Part shown: positions 1 to 64,000 of the stretch, in pieces
How positions within the stretch are numbered: the stretch's first letter is position 1
Layout: each line of letters starts with the position of its first letter
From: Candidatus Thalassarchaeum sp.
Lineage (GTDB): Archaea; Thermoplasmatota; Poseidoniia; Poseidoniales; Thalassarchaeaceae
DNA length: 64,000 nt
Assembly: GCA_016777225.1 (NCBI GenBank)
Contig: JADHRW010000005.1
Location: 50,982 to 114,981, forward strand
Direction: 5' to 3'
Translations under genes and position numbers: made by a program
Notes under the pieces: model-generated
The model's input: only the letters and a program-made list of their open reading frames with translations
The model's database searches: none
What the model was told of the DNA's origin: nothing

Positions 1-3000
1 ATCGTCTGATGGACGGTCAGAAAGTTGAGGTGCCTCGATTCTTGCTGGAGGGAAGACGTCGCCACTATTATCAGAAGGAATTACTAGAACCATTTGATTT
101 TGCATATCTGTTAAGAATACGTTACCATTGATATCATGAGTTGTAATAGTCACATAAAGTGGAATTTCAGGAATTATTGAAGATGAAGATTGTTGAGATA
201 CTGAATCTCCATAGTGTGCTGTATATACGGTCAGTTGTAACTCGAATGCACCACCAATTTGTTGTTGATTGATTGAAATTAATCCACAAGATTGAGGGGA
301 ATCAGCACAATTAATCCAAGATTCAGTCAGATTTTCTTGGTAAAAGTCAGATACCCAAATTGTATAGAAAGAAAAATCTGTAGCTAAAGAACGATTCCAA
401 GATATATCAATAGCAGTTCCATCATCATCAGGGTGATCAAAGGCATTCAAACCGGACACTCTTTCAGGAGGTATTCCAACACCACCATTATTTGATTGAG
501 GAGTTACTTCGACAACTAATACGTCATTCAGATTCTGATTACCCCAGTCATCAGATGCTACAACTCCTATCCAATAAGATATATCATCAGTGAATAAAGT
601 ATCGCCTATTGAGGAAATAACTGTTGAGTTTGTAGTACAATCGGGGACATAAGAAGAGACTGGCCAACCGTCAACATTGTTTGGAGGTTGCCAACTAGAT
701 GCAGGTAATGCATATATTGTATAATATGCACAATCATCTTCATCATTAGAATACCAATTTACTTGTATTTGACCTCCATCATCGTCTAATACATCTGTTG
801 CAGTTGTTCCCTCTATTGGAGCAGGTGGTATTCCATCATCGAGTCCACCTGCAGTTACTATTGGCCCGGCGATTGTAGCGTTCAATAAATCAGATTGACC
901 GCTTTGATCAACACATACTGCAGCGAACCAATAAGTTGCACCAGGATTTAATTGAAGTACAGTATTATTTCCAGAAATTGATGAAATATCATAAGGATTG
1001 GTTAATGCTAATGCATTTGTAATCTCTTGTTCTACTGCCCATATTCTAGTCTTGTCTGCATCACTCTCAGTGCAAGCTGACCATTCAGCATAAATTGTCC
1101 CTGCAGTGCCACCTGAAACAGGTTTGGCATCTAGCCATTCAGGAGGAGATGGGACTTCATCAATAGGAGTGACATTGTACGGCCAAGTCATAGGTTCACC
1201 AAGTGAGCCATCTGGATATTCAGTAACTATTGCTGCACGATATTGATTACCATTGACCAATGGAGACATTCTTCCATTATGGTCGGCTTCAGTTATTGTC
1301 GCAGTTGTTTGTGACCAGAATGACACTCTCATATGTCCAGCAAAATCATCTAAATCTTGTTCGTTAGGTTGCCAGTCAGGCGTACTTGTAGAATCCCAAA
1401 TATACAATCTATAAGCATACCATGCTGCATCTTCTGAAGGTAACCAAGAGGCTTCAAGAACCCCTCCACCATCATTGGCTCTATTGGAAAAAGAGGTGAA
1501 AACAGTAGGAACTTCTACTCTTTCCCAATCATATGACATTCTTACACTAATAGTACCATTTTTGGGAGATTGCATTTGAATATGTAATTCTACTGAGTTT
1601 GAACCGGGACCAACGTTAGAAATTGCAGTTTGAAAACCTGCTTCTATAGCTGGATTTCTACCTGCTAAATCCCATGAACCCGAATAATTCAAAGAAGTCG
1701 AGCGAGCCCAAATTGGAGAGTTAGATATTGGGCTAGAGAGAGTTAACGCGCCATTATACATGGGCAAAATACCAGGTATTGATGAAGAATCATTAGGGAT
1801 TGATAATGGATCAGAATTATCTATCAGAATTGTAGACATCCCCGGATGAGTTGTATTGGTAATATCCCATATTTCGCCACCAAATATAGCAAATAATGGC
1901 TCTGCTCGTCTCTGATAATCACGAGGTCGTTCATTGAGACTTACTATTGGAGTGTAGAGGTGTAATCCATCTTCACCTATTACATACAGCGAATTAGCGT
2001 TAACATATCCACTCAATAGTCCTGATGAAAGTTCAGACTTAACTACTGAGTGATCTTTATCTGCTTCGAGTACATCTATACCGCCTGCACTGATGAAGAC
2101 TAAATTTTCTCCATCTGAAATCATATCAAGGGGTGGCCAAGAAAGTAAGTTTGTCCCACTAGTTCCAGTTTCCATTTGCATCATTGTACCATTCCAATGG
2201 ACAATTGGAGAAATATCAGTAGCAACATGAACTCCCCAAGTATCTGCTTCTAAATTTAGAACATTATTACTTGGAATCATATCGATCAAATAAGTCCCGT
2301 TCTGCATGTCTGTATCAATATCCCATGCTGCAACTCCTGGACGCGTAGCTCCTTGACCATTGTGAGAAATAAACACTGATGCATTATGATGTTGAACTAT
2401 TGTAGAATTACCAACTGCTACCTCCCTAGTTACCGAATCAGAAAAGAAAAGTCCAGACACTCGATTACCAATTAAACCATCAGAAAAATCCAATGTATTC
2501 AGTACAGTGAAAGTTTCATCATCCAGAACTGTCAATCCTGCTAAACCGCCGGCTAATATAGTGCCATTACCTTGTATCGGATTATCTAGAATCATTAAGT
2601 GTTCAATAATTGTAGATGGAAGTCCATTGTAAGATGTTATTGGGTTATCAAAACTCAAAGTAGAAAAATTATACAATCCAATTCCACCATGAGTGGCGAT
2701 TAGAAGATGAGAATCTAGTTGTAAGAAATCTCTAACAATATTACTTGGTAATCCGGCAATCAAACTACCTGGTCCCCAATTCTCAGTATTAGTATCAAAG
2801 GATTGGTATCCTGCAGCAGTTCCGGACTCCCCCATTAATCCTACATACATTGTACCATCATCATCAAAATACATCCCATCCATTTGTGAATGAAGAGCTG
2901 CTGATGCTGGTGTTTTTACACGTTGTACAGTATCAATCTTCCAAAGCCCGCTTCCTGCTGTAGTTACCCATAACTTATCTCCATCAAGAGAAATATCATT

Positions 3001-6000
3001 AATTATATCACCTTCAAAATCATATCCAAATTCCCATCTAACAGTTCCGTTAGTTAGTTCTCCTTGTAGTACAGAAGATGCATAATATGAGTTTCGGTCT
3101 TGACTAGAAGTCACCCAAACATTAGTTTCATTAAAAATGATATTTTGGATTTGCCCACTAGTAATTCCTACTAATTCGTCATATCCACTCTCGATTAATC
3201 CAGTAGAGTCCAATCTATCTACTCTATTTACTCCAGATGTTTGTCCAGAACGACCTATGGCATATACAGGAGTAGTACTCGAAGGAGTTCGGACAATGGA
3301 ACATGCATCCATTCCGGGACTTAAAATTTGACCATTAATAGTAGAAGTTCCGGAAGTTACTATCCTAGAAATTCCACCAGTATCATCATATTGATGTGCA
3401 GTAAGAAGTACATTCCCATCATGTAACATACCCCCAGGGAATATTCGATCTTCAGAAATACCATCAGCAGCATTAGTAAGTGTATCTAAGAATAGACCTG
3501 CGTTGTAGTCATATCTAGCAATACCTACTCCTTCTTCGTCGAATCCTGCATACATTATTCGATTAGCATCATCACAAGCTAGAGCTCTTACGTCATTATC
3601 TGCTAGGCCATTAGAAGTTAATACAGAAGTCATCCAATCATCAGCTGCTAAGTCATAGCGAGCTATACCACCTTGATTACCCCAAAAATTAACTGCACCA
3701 ACAGCTATGTGTACTATATCATCACAAACCTCTATGTCGGCGATATAGCCACTGGGGATACCGACGCTTCCTGCATCCCAAGTGGTCCAATTACCAGTTG
3801 TACCATTTTTACGTATAATTTCTGAATTTGTATTGAAGCCACCTCCGCCGCTGTAACTTCCCGCCCAAAGATCGTCGCCAACAGTAATCATTGTGTATAA
3901 TTCATCATTTGCATCGGAAGGAAGACCATCATTAACAAGCCATGAATCAAGCCATGTCTCATTATTAGGACTCCATCGAAGAATCCCCTCCATGCTTGCA
4001 AAGAGATATTCTCCTTGATATTCGACCATTCCTCTAATGGGTCCACCAATATCTGTCCATTCATCGATTAAAGTCATTGTTTGTGCGGAAAAACGGCGCA
4101 ATACATTGTCACCATATGCAATCCATAACTCACAAGATGATGCATTAATTGGGAAACAATCACCTAGGTACTGAGCATTTACTCTCTCGACACTGCCGAG
4201 TGTAGTTAGAGGATCTTCCCATGTTTCATTAGTCGTATTCCAACGAGCAATTGTACCATCACCATTATTCCAATATTGACTAGGTCTTATTCCTACCCAA
4301 AGCTCTTCTGAGACTTGCCCGATACTGTGTATTTTACCATCCCAACCCAATTCTTGGCCTGCATCAATTGTAGATTCACTGGAATTAGAAGATAAATTGA
4401 TCCTATAGATTTGGTCATTAGATTGGAACCAAGAATTTGATCTTTGAGTTGAATAATGCAGTATATCGCCAATAATAACAACATCCGCTGGAGCTGAATT
4501 TGATAGAGTTGGTCCTCCAGAATTAAAACCACGATTCCAATCGATTAACACTGTATTATTTACTACATCAATAAGCGTTAACCCAAAGTCACCACCTGCC
4601 CAAATTGTATCTTCAATATGCCCAGGAATAAGAACAGTTACATCATCGTCATCAATAAATCCTTGATCACCATCCCATGTTTGAAGCCATTCTTGACTAG
4701 TAAGATTGTATCTTCCAATACCTGTATTCTCAAAACCAATATACAATATATCCTGAACTTTGACTATCCTAGCTCTTTGTGTATCATCTCCTGCAGTCCA
4801 TCTTTCAAGTACACTCATTCCTTGACCTCGTTCTATCAACGATGCCCCCTCATCATGACCTGCCAGAATCTTTGTCGTAGAAGACCCGCTAGCAAGAGGA
4901 CTGCTGGCAGGAACTAGTTCTACAGAAAATGTCTCACTAAATCGTGCTGAGTTATTCATTGGGGATATACATTCATCCCACTCGTAAATATTTCCTTGAA
5001 TTAATGTCCAACCAGTCCAAGTACAAACTCCACGGTTTGTCGCTGCAACTACACCGTCCGCATCACTCTTGATATCGTTGATTTTCCATGGGTCATTATT
5101 ACCACCCGGAACGTCTGTTTCAAAATATTCCCAACTAGAACCATCCCATCTAGCCATAGCTTGATTTGAAGTACCTCCAGAATTAGGAACTTCCATACCG
5201 ACTATTAGACCTCCATAGTAATCTAGATGAAGTGCGAGTACATCATTATCGGGTAAACCACTATTTCCCTCAGCATTCCATATATCGATGATATCGCCAG
5301 TATACCGGTCAAGTAATAATATTCCAAATCCAGTCAATCCTAAGTAAATAGTGCCACCATCAATCGCTATTGGAGCAGCTTCTAAGTTATCTGCACCTAG
5401 AGATTTCCATGATGATAATATGGATAATTCTTGTAAATCAATTCTCATAACTCCATCATCAGGAGTTGCAACATATGCGATACCATATCGTGTGACAACA
5501 TCATTAATGAAATCTGAATCTAAACCATCTTGCTCAGTGATAATATCTGAAAGTGTCATTGAAGATGTATTCACAAAGGATAGCCCATCTTCTGAATGAG
5601 CTACTACTAAAATTTCAGTAAATTCATCATGTGATAAAGATTGAACATTTGTTGAAGCTAGGCCTTGAACAGTTCCTATGTAAGATGCATCTGTATTATC
5701 TAATCTCAAAATACCTGCATTGAGTGTACCGGCCCAAACATAGTTATCTGAATCTTGAATAAGTGAAGTGATTTGAATAGGGTTATTCACATAATCAGTA
5801 ATATCAATTGGGGTAAGCCATGTTTGAGTCTCTTCATCGAATCTATCTATTACGGTTCCACCTGATACCCAAATTTCTCCTCTTTCTTCATCATCGACAA
5901 AAATTACTTCAGTCATACTATTTATTGACGGGCTACTAACTAATGTTTCAGTTCCATCAATAGTTTCACCCATTAAACGACCTAACACTCCTGAGCCATC

Positions 6001-7446
6001 ACCCAACAATACCAAACCAGAGTCCGGACTTCTAGATTTATCAAGATTCGGCCATGAAATTATTTCATTACCATTTTCTTGGAGATCGAATACTGATAAC
6101 TGTTTTTGTGAACTAAAGAATAAAGCATTTGTATCATAGGAATGTACTGTATTACCGGCTAAAATATACATCCAACCCTCTGTGAGGCCAATTCCTGATA
6201 TTTGATTGGAAGAAAGCCAATTACTTGTCGACCAAGTGGCCATCCATGAACTTGATGCAAGATTCCGACGATTAATTCCTGCATTTTCGGTTGCAATAAG
6301 AAGTTGATTATCGAATATCTGTAGATCATTTATGAAATTAGAAGATAAGAAATTATCAGTATTCCAAATTGTATTACTATCAACTGAAACTAGTCCTTGC
6401 ATAGTGGTTGAGTAGCCTAAGAAATGTAATCCTTGGTACGTAGATACATACAAATTATCCCCATATGCTAATACATCAGTAGCGGTTTTTATAGCTCCAC
6501 CTGGGCAATAATAGTAAGATGACCAGCTACCATCATCTGTATAGAAAATATTACAACCAGCAACGGCCCAAATCGTCCCATAATCATCAACTGTTACTGC
6601 TGTTATTGCGGAAATTGTATTGTTAAAGACTAAATTAATAGATTCCATTGACGAAGAATCAGAAAGGCTACGTTGTAATATAGCGCCATCAGAAGTCCCT
6701 ATTATCAATCGATTACTCGATTCATCGATTGCAAGACTACGACCTTGGATGCCTTCTTCAACATCGATTATTCGAGTAGATGTTTGATCATCTAGATGTA
6801 ATAAGTCATCTCCTAATAAAATGTATAATCTTCCGTCGATAGGATTGACGGCACTATCATAAATTTCTACATCTAATGAGGAAAAAGATACTTTTGGTTC
6901 AGCTGGACGAAGGGCTTCAATAACTATATCGGTAATCGAAATACCAGTTGGTAACTGCCAAGTAGTATCGCTAACGGAATTTGGTTGGAGATATGCATCG
7001 AGGACTCCGTTAGAATTTACTTCAGGTTGATTTTCAGCAAAAGAATCTTGCATTCCAAAGCCCCCTAAATCAGTCCAGTCAAGTATTGGAGTTTGGGTAT
7101 CCATCAAAGTGATTTGTGGTTCATATGCCCACTCGCCATTAGAACCATTTACTTTGACTTCGAAAGTCATGTTATCTATTACTGCACCTGGGGCGAAATT
7201 ATAGAATAAGTCGCCATATGCATAAGTTCCATTAGAAGGATTAGCACCAGTTGCAGATAATTCAATCCATCCAGTATCATTACTCCCACTTGCTCCCCAA
7301 GCACCAGGAACTGAATACTTCGGGTCATTATTATCATCAAGATTTGTCGAAGTAAATGCAGACCATGGCAGTAACACCATTAGTGCCACTAGTAAGATTG
7401 CCATCCGCTTTTGCGAGGCAAAAAACGAACGATTTACAGGGGGCAC
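1..7446 (-). CDS. Giant secreted beta-propeller / fibronectin-III-like surface protein, C-terminus beyond window
   Basis: This frame is open from 7446 to the left edge (2,482 codons); the ORF track omits it because no stop lies in the window. An in-frame TAG sits two codons before the GTG at 7446; an ATG at 7404 is the alternative start. The N-terminus is a signal peptide: basic QKR followed by hydrophobic MAILLVALMVLLPWSAF. Most of the chain is a run of short blade-like repeats resembling two-component-regulator propeller and PQQ/YVTN-type repeats (patterns such as LWVTTAGSGLWKID and ILRLDN). The last ~500 residues hold about five ~115-residue units starting with PP motifs (VPSPPEWL, IPPAPIEG, IPPERVSG, FPPARIEA), typical of FN3 domains. 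Likely exported and involved in adhesion or polymer binding; that role is inference. The end, and any TM anchor, lies outside the window. Confidence 0.85.
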   Translation of the reverse strand, partial: MPPVNRSFFASQKRMAILLVALMVLLPWSAFTSTNLDDNNDPKYSVPGAWGASGSNDTGWIELSATGANPSNGTYAYGDLFYNFAPGAVIDNMTFEVKVNGSNGEWAYEPQITLMDTQTPILDWTDLGGFGMQDSFAENQPEVNSNGVLDAYLQPNSVSDTTWQLPTGISITDIVIEALRPAEPKVSFSSLDVEIYDSAVNPIDGRLYILLGDDLLHLDDQTSTRIIDVEEGIQGRSLAIDESSNRLIIGTSDGAILQRSLSDSSSMESINLVFNNTISAITAVTVDDYGTIWAVAGCNIFYTDDGSWSSYYYCPGGAIKTATDVLAYGDNLYVSTYQGLHFLGYSTTMQGLVSVDSNTIWNTDNFLSSNFINDLQIFDNQLLIATENAGINRRNLASSSWMATWSTSNWLSSNQISGIGLTEGWMYILAGNTVHSYDTNALFFSSQKQLSVFDLQENGNEIISWPNLDKSRSPDSGLVLLGDGSGVLGRLMGETIDGTETLVSSPSINSMTEVIFVDDEERGEIWVSGGTVIDRFDEETQTWLTPIDITDYVNNPIQITSLIQDSDNYVWAGTLNAGILRLDNTDASYIGTVQGLASTNVQSLSHDEFTEILVVAHSEDGLSFVNTSSMTLSDIITEQDGLDSDFINDVVTRYGIAYVATPDDGVMRIDLQELSILSSWKSLGADNLEAAPIAIDGGTIYLGLTGFGILLLDRYTGDIIDIWNAEGNSGLPDNDVLALHLDYYGGLIVGMEVPNSGGTSNQAMARWDGSSWEYFETDVPGGNNDPWKINDIKSDADGVVAATNRGVCTWTGWTLIQGNIYEWDECISPMNNSARFSETFSVELVPASSPLASGSSTTKILAGHDEGASLIERGQGMSVLERWTAGDDTQRARIVKVQDILYIGFENTGIGRYNLTSQEWLQTWDGDQGFIDDDDVTVLIPGHIEDTIWAGGDFGLTLIDVVNNTVLIDWNRGFNSGGPTLSNSAPADVVIIGDILHYSTQRSNSWFQSNDQIYRINLSSNSSESTIDAGQELGWDGKIHSIGQVSEELWVGIRPSQYWNNGDGTIARWNTTNETWEDPLTTLGSVERVNAQYLGDCFPINASSCELWIAYGDNVLRRFSAQTMTLIDEWTDIGGPIRGMVEYQGEYLFASMEGILRWSPNNETWLDSWLVNDGLPSDANDELYTMITVGDDLWAGSYSGGGGFNTNSEIIRKNGTTGNWTTWDAGSVGIPSGYIADIEVCDDIVHIAVGAVNFWGNQGGIARYDLAADDWMTSVLTSNGLADNDVRALACDDANRIMYAGFDEEGVGIARYDYNAGLFLDTLTNAADGISEDRIFPGGMLHDGNVLLTAHQYDDTGGISRIVTSGTSTINGQILSPGMDACSIVRTPSSTTPVYAIGRSGQTSGVNRVDRLDSTGLIESGYDELVGITSGQIQNIIFNETNVWVTSSQDRNSYYASSVLQGELTNGTVRWEFGYDFEGDIINDISLDGDKLWVTTAGSGLWKIDTVQRVKTPASAALHSQMDGMYFDDDGTMYVGLMGESGTAAGYQSFDTNTENWGPGSLIAGLPSNIVRDFLQLDSHLLIATHGGIGLYNFSTLSFDNPITSYNGLPSTIIEHLMILDNPIQGNGTILAGGLAGLTVLDDETFTVLNTLDFSDGLIGNRVSGLFFSDSVTREVAVGNSTIVQHHNASVFISHNGQGATRPGVAAWDIDTDMQNGTYLIDMIPSNNVLNLEADTWGVHVATDISPIVHWNGTMMQMETGTSGTNLLSWPPLDMISDGENLVFISAGGIDVLEADKDHSVVKSELSSGLLSGYVNANSLYVIGEDGLHLYTPIVSLNERPRDYQRRAEPLFAIFGGEIWDITNTTHPGMSTILIDNSDPLSIPNDSSSIPGILPMYNGALTLSSPISNSPIWARSTSLNYSGSWDLAGRNPAIEAGFQTAISNVGPGSNSVELHIQMQSPKNGTISVRMSYDWERVEVPTVFTSFSNRANDGGGVLEASWLPSEDAAWYAYRLYIWDSTSTPDWQPNEQDLDDFAGHMRVSFWSQTTATITEADHNGRMSPLVNGNQYRAAIVTEYPDGSLGEPMTWPYNVTPIDEVPSPPEWLDAKPVSGGTAGTIYAEWSACTESDADKTRIWAVEQEITNALALTNPYDISSISGNNTVLQLNPGATYWFAAVCVDQSGQSDLLNATIAGPIVTAGGLDDGIPPAPIEGTTATDVLDDDGGQIQVNWYSNDEDDCAYYTIYALPASSWQPPNNVDGWPVSSYVPDCTTNSTVISSIGDTLFTDDISYWIGVVASDDWGNQNLNDVLVVEVTPQSNNGGVGIPPERVSGLNAFDHPDDDGTAIDISWNRSLATDFSFYTIWVSDFYQENLTESWINCADSPQSCGLISINQQQIGGAFELQLTVYTAHYGDSVSQQSSSSIIPEIPLYVTITTHDINGNVFLTDMQNQMVLVIPSDNSGDVFPPARIEAPQLSDRPSDD

Positions 7447-7582
7447 GAACTAACCGCGTCGTTTTATACATTATCAAAGGGTGTGTTAAATGTGCCTTTT
7501 GTGCTCCTACCACCGTAGGTGATTTTCAATTAATATCTTTTTAAAAAAGAATGAACAGAGGGCTGATAATATGAATCTGCTA

Positions 7583-7619
7583 TATCGGATAGCATCATAG
7601 GTAAGTGGTATCCCCGATA
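7583..7619. promoter_or_regulatory. Imperfect inverted repeat upstream of malic enzyme, possible operator
   Basis: TATCGGATA at 7583-7591 faces TATCCCCGATA at 7609-7619; the outer TATCGG/CCGATA arms are exact inverted repeats. The right arm runs into an AT-rich ATAAATATA that could be the TATA box of the gene starting at 7639. A site overlapping the promoter would suit a repressor. No regulator is identified, so this is a suggestion only. Confidence 0.35.
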
Positions 7620-7638
7620 AATATAGGGGGATGTAATC

Positions 7639-9921
7639 TTGACAGATAAGCAACTTCGAAAAGACGCATTGGATTACCACTCATCCAAACCGGCTGGAAA
7701 AATAACAGTAGTACCAACTAAACCTCATGGTACACAGAGAGATTTGTCTCTGGCTTATTCGCCTGGAGTAGCCTATCCGTGTAAAGAGATTCAGAAAGAC
7801 CCGGGTGCAGCATTTAAATACACATCTAAAGGAAATTTAGTTGCGGTAATTAGTAATGGAACCGCTGTACTAGGGCTTGGAAATATTGGAGCATTGGCAG
7901 GTAAGCCTGTTATGGAAGGTAAAGGATTATTGTTCAAAGCTTTCGCAGATATCGATGTTTTTGATATTGAAATCGATCGTACTGATGTAGATGAATTTGT
8001 CGAAGCGGTCAAAGCAATTTCACCAACATTTGGAGGTATAAATTTAGAAGATATTAAGGCTCCCGAATGCTTTGAAATTGAGAGAAGATTAATCGATGAA
8101 TTAGATATTCCTGTAATGCATGACGATCAACATGGGACCGCAATTATTTCAGGGGCTGCTTTGTTGAATGGCTTAGAAGTTGTAGATAAGGAAATCGCAG
8201 AAGTGAAAGTAGTAGTTTCTGGAGCCGGTGCATCAGCAATTTCCTGTGCTCGTCATTACATTCGCTTAGGTGTGAAAAACGAAAACTTACTTATGATAGA
8301 TTCTAAAGGTATCTTAACCAAAAAACGCTCAGTAGATGGAGAATTAAATAAATATAAAGACGAATTTGCAAGAGATGTTAAAGAAGGTGGTCTAAAAGAA
8401 GCAATGATAGATTCAGATGTTTTCCTTGGACTTTCAAAAGGAGGTGTTGTTAGTAAAGAAATGGTTGCTTCAATGGCATCAAGACCATTGGTTTTCGCTC
8501 TAGCAAACCCCGACCCTGAAATTTTACCAGATGATGTTTATGAAGTTAGAGAAGATGCAATTATAGCTACTGGACGTTCAGATTACCCTAATCAAATAAA
8601 CAATGTATTAGGCTTCCCATATATATTCCGTGGAGCATTGGATGTTAGAGCAACTGAGATAACTGAAAATATGAAAATGGCAGCAACACATGCAATTGCA
8701 GCATTAGCAAAAGAGCCTGTTCCAGATGATGTCGCTGCAGCATATGATGGTGAACAAATTCAATTTGGTTCTGAATATATAATACCAAAACCATTCGATG
8801 CTAGAGTCTTGATATGGGAAGCAAGTGCAGTTGCTAAAGCAGCTGTTGATGAAGGAATTTCGAAATATAGTAAGAAAGATTTTGATATTGAAAGATATCG
8901 TGAGGAATTAGAAGCGAGATTAGGATTAACTCGTTCTATAATGCGTCGAGTAATCAATAGAGCACGCAGAGATAGAAAGAGAATTGTTTTCGCAGAAGGA
9001 GAACATCCAACTATAATCAAAGCTGCTGCACAGTGTATTTCTGAAAATATTTGTGAACCTATTTTACTCGGACACACAAGAAGAATTAATGCGGTAAAAG
9101 AAGAGTTAGGCCTTGAATTCGAATGTGAAACTATTGACGTCAGGTATGATCCTAGAAGAAGAGGAAGTTATGCGAAAGAATTTCATCAACTAAGGGGTAG
9201 GAAGGGGCTGACTATGGAAGATTCAGTCAGATTATTGAAAACTACGACTTATTTTGGGCCTATGATGGTGCATATGGGAGATGCTGATGGATATCTTGGA
9301 GGTATTTCTCATAATTATCCAGATATTGTCAAGCCATGTCTGCAAACAATTGGGCCTGCTCCAGACACGCATAGAATTGTAGGCATGTATATGATGACAG
9401 TTAATGGGCAACTAATGTTCATTGGTGATGCCACAATTAATATTTATCCTGATTCTAGAACATTGGCTGAAATTGCTGTTCAAACAGCAAAAGTTGCTCG
9501 AAGATTTGGCGTTAAACCCAAAGTTGCTATGCTTTCATTCTCAAACTTCGGAACAAGTGGGGAGATGAGGACAGATCGAATCGAAGAGGCAATAGAAATT
9601 GCTAGAAGCTTAGAACCTGGCCTAGTAATTGACGGACCTATGCAGGCAGATACAGCGCTAATCGAAAAGATTCAAGAAAACTACCCATTCATGGAATTTG
9701 ACGGGCCTGCAAATGTCTTAATTTGTCCGAATCTAGCATCCGCAAATATTGCATATAAATTACTTCAAAGAGTAGCGGGGGCAGAAATGACTGGCCCTAT
9801 TTTAGAAGGTCTAGCGAAACCTGCACACGTCCTGCAAAGAGACGACAGTGTTCGAGAAGTCGTTCATATGGCCGCAATATGCGCAGTTGATGCCCAAAGA
9901 CATGCAACACAAAAACTCTAA
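7639..9921 (+). CDS. maeB: NADP-type malic enzyme fused to phosphotransacetylase-like domain (MaeB)
   Basis: Oxidative decarboxylation of malate to pyruvate, cytosolic. Residues ~1-430 are the malic enzyme part: N-terminal [13 protein letters not shown], a central MHDDQHGTA motif and the Rossmann [12 protein letters not shown]. Residues ~435-760 match the C-terminal phosphate acetyltransferase-like domain of MaeB proteins ([18 protein letters not shown]), regulatory rather than catalytic in known members. Length (760) is normal for the fusion. The start is TTG at 7639; the ATG at 7631 is followed at once by a stop, and GGGGG at 7626-7630 could act as ribosome binding site. It converges on pckA with an 8-bp gap. 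A bacterial-type family, probably acquired. Confidence 0.95.
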
Positions 9922-9929
9922 GAAATTCT

Positions 9930-11552
9930 CTACTCTAATACTTTAGGAGATGCAGAAAGTACTTCTTCACTACAACCTTCAGAGTACTGTTCGAAATTTT
10001 CAATAAACATTTGTGCCAATAAATTTGCTACATTGTCAAATCGAGTTTTATCTGCCCAGGTTTCTCTAGGTTGAAGTATCTCATCAGGAACTCCTTCGCA
10101 AGATGTAGGTATATGGAAACCGAATCTTTCATCTTCTACAAATATCACATCATCTAATGAACCATCTAATGCGGCATTAAGAAGAGCCCGAGTCCATTTT
10201 ATACGTATTCGACTAGACTCACCGTATCCTCCTGCAACCCATCCAGTATTAATTAACCAACAATTTGCATTATGGTCTCGGATTTTATTGGAAAGTAGAT
10301 CTGCATAAATACTTGGATGCCTAGGCATAAATGGTGCACCAAAACATGTTGAAAATGTTGCTTGAGGCTCAGTTATTCCTATCTCCGTACCTGCGACTTT
10401 TGCTGTATATCCCGAAATAAAATGGTAAGCCGCTTGCTCAGGAGTCAATCGTGAAAGAGGAGGAAGGACGCCAAAAGCGTCACAAGTTAGGAAAACAACA
10501 TCTTTTGGATGTCCTCCAATAGAATCTAATGTGCGATTTTCGATAGACTCTATGGGGTAAGAACCACGAGTATTTTGCGTCAAAGTACCATCCTCAAAAT
10601 TAGGTACACCATTTGCATCTAAAATGACATTTTCTAAAACTGAACCAGGCATCCTAGTTGTGGCAAATATAGCAGGTTCATCTTCCTTAGAAAGACCGAT
10701 TAATTTAGCATAACATCCTCCTTCGAAATTGAATACACCATCATCAGACCATCCATGTTCATCATCACCGATTAATGCACGACCTGGATCTGCTGAAAGT
10801 GTGGTTTTTCCTGTCCCTGAAAGTCCGAAGAATAATGCTGAATTAGTATAATCAGTATTGGCAGAACAATGCATAGGAAGCAATCCTTTAGCGGGTAATA
10901 TATGATTCATTATGGTGAATATTGCTTTTTTGATTTCGCCCGCATATTGAGTGCCTCCAATAATCACAAGCCCTCTATCTAAAGCAAGAATTACAAACAC
11001 TCCTGAATTTATCCCATCTTCTTTGGGGTTGGCAAGAAGTTCGGGAGCATGAAGAATAGTATATTCAGGTACATGATTAACTAGTTCACTAGGTTCACTT
11101 CTTACAAACATATTATGGAAGAAAGATGCGTGCCAAGCTTTTTCTGTAATCAAACGAACTGGCATAGAGTATTTTTTATCCGCTCCACAATGAGCATCTT
11201 TGACAAACAATACATCTCTATTATCAAGATAATTTTGTACCTTAGTGAGTAAATTATCAAAGATTGCAGGAGATGTAGATTTGTTTACTTCACCCCACCA
11301 TACTTCATCTGCTAAACCTGATTCTTCAACAATGAATCTATCATTAGGTGAACGACCTGTTCTCTCACCTGTGGTTGCTAACAATACTCCGTGAGATGTG
11401 AGAGATGCTTCGCCTCTTTCAACAGCCATCTCATGTAGGTCTTTCCAACCAAGATTCCAGTGTACTGCTCCACTGGGGTTTAGTCCATGTGTCGCTAAAG
11501 GTGTGGCAAATTCGGAAGAGGAAGGGCCCTTCGACGTCGTCTCCATACACAT
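9930..11552 (-). CDS. pckA: Phosphoenolpyruvate carboxykinase (ATP)
   Basis: Interconverts oxaloacetate + ATP with PEP + CO2 + ADP. The ATP-type is shown by the kinase-1a P-loop GLSGTGKTTLSADP, the upstream GGTQYAGEIKKAIF block, and the metal and nucleotide motif GDDEHGWSD. The ORF track starts at 11597, but a strong TATA-like stretch (11597-11613) covers that codon, so transcription should begin near 11575; the ATG at 11552, or the one two codons on at 11546, is the better start. That gives ~540 residues, the family's usual size. It is convergent with malic enzyme, placing two enzymes of the PEP-pyruvate-malate node side by side. Confidence 0.95.
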   Translation of the reverse strand: MCMETTSKGPSSSEFATPLATHGLNPSGAVHWNLGWKDLHEMAVERGEASLTSHGVLLATTGERTGRSPNDRFIVEESGLADEVWWGEVNKSTSPAIFDNLLTKVQNYLDNRDVLFVKDAHCGADKKYSMPVRLITEKAWHASFFHNMFVRSEPSELVNHVPEYTILHAPELLANPKEDGINSGVFVILALDRGLVIIGGTQYAGEIKKAIFTIMNHILPAKGLLPMHCSANTDYTNSALFFGLSGTGKTTLSADPGRALIGDDEHGWSDDGVFNFEGGCYAKLIGLSKEDEPAIFATTRMPGSVLENVILDANGVPNFEDGTLTQNTRGSYPIESIENRTLDSIGGHPKDVVFLTCDAFGVLPPLSRLTPEQAAYHFISGYTAKVAGTEIGITEPQATFSTCFGAPFMPRHPSIYADLLSNKIRDHNANCWLINTGWVAGGYGESSRIRIKWTRALLNAALDGSLDDVIFVEDERFGFHIPTSCEGVPDEILQPRETWADKTRFDNVANLLAQMFIENFEQYSEGCSEEVLSASPKVLE

Positions 11553-11596
11553 TGACAATGTCAATTCCTTTTCAATGATTACGGAGAGATATGGCA

Positions 11597-11613
11597 AATA
11601 TATAAGATATATC
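11597..11613. promoter_or_regulatory. Shared TATA-like element between pckA and the polytopic membrane protein
   Basis: AAATATATAAGATATATC is nearly self-complementary, so a TATA box can be read on both strands. Reading minus, transcription would begin ~11575 for pckA; reading plus, ~11630 for the gene at 11666. The archaeal TATA-to-start distance (~25 bp) is established knowledge; the assignment here is inference. Confidence 0.5.
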
Positions 11614-11665
11614 TATTATTACAAACGGGGATTAAATTATGTCATAAACACCTGTCAGACAGACT

Positions 11666-14600
11666 GTGAGTACCGACGACTTGGACGATGATATCATCCG
11701 TCAAAGAGCGTTTAAGATTAGTGATTCTATTAAATTAGATGACATTATTATTCCCGATGAGGTAGTTGAAGATATCATAGTTTCTGATAAAAAAGAGACC
11801 GATGAGGCACTAGGAGATATCTTTGATCCGTTTGCTCAAGATGATGAAAATACACCCGGCAATATAGCTAAAGATGGAACAGTAGATAATCCATCAGAAG
11901 TTGATATTGTAACTAATTTAGCCCAAGAGGGTGAAAGGAAAGTTAATTGGATATTAATGGCTTCGATGATTGTAGTATTTTCTGGTGTGAGCATTGTAGC
12001 AGGGATAGCATTAGATCCAATATTTGCAACCATTCTACTAATTATTTTAGCACTACTTGGATTCTCCTTAGGTGAATTATGGATTCCAAAAAACAATTTA
12101 CACTTACTCGGAGTGACATGGATAATAATTTCAATGAAAGTTCTGTACGGATTAGCTGTAGAATTACAAAGATGGGATATTATTTCAATAGAAATTCTTG
12201 GCCTATTTTTACTTTCACTTGTAAGTTTAAATGTTTATCTATCTTATAGGCATAATTCTGATGCAATAGCGGCTCAGTCTACTCTAATCTTACTAGCAAT
12301 TGGTTCTGCAACTGGCTATAGTTTTGGAGAAATTGGTATCGCATTAATGATTTTAGTTGCAACTATCCTAGTTCATGGATTGGCAATTCATAGAAAATCA
12401 GGTAATTTAGCGGCATTGGGTATCGCATCAACCAATCTCTGGGTTGGAATGCATGCATTAACTAATGGTTTTAGCATTGGTTCGTTAAGTATTCTACCAC
12501 TAGAAAAACCGTTACTTTTATTCATATTAATCATGATTATTACGGCAATAAATGCAAGTATGGCTGCAAAGTTTGCTAAAGATGAAAATTGGTTTTCGAA
12601 AGCATTCAAAACTTTGGGGTTAGGAGAACCTGGACTGTGGGGGGTCTCAATATCTCTGGGTATGATTGGTGCTCTAATGGCAGTAGGTGCAAATCGACAA
12701 GATTTAGGATATGCTATTGGTTTAATTGCAATATTAGCTTCTTCTTTTGGTGGTTCTTATTTGGTAGTAAGAGGGGTAAAAACAAGAAGAGTTGTTCAAC
12801 CTTTACTAATTTCAGGTATCTTACTCACAATTCTTCTAATAGTTAGTGAATCGTGGGATGTTTTGCCATTTGATTCTTATGAAGTATTTGCAGTAATTGG
12901 AATATTTATTACTGGTTTTGTAATTCTTAGAGACCAAAATTCAGTTACTGATCGAGTTCTATGGACTGGTTCGGTGGGTATTCTAATATTACTTGTAATA
13001 ATGATACCAGCAGAATCTTCGGAAAATTTCTGTATATCTTCTTGTCAAAAAGGAGACGGGGGGTTTCTACTCTTATCTGCATTATCTTTAATTCATATTG
13101 GAACCGCTACACTTGCAATAAGAAGAGATTCGCCTTCTCTAGGCGGGATTACAGTTATTTTGCCCTGGTCATGGGTTGTTATTGAAGAAATGATTGAAGA
13201 GTCTATTAGAACAATCATAGTAGCAAATGGTGGTACAGACCCTGGTTCGATTATTCACATAGATCCGATTCCTTTCTTTGGATACTTAGTTACTTCCGCT
13301 ATGTTGATGGCCGTAGTTAATATTAGACTGGGAGAAAATGGAGTTAATCTTGCATCAAGATTCCTAGGATTAACGGAAATGTCTGCTTCAATCAGAGATT
13401 CTGGAGCATTGCAACTTTGGAGTATTGGATTATGGTTGCCAATCATCACCATTATATTTATGTCCAACTTTGGAGGTTTCACTGCATTGACATTACTCGG
13501 AATATTTGCGATAATTACTATTATTCATGTGGTCGCAGAGATTACTAAGAAAAGAATTGGGAAAATCTCAATTATGTTGGGAATCATTTCATCCGGATTA
13601 CTAATACTGCAATGGCAATATGGACTTGAAGAAAGTTTGATGTTAATTTACTGTTTAGTTACTCTTACTTTACTTATTCAAAATAATGGTTCTAATGAAG
13701 AAATGTACTCAATTGGAATGTCGCTGATGGCAATACCAATGTTGATTACTTTAGTTGCTAGAAAATCTAATGAACTCATAGACTCAGATATTATACCGAG
13801 TTTTGGAATTGCTAAAATCTCTCTATTATGTACTACATTAATGATTTTTGTCTATCTTTCAAAAGCTCAAAAAATGGAGAAATTATTAATACCTGCTCTT
13901 GCGTCTCTTTGGTTATTAACTGTGAATATCACTCTAGCATATACAGAGGGCACATATCTTGAAACTTTAGGGGCATTGGCTTTGTTTGCGGGGAGTACAA
14001 TTTGGTTAGTTGCTAATGGAGAAATAAGAAGAGAGATAAAAAGTATAGCGAAAAAAGATTCGTTGAAAAAATTGGCAACAATAGATATGAATAATGATGA
14101 TATTTCAATAGGAAATGTAACTGGCTATAATCCTCAGTTAGTAGATTTAAAAAATAAAAGAAAGAAGAAAAGAGAGATGGAACATACAGACGATATTGAA
14201 CAAATTTATCTGACTGATGCAACTCATAAACCGATAATAGTAATACTAGTTCTTGGATTAGTAATTATTACATCTGCGGTTATCAATTTCATAGGAGGAA
14301 CAAATAATTTAATTCTACTAATAACTGGAATTTTTATCTCTATATTAGTATTAGTAGCCCGAGAACGTACAAAGGGGCTTGAGCTAGAATTACCTCATTT
14401 TTTAGGTATAGAAATACCAATTGCCATCTCAATTGGAGGAATCATAATGGTTCAAGTTTCTGGACATTTAGCAGCTGGAAGTAGTAATATCGAATTATTC
14501 GATATGGCAATAATGATTTTACTGGTAATGTTCCTATGTATTGTCTCATTAATAGATCAAAGGAATCTTCTCGATAGAATATTGATTGCAATTGATTGGT

Positions 14601-15397
14601 TCATTATTCCAATATTTATTGGAAGATTTATTGGAACTATTCTTTACGAATCTCTACCAGCACCATTCACAGTTAATCCCACTGAAGGTAATTTAATTGA
14701 ATGGATAATACCTTGGACTATTTTAGAGATATTACTCGTTTTATCAATAATTATTGCTTCATATATAGAATTAAAAAGATTAGAAAAGGGCAGAGAGCCA
14801 ACTACTAATAATTCCTTAAGAGCATTAGCAATAGTTTTCATATCTACAGGACCTGCTGGAATTTTAGCAATAATACTGACCATGTATCATACAATCAAAA
14901 ATCAACAAACTAATGAGTTTGGGTTAGTAATACCAGCAATAATATTCTCGGTGATTTCTTTCTCTAATTGGATTAGTTCGTTGAAAGGAGTCGTTGATGA
15001 ACTAACACTAATACTTGGAGTGGTATTACTGATATTGTGTGTATTAACCGTTCCTTTGAAGAAAGAAATTTGGACTATGAGTTTAGCGATAGATGCACAC
15101 TTAATGCTATATGTAGGACTTGTAGTAACAGGTGCTTTTACAAGTATTTTCCTTCCAATCATTCTGGTATCTTTATCCACCAGCATTTGGATTATTGGTA
15201 TTCTACAACTGAGAAGAATTTTACGAATATGGGGATTATTCGATCTTATTATTGCGATACTAGCGTCCTTGCTATTACTGGGTTCGCAAATGCTTGAACC
15301 TACTGCATTACTCATCGCACTAATTGTTTTGGCTACTGAATTAGGACTAGTGGCGTGGTTGGGCCTCTCCAATGAAGATGAAATTGTAAAAGATTGA
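11666..15397 (+). CDS. Giant polytopic membrane protein (~35 TM segments), unknown function
   Basis: No family recognised. The first ~85 residues are acidic and soluble. Two hydrophobic blocks follow: about 24 predicted TM helices (residues ~90-780), a charged cytosolic-looking loop (~782-853, with RKKKREMEH), then about 12 more helices to the C-terminus. Helices are joined by very short loops. I see no transporter signature, ATPase motif or catalytic motif. The start is GTG at 11666. The downstream gene encodes a single-pass protein and the two may form one complex, although a hairpin plus T-run separates them. It could be a scaffold or a flippase/polymerase-like protein of the envelope; not assignable by eye. 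Confidence 0.85.
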   Translation: MSTDDLDDDIIRQRAFKISDSIKLDDIIIPDEVVEDIIVSDKKETDEALGDIFDPFAQDDENTPGNIAKDGTVDNPSEVDIVTNLAQEGERKVNWILMASMIVVFSGVSIVAGIALDPIFATILLIILALLGFSLGELWIPKNNLHLLGVTWIIISMKVLYGLAVELQRWDIISIEILGLFLLSLVSLNVYLSYRHNSDAIAAQSTLILLAIGSATGYSFGEIGIALMILVATILVHGLAIHRKSGNLAALGIASTNLWVGMHALTNGFSIGSLSILPLEKPLLLFILIMIITAINASMAAKFAKDENWFSKAFKTLGLGEPGLWGVSISLGMIGALMAVGANRQDLGYAIGLIAILASSFGGSYLVVRGVKTRRVVQPLLISGILLTILLIVSESWDVLPFDSYEVFAVIGIFITGFVILRDQNSVTDRVLWTGSVGILILLVIMIPAESSENFCISSCQKGDGGFLLLSALSLIHIGTATLAIRRDSPSLGGITVILPWSWVVIEEMIEESIRTIIVANGGTDPGSIIHIDPIPFFGYLVTSAMLMAVVNIRLGENGVNLASRFLGLTEMSASIRDSGALQLWSIGLWLPIITIIFMSNFGGFTALTLLGIFAIITIIHVVAEITKKRIGKISIMLGIISSGLLILQWQYGLEESLMLIYCLVTLTLLIQNNGSNEEMYSIGMSLMAIPMLITLVARKSNELIDSDIIPSFGIAKISLLCTTLMIFVYLSKAQKMEKLLIPALASLWLLTVNITLAYTEGTYLETLGALALFAGSTIWLVANGEIRREIKSIAKKDSLKKLATIDMNNDDISIGNVTGYNPQLVDLKNKRKKKREMEHTDDIEQIYLTDATHKPIIVILVLGLVIITSAVINFIGGTNNLILLITGIFISILVLVARERTKGLELELPHFLGIEIPIAISIGGIIMVQVSGHLAAGSSNIELFDMAIMILLVMFLCIVSLIDQRNLLDRILIAIDWFIIPIFIGRFIGTILYESLPAPFTVNPTEGNLIEWIIPWTILEILLVLSIIIASYIELKRLEKGREPTTNNSLRALAIVFISTGPAGILAIILTMYHTIKNQQTNEFGLVIPAIIFSVISFSNWISSLKGVVDELTLILGVVLLILCVLTVPLKKEIWTMSLAIDAHLMLYVGLVVTGAFTSIFLPIILVSLSTSIWIIGILQLRRILRIWGLFDLIIAILASLLLLGSQMLEPTALLIALIVLATELGLVAWLGLSNEDEIVKD

Positions 15398-15418
15398 GAA
15401 AAATAGTGATTTTCGTAG

Positions 15419-15446
15419 CACTAAGAGATATTTTAGTGGATTTTTT
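15419..15446 (+). terminator. Hairpin followed by T6 run
   Basis: CACTAA (15419-15424) and TTAGTG (15433-15438) form a 6-bp stem with an 8-nt loop, followed after two bases by TTTTTT (15441-15446). It sits between the large membrane protein and the next gene, only 2 bp before that gene's ATG. It resembles an intrinsic terminator or attenuator; archaea mainly need the T-run. Confidence 0.5.
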
Positions 15447-15448
15447 AC

Positions 15449-16471
15449 ATGACATATTTACTAACGGGATATGCTAACCTTGATGATGGGCGGGCCCGAC
15501 AAAGAACTGTGACGAGGTCTTGGATAGCCGATATATCGGAGGAAGTTGAACATCCTCCAATACCTATTGGTCTAAATGAAATGACTGTCCCTAGGACTAT
15601 GATTATACTCTCATTTGTTACAGTTCTAATGATAATTTTGTCATCAGTATGGTTAGGATTAGCCGCTCTTTCTTTCCAAGGAGAGTTAGAAAATCTATTT
15701 CCAGACGATGGAGTTTCAGAAGCGGATCTAAAGAATGATGGTAGATGGGCTTGGGAACTTGATTTATTATTCGATACCTGTGAATCAAGACTGGGAGACT
15801 GGGATTGGCCTGAATCATTAGCAGAGCAAGACGATTACTTCCTCTATCCGGGAGAATTGAGATGTGATTGGGAGCATCAAGGAAATGGAGATAGAGCGAG
15901 TATAGTAGTTTACAATAGAGGAAATTCTACTATTGATTTGATACTAGAAATAGTTGGTGGAGGAGTAGAATTCACAAACGAAGGAAGTTATAATTTACTC
16001 TTGAATGGTTTAGAAGGAAATAGTACTGAGATTATTGAGATATCATTAACTGAAGATATTACAGAGAAAGACTTCACAGTTACTGCAACGCATGTTGAAT
16101 TCAATCCAGTTTCTATGGTTAACCTTGATGTTCATTTATTCAAGGGTCCTGATGAGAGAGATATTCATATCACAGATGGAAACAATGTTCAAGTTCATTA
16201 CATACTATGGGATGCAGATACAGGAGAACAACTAGATGAAGGAGACTTACCTGTAACCGGAGGAGATGATAACAGATATATCAAAGGCTTTGGTTGGGCA
16301 GTTATAGGATTAGATATTGGGCAAGATAGAGGATTAGCGCCGGGCGTGGATACAGGTACTACACACACCGTGTTATTACCTCCACCTATAGCATACGGGA
16401 ATAGCGAAGGTCATGAATTAGAAAATACATGGTTACGGTTTGAAGTGAAAATAGATAGAGCTGTCGTATGA
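15449..16471 (+). CDS. Single-pass membrane protein with large extracellular domain, unknown
   Basis: 340 residues: ~45 N-terminal cytosolic residues, one TM helix (~50-72, IILSFVTVLMIILSSVW), then an acidic external domain of ~265 residues with two early cysteines (FDTCESR and LRCDWEH) that could form a disulfide. The middle looks like a beta-sandwich (a run of ITEKDFTVTATHVEF type strands). No family recognised. The start is ATG at 15449, just after the hairpin/T-run; a GTG at 15509 is an alternative because an AT-rich TATA-like stretch begins inside the ORF. Probably works with the preceding polytopic protein; inference from position only. Confidence 0.75.
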   Translation: MTYLLTGYANLDDGRARQRTVTRSWIADISEEVEHPPIPIGLNEMTVPRTMIILSFVTVLMIILSSVWLGLAALSFQGELENLFPDDGVSEADLKNDGRWAWELDLLFDTCESRLGDWDWPESLAEQDDYFLYPGELRCDWEHQGNGDRASIVVYNRGNSTIDLILEIVGGGVEFTNEGSYNLLLNGLEGNSTEIIEISLTEDITEKDFTVTATHVEFNPVSMVNLDVHLFKGPDERDIHITDGNNVQVHYILWDADTGEQLDEGDLPVTGGDDNRYIKGFGWAVIGLDIGQDRGLAPGVDTGTTHTVLLPPPIAYGNSEGHELENTWLRFEVKIDRAVV

Positions 16472-16490
16472 TAGAAAAGGAGAGGATGGA

Positions 16491-17795
16491 ATGTCAGAAG
16501 AAAAAAAACATACTGCATTAATACCTTCAGCACAAATTGCAGAGGAAGCAGGTAAACGTAACGAGGCAAAATCTGCAAGAAGAGGTGAACCGCCTCTACA
16601 TATGAATGATGATATGAGAAGGTTGTCTACTCCATGGTCTATATCGATGGTAAGAGCGAAGCAAATTAATTCCTCGGATTTGCCAGCAGGTGTAATTCTT
16701 GATGCTGCTGCTGGTTCAGGTTCTCAATTGATAGCATTAGCGACAGAATTGAAAAGACCTGCTTTAGGAATTGAACTTGATGGTAATATAGCAGTTTTAT
16801 GTGCTGCAAATATGCATGTTGCATCTGATAAAGAAGAAATACAAAGAACATTAGATAGGGTAATTATTGGAGATGGAAGTGATGCAGAAGGAGCGATTAC
16901 TGCTTACTGGAATAGTCTAAGAAAATCAGGAACTAGAGCACACCCACCTATTGCAATGTTACACTTAGATCCAGCAAGGCCGAGAGATGCTCAAAATCAC
17001 CATATTGATGAAATGAAGCCTTCATTAAAATCTGTTCTAAATTCATGGAATGAGTATCTTCAAACAGGCCCTAGTGGCCCGGCCGTTTTACTAGATTTGT
17101 CACCAAGATTAGGGGATGATCAACAGGCAATGGTTGAAGCAGTTGTTGAAACTGTTTTCCCAGGTGCTCCAAAAACTTGGGAATGGTTAAGCCAAGGAGG
17201 AGGAAGAGTAGATAGATTGTCACTGTGGATAGGGGCGATTTCATCAAAAGAAGATCGGAGGTGTATAAGAATGGGCAGAAAAAATATTCTAGCCAAGATA
17301 CAAGGTAAAAAATCAGATTCTAAAATTGATACCTTGAGTAAGCCTCCTCCATTTGGTGCATTTATCTCAATCATTGATCCTGCCTTGATTCAAAGTGGAC
17401 TACAAGAAAAATGGCTAAATGAGGCTTTGAAACCAGATAGCGGGCATTCTTGGCTAAGACTTGATGGCAGAAGGCCATTATTAATCCACACGGACCCGCT
17501 AAATGATAATGATGAGATTAAAGGTTTTGTAGTAAGTACAGGAGAAATTGTACAACACAGATTGACACCTCCGGAATTACATTCAATAGACCAAGTTGCG
17601 AGTGCAGCTTCAAGAAATGATATTGGAAAAATAACTCTTAGATGCTCACTAGATCCAGAACTGCAGCCTACTATACAACGTCGTCTAGATAAAGCACTTC
17701 GAGACGTAGATGGATCTAAGTCGTTCATGGTAGATATTGATTTAGAACGGGGAACTGGTAGCCATAAACTATACATTATCTGTAAAGAAAACTGA
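16491..17795 (+). CDS. Class I SAM-dependent methyltransferase with THUMP-like C-terminus
   Basis: Residues ~65-200 show a Rossmann methyltransferase: the SAM loop LDAAAGSGSQ (motif I), acidic ELDGN (motif II), and LDPARPRD, which matches the DPAR variant of the catalytic DPP motif seen in the THUMP-like methyltransferase family. The C-terminal ~200 residues carry the divergent THUMP-like part, expected to bind RNA. The substrate is unknown; position beside a ribosomal-protein operon suggests rRNA or tRNA, but that is inference. GGAGAGG at 16480-16486 precedes the ATG, a good ribosome binding site. Confidence 0.75.
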   Translation: MSEEKKHTALIPSAQIAEEAGKRNEAKSARRGEPPLHMNDDMRRLSTPWSISMVRAKQINSSDLPAGVILDAAAGSGSQLIALATELKRPALGIELDGNIAVLCAANMHVASDKEEIQRTLDRVIIGDGSDAEGAITAYWNSLRKSGTRAHPPIAMLHLDPARPRDAQNHHIDEMKPSLKSVLNSWNEYLQTGPSGPAVLLDLSPRLGDDQQAMVEAVVETVFPGAPKTWEWLSQGGGRVDRLSLWIGAISSKEDRRCIRMGRKNILAKIQGKKSDSKIDTLSKPPPFGAFISIIDPALIQSGLQEKWLNEALKPDSGHSWLRLDGRRPLLIHTDPLNDNDEIKGFVVSTGEIVQHRLTPPELHSIDQVASAASRNDIGKITLRCSLDPELQPTIQRRLDKALRDVDGSKSFMVDIDLERGTGSHKLYIICKEN

Positions 17796-17847
17796 GATTT
17801 CTTTAGAATTAACTACCTAAATAAGAGCGGGTGGGTTGAAATAGGGT

Positions 17848-17908
17848 TGGTAAGTCGCGAGGATGCCGTAAAGGCCACTGGAAACAGTGAACACGGGAGG
17901 ACCGTAGA
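17848..17908 (+). promoter_or_regulatory. Structured 5' leader of the rps13 operon
   Basis: The leader holds a 5-bp hairpin with a GAAA tetraloop, CACTG-GAAA-CAGTG (17876-17889), followed by the ribosome binding site GGGAGG (17895-17900) before the ATG at 17909. A weak TATA-like CTAAATAAG lies at 17818-17826, so the transcript probably begins near 17848. In bacteria S4 binds its own operon leader; a comparable autoregulatory site here is speculation supported only by the hairpin. Confidence 0.4.
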
Positions 17909-18373
17909 ATGAATAAAGAAAAACAAGAGATTGGAGATGACTTCTCCTATATTATCAGAATGGCTGACAGCGATATAGACGGATTGAAACCAATAGCGAT
18001 TGGACTTGCTTCCGTTAAAGGCATAGGAGTTCGTACTTCTCAGCAATTATGCAGACTAGCAGAAATTGATGGGACCAAACTTGGAGGGCATCTTGAGGAT
18101 GCTGAACAGGATAGGCTTAGAACAACTATTGATGGGTATGCAACTAATGTCCCATGGTGGTTAGTTAATCGACAAAGAGACTTAGAATCTAATGAAGATG
18201 CTCATCTTGTCGCAATGGATGTTAAAATGACTCGTGATGACGATATTTCTCGTTTAGCTGGTATGAAAACATATCGTGGTTTAAGACATAGAAGTGGACA
18301 CAAAGTTCGTGGACAGAGACTTAGAAGCAACGGTAGAAGTGGTACTGCACTTGGTGTGCAGAGGAAGAAGTGA
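17909..18373 (+). CDS. rps13: 30S ribosomal protein S13 (S13p/S18e)
   Basis: Small-subunit head protein near the P-site tRNA and subunit bridge B1. Visible are the helix-two-turn-helix start LASVKGIGVRTSQQLCRLA and the basic tail TYRGLRHRSGHKVRGQRLR with GRSGTALG. Length 154 is normal for archaeal/eukaryotic S13/S18e. The start has GGGAGG 8 bases upstream. First gene of an S13-S4-S11-RpoD cluster that is universal in archaea. Confidence 0.97.
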   Translation: MNKEKQEIGDDFSYIIRMADSDIDGLKPIAIGLASVKGIGVRTSQQLCRLAEIDGTKLGGHLEDAEQDRLRTTIDGYATNVPWWLVNRQRDLESNEDAHLVAMDVKMTRDDDISRLAGMKTYRGLRHRSGHKVRGQRLRSNGRSGTALGVQRKK

Positions 18374-18382
18374 GGTGAGATT

Positions 18383-19063
18383 ATGGGAGACCCAAAATTT
18401 GCACGATCCAAAACACAAACCCCTACCCACCCTTGGAAACAGGCACGAATTGATGAAGAACATGCTCTGAAAGAAAAGTATGGTCTAAAGAAAGTTGGTG
18501 GAATGAAAGAGATTTGGAGAGAAAAATCATCTCTGCGAAGACATAGAAATCAAGCAATGAAGTTAATTGGTAGAGTAGATACTTCTGAAGGCCATTTTGC
18601 TAGAGAAAAGACCGATCTAGTAAATTCATTATGTAGACAAGGATTACTTGTAGACGGTGCAAGTATAGATGACGTTCTTCAAATAAATGTGGAACATATG
18701 CTTTCAAGACGATTACAATCTGTCGTTTACTACAGAGGATTGGCTCCATCTATGAGAGCCGCTAGGAATATGATTGTTCATGGTCATATTTCTATTGGTG
18801 AACAAAAAATGACAGTCCCAGGATATCATATTAGAAAACTAGAGGAAGAAGATTTGAATTATGCTTCTAACTCAGTTTACAATGACCCTAATCATCCATT
18901 CAGAGTTGAAATGGAAAAGCTAAGACTAACAATGGTAAATGATGAGGAGCCTGAAGAAGTTGGTGGACCTAAAGCAGCTACTGAAGATTTCGTTGATCAA
19001 ATAAAGAAGGATGCAGAAGATGCTCCGAAAATTGAAGAAACAATTCCTAAGGAGGGTAACTGA
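18383..19063 (+). CDS. rps4: 30S ribosomal protein S4
   Basis: Primary 16S rRNA-binding protein of the small-subunit body. The archaeal-type N-terminus (MGDPKFARSKTQTPTHPWK) and the S4 RNA-binding domain (MLSRRLQSVVYYRGLAPSM, then ARNMIVHGHISIG) are clear. The C-terminal ~40 residues form an acidic tail (EEPEEVGGPKAA and beyond), a common archaeal extension. It starts 9 bp after rps13 with GAGGTGAG before the ATG; its stop overlaps the start of rps11 by one base, indicating coupled translation. Confidence 0.97.
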   Translation: MGDPKFARSKTQTPTHPWKQARIDEEHALKEKYGLKKVGGMKEIWREKSSLRRHRNQAMKLIGRVDTSEGHFAREKTDLVNSLCRQGLLVDGASIDDVLQINVEHMLSRRLQSVVYYRGLAPSMRAARNMIVHGHISIGEQKMTVPGYHIRKLEEEDLNYASNSVYNDPNHPFRVEMEKLRLTMVNDEEPEEVGGPKAATEDFVDQIKKDAEDAPKIEETIPKEGN

Positions 19064-19443
19064 TGGGCCATAAAGCAATATTACATATTTACAGTACAAG
19101 TAATAACGTACTAATCACAGCTACAGACTTAACTGGAGCTGAAACAATTTGCAAAGTATCAGGCGGCATGGTGACTAAGGGAGGAAGTGATTCTGGAGGA
19201 CAGTTTGCTTCTACTCGTGCTGCTGAGAGAATCGCAGAAATGCTAGCTGAAAAAGAATTTGACCAAGTAATAGTAAAGTATCGAGGCGCCGGAGGAAATC
19301 GAAATCATAACGCACCAGGTGCAACATCCGCTATACGTGCTCTAACTAGAGCCGGTGTTCAAATAACTAGAATTGAAGACGTTACTCCAATTCCTACAGA
19401 CGGGACGAAAGCAAAAGGTGGACGTCGTGGACGAAGAGTGTGA
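19063..19443 (+). CDS. rps11: 30S ribosomal protein S11
   Basis: Small-subunit platform protein. Motifs: HIYSTSNNVLITATDLTGAE, the KGGSDSGGQFAST turn, KYRGAGGNRNHNAPG, and the basic tail KGGRRGRRV. At 126 residues it is a typical archaeal S11. The start overlaps the last base of the rps4 stop. Confidence 0.97.
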   Translation: MGHKAILHIYSTSNNVLITATDLTGAETICKVSGGMVTKGGSDSGGQFASTRAAERIAEMLAEKEFDQVIVKYRGAGGNRNHNAPGATSAIRALTRAGVQITRIEDVTPIPTDGTKAKGGRRGRRV

Positions 19444-19453
19444 GGTGTGAAGT

Positions 19454-20338
19454 ATGGTTAAAGTTACAATTATTGAAGAAACTGATGATAAAATAAAAAT
19501 TCTATTAGCTGATACTGATAGAGCGTTTGTAAACTCCATCAGGAGGTCTCTAATTTCAGATACACCAAAGATGGCTATTGAAACAGTTCGTTTTGAAATG
19601 GGAACTATTGAACAAGAAGATGTCATTTGGGAAACTACTGGACCTCTTCCTGATGAGATGATTGCACAAAGACTTGCAATGATCCCTATACCGACTCGTC
19701 ATGAAGAATTTCATTTCCAAGATGAATGCCCTAATTGTGCTGAACTTGTACAAGAAGATAGAGGATGCCCTATGTGTACTATGATTTACACATGTAAGGC
19801 ATTTGGAAGTGAAGAAGGTACAATGGTAACTGCAGGAGATTTAAATTATCTTGGAGATTCAACATTAGAAATCCCTGAATTATACAAAACTATACCGATT
19901 ACAAAACTTTTCCGTGGTCAGATGGTTGAATTTTACGCTACAGCAATTATGGGAAGAGGAAGAGAACATGCGAAATGGTCACCTGCTTGCGGCGTAACCT
20001 TTGAGCCGAAACATATTGCTGTATTAAACAACAAAACGAAAGCAAAAATCCTATGGGATTTGAAACTAGGAATTAATGCAAAGGATTTTACTGATGGAAA
20101 ATTAGAAGATTATTACAAAGTTCAAGAATTAAAGGAACAGCTTCATCATGTAGGAGAAGGGACTGAAGAATCTAGAACTTTCAAGGATGCAATTACTCTT
20201 GAAGAAGTTCCTAGAGAATTTATCTTAAGCTTTGAAACCGATGGTTCAATGACTCCAAGAATAGCATTTGAAATGGCAGCAAAAGAATTAGCTGTAAGAT
20301 TCAATACAATAGAAGAAGATTCTAATGCAATTTTCTGA
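19454..20338 (+). CDS. rpoD: DNA-directed RNA polymerase subunit D (Rpo3)
   Basis: Archaeal counterpart of bacterial alpha and eukaryotic Rpb3; pairs with subunit L to seed polymerase assembly. The dimerisation region begins with FVNSIRRSLISD. A cysteine-rich insertion CPNCAELVQEDRGCPMC followed by a fifth Cys (YTC) is the ferredoxin-like domain that in some archaea binds an Fe-S cluster; at least four cysteines remain, so cluster binding is plausible. Length 294 is normal. Last gene of the ribosomal cluster; the usual archaeal L18e-L13-S9 genes do not follow. Confidence 0.96.
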   Translation: MVKVTIIEETDDKIKILLADTDRAFVNSIRRSLISDTPKMAIETVRFEMGTIEQEDVIWETTGPLPDEMIAQRLAMIPIPTRHEEFHFQDECPNCAELVQEDRGCPMCTMIYTCKAFGSEEGTMVTAGDLNYLGDSTLEIPELYKTIPITKLFRGQMVEFYATAIMGRGREHAKWSPACGVTFEPKHIAVLNNKTKAKILWDLKLGINAKDFTDGKLEDYYKVQELKEQLHHVGEGTEESRTFKDAITLEEVPREFILSFETDGSMTPRIAFEMAAKELAVRFNTIEEDSNAIF

Positions 20339-20342
20339 TTTG

Positions 20343-20363
20343 GTTGAAGAGTTTTTATTCAAC
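20343..20363 (+). terminator. Hairpin with T5 loop after rpoD
   Basis: GTTGAA (20343-20348) and TTCAAC (20358-20363) form a 6-bp stem around a loop containing TTTTT. It lies 5 bp after the rpoD stop and 20 bp before the pantoate kinase start, so it may end or attenuate the ribosomal operon transcript. Confidence 0.4.
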
Positions 20364-20383
20364 TTCATGTAGGATGCGTTAGC

Positions 20384-21358
20384 ATGACTGTTTTGCTTGG
20401 ACGTGGCGAATGCGGCTCTCATGTGACACTTATTTTTACAATAAATGATAATTCTACTAATTTAGATGAACAAGGAAGTTTAGGAGTTGGTCTGTGTTTA
20501 GACCAAGGTGTTGAAATTATCGCAAGAGGTATTGAAGGAGAGTTTGAAATAAATATCAAATTTATTGAAGGAGATGGTGAATCAGAATTATATCAACAAG
20601 TATTCAAATTATTATCTAAAGAAATTATCAATATTAAGAATTATAATTGGGATCTAGCAATAAAATTAAAATTACCAATTTCGCAAGGTTTTGGGATGTC
20701 TGCTTCAGGAGCTATTGCCGCATCTATGGCAATTCAAAGAGCGATTGGTGAACCTCATGAAGAAAGTCTGAGACGCTCATTCTCAATTGCGCATAGAGTT
20801 GAAAGATATTTTTCTACAGGACTAGGAGATGTAACGGCTTTAGCAGCAGGTGGAGTTGAGAGGAGAACTTCTCCGGGCTCCCCATTTTCAGGAGATTTAC
20901 TCACTAGAGGTCCAGGGATGTCTGAAGGTTGGACAAAAGAAATAGAAGTATTATTGGCTTGGAAAAAAGACTCTGGTAAACATACGTCATCATATATCGA
21001 TGATACAGTTTGGAAAAACTCAATTAGTAAGGCAGGGATTAAGCAGATGGAACAATTAATGCAAAAACAATGGGATAAGACTCGTTGGAGTGAGTTATTA
21101 GAACGGTCGGAAATATTTGCTGATGAGAGTGGATTACTTTCTGATTCTAAAAGATTTGAATTACTTAATCAAGCAAAGAATGTCATAGAAGAAACATCTT
21201 CAGAATTTAAGCCATTATTATGCATGTTAGGGAAAAGTTTGGTGATTGTACCGAAAAATATTGATAATGAAGAAGACTTAGAATTATCAAAATTAATTTA
21301 TGAATTAAATGAAGTAGGTTTCATAACTAAGAAAACAAGAATTGGGCGCTTATTCTGA
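20384..21358 (+). CDS. Pantoate kinase (GHMP kinase family)
   Basis: First step of the archaeal CoA route: phosphorylates pantoate to 4-phosphopantoate, which phosphopantothenate synthetase then uses. The GHMP-kinase ATP loop LPISQGFGMSASGAIAAS is at ~100-120, and the STGLGDVTALAAGG block is typical of archaeal pantoate kinases. Length 324 is normal. Its 3' end overlaps the 3' end of the convergent nuclease gene by 9 bp. Substrate assignment rests on overall pattern, so another GHMP kinase is possible but less likely. Confidence 0.85.
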   Translation: MTVLLGRGECGSHVTLIFTINDNSTNLDEQGSLGVGLCLDQGVEIIARGIEGEFEINIKFIEGDGESELYQQVFKLLSKEIINIKNYNWDLAIKLKLPISQGFGMSASGAIAASMAIQRAIGEPHEESLRRSFSIAHRVERYFSTGLGDVTALAAGGVERRTSPGSPFSGDLLTRGPGMSEGWTKEIEVLLAWKKDSGKHTSSYIDDTVWKNSISKAGIKQMEQLMQKQWDKTRWSELLERSEIFADESGLLSDSKRFELLNQAKNVIEETSSEFKPLLCMLGKSLVIVPKNIDNEEDLELSKLIYELNEVGFITKKTRIGRLF

Positions 21359-22432
21359 TTTCTCCCTGATACTCTCATGGAATGTTGCTAGAGGCTCTAG
21401 GTCTAACGGACTAGAGTCAAGTAAGATTGCTCCCTTCAATTTTAAAGTATCACAAAAGCCATGCCTATAGACAATAGCTCCTTGCCCGTATTCATTCACA
21501 TATCTATCTACTTGTTTCTGAGTTTTTTTGCGAGGGAACCTTAAATCAGCCCCAAAAAAGTGTTTAGCATCAATCCAGGCACAGGGAATTCCATTAATTC
21601 TTACATCATCTAATAATAGTAGGTCGGGTGTTATTATTGCTCTTCCTTCAGATTTCTTTTGTTCATCAAGTAAATCTTCCTGTCGACGAAATCTAATATT
21701 AAGTGAAGAAAAATAATCGCATAATATATCTTCAAATACCTCTGCAGCATTTTGTGTTTCTGATTGATTGACTGAACTAACTCGATCAGCAGATTCGGCC
21801 AGTTGGAATTGATCTCTGTCTCTCTGATTCATTTTACTTGGAGTTTTAAGAGTTTCTTTAATCTTATTTTTTGACCAACCTCGACCAGTTAATATCGCTC
21901 GGAACAAATTTACAGGTGGAGCATCAAATCTTGTAGAGAGCGAAAGTACGCTTTCGCCACTATCATACCTTCTTTTTAACTCATTAGCTCGACTCATCAA
22001 TCGACCATGTGAATATACACTTTTTTCCTGATTTAGTGCACTACGAAGGGATAATGATTGTTCAAGAGTTATATCAAGCTTTTCAATTTTTTTGGCTATT
22101 TGTTGTACTTTTTCTTCAGGAAGAAAACCGAATTCCCCTGGAGAACAAACTAAAGGACTGGCTTTGGTTTGTACTGATTTCTTAACTGCATTTAATTTCC
22201 ATTTAATATTAACCACTCTAGCTGGAGGATCTATGTCTTGAGAGAATCCCATGGGCGCGGGGTCGATAGAAAATCGCGATAGAGCACGCTGTATTGCTTC
22301 ATCATCTCCGCCATGATTAATTTCTACAGTATTTTTTTTCGTACTGTTGCGGCGACGACGAGAACGGCTTTTTTGCCGCTTGCTACCATCATCCTGTTCA
22401 CTCAATGACCATGCGAAGGGAAAGAACACCAT
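21350..22432 (-). CDS. CDIN1/C15orf41-like TPD-motif nuclease (PD-(D/E)XK type)
   Basis: 360 residues. The basic N-terminus (KRQKSRSRRRRNSTKK) is followed by helical, HTH-like regions (~110-215). The C-terminal ~140 residues carry TPDLLLLDDVRINGIPCAWI and then DAKHFFG, which matches the TPD-containing family shared by archaea and human CDIN1 (C15orf41, partner of codanin-1). The TPD aspartate and the D-x-K pair fit a PD-(D/E)XK nuclease core. Biochemical role in archaea is not established; a resolvase or DNA-repair role is plausible. It is 41 bp downstream of leuS on the same strand. Confidence 0.7.
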   Translation of the reverse strand: MVFFPFAWSLSEQDDGSKRQKSRSRRRRNSTKKNTVEINHGGDDEAIQRALSRFSIDPAPMGFSQDIDPPARVVNIKWKLNAVKKSVQTKASPLVCSPGEFGFLPEEKVQQIAKKIEKLDITLEQSLSLRSALNQEKSVYSHGRLMSRANELKRRYDSGESVLSLSTRFDAPPVNLFRAILTGRGWSKNKIKETLKTPSKMNQRDRDQFQLAESADRVSSVNQSETQNAAEVFEDILCDYFSSLNIRFRRQEDLLDEQKKSEGRAIITPDLLLLDDVRINGIPCAWIDAKHFFGADLRFPRKKTQKQVDRYVNEYGQGAIVYRHGFCDTLKLKGAILLDSSPLDLEPLATFHESIREKSE

Positions 22433-22473
22433 GAACCCACCGTGTAAGGTAAGTAGAAGAAAAACGCTTTTCT

Positions 22474-25326
22474 TCAGATAAAGGCAATTCCTGGCTCTAA
22501 TGGTGAAGCAACTCTAGCTTTACCAGCTACATCCTCGCCGTCACCTACCTTGTAAGATATGACAGAATCAACAGATAGGGCATTTGCGATAAAAATTGCA
22601 TTATTATTTATTAGATTCGTTTCATCAAATTGGGAAGAAATCAAAGAAATATCATCTTGAGACCAAGTATATATCTTCCCTCTATTTTTCTTATTTCCTA
22701 TTGTCAATGATTGCCAAGTTTGGAAAATCTCTCCTCTTAATTTCTCTTCACTAAAAATATCTAAAGATTTGAGGTAATCAATACCGTTTTTCTTAAAATC
22801 AAAATTATTTGAACTTAGATTGATTGCTTCAGATGCAAGAATATTTTTCCAACTTGCAGCAGTTTGTATGACACAGCTAGAGATAGGAGTATCAGAGTGT
22901 CTTTGCGCAAGACCTTTTACATTTCTTGAACTATCTATTAATTTTCTAAGATAATTCTCTTTAGCAAGGTGAGTTATGTCTTGTTCATTTATATCTAATT
23001 CGTGAATCACAAGTTCACTCACCATTTCTTTACCACCTATTTTAGACCAAAACTCTTCTGCGATATGTGGTGTAGCAGGTGCAAGCATAGGTATCCAATT
23101 AGAAAAGAATGATTTTGCAGTTTTAGCATCACATCCTCCTCTTCGTCGATACCATTGCCAATCAGATAGCATCTCAAAATGACTAATCATTACGCCTTCA
23201 CGTAAACTTACATTTTCCATCGCTAATTTCCATTTTAAATGATTGAGGCGCATTCTTGCTAATATCCAATCATCAATTATATTAGGGGAATTAATGAAAT
23301 CATTAGATGTTTCAAAGGCTTCTATAATTGATTGCATTTGTCGAGAATTTGATACAATGGCATTATCTGACCAATCCATACCTGCTTCAGGATTTGCACC
23401 AAATAAGATAAACAAACGTACTGTATCGGCTCCATATTTATCCACCATAGAACCGGGACTAACCGTATTTCCTAATGACTTACTCATCTTAGCCTGTCTA
23501 GTTGTAAGTACTGATTGACAGGATGGACAAGTTCCTTCGAAATTATCAATATGATATTCAGTATTACATTCCACACAAAAAGGCGCAGGAGCATTCAACA
23601 TTCCTTGACATACTAACTGTCCGAATGGTTCACCAGTTGTATTCATTCCAAGATCACGTGTTGCTTTAGTGAAGAATCTTGCATAAAGAAGATGCATTAC
23701 AGCATGTTCAATTCCTCCGATATACAGATCTATTCCTCCTTCCATCCAGTAATCTACAATCTCTCGATCAAACGGCTGGTTCTCATTATTAGAGTCCCCA
23801 TATCTTAGGAAATACCACGATGAATCATAAAATGTATCCATCGTGTCCGTCTCACGTCGTGCAACATCCCCACATTTAGGGCAATTAGTTGAAAGAAACT
23901 TTTCACTGGACTCAAGAGGATTTCCACTCTCATCCCAACTAAATTTAACATCTAAGGGAAGTTTGACAGGGAGATCTTGGAGTGCAACTGGCACTACACC
24001 ACAATCATCGCAGTGCAACATGGGTATTGGAGTACCCCAAAATCTCTGACGGCTTAAAAGCCAATCTTTCAATCTATATTGAACAGTACCATGACCTGAA
24101 TTTTCAGATTCTAGGGCTTTGATTACCGCGTTCTTAGCATCTTCTCCAAATAATCCATCAAATTCTTTACGGGATGAATTAGCCATATAAGCTAGAGAAT
24201 CTAATACTGGATTTTCTTCTATCGCCTGCTCACCATCTATACGAGAAAGTACTGGTTTAATCGGAAGATTATACTTCTTAGCAAAATCATAATCTCGTTG
24301 ATCATGTCCTGGGACTGCCATTACAGCGCCAGTACCGTAGCTTGCAACTACGAAGTTTCCTGCATATATTGGAACTTGTTCGCCGCTAATTGGATTAATT
24401 GCAAATTTACCTAAAGGCACGCCTTTCTTTTCTTTCAACATATTAATTCTTTCAAACTCAGACATTTTAGCACATTCATCTCGAAGTTCTCTCCAATCAT
24501 TTTCATATTCTGTTCCAGACACAAGCGGCTCGCAAAGAGGATGTTCGGGAGATAAAGTAACAAATGTCACACCAAATATTGTATCGGGTCTAGTAGTGAA
24601 TGCCCCTATTACAATATCCTCTCCAACAATTGGAAAATTAATATGAGCCCCATTTGAACGCCCTATCCAATTTCGCTGCATTGCCTTGACATTCTCAGGG
24701 AAATTAATATTTTCTAAATCATCAAGTAATTCATCGGCATATTTTGTCATACTAAGGAACCATTGTGCCATATCTTTCTGAACTACTTCTAAGCCACATC
24801 TCCAACAACGATTATTTTTAACTTGCTCATTTGCAAGTACAGTGTCGCAATCATTACACCAATTTACTGGAGCGAATCTTCTTTCAACAAGTCCTGCCTC
24901 ATAAAATCGAATAAATATTTCTTGATTCCAGCGATAATATTCAGGAGTAGAGGTTGCAAAGGTTCGACCCCAGTCGTAAGAATACCCCATTCTCTCTTGA
25001 TCGGTTCGAATCATCGCAATATTTCTCTCAGTTACATTGTGAGGATGTCCACCCTCCTTCTTAGCTGCATTTTCTGCAGGCATTCCGAATGAATCATAAC
25101 CCATAGGATACAGTACATTTTTACCCATTAATCTCTGAAATCTTGCCATTGCATCGCCAATAGAATAATTCCTAACATGTCCCATATGCATATTGCCTGA
25201 GGGATAAGGGAACATTTCCAGACAGTAAAATTTAGGTTTAGAGGTATCTACTTGAACAGAAAATATATTTTTTTCCTTCCATTGGTTTTGCCAGTACGCC
25301 TCTATTCGGTGCAAATCATATTCCAT
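22474..25326 (-). CDS. leuS: Leucyl-tRNA synthetase, bacterial type
   Basis: Charges tRNA-Leu. The class I signature is MFPYPSGNMHMGHVRNYS and the KMSKS loop is KMSKSLGNTVSPG. The editing domain contains TTRPDTIFGVTF. Two zinc-ribbon-like segments (CNDCD...CWRCG and CVECN...CPSC) are visible. The order of motifs and PMGYDSFGMPAENAA wording are of the bacterial LeuRS type, not the archaeal/eukaryotic type, so the gene is probably of bacterial origin, as is known in haloarchaea. 950 residues is longer than a standard bacterial enzyme (~860). Upstream GGGGAG serves as ribosome binding site. Confidence 0.95.
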   Translation of the reverse strand: MEYDLHRIEAYWQNQWKEKNIFSVQVDTSKPKFYCLEMFPYPSGNMHMGHVRNYSIGDAMARFQRLMGKNVLYPMGYDSFGMPAENAAKKEGGHPHNVTERNIAMIRTDQERMGYSYDWGRTFATSTPEYYRWNQEIFIRFYEAGLVERRFAPVNWCNDCDTVLANEQVKNNRCWRCGLEVVQKDMAQWFLSMTKYADELLDDLENINFPENVKAMQRNWIGRSNGAHINFPIVGEDIVIGAFTTRPDTIFGVTFVTLSPEHPLCEPLVSGTEYENDWRELRDECAKMSEFERINMLKEKKGVPLGKFAINPISGEQVPIYAGNFVVASYGTGAVMAVPGHDQRDYDFAKKYNLPIKPVLSRIDGEQAIEENPVLDSLAYMANSSRKEFDGLFGEDAKNAVIKALESENSGHGTVQYRLKDWLLSRQRFWGTPIPMLHCDDCGVVPVALQDLPVKLPLDVKFSWDESGNPLESSEKFLSTNCPKCGDVARRETDTMDTFYDSSWYFLRYGDSNNENQPFDREIVDYWMEGGIDLYIGGIEHAVMHLLYARFFTKATRDLGMNTTGEPFGQLVCQGMLNAPAPFCVECNTEYHIDNFEGTCPSCQSVLTTRQAKMSKSLGNTVSPGSMVDKYGADTVRLFILFGANPEAGMDWSDNAIVSNSRQMQSIIEAFETSNDFINSPNIIDDWILARMRLNHLKWKLAMENVSLREGVMISHFEMLSDWQWYRRRGGCDAKTAKSFFSNWIPMLAPATPHIAEEFWSKIGGKEMVSELVIHELDINEQDITHLAKENYLRKLIDSSRNVKGLAQRHSDTPISSCVIQTAASWKNILASEAINLSSNNFDFKKNGIDYLKSLDIFSEEKLRGEIFQTWQSLTIGNKKNRGKIYTWSQDDISLISSQFDETNLINNNAIFIANALSVDSVISYKVGDGEDVAGKARVASPLEPGIAFI

Positions 25327-25411
25327 TCAAGCACTCCCCTTATTTATTCTCTGACAGATAATAATATCAAGCGAAGTAGTATAACTAATCCAAAGGTCTT
25401 TTCTTGGGTGA

Positions 25412-26242
25412 ATGGAGTCAGCACTTGATTCACACGCTTCGACTGACAGAGTTCGCTATGAAACCTCTCCCTTGAATATGAGCCGGTATGGCTATGCAGT
25501 AGGTTTACTTCGATATGTCATTATGCTAGGAGAGGGTGAGTTTGATATTCGTAATGAAGAAGATGGAATTGAGGTTTGGGTTACTCAAATGGGCAATTAT
25601 ATGAATATGAATACTGCATGGATTAATCGCTCTACTGGAACCGTAGCTATAGTTGATCCTTTTGACTCTAAGAGATGGGTTGCGGCATTGAAAGAACAGG
25701 GGTTGCGGCCTACTCATTTACTCTATACACATACTCATAGAGATCATGTTGAAGGGTATAGAGATATGATTAATCTAATACCTGAGATTGAAGTTTGGGG
25801 TCATGCCGAATCAAATACACCTGAACTTCTATCACATGCTGTTTTCAAAAATGTTGATTTTACTAATGAATGGAGTAACGCACCAAATACAACAATAGAA
25901 TGGTCTGCTGGAGGCATTACTCTAGCAGTCACGCATTCTCCTGGTCATGCACCGGGTCATGTCACTCTGCATGGATATGGCGTTTATCATGCAGGAGACC
26001 TTCTTTTCACTGCACATAGTGGCCGGGTAGATTTACCTGGAAGTGATCCTATGGCTCAATGGCATAGTGTACTATATGCTCGTAATTTACTCAGAACTCT
26101 GCCGGAGAAATGGAGATTAATACCCGGCCATAGATATGATTGGATAGATGGTACTACTCCAGACTGGGTCAGTATAGAAGATGCTTTAAGCCATAATTTC
26201 TCACTTAATTCATCAGTATTACGAAGCTTAGGTGGTGATTAA
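25412..26242 (+). CDS. Metallo-beta-lactamase-fold hydrolase (glyoxalase II-like)
   Basis: 276 residues. The metal-binding THTHRDHVEGY, the second histidine GHAPGHV, the bridging aspartate HAGDLLF and the late histidine PGHRYDW are all present, so a two-metal site is intact. The GRVDLPGSDP stretch resembles glyoxalase II and persulfide-dioxygenase relatives. The ~50-residue N-terminus precedes the fold. A TATA-like AGTATAACTA at ~25377 puts transcription start almost at the ATG, suggesting a leaderless mRNA. It is directly followed by an OsmC gene (no gap), which suggests a thiol or peroxide detoxification unit; the substrate is unknown. Confidence 0.8.
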   Translation: MESALDSHASTDRVRYETSPLNMSRYGYAVGLLRYVIMLGEGEFDIRNEEDGIEVWVTQMGNYMNMNTAWINRSTGTVAIVDPFDSKRWVAALKEQGLRPTHLLYTHTHRDHVEGYRDMINLIPEIEVWGHAESNTPELLSHAVFKNVDFTNEWSNAPNTTIEWSAGGITLAVTHSPGHAPGHVTLHGYGVYHAGDLLFTAHSGRVDLPGSDPMAQWHSVLYARNLLRTLPEKWRLIPGHRYDWIDGTTPDWVSIEDALSHNFSLNSSVLRSLGGD

Positions 26243-26644
26243 ATGGTTCGAATAGAAGCAAAATATGAGAATGGTTTACGTTGTACTGCGACACATATCC
26301 CATCTGGAAAACAAATAATTACAGATGCCCCAATTGATAATCATGGGAAAGGAGAATCATTTTCGCCTACGGACTTATTGGCTACTTCTATGCTAACATG
26401 TATAATGACAATAATTGGAATTAGAGCAGAAAAAAAGAAAATAGATGTAAATGGCATGTCTGGCAGTGTAGAAAAAACTATGACTACAAATCCTCGACGT
26501 GTAGGAAGACTAGAAATTAGAATTAAATTACCTAACAATCTTGACCTAAAAGAATTAAATTGGCTCAAAAAAGAGGGATGTAATTGTCCTGTTTGTTTTT
26601 CAATAAATAAAACAATGGATGTTGATATTATTTTCCACGATTAA
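26243..26644 (+). CDS. OsmC-family peroxiredoxin-like protein
   Basis: 133 residues with the OsmC/Ohr fold pattern. FSPTDLLATSMLTCIMTIIG carries the first reactive cysteine on the central helix and NCPVCFSINKT carries the second, as in hydroperoxide reductases. The first base follows immediately after the stop of the MBL gene, so the two are co-transcribed. Probably reduces organic hydroperoxides or handles persulfides with a thiol partner. Confidence 0.85.
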   Translation: MVRIEAKYENGLRCTATHIPSGKQIITDAPIDNHGKGESFSPTDLLATSMLTCIMTIIGIRAEKKKIDVNGMSGSVEKTMTTNPRRVGRLEIRIKLPNNLDLKELNWLKKEGCNCPVCFSINKTMDVDIIFHD

Positions 26645-26683
26645 TATGATTCCTATCTCTCTATTACATGAATAGTATAATTT

Positions 26684-27109
26684 ATGATTAACAATTATAT
26701 ATCTCATACAATCTCGTTAGGCAACATGGCGATTGGCACAATTGGTTTCTTATCTCTCGTATTCCAGATTATTATTGCTTGTGTAATATTTTCTGTTTGG
26801 TTAATTAGGCCAAATTGGAATACTGCATACAGAGCTGGAAATGCCACTAATATCAAAGAAGAATTTGCGGTCTATGGATTGCCTGATTGGTCGGTATATG
26901 TCATTGGAGCCACAAAAATAGCTCTGGCTATTGCGCTAGTGGCTGGATACTGGAAAAGTGAATTAGTAGCTCCTGCTGCTATTTCGATGGCTATATTGAT
27001 GGCCGGGGCAGTCATTTGTCATTTGAGAATAAAAGAAGATAGTTTGTCCAGAGCATTGCCAGCAGGTTCTATGTTAGCTATGTCGTTATTTGTTGGATTA
27101 TTTAACTAA
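26684..27109 (+). CDS. DoxX-like small membrane protein
   Basis: 141 residues with four hydrophobic helices. The pattern YGLPDWSVYVIGATKIALAI followed by two more helices matches the DoxX-like family, linked elsewhere to quinone or thiosulfate redox and to membrane oxidoreductase complexes. It lies 39 bp after the OsmC gene on the same strand, so MBL-OsmC-DoxX may be one redox unit. The 3' end overlaps the convergent aceE stop by 4 bp. Confidence 0.65.
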   Translation: MINNYISHTISLGNMAIGTIGFLSLVFQIIIACVIFSVWLIRPNWNTAYRAGNATNIKEEFAVYGLPDWSVYVIGATKIALAIALVAGYWKSELVAPAAISMAILMAGAVICHLRIKEDSLSRALPAGSMLAMSLFVGLFN

Positions 27110-29763
27110 TTAGTTTTATCATTTCTTTCTCTAGAAATTTTGAATTTATCTGCAATTTCTTCAGTTAAACCTGTATTGACTCTACCCTCTCTCTCCAGCG
27201 CAGATATTGTTGCTAGAACTATGCTTTCGGTATCTATTTCAAAGAATCGCCTTAACTCAGTTCTATCATCAGAACGTCCAAAACCATCTGTTCCTAGAAC
27301 AACATAGTTCCCACCTACCCAACGTTGAATCATTTCTGGTACTGCAATGATATAATCTGAAACAGCAATTGTTGTAGTTAAATCACCAAAACATTCGGAA
27401 ACATATGATGAACTCTCCATATCAGGATAAAGACGATTCTTTCTTTGGGATTCAAGCCCTTCGCGTCTTAGCTCCCCATAGGATGTAACGGACCAAACTT
27501 CAGAATCTACATCATAATCAGCTAATATCTCAGAGGCTTCCAACACATGAGAAAGTATGGGCCCTGACCCTAAAAGCCTAACTAATGGCTTGTCGTTATT
27601 CTTAGGTTCAATTATCTTATACGCACCTTTTATTATTTTATGATCAATACCTTCAGGTTTAGCAGGCTGCTGTTCATTTTGATTATAGAGCATTATATAA
27701 TGGAAAACATCAAGATTTTGCCCCCACATTTCATTAATACCGTGTCTTATTATTGTTGCTAACTCATATGCATAAGCGGGATCCCATGACCTACAGTAGG
27801 GTACTGTGCTAGCATGCAAAAGAGAGTGCCCATCTTGATGCTGAAGCCCTTCTCCATTCAAAGTAGTACGACCGGCAGTGGCACCCATCAAAAATCCTCT
27901 AGCTCTAGCATCAGCAGCTTGCCAAATTTGGTCATTTACACGTTGGAAACCGAACATTGAGTAAAATATATAGAAAGGCATAGTTGGAGTAGATGCATGA
28001 GAATATGATGTTGCAGAAGCAAGCCATGATGCTATAGAATTAGCCTCTGAAATCCCTTCTTCAAGTATTTGGCCTGTTCTTGATTCTTTATACTTCATTA
28101 TCATTTTATGATCAACTGGCTTATATTTTTGTCCAGATTGAGAATAAATACCAAATTCACTGAATAAAGGATCCATCCCAAAAGTTCTACCTTCATCGGG
28201 TATTATTGGAACTATCTTTTCACCAATATCAGATTTCATTAGATTCCTTAACAAACGAACAAAAGCCATGGTTGTAGAAACCTTCTGTCCAGTAGGCGTA
28301 CCTTTATCGAACTCAGAATATGTTTTTTCTTCAGGTAAATCGAAATCAATAGGTAAAGATTTACGAGAAGGCAAATACCCCCCAAGTTTTTCTCTACGAA
28401 GATTAAGGTATACGAATGCTTCAGAATCTTCATCTAATGAAAAAAATGGGTCTTTTTGCAGATTTTCATCTAGAATCGGAATTTGAAGGCGGTCTCGATA
28501 GGAAACTAAATCTTCTAGATTCATTTTCTTTTTCTGATGAGTAGTATTTCGACCGGCAAAAGATTCTATACCCCAACCTTTGACTGTATGTGCCAAAATA
28601 ACTGAGGGTTTCTCAGATTCTAAGGCTGCATGATAAGCAGCGTATACCTTCAATGGATCGTGTCCTCCGCGACGTAAATTAATTATTTCTTCATCAGAAA
28701 GATTCGCTCCCATTGAAACTAATGATTCAGAGCCGGAGAATAATTCATTTCGGAATTCACCAGAAGATAATGTACTCATTCTCTGGAAATCTCCATCAGT
28801 TATTTCTTCCAATCTAGCAAGTAAAACTCCATTAACATCTTGGGCAAAAAGACGATCCCAATTAGTATCCCATAATACTTTGAAAACATCCCATCCTGCG
28901 CCTCTGTAAAGCCCTTCTAATTCTTGAATTATCTTAGAATTACCACGAACAGGTCCATCTAACCTCTGAAGATTACAATTGACTATTGTGATTAGATTAT
29001 CCAACTTCTCCCTTCCTGCCACTGCTATTGCAGCAATTGATTCTGGTTCATCCATCTCACCATCTCCTAAGAATGAATAAACCGTACTTTGAGAAGTATC
29101 GACCAATTCACGATCAGTCAAGTATTTCCAGAATCTAGCTTGCATAACTGCGGCTAATGGACCGAGTCCCATTGAGACTGTGGGGTACTCCCAGAAATCT
29201 TTCATTAAACGGGGATGTGGATAAGAAGAAAGACCGTCTAAAAATGCTTCTTGACGAAAATTAGATAATTGCTTACGAGTTATTCTACCCTCTAAAAATG
29301 CACGAGCATATATCCCAGGACTTCCATGACCTTGGATATAAAGTGCATCTCCAATACCATTGAATTCTTTGCCCTTAAATACATGATTGAAACCAACCTC
29401 ATAAAGTGTTGAAGATGACGCATAAGTCGAAATATGACCGCCTATACCATCAATTCTACGATTAGCATCAGATACTATTAATGCAGAATTCCATAAGATT
29501 ATGTTCTGTATCTCTTTTTCAATTTTAAGATCACCTGGGTATGGCGTTTGGTTATCCCAAGGTATAGTATTGACGTAAGGAGTTTGAGATGCAGCAGGGA
29601 TTTCGATACCTAGATCTTGTGCTTCGGAAAGAAGTTCATGCAACAATATTCTAGCTCTATCGAGTCCGGCTGAATCAACAACCGAACGCAGAGATTCAAG
29701 CCATTCATCTGTTTCTTCAGGATCTATATCTGGCAACCTCTGATGATAATTAGGGCTAACCAT
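27106..29763 (-). CDS. aceE: Pyruvate dehydrogenase E1 component, homodimeric (AceE)
   Basis: Thiamine-diphosphate-dependent decarboxylation of pyruvate, feeding acetyl groups to a lipoyl E2. Bacterial single-chain E1 features: RRIDGIGGHISTYASSSTLY near the start, YIQGHGSPGIYARAFLEGR, the ThDP site FLGDGEMDEPES with later IVNCNLQRLDGPVRGN, and LNGEGLQHQDGHS. The ORF track begins at 29823, but the ATG at 29763 matches the family N-terminus better and lies 9 bp after a perfect palindrome. About 885 residues, normal for AceE. No E2 or E3 gene is in the window. An unusual enzyme for an archaeon; probable bacterial origin. Confidence 0.93.
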   Translation of the reverse strand: MVSPNYHQRLPDIDPEETDEWLESLRSVVDSAGLDRARILLHELLSEAQDLGIEIPAASQTPYVNTIPWDNQTPYPGDLKIEKEIQNIILWNSALIVSDANRRIDGIGGHISTYASSSTLYEVGFNHVFKGKEFNGIGDALYIQGHGSPGIYARAFLEGRITRKQLSNFRQEAFLDGLSSYPHPRLMKDFWEYPTVSMGLGPLAAVMQARFWKYLTDRELVDTSQSTVYSFLGDGEMDEPESIAAIAVAGREKLDNLITIVNCNLQRLDGPVRGNSKIIQELEGLYRGAGWDVFKVLWDTNWDRLFAQDVNGVLLARLEEITDGDFQRMSTLSSGEFRNELFSGSESLVSMGANLSDEEIINLRRGGHDPLKVYAAYHAALESEKPSVILAHTVKGWGIESFAGRNTTHQKKKMNLEDLVSYRDRLQIPILDENLQKDPFFSLDEDSEAFVYLNLRREKLGGYLPSRKSLPIDFDLPEEKTYSEFDKGTPTGQKVSTTMAFVRLLRNLMKSDIGEKIVPIIPDEGRTFGMDPLFSEFGIYSQSGQKYKPVDHKMIMKYKESRTGQILEEGISEANSIASWLASATSYSHASTPTMPFYIFYSMFGFQRVNDQIWQAADARARGFLMGATAGRTTLNGEGLQHQDGHSLLHASTVPYCRSWDPAYAYELATIIRHGINEMWGQNLDVFHYIMLYNQNEQQPAKPEGIDHKIIKGAYKIIEPKNNDKPLVRLLGSGPILSHVLEASEILADYDVDSEVWSVTSYGELRREGLESQRKNRLYPDMESSSYVSECFGDLTTTIAVSDYIIAVPEMIQRWVGGNYVVLGTDGFGRSDDRTELRRFFEIDTESIVLATISALEREGRVNTGLTEEIADKFKISRERNDKTN

Positions 29764-29772
29764 TTGACCACA

Positions 29773-29789
29773 CTGCCCCTTAGGGGCAG
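29773..29789. promoter_or_regulatory. Perfect palindrome before aceE, candidate operator
   Basis: CTGCCCCT-T-AGGGGCAG: 8-bp perfect arms with a one-base centre, 9 bp upstream of the preferred aceE ATG (29763). GC-rich arms stand out in an AT-rich genome. It would be coding if translation began at 29823. Candidate binding site for a dimeric regulator, or an mRNA hairpin at the ribosome entry site. Confidence 0.5.
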
Positions 29790-29832
29790 ATTGTCGAGGA
29801 TGCATGAGGCTTTGAATCTTCAATAAATGTTC

Positions 29833-30420
29833 TCACTTAATTTGAGAGGTTTTTGGGCCTGTTTTTATTAAATGACAATGGTGTAAGGTACGTATTCCAG
29901 CCACAGTTACAGCTGAATCACCGGAAATACTCCTCTCTCCATTCCAATTACTAACTGTCTGTAAAACTGTTTTAACTCCAGCCGCATTAAGAGGATCGAC
30001 TTTTAGTTCTACTGTGACTTCATTAATTGCACCGAGCCATTTCAAAGTTGCATTGATTGATTTTCTGGCTAAACCATGTTGCTGTGCAGAACTTCTTACC
30101 CAATATCCTAAGTTCCACTCAGCCTCAATTGTTCGAGTTACATGATCAAAGCCAATTAATCCTAATAATGCATTATCCCAAGGTCTAATCATTACCCAAT
30201 GATGCATTAATCCATTGCGTCCCATTTTTTCAGTTTCTTGAAGAAATGATTCTATTTGCTCGAGAAAAGAAATATCAGGATTAATCCAAGGCATTGCCCG
30301 ACTTACTTCAGGCCATGTTTCTTCAAATGCTTCTAAAAGTTCTGAACTATAATCTAAACTAGCGGGACGAAGGAGTAAGCCTTCATCGACTCTAATGGAC
30401 GAGGTCGCGCGTCTTGACAC
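29833..30420 (-). CDS. GNAT N-acetyltransferase (RimJ/RimL-like)
   Basis: 195 residues. The pattern LLLRPASLDYSSELLEAF, then LLGLIGFDHVTRTIEAEWNLGYWV and HGLARKSINATLKWL fits the RimJ/RimL acetyltransferase group; the acetyl-CoA loop lies around QQHGLAR. Likely acetylates a protein N-terminus or a small amine; the substrate cannot be told. It sits upstream of aceE on the same strand with a short gap, so the pair could be co-transcribed. Confidence 0.8.
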   Translation of the reverse strand: MSRRATSSIRVDEGLLLRPASLDYSSELLEAFEETWPEVSRAMPWINPDISFLEQIESFLQETEKMGRNGLMHHWVMIRPWDNALLGLIGFDHVTRTIEAEWNLGYWVRSSAQQHGLARKSINATLKWLGAINEVTVELKVDPLNAAGVKTVLQTVSNWNGERSISGDSAVTVAGIRTLHHCHLIKTGPKTSQIK

Positions 30421-30473
30421 AGCTATCCGAAAACAATCTAATGCATCACTTCTACGGAACGAAGTTTTCAGTT

Positions 30474-31577
<1,104 letters not shown>

Positions 31578-31688
31578 CTTGCATCACCTCAGACATTTGA
31601 ACTCGACAAAACATACCGTATAATCCTCACGCGGTGAAGTGTAAAACAATAAATCTAATACTATTGTGAATTAACTCTAGAAAGCGTG

Positions 31689-33641
31689 ATGTGTAAATTA
31701 CCTTGGCGTCGAATTATGAGTGGGAGTTCAGACTTGCCTCCTGCACGATTTAATAGAAGTCAAGACCATCATGAATTATATCTCAAACTAATCAGATGGG
31801 AATTAGATGATGAGATGCAAAACGTTCTTGAAAAACTACAAAATTGGACTAAAAGAAAGTTAACTGAAAATGGAATTTCTTTATTTGATTTAATAGGAAA
31901 AAATGATGGATGGTTGTTCGGACAGAGGATAATTAAATTTACTAATAGAAGAAAAAAAGACTTAGGGACACATCGTTTTAGACAGGGTGATATTGTATTA
32001 ATATCTAGAAAAGATCCTCTAAAAGAAACCGCACTGGAAGGTACTATCTATTCGACTTCAAGAAATTCGATAAAAATAGTTTTTTCAGATACACCTAAAG
32101 ACATTAGAAAAGATACTTGGAGAATTGACAAAGGGGCAAATCGAATTGCTTATGATAGAATGAAAGATGCAATAAATAGTGTATTTCAGGAAGATGGTGG
32201 CGTCCCGCTTAGAGAATTGTTACTGGGTATGGTTCATGACCCTCCTACTACCGCAAGTTTGACTCCTGAATTAGGAGGAGCTAGAGGTAGAAACACTTCT
32301 TTTTCACCAGATCTTAATGAGCCACAATTAATTGCTTCTAAGGCTGCAATAGAAAGAAGGTTGACATTAATTCAAGGCCCTCCAGGAACGGGTAAAACTC
32401 ATACTGCAGTGAGAATATTAGAATCATGGGCAAGACAAGATGTAGGGACTATCTTAGCCGTAGCTGATTCGAATGTTGCTGTCGATAATTTACTTGAGGG
32501 GTTACTAGCTAGAGGAGTAAGAGCGGTAAGATTAGGGCAACCTGTAAAAGTAAGAGAAAAATTAAGAGAAGCAACGATGGATGCTCAAATGGAAACACAT
32601 CCATTGAGAAGAGATTTAGAAACTCAATTAGAGCTAAATGAAAAACTAAATCGTAGGATTAGCTCAATGAAAGGAAAAGAAAAAGGGTTGGCCCACAGAG
32701 ATATCAAGAAGGGATGGAAAGAGATTCGTAGAATTGAAAATCAGATAAGAGATGATATATTAGATAAGACACAAATTGTTTGCTGCACTTGTATAGGTTC
32801 GGGTAATCAAATATTGGACGGGAGAAGATTCCCTCAAGTTTTGATTGATGAGGCTACTCAGGCTACAGAGCCCGCATCTTTAGTTCCATTAATTAGAGGG
32901 GCAAGACAGATAGTCTTAGTCGGTGATCATAAACAACTACCACCGACCGTTCTTTCTTTCAGAGCGGAAGAAAAGGGCCTGAGAAGATCTTTATTTGAAA
33001 GATTAGTTGATTTAGGTATCGAACCACTATTATTGACAAAACAATATAGAATGCATCCAGCGATTTCAAAATTCCCAAATCAACAATTCTATTCTAACAA
33101 ATTAATTGATGGTGTCAGTGCTGAAAATAGACCGGCTCCTGCTGGGTTACTTTGGCCGGATTGGGATAATCCAGTAGCATTTATTCCTGTAGATGGAGGA
33201 GAAGTTGTATCACCCGATGGAACTTCAAGAGAAAATCCTATTGAAGTTTCTTGGGTCCTCAAGATAACTGAAGATTTACTAGACGCAGGAGAATTAACGA
33301 AAAAAGATATTGGAATTATTACACCTTATGCAGGACAGGTTAGAGCGATTCGAAATTCTATGAGCGAGGAACTAGATGACGTTGAAGTAAGAACTGTTGA
33401 TGGCTATCAAGGTAGAGAAAAAGAAGTTATAATTTTTTCTTGTGTACGTTCTAATCCCGAACAAAATGTAGGATTCTTAGCGGAACCTCGAAGATTAAAT
33501 GTAGCATTAACGAGAGCAAAGAGAGGATTGATTGTAATTGGAGACCCTTCAACTCTCAGAGGCGATAAGAATTGGCAGGCATGGTTAGAGTATATCCGCG
33601 ATAGTAAGTTTGAGGCGTGGCACCTTCTCGGAATGACCTGA
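31689..33641 (+). CDS. SF1 DNA/RNA helicase, Upf1/IGHMBP2-like
   Basis: About 650 residues. Superfamily 1 motifs in order: I (IQGPPGTGKTHTA), Ia region (AVADSNVAVDNLLEGL), II (LIDEATQATEP), III (VLVGDHKQLPPTV), IV (LTKQYRMHPAIS), V (VRTVDGYQGREKEVIIF) and VI (RLNVALTRAKRGL). An N-terminal OB-like region precedes motif I, as in IGHMBP2/Upf1 relatives. A GTG at 31686 and an ATG at 31716 are alternative starts. Likely unwinds DNA or RNA in repair or processing. It is followed by an RDD gene one base after the stop. Confidence 0.9.
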   Translation: MCKLPWRRIMSGSSDLPPARFNRSQDHHELYLKLIRWELDDEMQNVLEKLQNWTKRKLTENGISLFDLIGKNDGWLFGQRIIKFTNRRKKDLGTHRFRQGDIVLISRKDPLKETALEGTIYSTSRNSIKIVFSDTPKDIRKDTWRIDKGANRIAYDRMKDAINSVFQEDGGVPLRELLLGMVHDPPTTASLTPELGGARGRNTSFSPDLNEPQLIASKAAIERRLTLIQGPPGTGKTHTAVRILESWARQDVGTILAVADSNVAVDNLLEGLLARGVRAVRLGQPVKVREKLREATMDAQMETHPLRRDLETQLELNEKLNRRISSMKGKEKGLAHRDIKKGWKEIRRIENQIRDDILDKTQIVCCTCIGSGNQILDGRRFPQVLIDEATQATEPASLVPLIRGARQIVLVGDHKQLPPTVLSFRAEEKGLRRSLFERLVDLGIEPLLLTKQYRMHPAISKFPNQQFYSNKLIDGVSAENRPAPAGLLWPDWDNPVAFIPVDGGEVVSPDGTSRENPIEVSWVLKITEDLLDAGELTKKDIGIITPYAGQVRAIRNSMSEELDDVEVRTVDGYQGREKEVIIFSCVRSNPEQNVGFLAEPRRLNVALTRAKRGLIVIGDPSTLRGDKNWQAWLEYIRDSKFEAWHLLGMT

Positions 33642-33642
33642 G

Positions 33643-34227
33643 ATGAGTATAATGGATGGGCATGATTCTCCGATTTCGATTAACAAAGGCAGCACTACAC
33701 TAGCTAAAGCACTAGTTTCTGAAGATGGTGGGCACTGGCCGGTACCGGAAGGAACAATTTTAGCATCTGGAGTGAGAAGAGTTGTATCTTTTGTACTAGA
33801 TACAGTAATAGTTAGTTCAATTTTACTACTAATAACAGGTGGAGACTTAATCAATGCATGGAATCTAACATTATGGGCATCTAGTGACTTTCATTATTCT
33901 CTTGCGATGTTATTGATTCTTTTAGTGTCACACTGGCTATATTGGAAATATACAGGTCTATACTATTCTCGTTCATTTGGTCAGAAATTAATGGGGCTTG
34001 CAGTCTTAGCAGAAGACGGTTCTGAAATGACGAGTAAAATGTGGGAGATAAGGGCTTTGAAAAAATTAGGATATCTTATTTTCCCATTTAGTATTTATTT
34101 TGGATCTTATGATTTGGCTAGAATTTCTCAACGCCATACTCATCAATCAAATATTGACTTACGTGTAGGGTCTATAGTAGCACATGCAAACTCCTTACCC
34201 CCGGCAAATAGAAAACATATCAAATAA
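33643..34227 (+). CDS. RDD-family membrane protein
   Basis: 194 residues. SGVRRVVSFVLDTVIVSSIL is the RDD motif variant with the first TM helix; a second helix lies at ~85-105 and a third near 145. YYSRSFGQKLMGLAVL is the conserved RDD segment. Function of most RDD proteins is unknown; some move ions. It starts one base after the helicase stop, so probably the same transcript. Confidence 0.75.
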   Translation: MSIMDGHDSPISINKGSTTLAKALVSEDGGHWPVPEGTILASGVRRVVSFVLDTVIVSSILLLITGGDLINAWNLTLWASSDFHYSLAMLLILLVSHWLYWKYTGLYYSRSFGQKLMGLAVLAEDGSEMTSKMWEIRALKKLGYLIFPFSIYFGSYDLARISQRHTHQSNIDLRVGSIVAHANSLPPANRKHIK

Positions 34228-34238
34228 AGGAGAATCCT

Positions 34239-34841
34239 ATGGAAAGGTTAATTCAAGAGATATTAGAAGGAAATTGTGTAGTTTATCCAACATCTACTTT
34301 ACCTGCTTTAGGTTGTATATTAACTTCCGACGCTCTCGATAATTTGTATCTCATAAAAAAGAGAGCGGAAGATATGATTGTTAGCATTGCCGTTAGTAAC
34401 ATTCAACAAGCATCAAATTTAGTTCATCTAACTGATGATTTAGAAGACTTTATCGATGCTTTTCCTGAAGGATCTATAACAATAATACTTCGTGCTAAAA
34501 AACCATTAGATAAACGACTTGGAGGAGAAAAAATTGCTATTCGCATATTATCAAATAAAACTGCTAAAAAGCTAATAGAACAAACGGGTCCTTTGACTGC
34601 AACTTCCGCTAATATTAGCGGATTAGAACCTCTGAATGATTGTCAAATGGCCGCAGCGTCGCTTTCCAATACCGCTGCTGAGATTGCCTATGTTTCTGGA
34701 ATATGTCCGGGGGGTGTACCCAGTACCTTGATAGCATGGCATACGGTCTGTAAATCACCCAACAGTCGCGAGATAGAGGTATTGAGAGAAGGTTTAGTCA
34801 CATCAAAGGAGATTCAAAGATGGTGGAAGAAGCAGATTTGA
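34239..34841 (+). CDS. Sua5/YrdC-domain protein (threonylcarbamoyl-AMP synthase-like)
   Basis: 200 residues. VYPTSTLPALGCIL replaces the usual YPTDTVYGLG, IKKRAEDM stands for the K-x-R motif, and GPLTATSANISG is the typical SAN(I)SG block. Expected to make threonylcarbamoyl-AMP for t6A37 of tRNA. The first motif is divergent, so a YciO-like function is possible. It overlaps the next gene (map) by 22 bp, indicating translational coupling. GGAG lies 8 bases before the ATG. Confidence 0.75.
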   Translation: MERLIQEILEGNCVVYPTSTLPALGCILTSDALDNLYLIKKRAEDMIVSIAVSNIQQASNLVHLTDDLEDFIDAFPEGSITIILRAKKPLDKRLGGEKIAIRILSNKTAKKLIEQTGPLTATSANISGLEPLNDCQMAAASLSNTAAEIAYVSGICPGGVPSTLIAWHTVCKSPNSREIEVLREGLVTSKEIQRWWKKQI

Positions 34842-35833
34842 AACAGTGGAAAGATGCTGGGCATGTGGCTCGTAGAACCTTAGAGAGCATAAAAGATGAA
34901 ATCCAAGAAGGGAAAACTTGGCTAGAAGTAATTGATTCTGCTGAGAGATTTATTAGAAGACATGGCGGCCAAGCTGCCTTCCCCGTGACAATTTCGGTAA
35001 ATGAAATTGCTGCACATTTTACGCCAAGTCATCAAAATTTAGTTCCTCCAGAAGGATGGGATAAGCCAATGGTATTCGAAAAAGGTGATTTAGTAAAACT
35101 AGATGTTGGAGTTCATATTAAAGGGGCTCTTGCGGATAATGCATTAACCATTGAAGTGGGGAATCAGAATTTACATACTGAACAAATTAAAGCTGCAAAA
35201 GAAGCAAGAGACGCTGCTATTGAGAAAATGCATCCAGGTACCCCTTGGCATGAGATAGGCCAAGCAGCGGAACAAGTAACAAAAGATGCTGGTTTCAGAG
35301 CTATTCGAAATTTATGTGGGCATCAATTAGAAAGATGGAACTTACACTCAGGGACTTCAATACCCTCATACGCATGTGGCCCTAATTCAGGATTCAAGGG
35401 TAATGCCGAAGTTGGTGGCGTTTATGCAATAGAGCCTTTTAATACAACTGGGAAAACAGGAATGATCGAAAATATTGCACCAACAGGATCTTCAAATATT
35501 CTGAGAGTTACTGGTGATGTGTCAATACGCAAAGCACTTTCAAAAGGTAAATTAAAGCCTCTTGGGGCAACAATGGCTAGGTATATCGAAGAACGATATC
35601 ATACTCTCCCATTCGCTTCAAGATGGGCGTATCCACTATTGGAAAAGCCATTCCCTAATGAAGATGAAGATGCTTTACAGAAAAAATGGAAAGCAATGAT
35701 TAAAAAATTAACTGCTATAAGATTTTTAGAAGTTTATGAAGCATTACGAGATGTTGATGGTGGAAATATTGGTCAATTTGAGCATACGGTAATTGTAACA
35801 GAGGGCGGACCTGAAGTACTAACTGTGCTTTAG
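34820..35833 (+). CDS. map: Methionine aminopeptidase, type II
   Basis: Removes the initiator methionine. Metal ligands can be placed: LDVGVHIKGALADNALT (two Asp), CGHQLERWNLHSG (His), YAIEPFNTTG (Glu) and IGQFEHTVIVTEGG (Glu). The helical insertion between the His and Glu motifs places it in type II, the archaeal/eukaryotic class. Length 337 is slightly longer than the ~300 of most archaeal forms. Overlaps the Sua5-like gene by 22 bp. Confidence 0.95.
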   Translation: MVEEADLKQWKDAGHVARRTLESIKDEIQEGKTWLEVIDSAERFIRRHGGQAAFPVTISVNEIAAHFTPSHQNLVPPEGWDKPMVFEKGDLVKLDVGVHIKGALADNALTIEVGNQNLHTEQIKAAKEARDAAIEKMHPGTPWHEIGQAAEQVTKDAGFRAIRNLCGHQLERWNLHSGTSIPSYACGPNSGFKGNAEVGGVYAIEPFNTTGKTGMIENIAPTGSSNILRVTGDVSIRKALSKGKLKPLGATMARYIEERYHTLPFASRWAYPLLEKPFPNEDEDALQKKWKAMIKKLTAIRFLEVYEALRDVDGGNIGQFEHTVIVTEGGPEVLTVL

Positions 35834-35838
35834 AATTA

Positions 35839-35866
35839 GAAAATACGTATTTTCGCTACTTTTTTG
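35839..35866 (+). terminator. Palindrome and T6 run after map
   Basis: GAAAATACGTATTTTC (35839-35854) is a perfect 16-bp palindrome located 5 bp after the map stop, followed by TACTTTTTTG with six Ts. Fits a transcription end for the sua5-map unit. Confidence 0.5.
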
Positions 35867-35912
35867 TATATTTCCAATAAGGATTATGAATTGCCCACCC
35901 ATATCAGAGTTC

Positions 35913-35976
35913 GTACAGGGACGTAAGGTTCTGCCGAGTGCATCCCATCCCCTCGCTAATATCTCTCGCCCTGTAC
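35913..35976. other. Long-range inverted repeat in intergenic region, possible small RNA or terminator
   Basis: GTACAGGG (35913-35920) and CCCTGTAC (35969-35976) are exact 8-bp inverted arms enclosing 48 nt, with an inner CGAG/CTCG pair. The block lies between two convergent genes and is richer in G+C than its flanks. The minus strand is purine-rich, as are stable RNAs here. It is not a tRNA or 5S rRNA by eye. Confidence 0.4.
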
Positions 35977-35983
35977 ACCTAAA

Positions 35984-36907
35984 TTAGGAGTCTGTGGTAG
36001 CTTGAGTATTACCAAAAATAGTTACCGCTATTACTGAACCCAATATTAATAATATTCCAGCAGATTGTTGGAAAGATGGTTTTTCTTGAAGAAGTAGTAA
36101 CCCCCAAATTATTGTTAAAATAGGCTGTAAAAGCACAGCAAATGAGGTTTTTGCGCCAGGAAGACGAGGTAATGCATAAGTAATTGCCATCCAACCAGCT
36201 ACTTGGCAACAAATTGCTAGAATAATCAACCACCCATGTCCAGGAAATGTAGGTTGAAAATCAATAGGCTCAACCCCTAGAGAAGTTAAAGGCAATATAC
36301 CGATAAAAAGAAGTCCTATTGCTGCACCGAAAGTTGCATCAAATTGCAGATTTTGAGCAGGTGCCATTTCTCTATTGGAATATCGGTATACAATTAAGAA
36401 AGATGAATAAAATATTGCAGCGAAGACGCCCGCAATTACGCCACGAAAAGGATCTTCACCATATGGCTCATTATCCCAAATACCTGAAATCAAAGCTAAA
36501 CCTAAAATTACTATAGGTAATGCAATTATTATAGATGTATTAGGTTTTTCTCCAAGAAACTTCCAGCTAACTAATGTAACAATTATCACTTGAGAGTTTC
36601 CAATCATTGTAGCTATTCCGGTCCCTATATAATCAATAGCAGTATGATAACCGATAAAATCTAAAGAAATTAATAATCCTGCAAAAAGAGTCAGGAGACG
36701 AGATTTAGGACTTCGAGTATCTTTAGGTTTAGATAACAAAATAATCAATATAAGAAAAGGTAATGCATAACTCATACGGAAAAAAGCGCCTGTAGCAGGA
36801 TTTGCTTCAGAATATCTATAAAAAAGGGGTGCAAATGATATTAAAGTTGAGCCAAACATGGCAATAAACATATTTTTTCGGTCATCATCGACCGACATCT
36901 GAGTCAC
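35984..36907 (-). CDS. EamA/DMT-family transporter
   Basis: 307 residues with ten hydrophobic helices in two EamA repeats. The first repeat has ATMIGNSQVIIVTLVSWKFLGE and the second LPGAKTSFAVLLQPILTIIWG with the terminal LLLQEKPS, the usual DMT layout. Exports or imports a small metabolite; substrate not predictable. Its start abuts the glutaredoxin gene (1-bp gap), so the two are co-transcribed. Confidence 0.85.
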   Translation of the reverse strand: MTQMSVDDDRKNMFIAMFGSTLISFAPLFYRYSEANPATGAFFRMSYALPFLILIILLSKPKDTRSPKSRLLTLFAGLLISLDFIGYHTAIDYIGTGIATMIGNSQVIIVTLVSWKFLGEKPNTSIIIALPIVILGLALISGIWDNEPYGEDPFRGVIAGVFAAIFYSSFLIVYRYSNREMAPAQNLQFDATFGAAIGLLFIGILPLTSLGVEPIDFQPTFPGHGWLIILAICCQVAGWMAITYALPRLPGAKTSFAVLLQPILTIIWGLLLLQEKPSFQQSAGILLILGSVIAVTIFGNTQATTDS

Positions 36908-36908
36908 C

Positions 36909-37235
36909 TTACTGAGACTTTCCTTCGGATATCATCTGTTGAAGTTCGCCGCTCTCATACATTTCCATTGCTATATCGGAGCCACCTATTAATTCTCCAT
37001 TGACAAAAATTTGAGGCATTGTAGGGAAATCTGACCAGGTACAAATTGAAGGTATTGCTCGGGAGTCTGATGTGACATCTACGCTTGCCCATTTATCTTC
37101 CAATTGACCAAGAACCATGGCAGCTCTGTTACTAAAACCGCACCGAGGTTGTTCTGGTGTCCCTTTCATAAACAATACAATTGGGTTACTGTCAACTATT
37201 TCTTGTAATTCTTCTGGTGTCCAATTAAAACTCAT
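36909..37235 (-). CDS. grxD: Monothiol glutaredoxin (Grx4/GrxD type)
   Basis: 108 residues. VLFMKGTPEQPRCGFSNRA holds the CGFS active site and the preceding glutathione-binding Lys; WSDFPTMPQIFVNGELIGG completes the fold. CGFS glutaredoxins carry a bridging [2Fe-2S] cluster and deliver or sense Fe-S, often with BolA. Here the BolA gene lies 5 bp upstream, giving the classic pair. Rare in archaea, so probably of bacterial origin. Confidence 0.93.
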   Translation of the reverse strand: MSFNWTPEELQEIVDSNPIVLFMKGTPEQPRCGFSNRAAMVLGQLEDKWASVDVTSDSRAIPSICTWSDFPTMPQIFVNGELIGGSDIAMEMYESGELQQMISEGKSQ

Positions 37236-37240
37236 TTTAT

Positions 37241-37600
37241 TTACTCCTTACTTTCTCTACGAATATGCACTCCGAAAAACTCTGTTTTTTTCTCGGAGTG
37301 AGGGTCAAAAACAGTATCGGAAGTTAATGCTGCTTGTTCAGGTGTCATACATTTTAAATCTAATGCATGAACTATATTCTTCGCAATATATTGCTTAAAA
37401 TGATTTAATATAGGTTTTTGCCTTTGTAAAGGTCGGATACCGTCATAAGATTTGGAGATGACTCGAACATGAAAATGATCGCCACTTCCATGTAAATCAG
37501 TAGCCTCAACTACGGCATCTGGAACGACTTCAAGAATCGCTGATACCATCCACGCCTCGGTGACCATGGGCCCCCTATGAGGTTCGCCCTCTTTGAACAT
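37241..37600 (-). CDS. BolA-family protein
   Basis: 119 residues. The BolA core is clear: VEATDLHGSGDHFHVRVIS with the invariant histidine, then ILNHFKQYIAKNIVHALDLK. BolA proteins bind a [2Fe-2S] cluster together with CGFS glutaredoxins. The ATG at 37567 is an alternative start (the domain begins later than 37600 would suggest). Immediately upstream of grxD, so almost certainly co-expressed. Confidence 0.9.
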   Translation of the reverse strand: MFKEGEPHRGPMVTEAWMVSAILEVVPDAVVEATDLHGSGDHFHVRVISKSYDGIRPLQRQKPILNHFKQYIAKNIVHALDLKCMTPEQAALTSDTVFDPHSEKKTEFFGVHIRRESKE

Positions 37601-37620
37601 GGCTGAAAAGTTGTTTCAAT

Positions 37621-38295
37621 TTATAGCATTGAGTTGATTTTTTCCAAATTATCTTTAATAGTTCCATCTTTATTTATTAAACCACTACCAACTACTGCTA
37701 CATCTATGCCCCAACTCTTAACTAAAGCAGCATTATGATGTTTAATTCCACCATCAATCATCAATTTTGTGGAGCGCCCACCTGATGCTATCTGAGAATC
37801 TATTGCAGTTCTAAATTCACGTACTTTAGATTCTATTTCTGGCATAAAAGATTGACCGCCTTTTCCAGGAACGACACTCATGACAAGTACAAGATCTAAT
37901 TCTGCTAGGTGAGGTAATATCGAAGATGATGGTGTGTCAGGGTTGAGAACCGCTCCTGCCTGGCAATCCCTTGAATGAAGATTAGTAATTAGTTTAGAAA
38001 TATCATCAACTGCTTCAACATGAAAAATTACTAAATCGACTCCAGCATCAACATATTGTTCCCAATTCTCTTCAGCATTTGTAACCATAAGGTGACAATC
38101 TACAAATATATCTGATCCAACACGTTGACAGATATTTTTAATTAAAGCAGGTCCGAAGGTAATGGTCTTATTGACGACCCAATTACCATCCATTACGTCT
38201 AAATGAATCCATTGAATACCTGCTGAAATTGCATCATCCATAACCGACCCTAATTCGCAAAAATTTGCAGTTAGTATGCTAGGTGCTATCTCCAT
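37621..38295 (-). CDS. rpe: Ribulose-phosphate 3-epimerase
   Basis: Interconverts ribulose-5-P and xylulose-5-P. TIM-barrel motifs: APSILTANFCELG, HLDVMDGNWV, DCHLMV, VMSVVPGKGGQSF and MIDGGIKHHN hold the metal and phosphate ligands. 224 residues is standard. 20 bp upstream of bolA on the same strand, so rpe-bolA-grxD-EamA may be one operon. Confidence 0.95.
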   Translation of the reverse strand: MEIAPSILTANFCELGSVMDDAISAGIQWIHLDVMDGNWVVNKTITFGPALIKNICQRVGSDIFVDCHLMVTNAEENWEQYVDAGVDLVIFHVEAVDDISKLITNLHSRDCQAGAVLNPDTPSSSILPHLAELDLVLVMSVVPGKGGQSFMPEIESKVREFRTAIDSQIASGGRSTKLMIDGGIKHHNAALVKSWGIDVAVVGSGLINKDGTIKDNLEKINSML

Positions 38296-38417
38296 AAAAT
38301 TCGCCCTCTGATTAATACGATAGGCCCGGGGTACTCAATAGTTGCTACGATAATTATGAATTAAAATAACAAATTATTATTAGTGAGACGAAGAATGGAA
38401 GTTAGTTGGTTAAGAGT

Positions 38418-38735
38418 ATGGGCCGGGTAGTTGATGTTAGTGATGCAGAATTTGATATGGCGACAAGTAGTAATGAATGGGTATTAGTAGACTTCTGGGC
38501 ACCATGGTGTGGCCCTTGCAAAATGATAGCTCCAATACTAAATCAGATCGCAAATGAGAAAGATATTACAATTGCAAAAGTAAATACAGATATGAACCCT
38601 CTATCAATGGGAAAGTTTGGTTTCAGAGGTATTCCAGCATTAGTATTATTTCATAATGGGAAACCAGTTGACCAAAAAACTGGAGCTATGCCTAAACCTA
38701 TGTTTGATCAATGGTTAGGCAAATATATGGATTAA
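38418..38735 (+). CDS. trxA: Thioredoxin
   Basis: Disulfide reductase of the cytosol. The WAPWCGPCKMIAP active site and the GIPALVLF cis-proline loop are intact. The ORF track starts with a TTG at 38406; the ATG at 38418 gives the ordinary ~105-residue thioredoxin. Converges on the STAND ATPase gene with a 4-bp overlap. Confidence 0.95.
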   Translation: MGRVVDVSDAEFDMATSSNEWVLVDFWAPWCGPCKMIAPILNQIANEKDITIAKVNTDMNPLSMGKFGFRGIPALVLFHNGKPVDQKTGAMPKPMFDQWLGKYMD

Positions 38736-40279
38736 TCATAACTTTGATTTATTTTTCTCGACCGCTCTTCAAGAGGTGTTCCAACTTCTCTTAGTAATCG
38801 TGATCTCAAAGCTTCATGTAACCACATACCATCGTCTAGTTCTAACATTAGCCCACGCTCTAGTAAATTATTCGGAGGAATGCCATCAAAATTAGATGCA
38901 GCTGCTAAAATCTTCCAAGGTACTGGTTTTTCTGCAACTGCTAAAAATGCTAACAATTCCCTATGATCATTAGGTAAAACATCAAGAATTTCTTCGTCTA
39001 AGAATCTTAACCAGTCTTGATGTAAGGTATTACCATATATTTCTAATAATTCAACAGCAAGTGGATGCCCCCCTGTTGCTGTATAAATTTCTTCAGCAGG
39101 AGCATTATTTGGAAGATTCAATTCATTGAGCCATTCTACCACTTCGTTTAGACTCAAACCAGTTAATACTAATTCCTCAACACGGCCTCTTGTATGAACA
39201 TCTCTACGGTCATAAAATGCAAGATTTGTTCTTGATATTAAGAATAATCGCATTGTTGTACATTCGGCAATTTGTAATAACGCTCCAAAAAGATGAGCGC
39301 CTTCTGGACCTATATTGTGAACATCATCTAATATTACCAAAATATCAGAAGGTTTGGAATTTAATAGGCTCTTCTCATCGGATAAATGGGCGATTAATCT
39401 TCTTCGGAATAAGTCAATATTAAACGCTGCGCCGGGCTTTAATGGTAATGAATCTAAGACCCCATATGGGTCAGAAAAATCGCCATCTGAACCAATTCCT
39501 ATCCTATGAAGTAAACTCGTGGCTATACCGAGTGAAGTATCCCAAGGTTGACAAGGATAATACATAGCCTGAATTTCTTCACCAGAAGAAATTATACTAT
39601 CTATCCAGAAAGATACTAAAGTTGTTTTTCCACAACCTGCAATACCGGATAAAACAAACATCGGAACATCCGATTTGTACCAATTATCTATTAATTTCTT
39701 TTCTAAAGAACGTCCATGAACTTCTCTCGTCTCTGGAGGCCTAATATGATATGTTGAATGAGCACCCGACAATAAAGAAATTGAACCAGGATTGTTGTTG
39801 TTTTCTTCTGAACTAATGATTACTCCAAATCTAATGTCACCAAAATTCAAGACACCCTCGTGTTGAGCATGCATCAAGACTTGTAAAAGAGTTAATCCTG
39901 TTTGTAATCTTGTAGAAACTTCATCTGCCCTAATTTCCAATAATTTGCCTTTTTTATCACGAATTAACACTTTAGTTAACCTAAGTTTTTCTATTCTATT
40001 TCTTGATTCTTTACGGCCCTCTTCTGTCAACTGCCATGTTTTTTGTCGTCGATCTTCCCCTCGGACTGCCCTTGTATGCTCTGAGACTAAACCATTTGTA
40101 ACTAATTCACGCATGGTTCTAGATACATTTGGCAGATGAAGAGCACAAACTTCTGCAATCCCTGGACGAGTCATCTCAAATGATACAAGATAGTGATCTG
40201 CTTGATGATCTTGTTCCCAAAGGTGTATCATTATACGGTCTGAAACTACGACATTGACACGCGCATCACTAGCCGCCAT
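38732..40279 (-). CDS. Winged-helix + STAND-type P-loop ATPase regulator
   Basis: 515 residues. Residues ~20-95 look like a MarR-like winged helix (RPGIAEVCALHLPNVSRTMR, then GLVSEHTRAVRGEDRRQKTW wing). Residues ~200-400 form a STAND/AAA NTPase: Walker A GIAGCGKTTL, Walker B DILVILDDVHN, sensor RTNLAFY and LTGLSLNEVVEWL; a C-terminal winged-helix-like part closes the ATPase. Similar wHTH-ATPase proteins act as nucleotide-dependent regulators; target unknown. It is not next to an obvious target operon. Confidence 0.75.
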   Translation of the reverse strand: MAASDARVNVVVSDRIMIHLWEQDHQADHYLVSFEMTRPGIAEVCALHLPNVSRTMRELVTNGLVSEHTRAVRGEDRRQKTWQLTEEGRKESRNRIEKLRLTKVLIRDKKGKLLEIRADEVSTRLQTGLTLLQVLMHAQHEGVLNFGDIRFGVIISSEENNNNPGSISLLSGAHSTYHIRPPETREVHGRSLEKKLIDNWYKSDVPMFVLSGIAGCGKTTLVSFWIDSIISSGEEIQAMYYPCQPWDTSLGIATSLLHRIGIGSDGDFSDPYGVLDSLPLKPGAAFNIDLFRRRLIAHLSDEKSLLNSKPSDILVILDDVHNIGPEGAHLFGALLQIAECTTMRLFLISRTNLAFYDRRDVHTRGRVEELVLTGLSLNEVVEWLNELNLPNNAPAEEIYTATGGHPLAVELLEIYGNTLHQDWLRFLDEEILDVLPNDHRELLAFLAVAEKPVPWKILAAASNFDGIPPNNLLERGLMLELDDGMWLHEALRSRLLREVGTPLEERSRKINQSYD

Positions 40280-40341
40280 GAGTTTCCGAGACCTATAACT
40301 GGCATCAAGAGTTCGGATTATTGTATAGAAATAAAATAATA

Positions 40342-42159
40342 TTATTCATTATCTAAACATTGAGGATATTGTTCTTGCATTGGAGGGAGGAAAAGGTCAT
40401 CACAATTTTTATCTGAAACTGGTAGTGTTAAAATACTGCTAGTTCCTAAACCTAGAGTGACAGCCATTGTTGAAACTGGACTGGGGATATAATCTTCGCC
40501 AGTTTGAGTAATCAGAAGATGAATTCCATCTCCTTCGGGTATAACTACATCCATGCCAAAGAATTCCATTTTAGCAATTACAGTTTCACCGGGAGAAAGT
40601 GTTTCTCCATCCTTACCCCCATTATGGAATCGTAAGTCCATTACTGCATGCCCTAAATGCATTCCATTACTAGCTTGAATCATTTCAACAAAAAGGTGAC
40701 CACTGGTTGAAAGTAGTGAGATTGTGGCTTCTACATGAAAAGTAGGCGACCCTATTATTCGGGTTTCTTGCTCAAAAAATGGGCATTCGATAGAAAGTTG
40801 GGAACTAGAAGTGATGGTTTCTCCTCCGCCGATTACTATACAATCATCCATATTATACTTCAATAAATCTTGATCTAATGGAGGATATGTTGCTTCTACT
40901 CTCCAGCCTCCAATATTATCTTGAATCTCTGCGATTAATCTTGGTTGAGGGCCTTCTTCTTTAAGATAGAAATCAAACCATTCTAGTAGATCATCTGCCC
41001 AATCCCACCTAAGAGTAAAAGGAAATGCTTCAGCTCCTCGGCCACTCGATAATCCTTCATGACCACTTTTCCTATCAGGGTAATCATGGCCCCATTGCCC
41101 ATAAAGTCCTTTCACATCAAATCCTGCTTCAGAAAAAATATTATGAGTTGGAAATGCCATATGAGGGTCAACATTCCAATCTTGCATACCATGAATGATA
41201 TAGATAGAACCATTATAATTCTCTAGGGCTCTATCAAGGAATGTTCTTTCAGACCAATAGTCACTTCCTAACCAAGCTAAATTATCACCCGACAAGTATG
41301 CAGCAGGACCCGCATAATATCCTTCAAGATAACCTTCACAAGCATTTTCAGCATCTTCAAGATCTCCATCTAATCCAAAACTCCCATAGACTCCATTATG
41401 CATTATTGCTCCTCGTGCCTCCATGCTGCCATTACGCCACATTAAATCATGAGCACCGATAAGTCCAGACATAGGAATTATTGTCTTGAGATATTCAGAA
41501 CCCATAGCAGCTGCTTCCCAGGGAGTTGAGCCATCATATGACTTGCCAATTATAGCGACAGCTCCGTTGGAAAAAGGAGCAGACCCTAAGTATTCTACTG
41601 CTGCATGAATTCCTCTTTGCTCATCTGTACCCATTAAATCCATACAATGATTACTTTCTCCAGTACCAAATACGCTGACCTGAGCGACTCCAAAACCATG
41701 AGGAACAAAATTCTCAATTAGAAACCGGCCTAATCTATCTGCAGGAGTTAACGCATCAACATCACCATCATTGTAATAAGGCCCTATTTCAGCAATTATT
41801 GGAACTTGACAATCTTCTAGAATTTCTGCTGAATCATAATCACAGCCTTCTATGACAGGTAACCATAATCCGAGATGAACTGCAGCATCTCCAGTTATTC
41901 CAGCACCGCCATCACTAGAAGTAATTGTAGGAACTGCGACATAGATTGACTTGACCTGCCCAATCTGGTAAGATCCATTGAATGATACACGACTGAAAAC
42001 ATCGTCGTCACGATACTGTAAATCCGATCTATCTTCTACATCAGGTAGCCAATGAGAATTTTCTACTTCGATCTCTGATGTTCCGTTACTAAAACACCCC
42101 GACAACATTGGAGTGAGAATCAAGAGCACTAAACATAGACTCAACGACCTCTTAACCAT
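40342..42159 (-). CDS. Secreted lipoprotein hydrolase, CocE/NonD / X-Pro dipeptidyl-peptidase (S15) family
   Basis: 605 residues. A lipobox LTPMLSGC follows a hydrophobic signal, so it is lipid-anchored outside the cell. The alpha/beta hydrolase nucleophile elbow [10 protein letters not shown], an Asp in VDPHM and a His in WGHDYPD make a plausible triad. The C-terminal ~200 residues look like the jelly-roll domain of CocE and PepX. Could be a prolyl dipeptidyl-peptidase or an acyl esterase; consistent with protein-degrading heterotrophy. Confidence 0.85.
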
Positions 42160-42276
42160 AGAACTGCGTCATTAATATCACTGATGAGTGTTTGCCATAA
42201 TGGTTTGTAATTTCTTAAACTATAATCTAATAGAATAATAGATTACTTGAATAACTCTAACATCACGACAAACATC

Positions 42277-43152
42277 ATGGACAGTGAAAGAAGGAAGCGT
42301 TTAATTCAGCTTCAACGGATGGAAATCACTGAGGCAGAAGTGTATACAAAACTAGCAAAAAGACAAAATAATCCGAAAAATAAAGATATCTTAGAGAAAA
42401 TTGCTATCCAAGAAAATGCGCATTATAATATTCTGAGAAAAAGTACTGGCATTGATGTTAATCCATCAAAAATAAGAGTATCATTACATGTAATGGCTTC
42501 AGTTTTATTTGGGCTTACTTTTTCTCTCAAACTTATGGAGAAAATTGAAAAGAGTGCGGCAAAAGAATATCGAGATTTAGGATTAGATGATATTGCTAAA
42601 GAGGAGGATGAACATGAACAAAAACTTCTTTCTCTATTAGAAGAAGATGCATTAAATTATCTCAGCAGTGTCATACTAGGGCTATCTGATGCATTAGTAG
42701 AATTAACAGGGGCTCTTGCAGGACTTACTTTAGCATTTCAAGAATTGAAAGTTGTTGCATTGGCAGGGTTAGTAACTGGAATTGCTGCATCTTTTAGCAT
42801 GGCTGCGTCTGAATTTTTAGCAACTAAAGAAGAAAATTCAGGACGTTCCCCGATTAAAGCAGCGATTTTCACAGGAGTGGCATACCTTTTCACAGTAATT
42901 CTTCTTGTGACTCCATATCTATTTTTAGATGATAATAGTGGTATGATACTAGGCCTTGAACCTCATTTTCAAGCACTTTGTGCTACATTGATAATTGGAT
43001 TATTAATTATCGCTAAATTTAATTTCTATGTATCAATAGCTCAGGACCATTCTTTCAAGCAAAGGTTTACAGAAATGACAGCAATTCTAATCGTAGTAAC
43101 GAGTATTTCCTTTGTCATAGGAGTCATTCTAAGAGATTGGTTCGCAATATGA
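42277..43152 (+). CDS. Ferritin-like/VIT1 (CCC1) iron transporter
   Basis: About 290 residues. The first ~130 form a rubrerythrin/ferritin-like helical domain with repeated Glu and His (MEITEAEVYTKLA, IQENAHYNIL, AKEEDEHEQKLL), a di-iron pattern. The C-terminal ~150 are five TM helices of the VIT1/CCC1 family (LSDALVELTGALAGLTLA, MAASEFLA). Fusions of this kind export or store Fe(II)/Mn(II) in bacteria (MbfA-like). The ORF track begins with TTG at 42247; ATG at 42277 is preferred and lies ~50 bp after a TATA-like ACTATAAT. Confidence 0.88.
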   Translation: MDSERRKRLIQLQRMEITEAEVYTKLAKRQNNPKNKDILEKIAIQENAHYNILRKSTGIDVNPSKIRVSLHVMASVLFGLTFSLKLMEKIEKSAAKEYRDLGLDDIAKEEDEHEQKLLSLLEEDALNYLSSVILGLSDALVELTGALAGLTLAFQELKVVALAGLVTGIAASFSMAASEFLATKEENSGRSPIKAAIFTGVAYLFTVILLVTPYLFLDDNSGMILGLEPHFQALCATLIIGLLIIAKFNFYVSIAQDHSFKQRFTEMTAILIVVTSISFVIGVILRDWFAI

Positions 43153-43233
43153 ATATCAAATAAAATATAGATATGAGAAATTAGAGAACATCTAATCAAA
43201 GGGTTTGATGTATAGTATTGATTGCGGTTGAGT

Positions 43234-44736
43234 ATGAATGCTTATGATGAACTATTGGCAAGATTGAAAGATATTGATTTAGTTACCCAAATTGGAGGTT
43301 TATTAGGTTGGGATCAAGAGGTTCTGATGCCTCCAAAAGCGGCAACATTGAGAGCAGAACAACTATCCTGGATTTCAAAAACAGGGCATGAAAAGTTAAC
43401 TGACACAAGAATAGGGGAATTACTCGATATATTAGAACAAAAAAAAGATTTAGATGAAGTACAGATTGGAAACATTAGATTGGCTAGAGATTCTTATAAT
43501 AAGGCGACTAAATTACCAACTGACTTTGTTGCTGAAATGGCTATGCATAAATCGAAATCTCAAATTTCTTGGACGCGCGCAAGGGCAGAAAATGATTTTT
43601 CTATTTTTAGAGATGATTTGTCAAAAATGGTAGAAATGTCCAGAAAAAAGGCTGATTATCTTGGATATGATGAGATTCGATATGATGCACTTCTTGATTT
43701 ATATGAGTCAGGGTTAACTGTTTCGAAAGTAGACCCATTATTTGCAGGGCTGAGAGAAAATGTCGCCCCACTTGTAAAAAGAGTAATAGAAAATGGCAAA
43801 AAACCGGATATGTCATGGGTACATGATAACACTTGGAGTAAAGAAGGGCAAGAGGGGTTGTCACAGTCTATTTCTGAAGCAATAGGTTTTGATTTTCAAG
43901 CCGGAAGACGAGACGCTTCGACTCATCCATTCTGTGGCGGACCCAACCCAGATGATGTTAGATGGACAACTAGATATGATGAAAAAGATCCTTTTGGTTC
44001 GTTATATGGTTCAATGCATGAAACTGGGCATGGACTGTACGAACAAGGTCGGCCAAGAAATTTAGATTTTCAACCTGCTGGCTCAGCAAATGGACTGGGA
44101 GTTCATGAAAGTCAAAGTCGCTTATGGGAAAATCAAATAGGTCGTTCAAGGGAATTCTGTGAATGGGCATTACCCATTTGGAAAGAACACTTCCCAGAAC
44201 AAATGAAAGGAGTATCTGCAGAAGATCTATGGCGTTCTGTGAATTTTGTGGAACCGAGTTTAATCCGAGTAGAGGCTGACGAGGCTACATATAATCTTCA
44301 TATTATGATAAGATATGAAATTGAAAAGAAACTGATTTCAGGTGAAATAGAGGTTGATGAACTACCTGATGCATGGGATGATATGTATGAAGAATTCTTA
44401 GGTATAAGAGCTCCAAACAGAACTTTAGGTGTCCTGCAAGATATACATTGGTCATTTGGAGCATTTGGATACTTTCCTACTTATACACTTGGTAATCTAT
44501 ACTCAGCTCAATTACTAACTGCAGCAAGAAAAGAATTACCAAATCATGATGAACAAATAAGAAATGGCGATTTTATGCCATTACTTGAATGGATGCGCAA
44601 AAATGTACACTCTCGTGGGAGTATAATTGAACCTTCGGCGTTAATTAAAGAGGCAACGGGAAATAATCCATCTCCGGACGATTTTGTCAAATATCTTCAA
44701 GATAAAGTTGAATATCTGTATGAATTAACACCCTAG
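43234..44736 (+). CDS. Thermostable carboxypeptidase 1 (Taq, M32)
   Basis: Zinc metallocarboxypeptidase with broad specificity. The HEXXH zinc site SMHETGHGLYEQGRP and the downstream glutamate in GVHESQSRLWEN are intact; the M32 landmarks TRYDEKDPFGSLYGSMH, IRYEIEKKLISGEIEVDELP and GYFPTYTLGNLYSAQL follow. ~500 residues is normal. The ORF track starts at TTG 43222; the ATG at 43234 is better. Confidence 0.95.
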   Translation: MNAYDELLARLKDIDLVTQIGGLLGWDQEVLMPPKAATLRAEQLSWISKTGHEKLTDTRIGELLDILEQKKDLDEVQIGNIRLARDSYNKATKLPTDFVAEMAMHKSKSQISWTRARAENDFSIFRDDLSKMVEMSRKKADYLGYDEIRYDALLDLYESGLTVSKVDPLFAGLRENVAPLVKRVIENGKKPDMSWVHDNTWSKEGQEGLSQSISEAIGFDFQAGRRDASTHPFCGGPNPDDVRWTTRYDEKDPFGSLYGSMHETGHGLYEQGRPRNLDFQPAGSANGLGVHESQSRLWENQIGRSREFCEWALPIWKEHFPEQMKGVSAEDLWRSVNFVEPSLIRVEADEATYNLHIMIRYEIEKKLISGEIEVDELPDAWDDMYEEFLGIRAPNRTLGVLQDIHWSFGAFGYFPTYTLGNLYSAQLLTAARKELPNHDEQIRNGDFMPLLEWMRKNVHSRGSIIEPSALIKEATGNNPSPDDFVKYLQDKVEYLYELTP

Positions 44737-44772
44737 ATACGAAAACACAAAGCATGAGACGGTTTAGGAATT

Positions 44773-45834
44773 ATGATGCTAAGTCATAGATTAGAGGAAC
44801 TGGCATCATTCGTTAGGGATTTAGGCAGTGAATGTACATGCCTAATCATTCATGAAGATATTTTAATTGCAGGTTCAAAAAATGGAAAAATAGTGTCTTG
44901 GAACATTAAAGATGGGCATGAAATATGGAGTTTAGAAGTAGATGGGCCTATATCTGATATCGAAGTAAGTGATTTAATTTATTTGACAGCATCCGCTGAA
45001 CTACATGCTATTGAAATTGAAAATGGTAGTTTGAAATGGACCCAGGATATCGGCGGATCTAGTGACTTAATCAAAGTTGATAAAGAATCGATATGGGTTA
45101 CATCATCATTGTATGAAATTGAAGTACAAGATTATACTGAAACTACATTATTAAAATTTGATAAAAATTCTAAATTAATTAAATCAATTGTTTTTGAAGA
45201 AAGACCATGGTTTATGGCAATAGAAGAAAATGATTTGATTCTGGGTATTGGAAGACCAAGGTGTGGTTACTTAATTGTAAATAGTAATTATGAAATAATT
45301 CACGAAAAAATTAGTGGTGATAGCCCGATAACATTAGGAATCAAAACAAAATTTGGTTTTTTACTAGGTCATAGTAATGGCACAATGACTGAAATAAAAA
45401 ATAGAAACCAACAAAAAATTGAATTAGAACAATCTCCTATAACTTCAATGATTGGAACAGAGGATTTTTGGTGTTTAGGAGATGAAAAGGGCACAATTCT
45501 TTCTTCGAATAACTGGAAAAAAAATATTTCCAATAGGATTGACTGTCTAATAGAAGTCAATAATTTAATTTGGGCAGCTGCTGTTAATAATGAAAATCGA
45601 ATTTATTTATTGGATAAAAATAATGGCGATACTAAACATATAGTAACTCATGACTCAAGAATTATATTAATGAAACATATAAATGGTAAAATTGCTATAT
45701 CTGATAAAAATGGGAAAATAATACTTTTAGAAGAAGAAATTGTATATAGGAGACTAAGTGAAATCAAAGAAATCTCCCAAAATCAAGAAAAAAGAGATTT
45801 GTTAAAAAAACGATTAAGAGAACTTCGCAAGTAA
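44773..45834 (+). CDS. PQQ/WD-like beta-propeller protein
   Basis: 353 residues with about seven blade-like repeats (SKNGKIVSWNIKDGHEIWSL, HAIEIENGSLKWTQ, and SDKNGKIILLEEE near the end). No signal peptide and no catalytic motif, so probably a cytosolic scaffold. The C-terminus is a charged helix (SQNQEKRDLLKKRLRELRK). It starts 36 bp after the M32 gene on the same strand. Function unknown. Confidence 0.75.
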   Translation: MMLSHRLEELASFVRDLGSECTCLIIHEDILIAGSKNGKIVSWNIKDGHEIWSLEVDGPISDIEVSDLIYLTASAELHAIEIENGSLKWTQDIGGSSDLIKVDKESIWVTSSLYEIEVQDYTETTLLKFDKNSKLIKSIVFEERPWFMAIEENDLILGIGRPRCGYLIVNSNYEIIHEKISGDSPITLGIKTKFGFLLGHSNGTMTEIKNRNQQKIELEQSPITSMIGTEDFWCLGDEKGTILSSNNWKKNISNRIDCLIEVNNLIWAAAVNNENRIYLLDKNNGDTKHIVTHDSRIILMKHINGKIAISDKNGKIILLEEEIVYRRLSEIKEISQNQEKRDLLKKRLRELRK

Positions 45835-45900
45835 ATTCTTACAGTGGAAATTAACCCCTATTGACCCTCATTTCCAGTGTACTGCGACCTTATTGTAGAA

Positions 45901-45911
45901 AGGTTTAAGAG
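45901..45911 (+). promoter_or_regulatory. Putative promoter of the ncRNA region
   Basis: AGGTTTAAGAG preceded by TAGAA resembles an archaeal BRE + TATA box. A start ~25 bp downstream (~45930) would put the RNA's 5' end just before the first hairpins. No other promoter-like site fits this gap better. Confidence 0.35.
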
Positions 45912-45929
45912 CCGCAGCCGTCCCTGTGA

Positions 45930-46594
45930 ACTTTGCTGCTCCAGTGGAGGGGTGTGGGCGTGATTAGTCATGACCCGCGGGCCACAACAACCGAGCTCCA
46001 AAAAAGGAGCAGTAAAACCGGAAATCGAAAGAAATCCGGGGAAAGTCAAAACGTCTGTGGACGTAGAGACAACGGGAGAACTGAGATGGGAAAGAACTGG
46101 ACGAAAGGAAAGGGAAAGAACTCACAGAGGAAGTATGGAAAACAACACCGAACCGGCAACGGGGAAAACATAACCGAAATACAAACTATCCCGAAGAGGT
46201 ACACGAGCGAAGAGAAAGAACCAGAGATGGAACTAACTTGAGGCGCGTATGTGGGGAAATGAAGATGAAAAAAACCGGACGCAAGAAAGGGGAAAAGAAA
46301 CAGAAAGGAAACACATTGAAGACAAGAGCGGGAAACCGTGGAGGATCAGTACTGAGACGTGGAAAAAACTAGTGAGAGCTAGGGAAATAAACGAACACGG
46401 ATTAAAAGAAGAGATTCTTAAAATTCGGAAAAAGACGAAGAGAGAGCATGAAGTCTCTAAGTCATCTACCCCAGGAGAGTAGGGACCTTAGGGAAACTAC
46501 AAACCTGGGACCCTGCGGAGTTAGCAGAGGGTAATGATCCCCCAATGTTCAGAACCCACTGCTAGCTCCCACCTATTCGGTATTTCGGCTCGAC
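45930..46594 (+). ncRNA. Putative large structured RNA (~650 nt), identity unknown
   Basis: The gap between two genes (45835-46597) has no credible protein gene. By hand count 46021-46440 is 45% A, 11% T and 44% G+C, unlike any gene in the window. Several plus-strand hairpins are exact: GCTCC-A6-GGAGC (45995-46010); CCGGA/TCCGG (46018-46039) with an AA/AA internal loop, UC/GA and a GAAA tetraloop; CGTC-TGTG-GACG (46052-46063); CCG-GCAA-CGG (46153-46162); CGG-GAAA-CCG (46329-46338). At the 3' end CCCAGG/CCTGGG (46470/46504) is followed by hairpin CCCTGC...GCAGaGG (46511-46530), whose loop GGAGTTA pairs with TAGCTCC (46563-46569), a pseudoknot. GNRA loops fix the strand as plus. Some motifs resemble RNase P (GGGGAAAGTC; AATGAT...CAGAACCC), but I could not find P4. 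Confidence 0.6.
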
Positions 46595-46599
46595 TTTTT
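46595..46599 (+). terminator. T5 run ending the putative ncRNA
   Basis: GACTTTTTACTT; five Ts on the plus strand inside the last codons of the convergent fumarase gene. Archaeal RNA polymerase stops at such runs; assignment is inference. Confidence 0.3.
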
Positions 46600-48202
46600 A
46601 CTTCTTATTAGGTCCTATCATTTCTTCTGGCTTAACCCATTTATCGAATTGTTGATTATCTAATAATTCTAGTTCTAATGCACTCTCCCTTAGTGTCATA
46701 TTGTTATTATGAGCATTTTTTGCTATTTTTGCTGCATTATCATATCCAATATGAGGATTAAGTGCAGTAACGAGCATTAATGAGTTTTCTAAATGTTGAG
46801 AAATTTTCTCATGATTAGCTCCTAACCCTTCAACACATTTTTCTGAGAACGAAACACAGGTATCGGAAAGTATCCTTATGCTATGTAGGAGATTATGAAT
46901 CATCATCGGCTTATACACATTTAATTCAAAATTTCCTTGACTCCCTCCTATTGAAATTGCAGTATTATTGCCCATTACTTGGCAACAAACCATTGTCATT
47001 GCTTCCGCCTGAGTAGGATTAACTTTGCCAGGCATTATACTGGAGCCTGGTTCATTGGCCGGAAGTGATAATTCTCCAAAACCACACCTAGGTCCTGACC
47101 CCATCCAGCGGATATCGTTGGCTATTTTCATTAAAGAAGCGGCCAAGGTATTCAGCATTCCAGACGAGGCAACTATAGCATCATGAGCGGCTAATTGTGC
47201 AAATTTATTTTCTGCACTCGTAAAATCTAAAGAAGTGTAAGTTGCTATTTTCTTCGCTACCTTTTCAGAAAAATCAGGGTGGGTATTGAGACCAGTTCCC
47301 ACCGCAGTTCCACCTAGAGCAAGTTCAAGAAGGTCTAATTGAGTATTTTCTATACGAGCAATGTCTGAATCTAACATTGAGACATAAGCGCTAAACTCCT
47401 GTCCTAAGGTCAATGGTACAGCATCCATTAGATGAGTTCGACCAATTTTGACTACGCTTGAAAATTCTCTTGATTTCTTATCTAAAGAGTTTCTTAACTT
47501 CATTATTGCCGGTATTAATCTATGTTGAATTTCTTCTGCTGCAGCGATATGCATAGCAGTAGGGAATGTATCATTACTTGATTGGGCTCTGTTGACATGA
47601 TCATTTGGGTGGACGGGTGTTTTACTACCTAAACGGCCATTAGTAAGTTCTATCGCACGATTAGCAATTACTTCGTTTGCATTCATATTAGTTTGTGTTC
47701 CTGAACCAGTCTGCCATACACGTAATGGGAAATGATCATTCAGACTGCCCGAAATTACTTCATCGCAAGCAGAAGATATTAGAGCGCCTATTTTAGGATC
47801 TAATTCATTTAATTCTACATTTGTTTCAGCTGCAGATTTCTTGAGAATACCAAATGCACGTATCATTGCATGTGGCATTATATCAATACCGATATTGAAA
47901 TTAATTAGAGAACGAGCTGTCTGGGCTCCATAATAACGATCGGAGGGGACTTTAATTTCGCCCATGGTATCTTTTTCAATTCTCATAAAATCTTCATCAC
48001 CACGCGCTTTTTTTGACTCGCCCTCTGGCTCATATGGTTGAGAATTTCTCTCGGAAAAAAGAGCGTTTTCGATCATTTTAGATATTGTTGCTGAACGACC
48101 ATCATTTTGTCCTTTGCCTACTTTTTTATCTAATTTTTTAGCTAATTCTTCAGGGATACTTATGCTTAATATTCGGCGGTCGCCCGTTCTATGTTTAGCC
48201 AT
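46598..48202 (-). CDS. fumC: Class II fumarase with N-terminal ribbon-helix-helix domain
   Basis: Fumarate + water to malate in the TCA cycle. Residues ~73-534 are a normal FumC: GTHTPV-type segments ([35 protein letters not shown]) and the signature [16 protein letters not shown]. In front lies an in-frame ~50-residue ribbon-helix-helix: [20 protein letters not shown], then [14 protein letters not shown], followed by a linker. The ATG at 47986 (residue 73) has GGTGAT upstream, so a second, domain-free fumarase might also be made. A TATA-like TTTATTAATAAG ~26 bp before 48202 predicts a leaderless mRNA that includes the RHH domain. Confidence 0.93.
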
Positions 48203-48221
48203 GATTCATGCGGTTAATAAC

Positions 48222-48233
48222 TTATTAATAAAC
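48222..48233 (-). promoter_or_regulatory. TATA box / AT palindrome before fumC
   Basis: On the minus strand TTTATTAATAAG, containing the perfect palindrome TTATTAATAA (48222-48231), centred ~26 bp upstream of the ATG at 48202. This is the right spacing for a leaderless transcript starting at or next to the ATG. The symmetry also suits a dimeric RHH binding site, so autoregulation is possible. Confidence 0.45.
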
Positions 48234-48287
48234 ATAGTGATTAGTAGATTAGCAGTGTGACTTTTAAAAATATTTTAAAAAACTATT

Positions 48288-48770
48288 TCAGATTCTTTGG
48301 ACTGAAATTATTTGCACAGGAGTATGAGGCTTATCTCTATGATCTGTCTCCTGTGATTCTATTGATTTAACTACATCCATCCCCTTCAATACTTCGCCGA
48401 AAACTGCATGATTTCCATTGAGCCAAGGAGTCGGCACAGTAGTTAAGAAGAATTGCGAACCCCCAGTATTTCTACCGGCATTAGCCATAGAAAATAATCC
48501 TGGTCTATCGTGAGATTTGGCTAAGGCAGATGTTTCGCAGGGGATTTGCCAGCCTGGGCCTCCAGTTCCGGCTGCTCGACTATCTGGATCTTTTGATTTT
48601 GGACAACCTCCTTGGATCATAAAATCCTTTATTATACGATGAAAGTGGAGCCCATTATAAAATCCCGAATCTACTAATTTTAAGAAATTATCCGTAGTTT
48701 CTGGACAATCTTTTGTATAAAGTTCGATTTGTATTTCGCCTAAAGTTGTAGACATTTGTACCATAGTCAT
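48288..48770 (-). CDS. Peptidyl-prolyl cis-trans isomerase (cyclophilin)
   Basis: 160-residue single-domain cyclophilin. GLHFHRIIKDFMIQGGCP has the catalytic arginine; SMANAGRNTGGSQFFLTT and NGNHAVFGEVLKGMDVV complete the active site. No signal peptide, so cytosolic. A later ATG (48755) is possible. Acts in protein folding. Confidence 0.95.
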   Translation of the reverse strand: MTMVQMSTTLGEIQIELYTKDCPETTDNFLKLVDSGFYNGLHFHRIIKDFMIQGGCPKSKDPDSRAAGTGGPGWQIPCETSALAKSHDRPGLFSMANAGRNTGGSQFFLTTVPTPWLNGNHAVFGEVLKGMDVVKSIESQETDHRDKPHTPVQIISVQRI

Positions 48771-48855
48771 ACCCCTGCGAAATAACTGATGTTCATGAGG
48801 TTGATGGTTTGGTGCCGTGATAAGGATAATGAAGTTTTAACGTCTTGAAACTGTT

Positions 48856-50076
48856 ATGAGCGAGCTGAGCGGGCACGACTGTCCTCGTTGTAATGTGGAA
48901 TTATATATTGAAATGGCCGAACAGGCTGAAGGCGTAGATCTTCTAATTTGTAAGGAATGTTGGGGCGTTGGAGTCGCGGCTAAATCTATGGAATCTGTCA
49001 TCTCGAAAGGAGAAAAGCTTGATAAAAATATAGATAATTTGATCAAAAGAACTGGCGTATGTAAATGCCCAATGTGTTCTACGAAAATGGATATAATTGA
49101 ATTAGATTTACCTGAAAATGTTGAAGAAAAATTAAAAATGTTAAACAAAGGTTCGAAAATGACGGCATTATCTACAAAAAAGGTAGTAATTGATTCTTGT
49201 AGTAATTGCCCCACCTTCTGGTTTGATGCAGGGGAATTAGACCTTCTTAACGGGATTCAACCTAAAATGAGAGATGTGAATTATGAATCTAAATCAAATA
49301 GATTAATCGAAGATCAATCGTTAACGGAAGATTTTTTGAAAAAGAAAGATACGGAGAGAAAGGCTATAGGCGGTTTAATTATAATTTTATCATTGGCATT
49401 CGCAGGATCTATGGGGATTGTGGGAAAAGCAGTCATGGGGTTAATTGGTTTAGGGGGTTTAATTGCAGTTCTAAGTAAAAATCCGAACCAGAAGCTCGCA
49501 GCAGGGACCTGTGACAAATGTCTGGAAGAAAACAAATCTCTAGCGTGGAATTGTCAGAGGGGGGGTTGTTGGGCGCATATTTGTAACGATTGTCAAACTA
49601 TTGGTGACGACCCTGTTGAGGCATACGCCAAAACTCTAGGAAAAGTTGCAGCTGGCACCGTTATGGTAGGTATAGGCATCCTAGCAGTTGCAGCTATAGC
49701 CGAAACTGGAGGTGGAGGCCTTGGCATACCTGACTTAGTAGGTGGTTCAGGCGGAAACAAAGAAAAAAGATCAGAGTGGAAAAGCATGTTACTCTGTAGA
49801 GAATGTGTAGAAGTAGCTAAAGAAGAAGAGCAAAAGCAGCTAGAAAAATCTGAAGATAGAGTAAAGAAGCTACAAAAAGCCAAAGATTCCTACGAGGATG
49901 AAGCTTCAACAAATTTCGAAGAAGTAGAAGAAAAGGAAAGAAAAAATGACTACGAAAAAATAGAAACTGTTGAGCTTCGCCGTAGCATCTCTTGTGATTA
50001 TGTAGACGCCCTAAATGGCAAAAAGTGTCAAAGAGTGACTTTTAGACAATTGAATTATTGTTACATGCATAAGTAA
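48856..50076 (+). CDS. Zinc-finger membrane protein (zf-TFIIB-like repeats plus TM helices)
   Basis: 406 residues. Two zf-TFIIB-type ribbons open the protein: CPRCNVEL...LLICKECWGV and CPMCSTKM...DSCSNCPTFWFDAGELDLL. A hydrophobic hairpin (~172-206) follows, then a cysteine-rich segment (CDKCLEENKSLAWNCQRGGC...CNDC), another hydrophobic stretch (~257-275), a charged coiled coil (~310-370) and a C-terminal CDYVDALNGKKCQR...CYMH element with possible metal ligands. No known family for the full architecture. It could be a membrane-anchored RNA/protein quality-control factor; inference only. Confidence 0.75.
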   Translation: MSELSGHDCPRCNVELYIEMAEQAEGVDLLICKECWGVGVAAKSMESVISKGEKLDKNIDNLIKRTGVCKCPMCSTKMDIIELDLPENVEEKLKMLNKGSKMTALSTKKVVIDSCSNCPTFWFDAGELDLLNGIQPKMRDVNYESKSNRLIEDQSLTEDFLKKKDTERKAIGGLIIILSLAFAGSMGIVGKAVMGLIGLGGLIAVLSKNPNQKLAAGTCDKCLEENKSLAWNCQRGGCWAHICNDCQTIGDDPVEAYAKTLGKVAAGTVMVGIGILAVAAIAETGGGGLGIPDLVGGSGGNKEKRSEWKSMLLCRECVEVAKEEEQKQLEKSEDRVKKLQKAKDSYEDEASTNFEEVEEKERKNDYEKIETVELRRSISCDYVDALNGKKCQRVTFRQLNYCYMHK

Positions 50077-50092
50077 GAATGAATAACTGCAA

Positions 50093-50491
50093 TTATGCTA
50101 CGATTGAACCTAATAAGACATTTTCAGATAATTCTAGAAGATTAACAGAACCATCGGGATCTAATGCACCAAGAATTAGGAATTGTGAGATAAAACCTCC
50201 GGGTAATGTTTTTTCTCCAAGATTTATTGCACCGACTACTAAACGATCGACTAAGTCGCTTCTAGAATAGTTAGTTATTTGAGCGGAACTAGATAAAATC
50301 CCTATAATAGGCCCAAAATCAACTTGGATTTTATATGAGGGTTTTCTCATTTCGGGGTATTGAAGGACATCAATGATTTTTCCAACTCGGATGTCTAAAG
50401 AAAAATAATCATTTACTCCAACATACTCTTTCCGTAATAATTTTTCAGGATGATAAGGTAAATTATCCGTATCTATTTCATGCTGACCCAT
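50093..50491 (-). CDS. csaA: CsaA/EMAP-type tRNA-binding domain protein
   Basis: 132 residues, one OB-fold. SLDIRVGKIIDVLQYPEMRK, IGILSSSAQI and VVGAINLGEKTLPGGFISQ match CsaA and the C-terminal domain of MetRS. Binds tRNA or acts as a chaperone. Its ATG follows the pyrE TGA with no gap, so the two are co-translated. Confidence 0.9.
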   Translation of the reverse strand: MGQHEIDTDNLPYHPEKLLRKEYVGVNDYFSLDIRVGKIIDVLQYPEMRKPSYKIQVDFGPIIGILSSSAQITNYSRSDLVDRLVVGAINLGEKTLPGGFISQFLILGALDPDGSVNLLELSENVLLGSIVA

Positions 50492-51076
50492 TCACTCACC
50501 TGTGACGTCAGAGCGGACTAATAAAGGGATGAGCAAAACATTCGCTTGGTCAAATGCATTAATGCCACCTTCTTGACGATCAAGTATGGTGATACAAGCA
50601 ACTACTTCGCAACCTATTTCAGTTAATCTCTCCGATGCTTTAAGTGCCGAGCCGCCAGTTGTAGTTACATCTTCTAACAAGATTACTCTATCTCCTTTTT
50701 TGAGACTAGAACCTTCAATTCCAGGAGGATTTCCTGTTTTTCTACCTCCTCGTCCTTTGGCTTCTTTACGGACCATGAATCCACGTATCTGAGAATCTTT
50801 AGAGGCCTTGGCTATTACTATTCCAGTTAACGGAACTGCTCCTAATTCTAGTCCACCAACTGCATCTATTGAGCCTAGGGAGTCAATTTTTGAATGAATA
50901 AGAACGCCGAGAAGATGAGCACTTTCAGGATCCATCATTACTGGCTTCATATCAAAGAAATGAGGACTTTTTCTTCCACTAGCTAAGGTGAATAAATCAT
51001 CTGGAGAATGGAGATATGCTAACTCTCGTACTTTTTGGATTAATCGAAATTTAGCATCACTTACACTTGTCGACAT
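50492..51076 (-). CDS. pyrE: Orotate phosphoribosyltransferase
   Basis: Makes OMP from orotate and PRPP in pyrimidine synthesis. The PRPP site VILLEDVTTTGGSALKA and the FTLASGRKSPHFFDMK N-terminal motif are clear. The ORF track begins at 51124, but the ATG at 51076 has GAGGT six bases upstream and gives the usual ~195 residues, leaving 138 bp for the divergent promoters shared with DP2. Confidence 0.94.
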   Translation of the reverse strand: MSTSVSDAKFRLIQKVRELAYLHSPDDLFTLASGRKSPHFFDMKPVMMDPESAHLLGVLIHSKIDSLGSIDAVGGLELGAVPLTGIVIAKASKDSQIRGFMVRKEAKGRGGRKTGNPPGIEGSSLKKGDRVILLEDVTTTGGSALKASERLTEIGCEVVACITILDRQEGGINAFDQANVLLIPLLVRSDVTGE

Positions 51077-51214
51077 ACTGTTACCTCTATATGCGGTTGT
51101 AGTGAATCGAATGAATGTTCCCACATTAAAATACTAGATTTGACATTGTTTACACTGAATGTTCTTGTGCGGCCGGTATCGTTGAGAGAATATTGAGTGG
51201 GCGAGGGGAGAGCA

Positions 51215-54200
51215 ATGGAGGAAGTAAGTAGTAAAAATTTCTTAATTGATACTACTCGTCTTGAGCAAGAACAGGCAGCATATGAAGAATGGTTAGAAGA
51301 AAACACTGAGGCTGTTTATCAAATTGCAGAAGATGCAAAATCTAAACAATTAGATTTCGAGAATATTGTCGAAATACCCAGGGCATCGGATTTGGCAAGT
51401 AGGACTGAAAAATTACTTGAAGACTATTTAGATGGTATGAAAATTGAAGATGATTTGCGGCATCTACTTATTACTACAGATAGAGAAAGCGCTTCGATAC
51501 AAATCGCAGTAGATGTTGCTAGAAAAATGAATGAACAAACATTAGATATGCAGAAATCAATAGATTGCGGCATTAGAGTTGGTTTGGCGGTCTTAACAGA
51601 AGCAGTTTTGGTGGCTCCATTAGATGGAATTGGTGACGTGAGGATCTTAAATAATGCAGATGGGAGTGAATTTCTTTCTATTGATTTTTGTGGGCCTATT
51701 AGAGCCGCGGGAGGGACTGCTCAAGCACTTGGCGTTCTTATTGGCGATATGGTGAGAAGAGAATTAGGCCTTAGCAGATATGTACCTACAACTCAAGAAG
51801 TTGAAAGGGTGAAAGAAGAGTTTGGATTATATCGTGTTGGTTTACAGTATAAGCCACCGCCTGAAGAAATAGAGACTATAATGAGAGCCTGTCCAGTAAT
51901 GGTTAATGGGGAAGAAACTGAAAAAATAGAATGCTCTGGATACAAAGAAGTAAGAAATATTGTTAATTCTAATGGTTCTTATCGAACCCGAATCCGAGGA
52001 GGAGTGATGCTTGTAATAGGTGAAGGTTTGTGTCTTAAAGCTCCTAAAGTTCAGAAACATACTGAAAGAATGAATATACAAGGATGGGAATTTATAGCCC
52101 AATTCGCGAATAAAAATAAAGCGAATGAGGAGGATATTAATGCATTCAAACCAAGAGAAATTGCTCCCATTCGCAGATATATGGAAGATGTAATTGCTGG
52201 AAGACCTGTGTTTGGAGAGCCGAATCAACCAGGTGGTTTTAGACTGAGATATGGAAGAAGTAGAATCACTGGTTTGGCAGCAGCAGGAATGAATCCGGTC
52301 ACTATGGAAGCAATGGGAGGTTTTCTCGCTGTTGGCACCCAAATGAAAATTGAAAGGCCTGGAAAGGCATGTGCAATTACTCCCTGTACAGAGATTGACG
52401 GGCCAACAGTGTTGATGGAAAATGGAGATTTTAGAAAAATTAGAGATCTAGAAGATTGGAGAACAAATGTCACTAGTGTGAAATCAATTTGGGATGCTGG
52501 AGAAATATTGATTGGTTATGGAGAGTTTCTTGAAAATAATAAGAAGTTAGTTCCATCGGCATATAATAAAGATTGGTGGGCATCAGATTTGATAGAATCT
52601 TTAGATATGCCATCTAAAGTGGAGAGATTCGCTGAAATATTAGGGATTGAAAGAAATTCTTTACCAGAAGGATTACCCTTTAATGGCGCAATAAAAAGAG
52701 GAGGGGAGAGCCCTCTTGATAGAAAGTGGAGAAAGAGAGAATGGGTGATGTTCCTTAGAAGATTAGAATTAAATTGGGAACAAATTAAGCAAATATCAAT
52801 AGATTATGGTGCTGCTATACCTCCACCATGGAATCTTTGGTGGTCAGATTTGCCAATCTCATTTATTCCCGCATTAGTTGATAATTTAGTAAATGCAAAA
52901 ATTCAGAATAACGAAATTATTCTTACTAATGTAGTTAGTAATTGGCCGATAGAGAATAGTTTGAAAGAAGATGAACTTCCTGAACAAATAACTCAAAATT
53001 GGCCAAGGTGGACACGTGTAAAAACAAATGGAATTATTAAATCTGCACTCATGACACTGGGCGTTGAACATTTCCATGAAAAGGGAAATATCATTATCAA
53101 AAATAATTGGGAATCGCTTTTAGAAGGTTTGGGATTAGAACTCTTTGAAGGGAATATCAAACAAAAAGTTGAAATTAAATTACATGTTAACCATAGAGTT
53201 ACTAATATTAAAAATGCAAATTCTATAATTGCCTATGAAGCTGAGCGGATTGAGGAATTAGAACATCAAAGAGAGTTAGAGCGAATAGTAGCTACGACTG
53301 CTGCTAGACAATCTGGAATGAATATTGAAGAAACAGAGAAAGTAGGAGATAAAGCAGCGGAGAAAATCATTGATTTAGGAACAAAAAATATTGATGAATT
53401 ATTTAATTCAAAAACATTAATTGATGAAAATGAAGTTGAAAGGAGCCTCTGGATTATAAGAAAAGTATCTAATTTGAGGTGGGAAGATTCTGTACCCTGT
53501 AGAATTGGTTCAAGAATGGGGCGACCAGAAAAATCAGCCAGAAGAGAATTGAAACCATTAACTCATTCCTTGTATCCTATTGGAGAAAATGGTGGCTCAC
53601 AAAAATTACTGATTCAAGCTGCCGATAAAGGTAGAATTAGAGTAGAAATGGGAAGGCGAGTTTGTCAGGATTGTGGCAAAGAATCCCCTTATATTATCTG
53701 TCATAATAGAAAGATTGCAAGCGAAGCAATAGAATGCGGTGGAAGAACTATTGAGAGGAAGTCAAGAGGGAGTAGTCTGAGAAGAAGGAAAGGCGAAAGA
53801 ACAACAGTTGAATTAGATAAAATATTAGAAGTAAAAAGAAGATCATTAGGACTAGATAGATTACCTCAAACTATCAAAGCACAAAAAGAATTACTCTCAG
53901 TTGGACAGACTCCAGAGCCTATAGAAAAAGGAATTCTTAGAGGGAAACATGGAGTATCTGTATTTAGAGATGGAACTTCAAGATACGATATGATTGATGT
54001 ACCGGTTACTCACTTTAAGCCTAAGGAAGTCTATACATCTTGGGAAAAATTATTCGATTTAGGATATAAAAAAGATGTATATGGGAATGATTTAGCTTCA
54101 GATGAGCAGATTTTAGAACTATTTCCTCAAGATATTATCCCCTCGTTAAATGCAGAAGAACATCTGATATCTACTTGTAATTTTGTCGATGATCTTTTAG

Positions 54201-55189
54201 TTCGCTTTTACAAAATGGAGCCTTTCTATAACGTGGAAAGTATTGATGATATTGTAGGGGCTCTAGCTATAGGTCTAGCTCCTCATACCTCTGGAGGAGT
54301 GCTCTGTCGAATAATTGGTTGGACTAAAGCTTCTGCGGGATATGCGCATCCACTTTTTCATGCTGCAAAAAGAAGAAATTGTGATGGAGACGAAGATAGT
54401 ATACTAATGCTGATGGATGGTTTACTAAATTTCTCAAAACATATTTTACCATCAGGTAGAGGAGGAAGGATGGATGCACCACTTGTCCTAACTACTAGAT
54501 TAAATCCTAGTGAAATCGATAAAGAGGCTTTGAATGTTGATTGTTCTCATAATTATTCAAGAAGATTTTACGAAGAGACTCTTAATCAACCGCACCCTAA
54601 TGAATTAAGCAATATTGTAGAAACTGTTGAGTCTCGTTTAGGAACAATAGGTGATTTACGAGGCTACGGATGGACTCATGAATCGGGCGATTTAGATGCG
54701 GGCCCTACTAATTCTTCATATAAGACTTTGAAATCTATGGAAGATAAGATGAACGGTCAGTTGGCAATTGGGAGTTTATTGAGAAGTGTTAGAGTCGAGA
54801 AAGTCGCTTCACAAGTTATTGAGTCACACTTTTTACCAGATTTGAGAGGAAATCTAGTTGCATTTACGAGACAAAGAGTAAGGTGTGTGAAATGTGGAGA
54901 AAAATATAGAAGAATGCCGTTGGCAGGAAAATGTATTCAAAGACATAAATTAGAAATCGGTGGATTATCTGCAAGAAGAGGTGAAGATACAACTGAGTGT
55001 GGAGGAAATGTCATACTAACCGTTTCGGAAGGTAATGTAAGAAAATACATCAAAGTTACTGAAGGAATAATTCAAAATTATGGAGTTGATATGTATACTG
55101 AACAACGAGTTAAATGGCTAACAGAAAGTACAGATTCACTATTCAATAATGATCGTGTTACGGTGATGACTTTGAGCGATTTCTTATGA
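51215..55189 (+). CDS. polC: DNA polymerase D large subunit (DP2)
   Basis: Catalytic subunit of the replicative PolD of euryarchaea and relatives. Near the catalytic core NCDGDEDSILMLMDGLLNF carries the Asp motif; SGRGGRMDAPLVLTTRLNP follows. Two zinc ribbons are visible: CQDCGKESPYIIC...CGG and CVKCGEKYRRMPLAGKC...CGG. The front contains FCGPIRAAGGTAQALGVLIG. About 1,324 residues, so no intein. The ATG at 51215, with GGGGAG just before, is preferred to GTG 51197. The DP1 partner is not in the window. Confidence 0.95.
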   Translation: MEEVSSKNFLIDTTRLEQEQAAYEEWLEENTEAVYQIAEDAKSKQLDFENIVEIPRASDLASRTEKLLEDYLDGMKIEDDLRHLLITTDRESASIQIAVDVARKMNEQTLDMQKSIDCGIRVGLAVLTEAVLVAPLDGIGDVRILNNADGSEFLSIDFCGPIRAAGGTAQALGVLIGDMVRRELGLSRYVPTTQEVERVKEEFGLYRVGLQYKPPPEEIETIMRACPVMVNGEETEKIECSGYKEVRNIVNSNGSYRTRIRGGVMLVIGEGLCLKAPKVQKHTERMNIQGWEFIAQFANKNKANEEDINAFKPREIAPIRRYMEDVIAGRPVFGEPNQPGGFRLRYGRSRITGLAAAGMNPVTMEAMGGFLAVGTQMKIERPGKACAITPCTEIDGPTVLMENGDFRKIRDLEDWRTNVTSVKSIWDAGEILIGYGEFLENNKKLVPSAYNKDWWASDLIESLDMPSKVERFAEILGIERNSLPEGLPFNGAIKRGGESPLDRKWRKREWVMFLRRLELNWEQIKQISIDYGAAIPPPWNLWWSDLPISFIPALVDNLVNAKIQNNEIILTNVVSNWPIENSLKEDELPEQITQNWPRWTRVKTNGIIKSALMTLGVEHFHEKGNIIIKNNWESLLEGLGLELFEGNIKQKVEIKLHVNHRVTNIKNANSIIAYEAERIEELEHQRELERIVATTAARQSGMNIEETEKVGDKAAEKIIDLGTKNIDELFNSKTLIDENEVERSLWIIRKVSNLRWEDSVPCRIGSRMGRPEKSARRELKPLTHSLYPIGENGGSQKLLIQAADKGRIRVEMGRRVCQDCGKESPYIICHNRKIASEAIECGGRTIERKSRGSSLRRRKGERTTVELDKILEVKRRSLGLDRLPQTIKAQKELLSVGQTPEPIEKGILRGKHGVSVFRDGTSRYDMIDVPVTHFKPKEVYTSWEKLFDLGYKKDVYGNDLASDEQILELFPQDIIPSLNAEEHLISTCNFVDDLLVRFYKMEPFYNVESIDDIVGALAIGLAPHTSGGVLCRIIGWTKASAGYAHPLFHAAKRRNCDGDEDSILMLMDGLLNFSKHILPSGRGGRMDAPLVLTTRLNPSEIDKEALNVDCSHNYSRRFYEETLNQPHPNELSNIVETVESRLGTIGDLRGYGWTHESGDLDAGPTNSSYKTLKSMEDKMNGQLAIGSLLRSVRVEKVASQVIESHFLPDLRGNLVAFTRQRVRCVKCGEKYRRMPLAGKCIQRHKLEIGGLSARRGEDTTECGGNVILTVSEGNVRKYIKVTEGIIQNYGVDMYTEQRVKWLTESTDSLFNNDRVTVMTLSDFL

Positions 55190-55945
55190 TTAATAATTAA
55201 TTCCTAATATTTTGAGTACCTTTGCCATCCATTGTAATTTGATTATTTTTTCACTAGGATTGGTTACTCCTGACCATTTACCAACTATGTCTGTACGTGT
55301 ACCAAGTAAAGAAATATTATCAATTTCGACTCCCAAAGCAACTAAGAAACATACTGCTCGATCGCCGTCGGTGAATCCCCCTGGATTATGCATTCCTTCA
55401 ATTTTTTCTGATGTTTGATGAGTAAGAACTAATCGAGGAGGAGTGCGGATTTGAGAAGCTATGTTCAACAAATTTCTCCAAGAATCAAAATTATCGCCAT
55501 GGGCGTGTAATATAACTGGAATACTTCTTTTCACCGCTTCTATAGTCCCCTCTCCTCCATCTGCATCACTAACGATACAAACTAATCTTGACCAGGCTCT
55601 TTCAGAGATTGATTCAGGTAATGAGGAAAGTACTCCTACTGCTCCATCGGCTGCTACGAATAATGTCGAGGATTCTAAAATAGAAAGTACTTCAGATTCA
55701 CTTACAGCAGCGCCTAGAACTGCTATCTTAGTTTCTCTTAATACTAATCTTCTACGTAAATTTGCTAAAGTTACTAATCTTTGAGGCCTCATCCATGCCT
55801 CAATTGGAAAACTTTCCACAACCGATAAAAGTTCTGCGGCACTATCTATATCTAATTCTACATCCCAATTAAAGAAATCCCTAACCTCATTTTGTATCTG
55901 GATTAATTCATTATCGAGCGGCAACAGTAGAATATTTGTTGGCAT
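55190..55945 (-). CDS. 6-hydroxymethylpterin diphosphokinase MptE-like
   Basis: Archaeal enzyme for 7,8-dihydro-6-hydroxymethylpterin diphosphate in the tetrahydrofolate/methanopterin branch. Motifs: FVAADGAVGVL, VSDADGGEG, ILHAHGDNFDSW, GFTDGDRAVCF and LLGTRTDIVGKWSGVTNP. The ORF track starts at 56083, which would overlap the divergent priL; ATG 55945 with GGAG upstream gives 251 residues, the family's size, and leaves 66 bp between the genes. Ends one base after the DP2 stop. Confidence 0.82.
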   Translation of the reverse strand: MPTNILLLPLDNELIQIQNEVRDFFNWDVELDIDSAAELLSVVESFPIEAWMRPQRLVTLANLRRRLVLRETKIAVLGAAVSESEVLSILESSTLFVAADGAVGVLSSLPESISERAWSRLVCIVSDADGGEGTIEAVKRSIPVILHAHGDNFDSWRNLLNIASQIRTPPRLVLTHQTSEKIEGMHNPGGFTDGDRAVCFLVALGVEIDNISLLGTRTDIVGKWSGVTNPSEKIIKLQWMAKVLKILGINY

Positions 55946-56011
55946 TTGCTCGCTTCTCCAGTGGAAGCAGACGGTGAGTATTGAAGAACCCTCGTCGTTC
56001 ATGATTGTAAT

Positions 56012-57157
56012 ATGCCGATGCCGCTCACCAAACCGGGCATCGAAAATGAGACATTGATGGCAAGATATCCTTTTCTTCCGCAAGGTGCTGCTTTTGTTAA
56101 ATTAGTTCTTGAGAAAAATGGAATAACTGTAGAAGATCTCATCGAAGCCCATTGGCTAGAAGAGGTAAGATCACGTGGAAGAATTCGTCTCTTAGAATCC
56201 GTAATGCATAAAGAGGGAGTTGATAGTTCTACTACGATTGATTTATCATCAGACCTAGGGAAAATGACAGAGTCTCTATCTTTTCTTTATGCGATGCTTG
56301 TAGTCTGTGCTTCGTTTAATGAAAGATTATTGGCAAGATGGGTGGAAGGCGAAGCTAGTAGAGCAGATCAACTATTTGGAATGGATGAAAAGAATTTTGA
56401 CATTTTAGCAAGATCGTATCTTTCTGATATTAAAGAAGTTCGAGAAAGAGGAGATAGTGATTCAATTTATTGGATTCCAATAAGTGATTTCATTGAATTG
56501 TGCCCTCGTATATCCGGATATTACTGGAGATTGATAAATCGACCGACTAGAGATGGTTGGGTATGTATGAACCCGGGGTCCGGAGAAACCAGTAGGCAAC
56601 GCACTGCAAGACTGATTAAGGAAAGGATTCGAGAAGATATGACAAATAGTTGTTTGACTAGAATGAATAAAATGGATGACTCATTTGCAGAACTATTCAT
56701 AGATCCTGTTGAAAGAGTGACTAAATTATTATCTGAACAGGTAAAAGAAGAAATGCCGATGACTGCCGCAATCAGAGATGATTGGCCGCCTTGTTTTGAA
56801 TCCGCAGTAGAGGAATTAAGCCAAGGAGTGAATGTTAATCATACGGGTCGAGTTTTTTTAGCATCTATGTCTCTAGCTATGGGTTTGTCTCAGGAACAAA
56901 CTTGTGGATTTTTTTCTAATGCTCCTGATTATAATGCAGGTACAACTAGTTATCAAATAAATCAAATATTCGAAAGAGAATATACTCCTCATGGATGTGC
57001 TGCTCTAAAAACAAGTGCAAGATGTCCGGTATCTCCTGGAGATGACAGATTATGTGATCAGGAATGGTTGACGCATCCTCTGAAATATCTGAAAGCGAAA
57101 CAAAGACGTCGCTTTCAAGAAGGTGGCGGAACAGTAATTACCGAGAAAAACGAGTAA
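56012..57157 (+). CDS. priL: DNA primase large subunit PriL
   Basis: 381 residues. Partners PriS in the archaeal primase and holds a [4Fe-4S] cluster. Cluster cysteines can be placed: WPPCFESAVEEL, QTCGFFSNAPDY, HGCAALKTSARC, in the typical C-terminal helical domain (~265-345). Helical N-terminal domain with LLESVMHKEG and RADQLF. The first ATG is at 56012; a second ATG follows at 56018. Together with DP2 it marks a small replication cluster; PriS is elsewhere. Confidence 0.88.
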   Translation: MPMPLTKPGIENETLMARYPFLPQGAAFVKLVLEKNGITVEDLIEAHWLEEVRSRGRIRLLESVMHKEGVDSSTTIDLSSDLGKMTESLSFLYAMLVVCASFNERLLARWVEGEASRADQLFGMDEKNFDILARSYLSDIKEVRERGDSDSIYWIPISDFIELCPRISGYYWRLINRPTRDGWVCMNPGSGETSRQRTARLIKERIREDMTNSCLTRMNKMDDSFAELFIDPVERVTKLLSEQVKEEMPMTAAIRDDWPPCFESAVEELSQGVNVNHTGRVFLASMSLAMGLSQEQTCGFFSNAPDYNAGTTSYQINQIFEREYTPHGCAALKTSARCPVSPGDDRLCDQEWLTHPLKYLKAKQRRRFQEGGGTVITEKNE

Positions 57158-57227
57158 AACATAATCATAAAAGACAATTATTCATAGGTGTCTTTCGTTA
57201 AGAGTAAAGTGTTGGAGGTTAAGTCGA

Positions 57228-58352
57228 ATGGTACGAACATTGGTTCTAACAGTAGATAGAGATAATGATCTAGGCGTTAAAGCGGCGATTAGAGGACCGG
57301 TTTTAGGACGAAAACCCACTATAACGGCAGCAATAAAATTAGGAATTGCAGACCCAGAAGAATCTGATACTAACGCGATCCTAGGGGCTTTACATCACTA
57401 TGATAGGTTAATAGGAAATGTTGATCCAAATGACGAAGTAGAAGTGGCTATACTTACAGGAGATGTACGGGTAGGTCCAAGAAGCGATAGGGCAATTGCA
57501 AGTCAATTAGATGAGGTGATTAAAGAATTTCAACCAGATGTTGCAATTCTTGTAACTGATGGCGCGGATGATGAAGCTTCAATGCCAATTATTACCTCTC
57601 GTATTCGAGTCGAACATGTTGAAAAAATTATTGTAAGACAGTCGAAAGGTATTGAATCGACGTATTATTACATTGCCAAAGCCATAGATGACCCCCGATG
57701 GAGAGCAAAATTATTAGTACCAATTTCTATATTTTTAATGATAATTGGACTTGGTTTAATTCTTCCTAATGGGAAAGTATTGATTGGAATAATGCCCTTA
57801 TTAGTAGGTATCTGGATACTCTCAAAGGGACTTGGTTGGGAAGAACAATTAGATAGATTAATGATTGATTTACGAGACAGTGCTCAAAAGGGAATTTTCT
57901 CATCTATGTTGTGGGCGATGTCAATATTTTCTGTATTTTTAGCAGGTATTACCATGTTTCAAGTATTCTCTGATACTGCAACATACGGTAATTCTTCAGA
58001 TGCTCTAATTTGGACAACAGCTATTGAAGAAGCCCTGAAGTGGCTTGTTGTTGGTGTATTCTCTTTCGCTCTTGCAATAGGCATTGTAAGGTGGGGAGAA
58101 GGCACATATACAGGTAGGTCGATGATTCTTTTTGGCAGAGGGGCTATTGTTTACACCATTCTGAGCGCATCACTTGGAGTCATAATCACAATTCTTAGTT
58201 CAGAATCATACATAGTTAATTTCGATAATGTATCAACTGATTGGGATTTACCACTATTTACACTAATACTGTACTATTTACTGAAAACTGCTGTCGAATC
58301 AGTGACCAAAGAAGAAGATGATATTTCTAATAACAAATTTTGGGGAGTTTGA
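57228..58352 (+). CDS. DUF373 membrane protein
   Basis: 374 residues. The N-terminal ~150 form the soluble DUF373 part (VLTVDRDNDLGVKAAIRGPV, LTGDVRVGPRSDRAIASQLD, LVTDGADDEA). Then 6-7 TM helices. DUF373 is an archaeal family of unknown function. GGAGGT lies 7 bases before the ATG. It meets the convergent zinc-ribbon gene end to end with no gap. Confidence 0.85.
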   Translation: MVRTLVLTVDRDNDLGVKAAIRGPVLGRKPTITAAIKLGIADPEESDTNAILGALHHYDRLIGNVDPNDEVEVAILTGDVRVGPRSDRAIASQLDEVIKEFQPDVAILVTDGADDEASMPIITSRIRVEHVEKIIVRQSKGIESTYYYIAKAIDDPRWRAKLLVPISIFLMIIGLGLILPNGKVLIGIMPLLVGIWILSKGLGWEEQLDRLMIDLRDSAQKGIFSSMLWAMSIFSVFLAGITMFQVFSDTATYGNSSDALIWTTAIEEALKWLVVGVFSFALAIGIVRWGEGTYTGRSMILFGRGAIVYTILSASLGVIITILSSESYIVNFDNVSTDWDLPLFTLILYYLLKTAVESVTKEEDDISNNKFWGV

Positions 58353-58778
58353 TTAATTTTCAAAAATAGATTCAATACGACATGAGGGGCACATTACTTT
58401 AATCGGCCGAATTGGGGGTATTCCTATACCAACATTACAGTGAGGGCATAGAATTGCTTGGTTTACTTTAGATTGACGCTCTTTAGCATCTCTACTTGGG
58501 TCATAGGTAAATCGATATTTATGAGCATCATTTACGTATTCTGGAGAACCTTCTAGAAATTCTTGAGAGTTGGTGAAATTAGTTTTTTTCTCTGGAATTT
58601 CAGTATTTACTAAATTGTTTTCGGGAGAAAAACCACCTTTTTCAAAAGCATTAATCTCATCTTCAACTACAGCAGGAGTCAACCCCAATTCTCTAGCAAT
58701 GCGATCAATGGCTAATCTTTTTTCATAATCGTCCATACCAATAAATTGTTGCAGTATTGTTGCTGGAATTATAGTCAT
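58353..58778 (-). CDS. Small protein with C-terminal zinc ribbon
   Basis: 141 residues, no family recognised. A helical N-terminus (~15-50, RLAIDRIARELGLTPAVVED) looks like a helix-turn-helix, then a linker and a C-terminal zinc ribbon CPHCNVG...CPSC (~115-135). Might be a DNA- or RNA-binding regulator. The stop touches the DUF373 stop. Confidence 0.65.
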   Translation of the reverse strand: MTIIPATILQQFIGMDDYEKRLAIDRIARELGLTPAVVEDEINAFEKGGFSPENNLVNTEIPEKKTNFTNSQEFLEGSPEYVNDAHKYRFTYDPSRDAKERQSKVNQAILCPHCNVGIGIPPIRPIKVMCPSCRIESIFEN

Positions 58779-58857
58779 ATTATCACTCTAATTTATCCGA
58801 ACTATTCCTTACCTAAGAAAGTCAAGTATTCATGTGTATCTTCCGGCTGGCACTAAC

Positions 58858-59517
58858 TCATTTTGATTTCTTAAGAAAATCCCTGACTATTTCCCCTTCT
58901 GCTTTTACAAGTTGTTCAGCCACAGTAGATTTTGAAAGCCCTAGCTTAGCAGCAATATTGCGTATTGAAGTCTTTTTAGGCACCTTATACCAACCATCAT
59001 TATGAGCAACCTTGATAATTCGATGTTGTTGCAAAGTAGTTCCCATATTTGAAATTCCTTCAGAGTTTTGTGCTCTTGTTATCCGTTCTACTGGCACCTC
59101 ATTTTGAATTGATTTTAAGATATTCACGATTGAAGACTGCCGGCCAGATAATTGTAATACAAAACCAGAGGATGTTAAGTTCGTGCCTGCAAGAATACAT
59201 ATGTCATTGCCAGAAAAGTAATCTCTAATTATGTCTGAATCAAATTCTAAAATCAATAAATGATGCGTTAAATAATCAGATGACCATTCCTCTAGTACCT
59301 CTATGACAGAAATACCTCCAATACTAAATCCTGGCGGAAGACATTGGGAATCTAGGGTGATACATTCAACCATTAATCGAAGATTACCATTGATTATTCC
59401 TAGGTTGCCCCTATAATCCCAACTAACAAATTCAAGTGCCTTCTGAATACGTAAATCATGGCTAATTGAAGATGTCGCGCACTCCACTCTAACTGCTCGC
59501 ATGGTCAACTTCCCCAT
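58858..59517 (-). CDS. HTH-10 (bacterio-opsin activator-like) transcription regulator
   Basis: 219 residues. The C-terminal ~55 residues contain the HTH-10 DNA-binding domain: GWYKVPKKTSIRNIAAKLGL then SKSTVAEQLVKAEG, as in Bat-like regulators of archaea. The N-terminal ~150 look like a sensory or ligand-binding fold with IVNILKSIQNEVPV. An internal ATG at 59502, preceded by GGGGAAG, is a possible start. It sits directly upstream of nothing else on its strand, so its target is unknown. Confidence 0.85.
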   Translation of the reverse strand: MGKLTMRAVRVECATSSISHDLRIQKALEFVSWDYRGNLGIINGNLRLMVECITLDSQCLPPGFSIGGISVIEVLEEWSSDYLTHHLLILEFDSDIIRDYFSGNDICILAGTNLTSSGFVLQLSGRQSSIVNILKSIQNEVPVERITRAQNSEGISNMGTTLQQHRIIKVAHNDGWYKVPKKTSIRNIAAKLGLSKSTVAEQLVKAEGEIVRDFLKKSK

Positions 59518-59550
59518 ACTCCAGTTACCCCTACAGGTTAAGAAAATGAT

Positions 59551-62500
59551 TCATATCTGACCTTCAATAGAATCTTCTATTATTTTCTTTTCATTCTCAA
59601 TTATAGCAAGAGCTACTTCTGGAGAATATCCTACCTTAGTCAAGTCGTCTAACTTCTGATCGGTATTTTCATTATTCCAATCTTGGAATTGCTTTTCAAA
59701 AGTTGCGTTGACATCCTCTGTATCATCAGAGAATTGTCGTATCTTTGGCCTGTTTCTTTGGACTAAAATTAAACCTGCCAATAATATCATGCCCATACTA
59801 AATATTCCAGTAGTTATGGCTGAATTAGTAGAAAATAGTTGAACGATACTCATCTCAATATTATCATCTTCAATAGAATCCATACAACCATCACGATCTA
59901 TGTCAGTTGATTTAGATGATTGCCAATTCGTTAAACCATTTGGACAATTGTCTCTAGAATCTAAAATGCCATCTCCATCATCATCAAAGTCTTCAGTTAA
60001 ATCATGACATCCGTCGTTATCCATATCTAATCCGCTTTCTAAGCTATTAGGACATTGATCGAAATTATCTAGAACACCATCATTATCGTCATCTGCATCT
60101 TCATTAGCGTCGTGACAGCCATCTCTATCAGCATCTTCAGTAATTGTAGACACCCAACCTGAAGATGGATTGTCTTGGCAATTGTCTAGACTATTGTCTA
60201 TACCGTCATTATCGATATCTTCATCTTCTAAATCATCTAAACAGCCGTCATTATCTTGATCTACATCTGAATTGCCGCTAGTAACATACATTGCACTTCT
60301 AATACAATTGTCTTCAGTATCTAAAAACCCATCATTATCATCATCAAGATCTTCAAGTAAATCATTACAACCATCTGAATCCCAATCATTTATGGTAGTA
60401 GAAAGCCAATCTGTAGCCCCCATTGAACATTGATCTAAATCATCAGAAATACCATCATTGTCTCTATCATTATCTTCAGTTGCATCATGACAACCATCTC
60501 CATCTTGATCAGTAGCTGGACTTGATATCCAAAGTACAAGTCCTTGAGGACAAGAATCACCTCGATCTAGGATGCCATCATTATCGTCATCATTATCATC
60601 AAATACATCATGGCAGCCATCAGTATCATGATCGAAATATAGGTCATCCCACCAAGAATACCCAGAACTACAATCATCGTTAATATCTAAGTAAGGATCA
60701 TTGTCATCATTGTCATCTTCATCAGCATCACGACAGCCGTCACCATCATTATCAATTGCAAATGAACTCCAGTATTGAGCACCGTCTGGACAAAGATCGT
60801 AACCATTTACTACACCGTCGCCATCATTATCAATATCTTCATTACGATCATCACAACCATCATAATCATCATCTAGAATTTCTCCAATTTGACCAGTTGG
60901 ACATAAGTCATTTGAATCTAGGTAGCCATCGTTATCATCATCTAAATCCTCAGAAGAATCTTTACAACCATCGCTATCATGATCATTGAGAGGAGATGAT
61001 ATCCAATTGGACTCTCCAAATTGACATAAGTCCTGTTCATCATAAACGCCATCTAAATCATCATCATTCCAATCGCCATTATTTACAAGATTTATTTTAA
61101 TTAATTTTGTAATAGAGGCTTCGTCTTTAGTTGATGAGGTCACAGATAAAGTCAACCAAAACTCTTGATTTTCATTAACTTGGTTTAGTGATGGGGCTCT
61201 AATGAATAAATCAAAATTATTCATCTGATTTTCAATTAGTGTTGTTGTGTGTTGATATGTTCCTGCAAAACCAGCATCAATAAACCAATGATTTGGAGTT
61301 CCTTGAATGTCAATAGTTACTATATCGGATTCACCGGGTAATTGGATGGCATTTATCTGATAGTTTGTATTAGATGATTGAGAAGGGGTGAAACTCATTT
61401 CAACTGGATCTGAACTGATTTCGATATCCCAAACATTTTCTGACCACATACAAACATCCCATTTATCTTCATTTATATCAGAATTAGAACAATCATCTGT
61501 AGTCCAAATAATATCTCTATTTGGCCAATTAAAGTTCACTATTGGTTGAGATGCAGATTCAACATTGTTTCCAAATATACCCATTAAATTATCTGAACTA
61601 GATGCTATGATTCGGGTATTGATGACACCATAGGCGTCAGTTAGTGTTTGACCAGTCAGGAGTGCCCCCTGATTATCTAATTGAGGAGAATTTATTCGAG
61701 TCCATCTTAATTCCACTATTCCTTCATCAGTAATCGTATCATCCATCGATTCGAACCAAGTAATATGTATAGAACCATCATTATCGAAATCAACGCGTGG
61801 ATTAGCTCCATAAGTCATGTCTGAACCTGGTACTGCAGAGTTTGTAACAACGGCTACTTGGTTCAAATTTAGGCCATCAGCCTCACCATCAAGCATTCCA
61901 GCGCGACTCAAATCTAGTTGCATATAGTGTAGCTGTGAAGCCACATCCTTACCAGGCATGGAATCTCTACCATCTACCCAGACTACATGCACGTTACCCT
62001 TGTCATCAACATTAACTTCAGGATTTACTGACCAGCCATGGCCACTAGTTAATCTGGTATCATTAACTAAGACAAAATGTCCTATTGTACTCCAACCTAT
62101 ACCATCTTGCCAAATATAATCTAGATTCGGTCCTACGTCTTCGATATATTCTCCGGTTTCATCATTTATGGTAATTGCTGGCATTCCTCTGGACCAATCA
62201 CTTCTTGGTGAGTTTAGAATAGAATAAGGATTCAATACTGTGAGGAACGTTTCTGTAGATCCGCTACCTGTTGTTAAAGATACTATTTCATTTACAAGAG
62301 CGTTGAGTTCTTCAGTATAATTTGCAACTGGGACTACAACATCATCAATCCAAGCAGCATCAAGACCGACGCTAACACTTCCATCTTTGACATATTTCCA
62401 CATCAATGTATGTTGACCGAGAGTAATAGGCGTAGTGAAGTTACCATTCTGTGAACCTGACCACTGTGCTATTAGAACTCCATCGATATAAAACTGTAAG

Positions 62501-64000
62501 AAATCATAATTTGCTTCAGAAGAAATATTGTAAGAGAAACTTACTGCTCCGTCAGCTAAAATTCCTACATACTCTAAACTGGTACTTTCACTATTAGAAA
62601 TAGTACCCGATTCTGCAGAATAAGTTCCTGAAATAGGAGTATAAGAGGGATTGGTCTGAGATACATAAGAATAGTCGGCTGAGACTGAAGATCCACCATC
62701 GCCAAATGAGTCGTTGAGATAAATGGTATAATTTCCAATATCTGTATAACTTACTAGAATTCCATCATTGCCTGATGAAATCCCTTGAAAAGAAAGGTCT
62801 GTTGAATTGAATGACTCTACCGTCCCATTAGGAAGAATAACATCCATACTAAATTCTGAAGGCCAGTTGTCAATTCCAACTGTGAGATCAACTGAGGAAG
62901 TATTTGGAGGATGGTAATAAGTACAGTTCAAGGAATGAAATGAAGGGTTAGCAACAGAACCGCCAATACCACATAGATTCGTATTTGAGTAGACAATTCC
63001 ATTATTTGCTGACTCTAAAGACCAAAAATTGTTTGATGGACTTGAAACTGCCCAGCCATTTGTCAAATAGCCACTTTCAAAATCGCCTTCGAAATTAGCC
63101 ATATTATTCGATGGATAGAGGTACATCTCGCCTCCAGCATCTTTCGTGCTCCAAGATGAGTCATCACAAGTTCTATGCTGAGTTCCAACTGTGGTTCCGG
63201 GGCATTGTACTAAATCCATCATATGAGATCTTACGATCGTGTCTGAACCACCAGCAATATTTGTAGAAGGCCCATATGCAGAAGTTCCTGCTATTGCTAT
63301 TGGTATGATTCCTGCCTTAGTACAAGCATCGTGTGCTTCAATTATACTTTGATTATCATCAGACTCTTGTGCCGGATCTCCACCAAATGGCCCCTCGTCA
63401 GAGATAGGAATAATCAACCTAGTAGCATTCGGATTCCATTGATGATCATTCGGTGTTGCTGGATTTCCAGGTACGCTACCTGAACTATCTCTCCAAGATA
63501 GACAAGCCCATGTTGATCCTGGTCCCCACATTTCACTATTATACCCCCAATCTGATGGTATGTTGTAACTAGAACCGTTGTATATTACATCAGAAAGAGC
63601 TCTTATTCCGCCTGAGGTATCTGTCATGTTTTGGCCAAGATGATTGTCTCTTGGTCCGTCACCAAATCCTCCAATTTCATATGCATCTTCACAATTCTTC
63701 TGGCTATTTGCATGTTGCATTTGGCCACTAATTGCATAAAGTGTTTCTAAAACCGTAATACTAGCGGATTCAAGCATCGGCTTGACACCTTGGAAATATT
63801 CTCCACTACTTAAATTTCCACCATAAAATACTGCACACATATCCAACCATTCGGTAGTCATAGATCCCGAAGAATCTACTAATCCAACATACTCGATTAA
63901 ACTTCCACGTGTATCTTCCCAAACGACAATTACCGTATTATTCGTACCTATTGATATCGCTGGGCTACCTTTGTAGCCAATTGCTGGAGTAATGATTGTA
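59551..64000 (-). CDS. Giant VWA / thrombospondin-type-3-repeat surface protein, N-terminus beyond window
   Basis: The ORF track starts at 63861, but the frame stays open to the right edge, and the residues just before read GLVDSSGSM, so 63861 is the Met of a VWA MIDAS motif D-x-S-G-S. Upstream lies a TNNTVIVVWEDTRGS-like propeller segment. After the VWA region come beta-sandwich parts, then ~10 calcium-binding TSP3-like units (DDDNDGYLDSNDLCPTG, DIDNDGDGVVNGYDLCP), one TM helix (TTGIFSMGMILLAGLILV) and a ~75-residue cytosolic tail. 1,483 codons in the window. Surface adhesion or protease-docking role is likely. Confidence 0.85.
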   Translation of the reverse strand, partial: TIITPAIGYKGSPAISIGTNNTVIVVWEDTRGSLIEYVGLVDSSGSMTTEWLDMCAVFYGGNLSSGEYFQGVKPMLESASITVLETLYAISGQMQHANSQKNCEDAYEIGGFGDGPRDNHLGQNMTDTSGGIRALSDVIYNGSSYNIPSDWGYNSEMWGPGSTWACLSWRDSSGSVPGNPATPNDHQWNPNATRLIIPISDEGPFGGDPAQESDDNQSIIEAHDACTKAGIIPIAIAGTSAYGPSTNIAGGSDTIVRSHMMDLVQCPGTTVGTQHRTCDDSSWSTKDAGGEMYLYPSNNMANFEGDFESGYLTNGWAVSSPSNNFWSLESANNGIVYSNTNLCGIGGSVANPSFHSLNCTYYHPPNTSSVDLTVGIDNWPSEFSMDVILPNGTVESFNSTDLSFQGISSGNDGILVSYTDIGNYTIYLNDSFGDGGSSVSADYSYVSQTNPSYTPISGTYSAESGTISNSESTSLEYVGILADGAVSFSYNISSEANYDFLQFYIDGVLIAQWSGSQNGNFTTPITLGQHTLMWKYVKDGSVSVGLDAAWIDDVVVPVANYTEELNALVNEIVSLTTGSGSTETFLTVLNPYSILNSPRSDWSRGMPAITINDETGEYIEDVGPNLDYIWQDGIGWSTIGHFVLVNDTRLTSGHGWSVNPEVNVDDKGNVHVVWVDGRDSMPGKDVASQLHYMQLDLSRAGMLDGEADGLNLNQVAVVTNSAVPGSDMTYGANPRVDFDNDGSIHITWFESMDDTITDEGIVELRWTRINSPQLDNQGALLTGQTLTDAYGVINTRIIASSSDNLMGIFGNNVESASQPIVNFNWPNRDIIWTTDDCSNSDINEDKWDVCMWSENVWDIEISSDPVEMSFTPSQSSNTNYQINAIQLPGESDIVTIDIQGTPNHWFIDAGFAGTYQHTTTLIENQMNNFDLFIRAPSLNQVNENQEFWLTLSVTSSTKDEASITKLIKINLVNNGDWNDDDLDGVYDEQDLCQFGESNWISSPLNDHDSDGCKDSSEDLDDDNDGYLDSNDLCPTGQIGEILDDDYDGCDDRNEDIDNDGDGVVNGYDLCPDGAQYWSSFAIDNDGDGCRDADEDDNDDNDPYLDINDDCSSGYSWWDDLYFDHDTDGCHDVFDDNDDDNDGILDRGDSCPQGLVLWISSPATDQDGDGCHDATEDNDRDNDGISDDLDQCSMGATDWLSTTINDWDSDGCNDLLEDLDDDNDGFLDTEDNCIRSAMYVTSGNSDVDQDNDGCLDDLEDEDIDNDGIDNSLDNCQDNPSSGWVSTITEDADRDGCHDANEDADDDNDGVLDNFDQCPNSLESGLDMDNDGCHDLTEDFDDDGDGILDSRDNCPNGLTNWQSSKSTDIDRDGCMDSIEDDNIEMSIVQLFSTNSAITTGIFSMGMILLAGLILVQRNRPKIRQFSDDTEDVNATFEKQFQDWNNENTDQKLDDLTKVGYSPEVALAIIENEKKIIEDSIEGQI
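59869..61070 (-). repeat. TSP3-like Asp-rich repeat tract within surface protein
   Basis: About ten ~35-45-residue units alternating D-x-D-x-D-G-C calcium loops with NxDxCP segments, e.g. DQDGDGCHDATEDNDRDNDG. Regular cysteines suggest disulfides. Nucleotide divergence between units is large, so it is an old repeat. Confidence 0.85.

Follow-up and report, generated by a model that had tools for sequence, protein, structure and literature searches.

What does a protein of 1,243 residues, nearly all of them in membrane helices, do in an uncultured archaeon? Its gene lies in the window, the whole 64,000-nucleotide stretch of Candidatus Thalassarchaeum DNA analysed here. An earlier note, made from the letters of that DNA, had described two blocks of helices, about 35 in all, split by a charged loop. 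This description was borne out. Hydropathy averaged over the family gave 36 transmembrane (TM) segments, versus 33 for the single sequence. We also modelled residues 86-1243 with AlphaFold2, using an alignment of 83 sequences (mean pLDDT 86.9, pTM 0.67). The model contains 37 membrane-length helices, of which the 31st, near residues 1049-1078, is broken. Block 1 (~97-785) has 24 helices and block 2 (~857-1232) has 12-13, with the charged loop (~786-857) between them. Lysine and arginine account for 45 of 295 inside residues, versus 13 of 250 outside residues. Hence, the N-terminus and central loop probably face inwards. If the broken helix does not fully cross the membrane, there would be 36 TM segments, with both ends inside, and the charge rule would fit the whole chain. 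Features of the locus are listed in Table 1.

Table 1. Coordinates of features at the giant gene locus (window positions).
Feature	Position	Strand	Details
pckA, ATP-dependent PEP carboxykinase	9930..11597	-	Divergent from giant gene
AT-rich divergent intergenic region, pckA / giant gene	11598..11665	.	68 bp
Giant polytopic membrane protein gene	11666..15397	+	GTG start, 1243 aa, 36-37 TM helices
Acidic cytoplasmic N-terminal segment	11666..11935	+	~90 aa ahead of TM1; conserved D46, A48, G50, F56, D80, E90
N-terminal TM region, probably homologous to that of DUF2339-related proteins	11945..12435	+	aa ~94-257; hhalign P=4.6e-6 with controls
Predicted cytoplasmic loop, strongly conserved	12563..12643	+	aa 300-326 (A-KF--ENWFS...GLG-PGLW)
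Charged cytoplasmic loop between TM blocks	14021..14242	+	aa 786-859; length and sequence vary between families
C-terminal motif, invariant	15197..15235	+	G1178-x4-R1183-x3-R1187-x2-G1190; precedes last two helices
Single-pass membrane protein	ORF 15449..16471, probable coding 15509..16471	+	Probable GTG start 15509, 320 aa
FKBP_C (PF00254) domain of single-pass protein	16169..16453	+	aa 241-335, 22.8 bits vs gathering 21.1, E=1.2e-4

The giant protein belongs to the core set of Poseidoniales and is specific to that order. Of 390 Thermoplasmatota genomes, 125 matched a family profile, every one from Poseidoniales; named genomes among the matches include Candidatus Poseidoniales, Thalassarchaeaceae and Marine Group II. 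Two of the 127 Poseidoniales (Marine Group II, MGII) genomes gave no match. The protein was absent from the 263 other Thermoplasmatota genomes (0/8 in the sister lineage of the same class and 0/255 in the rest of the phylum). In 125 of the 127 Poseidoniales genomes the reading frame of the homologue is intact, with identities of roughly 30-77%. Hence, this is a real gene under purifying selection. A search of a viral collection found no relatives and so gave no sign of a viral gene. A 2022 survey associated 199 protein families, in two modules, with Poseidoniales; it does not appear to single out the giant family (PMC9258230). Conservation favours block 1 and the inside loops. Residues 97-500 hold 70 positions conserved at 95% or above, versus 12 in residues 857-1243. 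For positions conserved at 90% or above, the figures are 16% on inside loops versus 7%. Conservation is strongest where the N-terminal half faces the cytoplasm.

The protein had been called undescribed and free of known motifs. Consistent with this, Pfam, NCBIfam, PHROGs, PADLOC and PDB sequences gave no direct family match. The NCBIfam model UsfY (E=0.019) was dismissed as a chance match, far under its cut-off. The earlier note had named a clear match to a known transporter or a DUF2339-like family as counting against its reading. For DUF2339 (PF10101), none of 39 giant-family members matched even at E<=10, and the model finds nothing in the window's own genome. A Foldseek search of the AlphaFold2 model against the PDB gave no match at E<=1e-3, with E>0.03 throughout. 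The 50 best listed matches include no transporter. They are mostly soluble helical-repeat proteins (solenoids and toroids) with insignificant E-values. We rejected the weak solenoid matches as evidence of homology because they are insignificant and mostly to soluble proteins. As a description of the modelled fold, the same matches (E>0.03) may suggest a solenoid.

A link to DUF2339 emerged from profile comparison. A phylum-wide search detected sporadic DUF2339 proteins in Thermoplasmatota, and divergent relatives were reached through one of them. Such DUF2339-related proteins are scattered over 8-12 genomes of the phylum. We compared a profile of the N-terminal 190 residues of five of them (L212, L239, L242, L260 and L261) with the N-terminal 190 residues of the giant family. 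The hhalign match (P=4.6e-6, probability 86.5%) is collinear, pairing 19-164 with 22-172, and spans ~170 membrane residues in about 6 helices at ~17% identity. Features in the alignment include GE (following helix 2), K-x-[IL]-Y (within helix 3) and an R[HY]-x-x loop (following helix 4). In the giant protein, motifs within this region are GE-W (136-139), MK-Y (157-161), YRH-D (195-199) and R-SGNLA (243-249). The best of 204 control windows, a TM-segment null drawn from 25 unrelated membrane-protein families only, reached P=0.041. The best of 57 reversed windows of the giant family reached P=0.028. Giant-protein windows outside the N-terminus did not match the DUF2339-related profile.

Hydrophobic helical hairpins might resemble each other by convergence, and the giant family would then be an unrelated orphan. 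The low identity speaks for this, as do comparisons over the full length (P=0.21) and the C-terminus, neither of which was significant. However, the match is in register and limited to the true N-terminus. It is also nearly four orders of magnitude better than the reversed, internal and unrelated membrane-protein controls. We consider convergence unlikely.

The reach of the relationship can be delimited. The DUF2339 profile is small, at 5-7 archaeal sequences. With two canonical DUF2339 proteins added, the match weakened (about 1e-4) but was stable across alignment methods, the seven-sequence profile giving P from 3.5e-5 to 7.4e-4. With the canonical proteins alone (L211 and L262), the match to the giant family N-terminus was gone (P=0.12). 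Hence, the relationship runs through divergent archaeal members. At the other end of the protein, the invariant C-terminal motif resembles the DUF2339 end motif 'aGf-l-Kr-LRw-G' in spacing and in its position before the last two helices; its profile score was not above controls. With the full-length, C-terminal and canonical-only comparisons all short of significance, the supported homology covers about 170 of the 1243 residues. We conclude that the N-terminal TM unit, which comes after a charged cytoplasmic segment, is probably distantly homologous to DUF2339-related proteins. The DUF2339-like match that the earlier note named as counting against its reading is thus half borne out: there is no direct PF10101 match, but the six-helix N-terminal unit appears, from controlled profile comparison, to be a distant DUF2339 relative.

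The profile search also identified giant DUF2339-related proteins in other Thermoplasmatota (L260, L261 and L242). L242 has no Pfam match. Hence, a divergent archaeal branch escapes the Pfam model. Like the Poseidoniales protein, the five relatives in the profile have about 1000-1300 residues, with TM helices after a charged cytoplasmic N-terminus. Unlike the giant gene, theirs are not beside pckA or an Ig-FKBP gene where checked. By inspection, the genes directly downstream of L261 and L242 encode an alcohol dehydrogenase and a peptidase-like protein. The relatives are sporadic and far less conserved than the Poseidoniales protein, which occurs throughout its order.

Downstream of the giant gene, the earlier note had placed a single-pass protein of unknown type with a large outer domain. 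The single pass and the large outer part stand. The type can now be named, since FKBP_C exceeds its gathering cut-off and an Ig-like sandwich lies ahead of it. Conservation sets in at '(V/M)TRSWIAD', with stop codons a short way upstream in close relatives. Hence, translation probably begins at the GTG given in Table 1. In the AlphaFold2 model, an N-terminal TM helix (N-in) leads to an outer Ig-like beta-sandwich (about 100-232, ORF numbering) and a diverged C-terminal FKBP domain. Foldseek matches were mostly Ig/PapD-like sandwiches, and the best PDB match by phmmer was M. tuberculosis FKBP12 (E=0.0077). PF00254 was detected in 12 of 21 family members at E<=1. By inspection, Y251, D263, I278, Y316 and F331 (ORF numbering) occupy the FKBP active-site positions Y26, D37, I56, Y82 and F99. 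These residues are retained as in FKBP-type peptidyl-prolyl isomerases. Unlike those enzymes, the protein has F36 changed to L and W59 to F, diverged loops, and a fusion to a membrane anchor and outer Ig-like domain. Judged by its sequence, it is a membrane-anchored Ig-like plus diverged FKBP protein and a putative prolyl isomerase, with pocket residues mostly kept. Elsewhere in the window (59551-63861, minus strand) is a 1436-residue surface protein that is anchored by a C-terminal TM segment and carries many Asp-rich repeats resembling thrombospondin type-3/calcium-binding ones; it has no Pfam match at E<=0.01.

MGII genomes fell into two families, f1 (the window's, MGIIb-like) and f2 (MGIIa-like), which presumably correspond to MGIIb and MGIIa. 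In MGIIb, divergent pckA is followed by the giant, Ig-FKBP and methyltransferase genes, rps13, rps4, rps11 and rpoD, all in one direction. In MGIIa, divergent pckA and the giant gene are followed by a convergent phosphoglucomutase/phosphomannomutase-type gene. Where contigs reached far enough, pckA adjoined the giant gene in 36 of 38 loci, in both families. The pair is conserved across the order and, in the window, has the divergent 68-bp region in common. Between the Ig-FKBP gene and rps13, the window encodes a 434-residue protein (16491-17795, plus strand) with a SAM-methyltransferase-like motif, LDAAAGSG. It falls under Pfam cut-offs and is syntenic throughout the MGIIb loci examined.

These neighbours bear on whether the giant protein might be a transporter or flippase specific to the lineage, built from repeated helical hairpins, unrelated in function to DUF2339 and acting on lipid-linked sugars, lipids or solutes. 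Both pckA, upstream in each family, and the convergent MGIIa gene feed sugar metabolism. In addition, many invariant polar residues lie within helices or at their cytoplasmic ends. On this reading K158, N189, Q204, H237, N296, R243, N247, N308, R369, D429 and R487 (cytoplasmic face) would form the substrate site. However, the neighbours are divergent or convergent and form no common operon. Self-comparison by hhalign found no significant internal duplication, and 36 or more helices is beyond ordinary transporters. The absence of a PDB sequence match, and of a transporter fold among the listed matches, also counts against it. A transporter is a possibility that we rate as rather doubtful.

The distribution of the Ig-FKBP protein bears on a different proposal. 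From size and layout, the earlier note had suggested an envelope machine. In a specific form of this idea, the giant protein would serve the MGII envelope as a structural or assembly platform, such as a surface-protein scaffold, and the Ig-FKBP protein would be its chaperone subunit outside the cell. The two genes are adjacent and co-directional in 20/20 MGIIb loci examined, and outer Ig and FKBP domains would suit work on secreted proteins. Conversely, in 20/20 MGIIa loci examined the giant gene has no adjacent partner. The profile search found the partner in 59 MGIIb-like genomes and in a single MGIIa-like genome. This lone copy (PF00254 20.4 bits, just under cut-off) is on a contig without the giant gene. 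There (L243:6217-7749), a cyclophilin gene follows directly, placing two prolyl isomerase types side by side. In MGIIb, moreover, the partner's linkage to the methyltransferase-rps13-rps4-rps11-rpoD cluster is just as strong. Since the partner adjoins the giant gene in MGIIb only and is almost absent from MGIIa, it is not an obligate subunit. Hence, synteny across MGII holds for pckA and the giant gene but not for the partner, and an envelope machine with an obligate partner is weakened. We regard the platform as unlikely, and the Ig-FKBP protein as presumably accessory rather than a core subunit.

The reading that we tentatively prefer is drawn by analogy with Arc3A (PA5114, DUF2339, PF10101) of Pseudomonas aeruginosa, the only DUF2339 protein for which the literature searched gave a tested role (PMC8926400). 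Arc3A has 35 predicted TM segments and no catalytic signatures, associates with the single-pass protein Arc3B (PA5113, DUF3999, PF13163), and prevents lysophospholipid accumulation under phospholipase attack (PMC8926400). Its authors suggest sequestration of lysophospholipids by the helices, or interference with the enzyme, as possible modes of action (PMC8926400), and lipase resistance has been confirmed (PMC12663445). Marine Group II genomes are without G1P dehydrogenase; PlsC homologues and a putative fatty-acid pathway are present (PMC6962369). Hence, ester lipids able to yield lysolipids are plausible in MGII. Given this gene content and the Arc3A precedent, an Arc3A-like lipid guard is plausible there too. 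The giant protein could then be a Poseidoniales-specific, very divergent branch of DUF2339/Arc3A that guards membrane lipids. We hold this view with somewhat less than even confidence, and the lipid role, carried over from one bacterial system, is plausible.

As a lipid guard, the giant protein would protect membrane integrity from within the bilayer. The helical hairpins, set in a long array, would form lipid-binding grooves. Abnormal single-chain or damaged lipids might be retained there or handed on, or lipases might be kept out. Guarding would be constitutive, as part of membrane homeostasis, and not triggered by a toxin alarm. In MGIIb, the Ig-FKBP protein would act at the cell surface in folding or anchoring, and may aid folding of the giant protein or other envelope proteins. 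In a bolder version, the giant protein would be an order-defining, DUF2339-derived intramembrane alpha-solenoid of ~36 helices, managing ester or mixed lipids in archaea without G1P dehydrogenase. This we think very doubtful; if true, membrane lipids would be tended by a new type of housekeeping machine. The preferred lipid-guard reading offers a first testable function, membrane-lipid protection, for a near-universal protein of an abundant uncultured archaeal order. It also bears on which lipids Marine Group II archaea make.

Comparison with the Pseudomonas system shows both likeness and divergence. Like Arc3A, the giant protein has very many TM segments (36-37 versus 35), no obvious catalytic residues and, by profile comparison, a DUF2339-type N-terminal TM unit. 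As with Arc3A and Arc3B, the neighbouring gene, in MGIIb, encodes a single-pass protein whose extracytoplasmic part is large. Unlike Arc3A, the giant protein has no PF10101 match, a C-terminal half not demonstrably homologous and a central charged loop. Its gene lies beside pckA, whereas Arc3A is in a Gac/Rsm-regulated cluster. The partner differs from Arc3B in its N-terminal anchor and FKBP domain, and none of its 21 family members matched DUF3999 at E<=1. The giant protein is best filed as a probable, very divergent DUF2339/Arc3A variant, with homology supported for its N-terminal part. As such, it would give work on the mechanism of 35-helix DUF2339 proteins a second example, this one from archaea.

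Follow-up and report, generated by a model that had tools for sequence, protein, structure and literature searches.

Positions 45930-46598 on the plus strand of the window, as the whole 64-kb stretch of DNA that was analysed is called here, very likely represent a real gene for a large structured non-coding RNA. The fold of this RNA is backed by paired mutations across many genomes, and the RNA family is kept across one order of Marine Group II-like ocean archaea, with the promoter region and two terminal domains conserved and an interior that is variable and rich in hairpins. The transcript is predicted to start at 45930, as judged from the promoter, and to end at 46598, a 3' end inferred from a T-run (46594-46598, plus strand) that abuts the end of the convergent fumarase gene and is presumed, from its sequence, to act as the transcript end. 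Comparison of homologues sets the conserved core at 45933-46573 of the plus strand (641 nt). The length of the RNA is about 640 nt here and 426-1224 nt among homologues, the upper value being that of locus L025, which spans a run of N. A preliminary description made from sequence alone had proposed a stable plus-strand RNA of about 650 nt, possibly of a new class, and this proposal is supported by conservation, covariation, the promoter and the lack of an Rfam match; it can be refined in that the conserved core has the limits given above and the A-richness of the locus is specific to the genus.

Covariation, Composition and Coding Potential

Alignment A1 comprises 22 homologues and has a consensus of 99 pairs in 25 helices. 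In this alignment 94.3% of the cells are paired (83.1 +/- 0.4 in shuffled and 37-47 in slid controls), 62 of the 99 pairs are double-changed (36 +/- 3 shuffled, 16-25 slid) and double-changed cells number 275 (84 +/- 8 shuffled, 41-49 slid); none of 500 shuffles matched any of these three values. The consensus was derived from the same 22 sequences and is therefore favoured over the slid controls, which is why an independent test on the 3' element, GCGGAG-stem-CUCCCA, matters. With a structure drawn by hand and 13 divergent sequences, 99% of the cells of this element are paired and 6 pairs are double-changed, the covariation score being 0.349 compared with 0.094 in shuffled and at most 0.066 in slid controls. 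A covariance analysis of relatives, named in the preliminary description as a check, has thus been carried out, and the helices are conserved and covary, the reverse of the outcome that would have refuted it.

The 420 bases between 46021 and 46440 comprise 189 A, 46 T, 123 G and 62 C, and their A-T skew is 0.61; no other 420-base stretch of the window outside this locus exceeds 0.33, little more than half as much, and the mean is 0.09. A-richness is a trait of the low-GC genus to which this genome belongs, the A fraction being 0.19-0.35 in divergent homologues; low T is more widely kept, at 0.08-0.22 among the same. The predicted fold of the locus beats dinucleotide shuffles (z = -5.0, with 0 of 20 shuffles as good), and the folds of homologues also lie below theirs (z from -1.1 to -12.4). 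There is no credible open reading frame at the locus, and a protein-coding reading is ruled out, since single-base insertions and deletions between close relatives break every frame and leave none conserved. The earlier counts of A (189) and T (46) in 420 bases were exact, and the earlier statement that no credible gene lies here also held, no reading frame being conserved among relatives as would have been needed to refute the RNA.

Domain Architecture and Lineage-Specific Remodelling

All features of the RNA lie on the plus strand. The 5' third is its best-conserved part. The conserved 5' domain spans 45933-46070; 23 of the pairs in its helices 1, 2 and 4-8 are double-changed, and 89-100% of the cells of these helices are paired. 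It contains a conserved hairpin, UUGCYGCUYC..GRAGUGGUG (45935-45953), a second hairpin (45954-45978) and further parts, GCGGGCCACA and then hairpins, at 45995-46010, 46018-46039 (GNRA) and 46045-46070; the second of these carries a GAAA loop and an AA/AA internal loop. A long-range GGG/CCC helix (45979-45981/46511-46513) is predicted to join the 5' and 3' domains, and remains unproven because it is invariant in A1 and so without covariation support. Another pairing in the model structure, between CCACA and the UGUGG loop (46056-46060), is unsupported, as the loop varies in some sequences and CCACA does not.

The first interior domain (46073-46193) is closed by 46073-46077/46189-46193, helix 9, in which 4 of 5 pairs are double-changed and 100% of cells are paired. 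It holds the covarying hairpin 11 (46153-46162, GCAA), flanked by direct repeats GGAAAACAnnACCGAA, as well as the first copy of a hairpin module, CUGGACGAAAGGAAAG (46097-46112), with a purine 3x3 internal loop and a GNRA (GAAA) loop. The second interior domain (46198-46353), closed by 46198-46202/46349-46353, has helices 12, 14 and 16 paired in 93-100% of cells with 6 double-changed pairs, and contains the helix 46317-46319/46346-46348 and a hairpin at 46328-46339; the second module copy, CCGGACGCAAGAAAGG (GCAA), lies at 46275-46290. There follow hairpins at 46358-46393 (with 46369-46382) and 46407-46418, in whose helices 17-20 all 12 of 12 pairs are double-changed, and a hairpin at 46470-46509 with an inner stem at 46479-46500, in which 8 of 10 pairs of helices 21 and 22 are. 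The 3' terminal domain, GCGGAG-variable stem-CUCCCACC (46514-46573), is found in every complete homologue read. The GNRA-capped hairpins claimed in the preliminary description, one with an AA/AA internal loop, held, being the hairpins 46018-46039 and 46153-46162 and the two module copies. It was also observed that the near-identical direct repeats around hairpin 11, within 46136-46180, resemble ACAACAACCGA, which follows the 5' domain; they are possibly a protein or A-minor site.

Both ends of the RNA, the 5' hairpin and the 3' element, have been kept, and the interior has been rebuilt lineage by lineage. In the family of this genome (f1), the 16-nt hairpin module YYGGACGNAAGGAARR, with its GNRA loop and purine-purine internal loop, occurs in 1-6 copies per homologue, with 6 copies in L022. 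In the sister family the cUUCGg hairpin was counted in four RNAs: three have 6-12 copies, with 8-12 in two of them, against 0.3-0.4 expected, and the fourth has 3 copies, against 0.2 expected. The RNA of genus g8 contains a 207-nt tandem repeat of 95% identity, and in genus g3 (L025) the 3' domain is tandemly copied at a spacing of 301 nt. At L025:2095-2737 and at other g3 loci two 3' domains can be seen, which would give an RNA of about 1.2 kb, the locus being partly N.

Promoter Region

An archaeal BRE/TATA element, GAAAGGTTTAAG (45898-45909, plus strand), is made up of a BRE-like GAAAG followed by TTTAAG at 45904-45909. The arrangement (G)AAAG-TTTA is kept in both families, about 28 nt ahead of the first conserved bases of the RNA, UUGC. 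The spacing usual in archaeal promoters fits a start at about 45930-45933. That the promoter region is kept order-wide at similar spacing argues for autonomous transcription from about 45930. A TATA-like site, a start at 45930 and a T-run had all been proposed beforehand; the site is the TTTAAG given above, conserved order-wide, the start is matched and the T-run touches the end of fumC.

Further upstream, an inverted repeat, CAGTGGAAAT-N18-ATTTCCAGTG (45842-45879, plus strand), stands above chance in the window, and in both families almost every homologue has CAGTGGAAA-N17-19-TTTCC at a similar distance ahead of its BRE/TATA. It is inferred that the inverted repeat is likely an activator site, the end of the transcript of the upstream gene being a possible alternative; it was not found upstream of the RNase P or SRP genes of the same genome. 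Copies of TGGAAAT-N-ATTTCCA with different spacers were noted elsewhere, at 63791-63820 of the window and at G000:C3:34164 and G000:C8:193595, and these three are likely due to chance.

Distribution and Genomic Context

A nucleotide search of 60 genomes found homologues across the family of this genome, with E values from 1e-300 to 1e-4, and no clear homologue in the sister family. Two covariance models were used, R1 for the 5' domain and R3 for the 3' domain of divergent members. R1 matches 128 of the 293 genomes of the order, and R1 and R3 together place the RNA in all eleven genera of the first family (g1-g11) and in at least three of the sister family (g15, g17 and g22). By inference the first family, whose genomes are the smaller, fits MGIIb/Thalassarchaeaceae and the sister family MGIIa/Poseidoniaceae, MGIIa genomes being larger by some 400 kb on average (PMC6336850). 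The RNA is single copy in nearly all genomes. Nothing convincing was found outside the order, in the class or phylum, and the one phylum match outside the order (G437, E 0.009), lone and weak, is taken as chance. Phage and plasmid records gave no match to the RNA; a stricter viral pattern scan returned one phage-contig match with a model score of only 13.9 bits, also taken as chance.

In every RNA-bearing genome read, the RNA adjoins an upstream gene for a PQQ_2/BamB-like beta-propeller protein (44773-45834, plus strand, Pfam). In the first family, as well as in sister-family genera g15 and g17, it lies between this gene and the convergent fumC (46598-48202, minus strand, Pfam), and in g8 (L333) and g22 (L327), where fumC has moved or become separated, it remains beside the beta-propeller gene. 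In g16 (L427), g20 (L422) and g21 (L425) only a few bases to a few dozen separate the stop codons of the two genes, and the RNA is missing from the gap; since these empty sites are clean, gain or loss of the RNA there was precise. Other genes follow the beta-propeller gene in g12, g13 and g14, where neither model finds an adjacent RNA and R1 finds none genome-wide. The genome assemblies vary in completeness, and an RNA missing from a single genome may reflect an assembly gap; that whole genera of the sister family lack it is a conclusion drawn from two models and from the empty sites. The fumC tree is weakly resolved and does not separate one loss of the RNA from several. The beta-propeller gene is present in 14 of the 16 sister-family genomes examined, and it thus persists where the RNA is lacking, is independent of it and is ruled out as an obligate partner.

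Two observations concern neighbouring genes. Residues 1 to about 80 of the fumC reading frame form an N-terminal extension that precedes the lyase domain and has the look of a ribbon-helix-helix DNA-binding domain, and fumC reading frames of similar long size occur in many relatives. At 42247-43152 (plus strand) the window encodes what looks like a fusion protein, rubrerythrin-type in its N-terminal part and joined to a membrane part of VIT1 type (Pfam), possibly a ferritin-like iron transporter.

Relation to Described RNAs

At gathering thresholds Rfam 15 finds no family anywhere in the 64-kb window, a scan at lax E values returned only unrelated chance-level matches, and 11 homologue loci have no Rfam match at E <= 1; ARAGORN finds no tRNA or tmRNA in the window. 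No Rfam model of group I/II introns or known ribozymes matches at the locus, nor do Rfam's individual C/D and H/ACA guide families, the only guide families scanned, and the OLE, GOLLD and ROOL models match neither in the window nor at the 11 homologue loci. These scans include the RNaseP_arch, SRP and intron models named in the preliminary description, whose option of an expanded RNase P RNA failed. The genome is archaeal and has an RNase P RNA (RF00373, G000:C10:23404-23697, E 5.9e-70) and an SRP RNA (RF01857, G000:C7:45333-45645, E 2.4e-29), both of normal length, and since these ordinary RNAs occupy other loci and neither model matches here, an expanded form of either is ruled out. The likeness to these two is that they too are stable structured archaeal RNAs.

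The existence of the RNA may nonetheless be partly known. Tan1 (Thalassoarchaea ncRNA 1) is an unknown non-coding RNA of 229 nt that ranked fifth in MGII RNA-Seq (Sci Rep 2016, PMC5069720); it is represented by six sequences, has homologues at 75-79% only in Ca. Thalassoarchaea and has a complex predicted structure (PMC5069720). Tan1 could be a fragment or an under-measured form of the archaeal RNA, an identity that we lean slightly against, the sequences not having been compared. In its favour, Tan1 is an abundant MGII non-coding RNA with a complex structure and nucleotide homologues limited to Ca. Thalassoarchaea (PMC5069720), the archaeal RNA likewise has nucleotide-level matches only in the family that corresponds best to Ca. 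Thalassoarchaea, and mapping to a distant reference would stop short in the best-conserved 5' third. Against it stands the length of 229 nt, compared with at least 565 nt in the complete f1 homologues aligned. Tan1 was reported from six sequences; the present RNA, of about 640 nt (426-1224), has order-wide covariation. The identity concerns prior description and not mechanism, and is compatible with any functional reading. The earlier claim that the RNA is undescribed holds with this caveat: were the two identical, there would still be novelty in the full length and domain structure, in a family spanning the order and in the empty sites, and the RNA would then be among the most abundant transcripts of these archaea.

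Proposed Function and Alternatives

It is proposed that the RNA is an architectural scaffold acting in trans, a role that we consider as likely as not and that is inferred from architecture alone, without data on expression, partners or phenotype; its partner and oligomerisation are likewise inferred. In this view, the GGG/CCC helix would bring the 5' and 3' terminal domains together into a conserved core, which would probably bind either another molecule of the same RNA or a protein partner, and the purine-rich interior, with its GNRA- or UUCG-capped hairpins, would form arms that are rigid and tolerant, that pack by A-minor and loop contacts and that each lineage lengthens or shortens through tandem duplication. 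The result would be a particle present in abundance, either ribonucleoprotein or RNA-only, comparable in kind to those of bacterial OLE, GOLLD and ROOL, and the RNA would be useful yet dispensable, as some genera lack it. An architectural RNA is the best fit for a single-copy chromosomal gene that has a promoter of its own and whose product joins conserved ends to capped arms that are free to vary. A catalytic or decoy role is still possible, and it counts against the scaffold reading that the only protein linked to the RNA, the beta-propeller, also occurs in RNA-less genomes.

The alternatives are ranked as decoy RNA, then catalytic ribonucleoprotein, then cis-element. In the first, which is unlikely, the repeated purine-rich GNRA hairpins would act as a sponge, titrating a regulatory or RNA-binding protein of which they take up many copies, in the manner of CsrB-type RNAs. 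The modules GGACGNAAGGAA, present in 1-6 copies per genome and free to vary in number, speak for it; against it, the module is largely specific to f1, with UUCG hairpins in the sister-family RNAs instead, and the terminal domains, not the repeats, are most conserved. Also unlikely is a ribozyme or the RNA part of an unknown enzyme, in which the terminal domains would be the active core and the interior the periphery, as in RNase P. This would agree with the pattern of conserved core and variable periphery and with invariant stretches that look unpaired, such as GCGGGCCACA; however, none of the Rfam models for ribozymes, RNase P, SRP or introns matches, the genome has its RNase P and SRP RNAs elsewhere, and several sister-family genera are without the RNA. 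It is very unlikely that the locus is a cis-element, whether by belonging to the beta-propeller mRNA as a structured 3' UTR or by antisense regulation of fumC. The RNA always follows directly on the beta-propeller gene and is usually in convergent orientation to fumC, but a conserved BRE/TATA separates it from the former, linkage to fumC has been lost in g8 (L333) and g22 (L327) with the RNA kept, its predicted end merely touches fumC, and the beta-propeller gene persists without it. A compositional artefact or decayed gene, suggested by the strong A/T skew and the lack of a reading frame, is all but excluded by compensatory changes far exceeding shuffled and slid controls and by the conserved synteny and promoter.

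The scaffold reading can be extended to a bolder one, which we put forward with reserve and regard as rather more likely to fail than to stand: that the RNA represents a new archaeal class of large ornate RNA, order-specific and 430-1220 nt long, with a two-domain core and arms rebuilt by lineage, assembling into an RNA-only or RNA-protein particle in archaea that are among the most abundant of the ocean, and arisen independently of bacterial OLE, GOLLD and ROOL. The RNA would lend itself directly to cryo-EM, its natural size variants, which range from 426 to more than 1200 nt, numbering in the dozens, and the clean empty sites in sister genera make its gain or loss directly comparable.

Comparison with Known Large RNAs

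GOLLD, ROOL and OLE, described from bacteria and phages, assemble into RNA-only complexes (PMC12286853), and no archaeal counterpart of them was found in the open-access literature searched. OLE, a bacterial RNA of about 600 nt (PMC9723947, PMC12286853), resembles the archaeal RNA in being a large, elaborate and conserved non-coding RNA of a single locus; it acts as a ribonucleoprotein and forms RNA dimers (PMC9723947, PMC12286853). The archaeal RNA differs in that it has no Rfam match, belongs to another domain of life and has no Oap-type partner identified. With GOLLD and ROOL (PMC12286853) it shares a size above 500 nt, an ornate multi-hairpin fold, a conserved and a variable part and an unknown function; in contrast to them it is chromosomal and was not found on phages or plasmids, and there is no match in sequence or model. 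It does fulfil one criterion for RNAs of this kind, namely a length above 400 nt with extensive secondary structure supported by covariation. The large ornate RNAs known to date come from bacteria or their phages, and three have proved to assemble into RNA cages or dimers; with an RNA of such size, proven by covariation, in a dominant and uncultured group of marine archaea, the kind would reach into a second domain of life.
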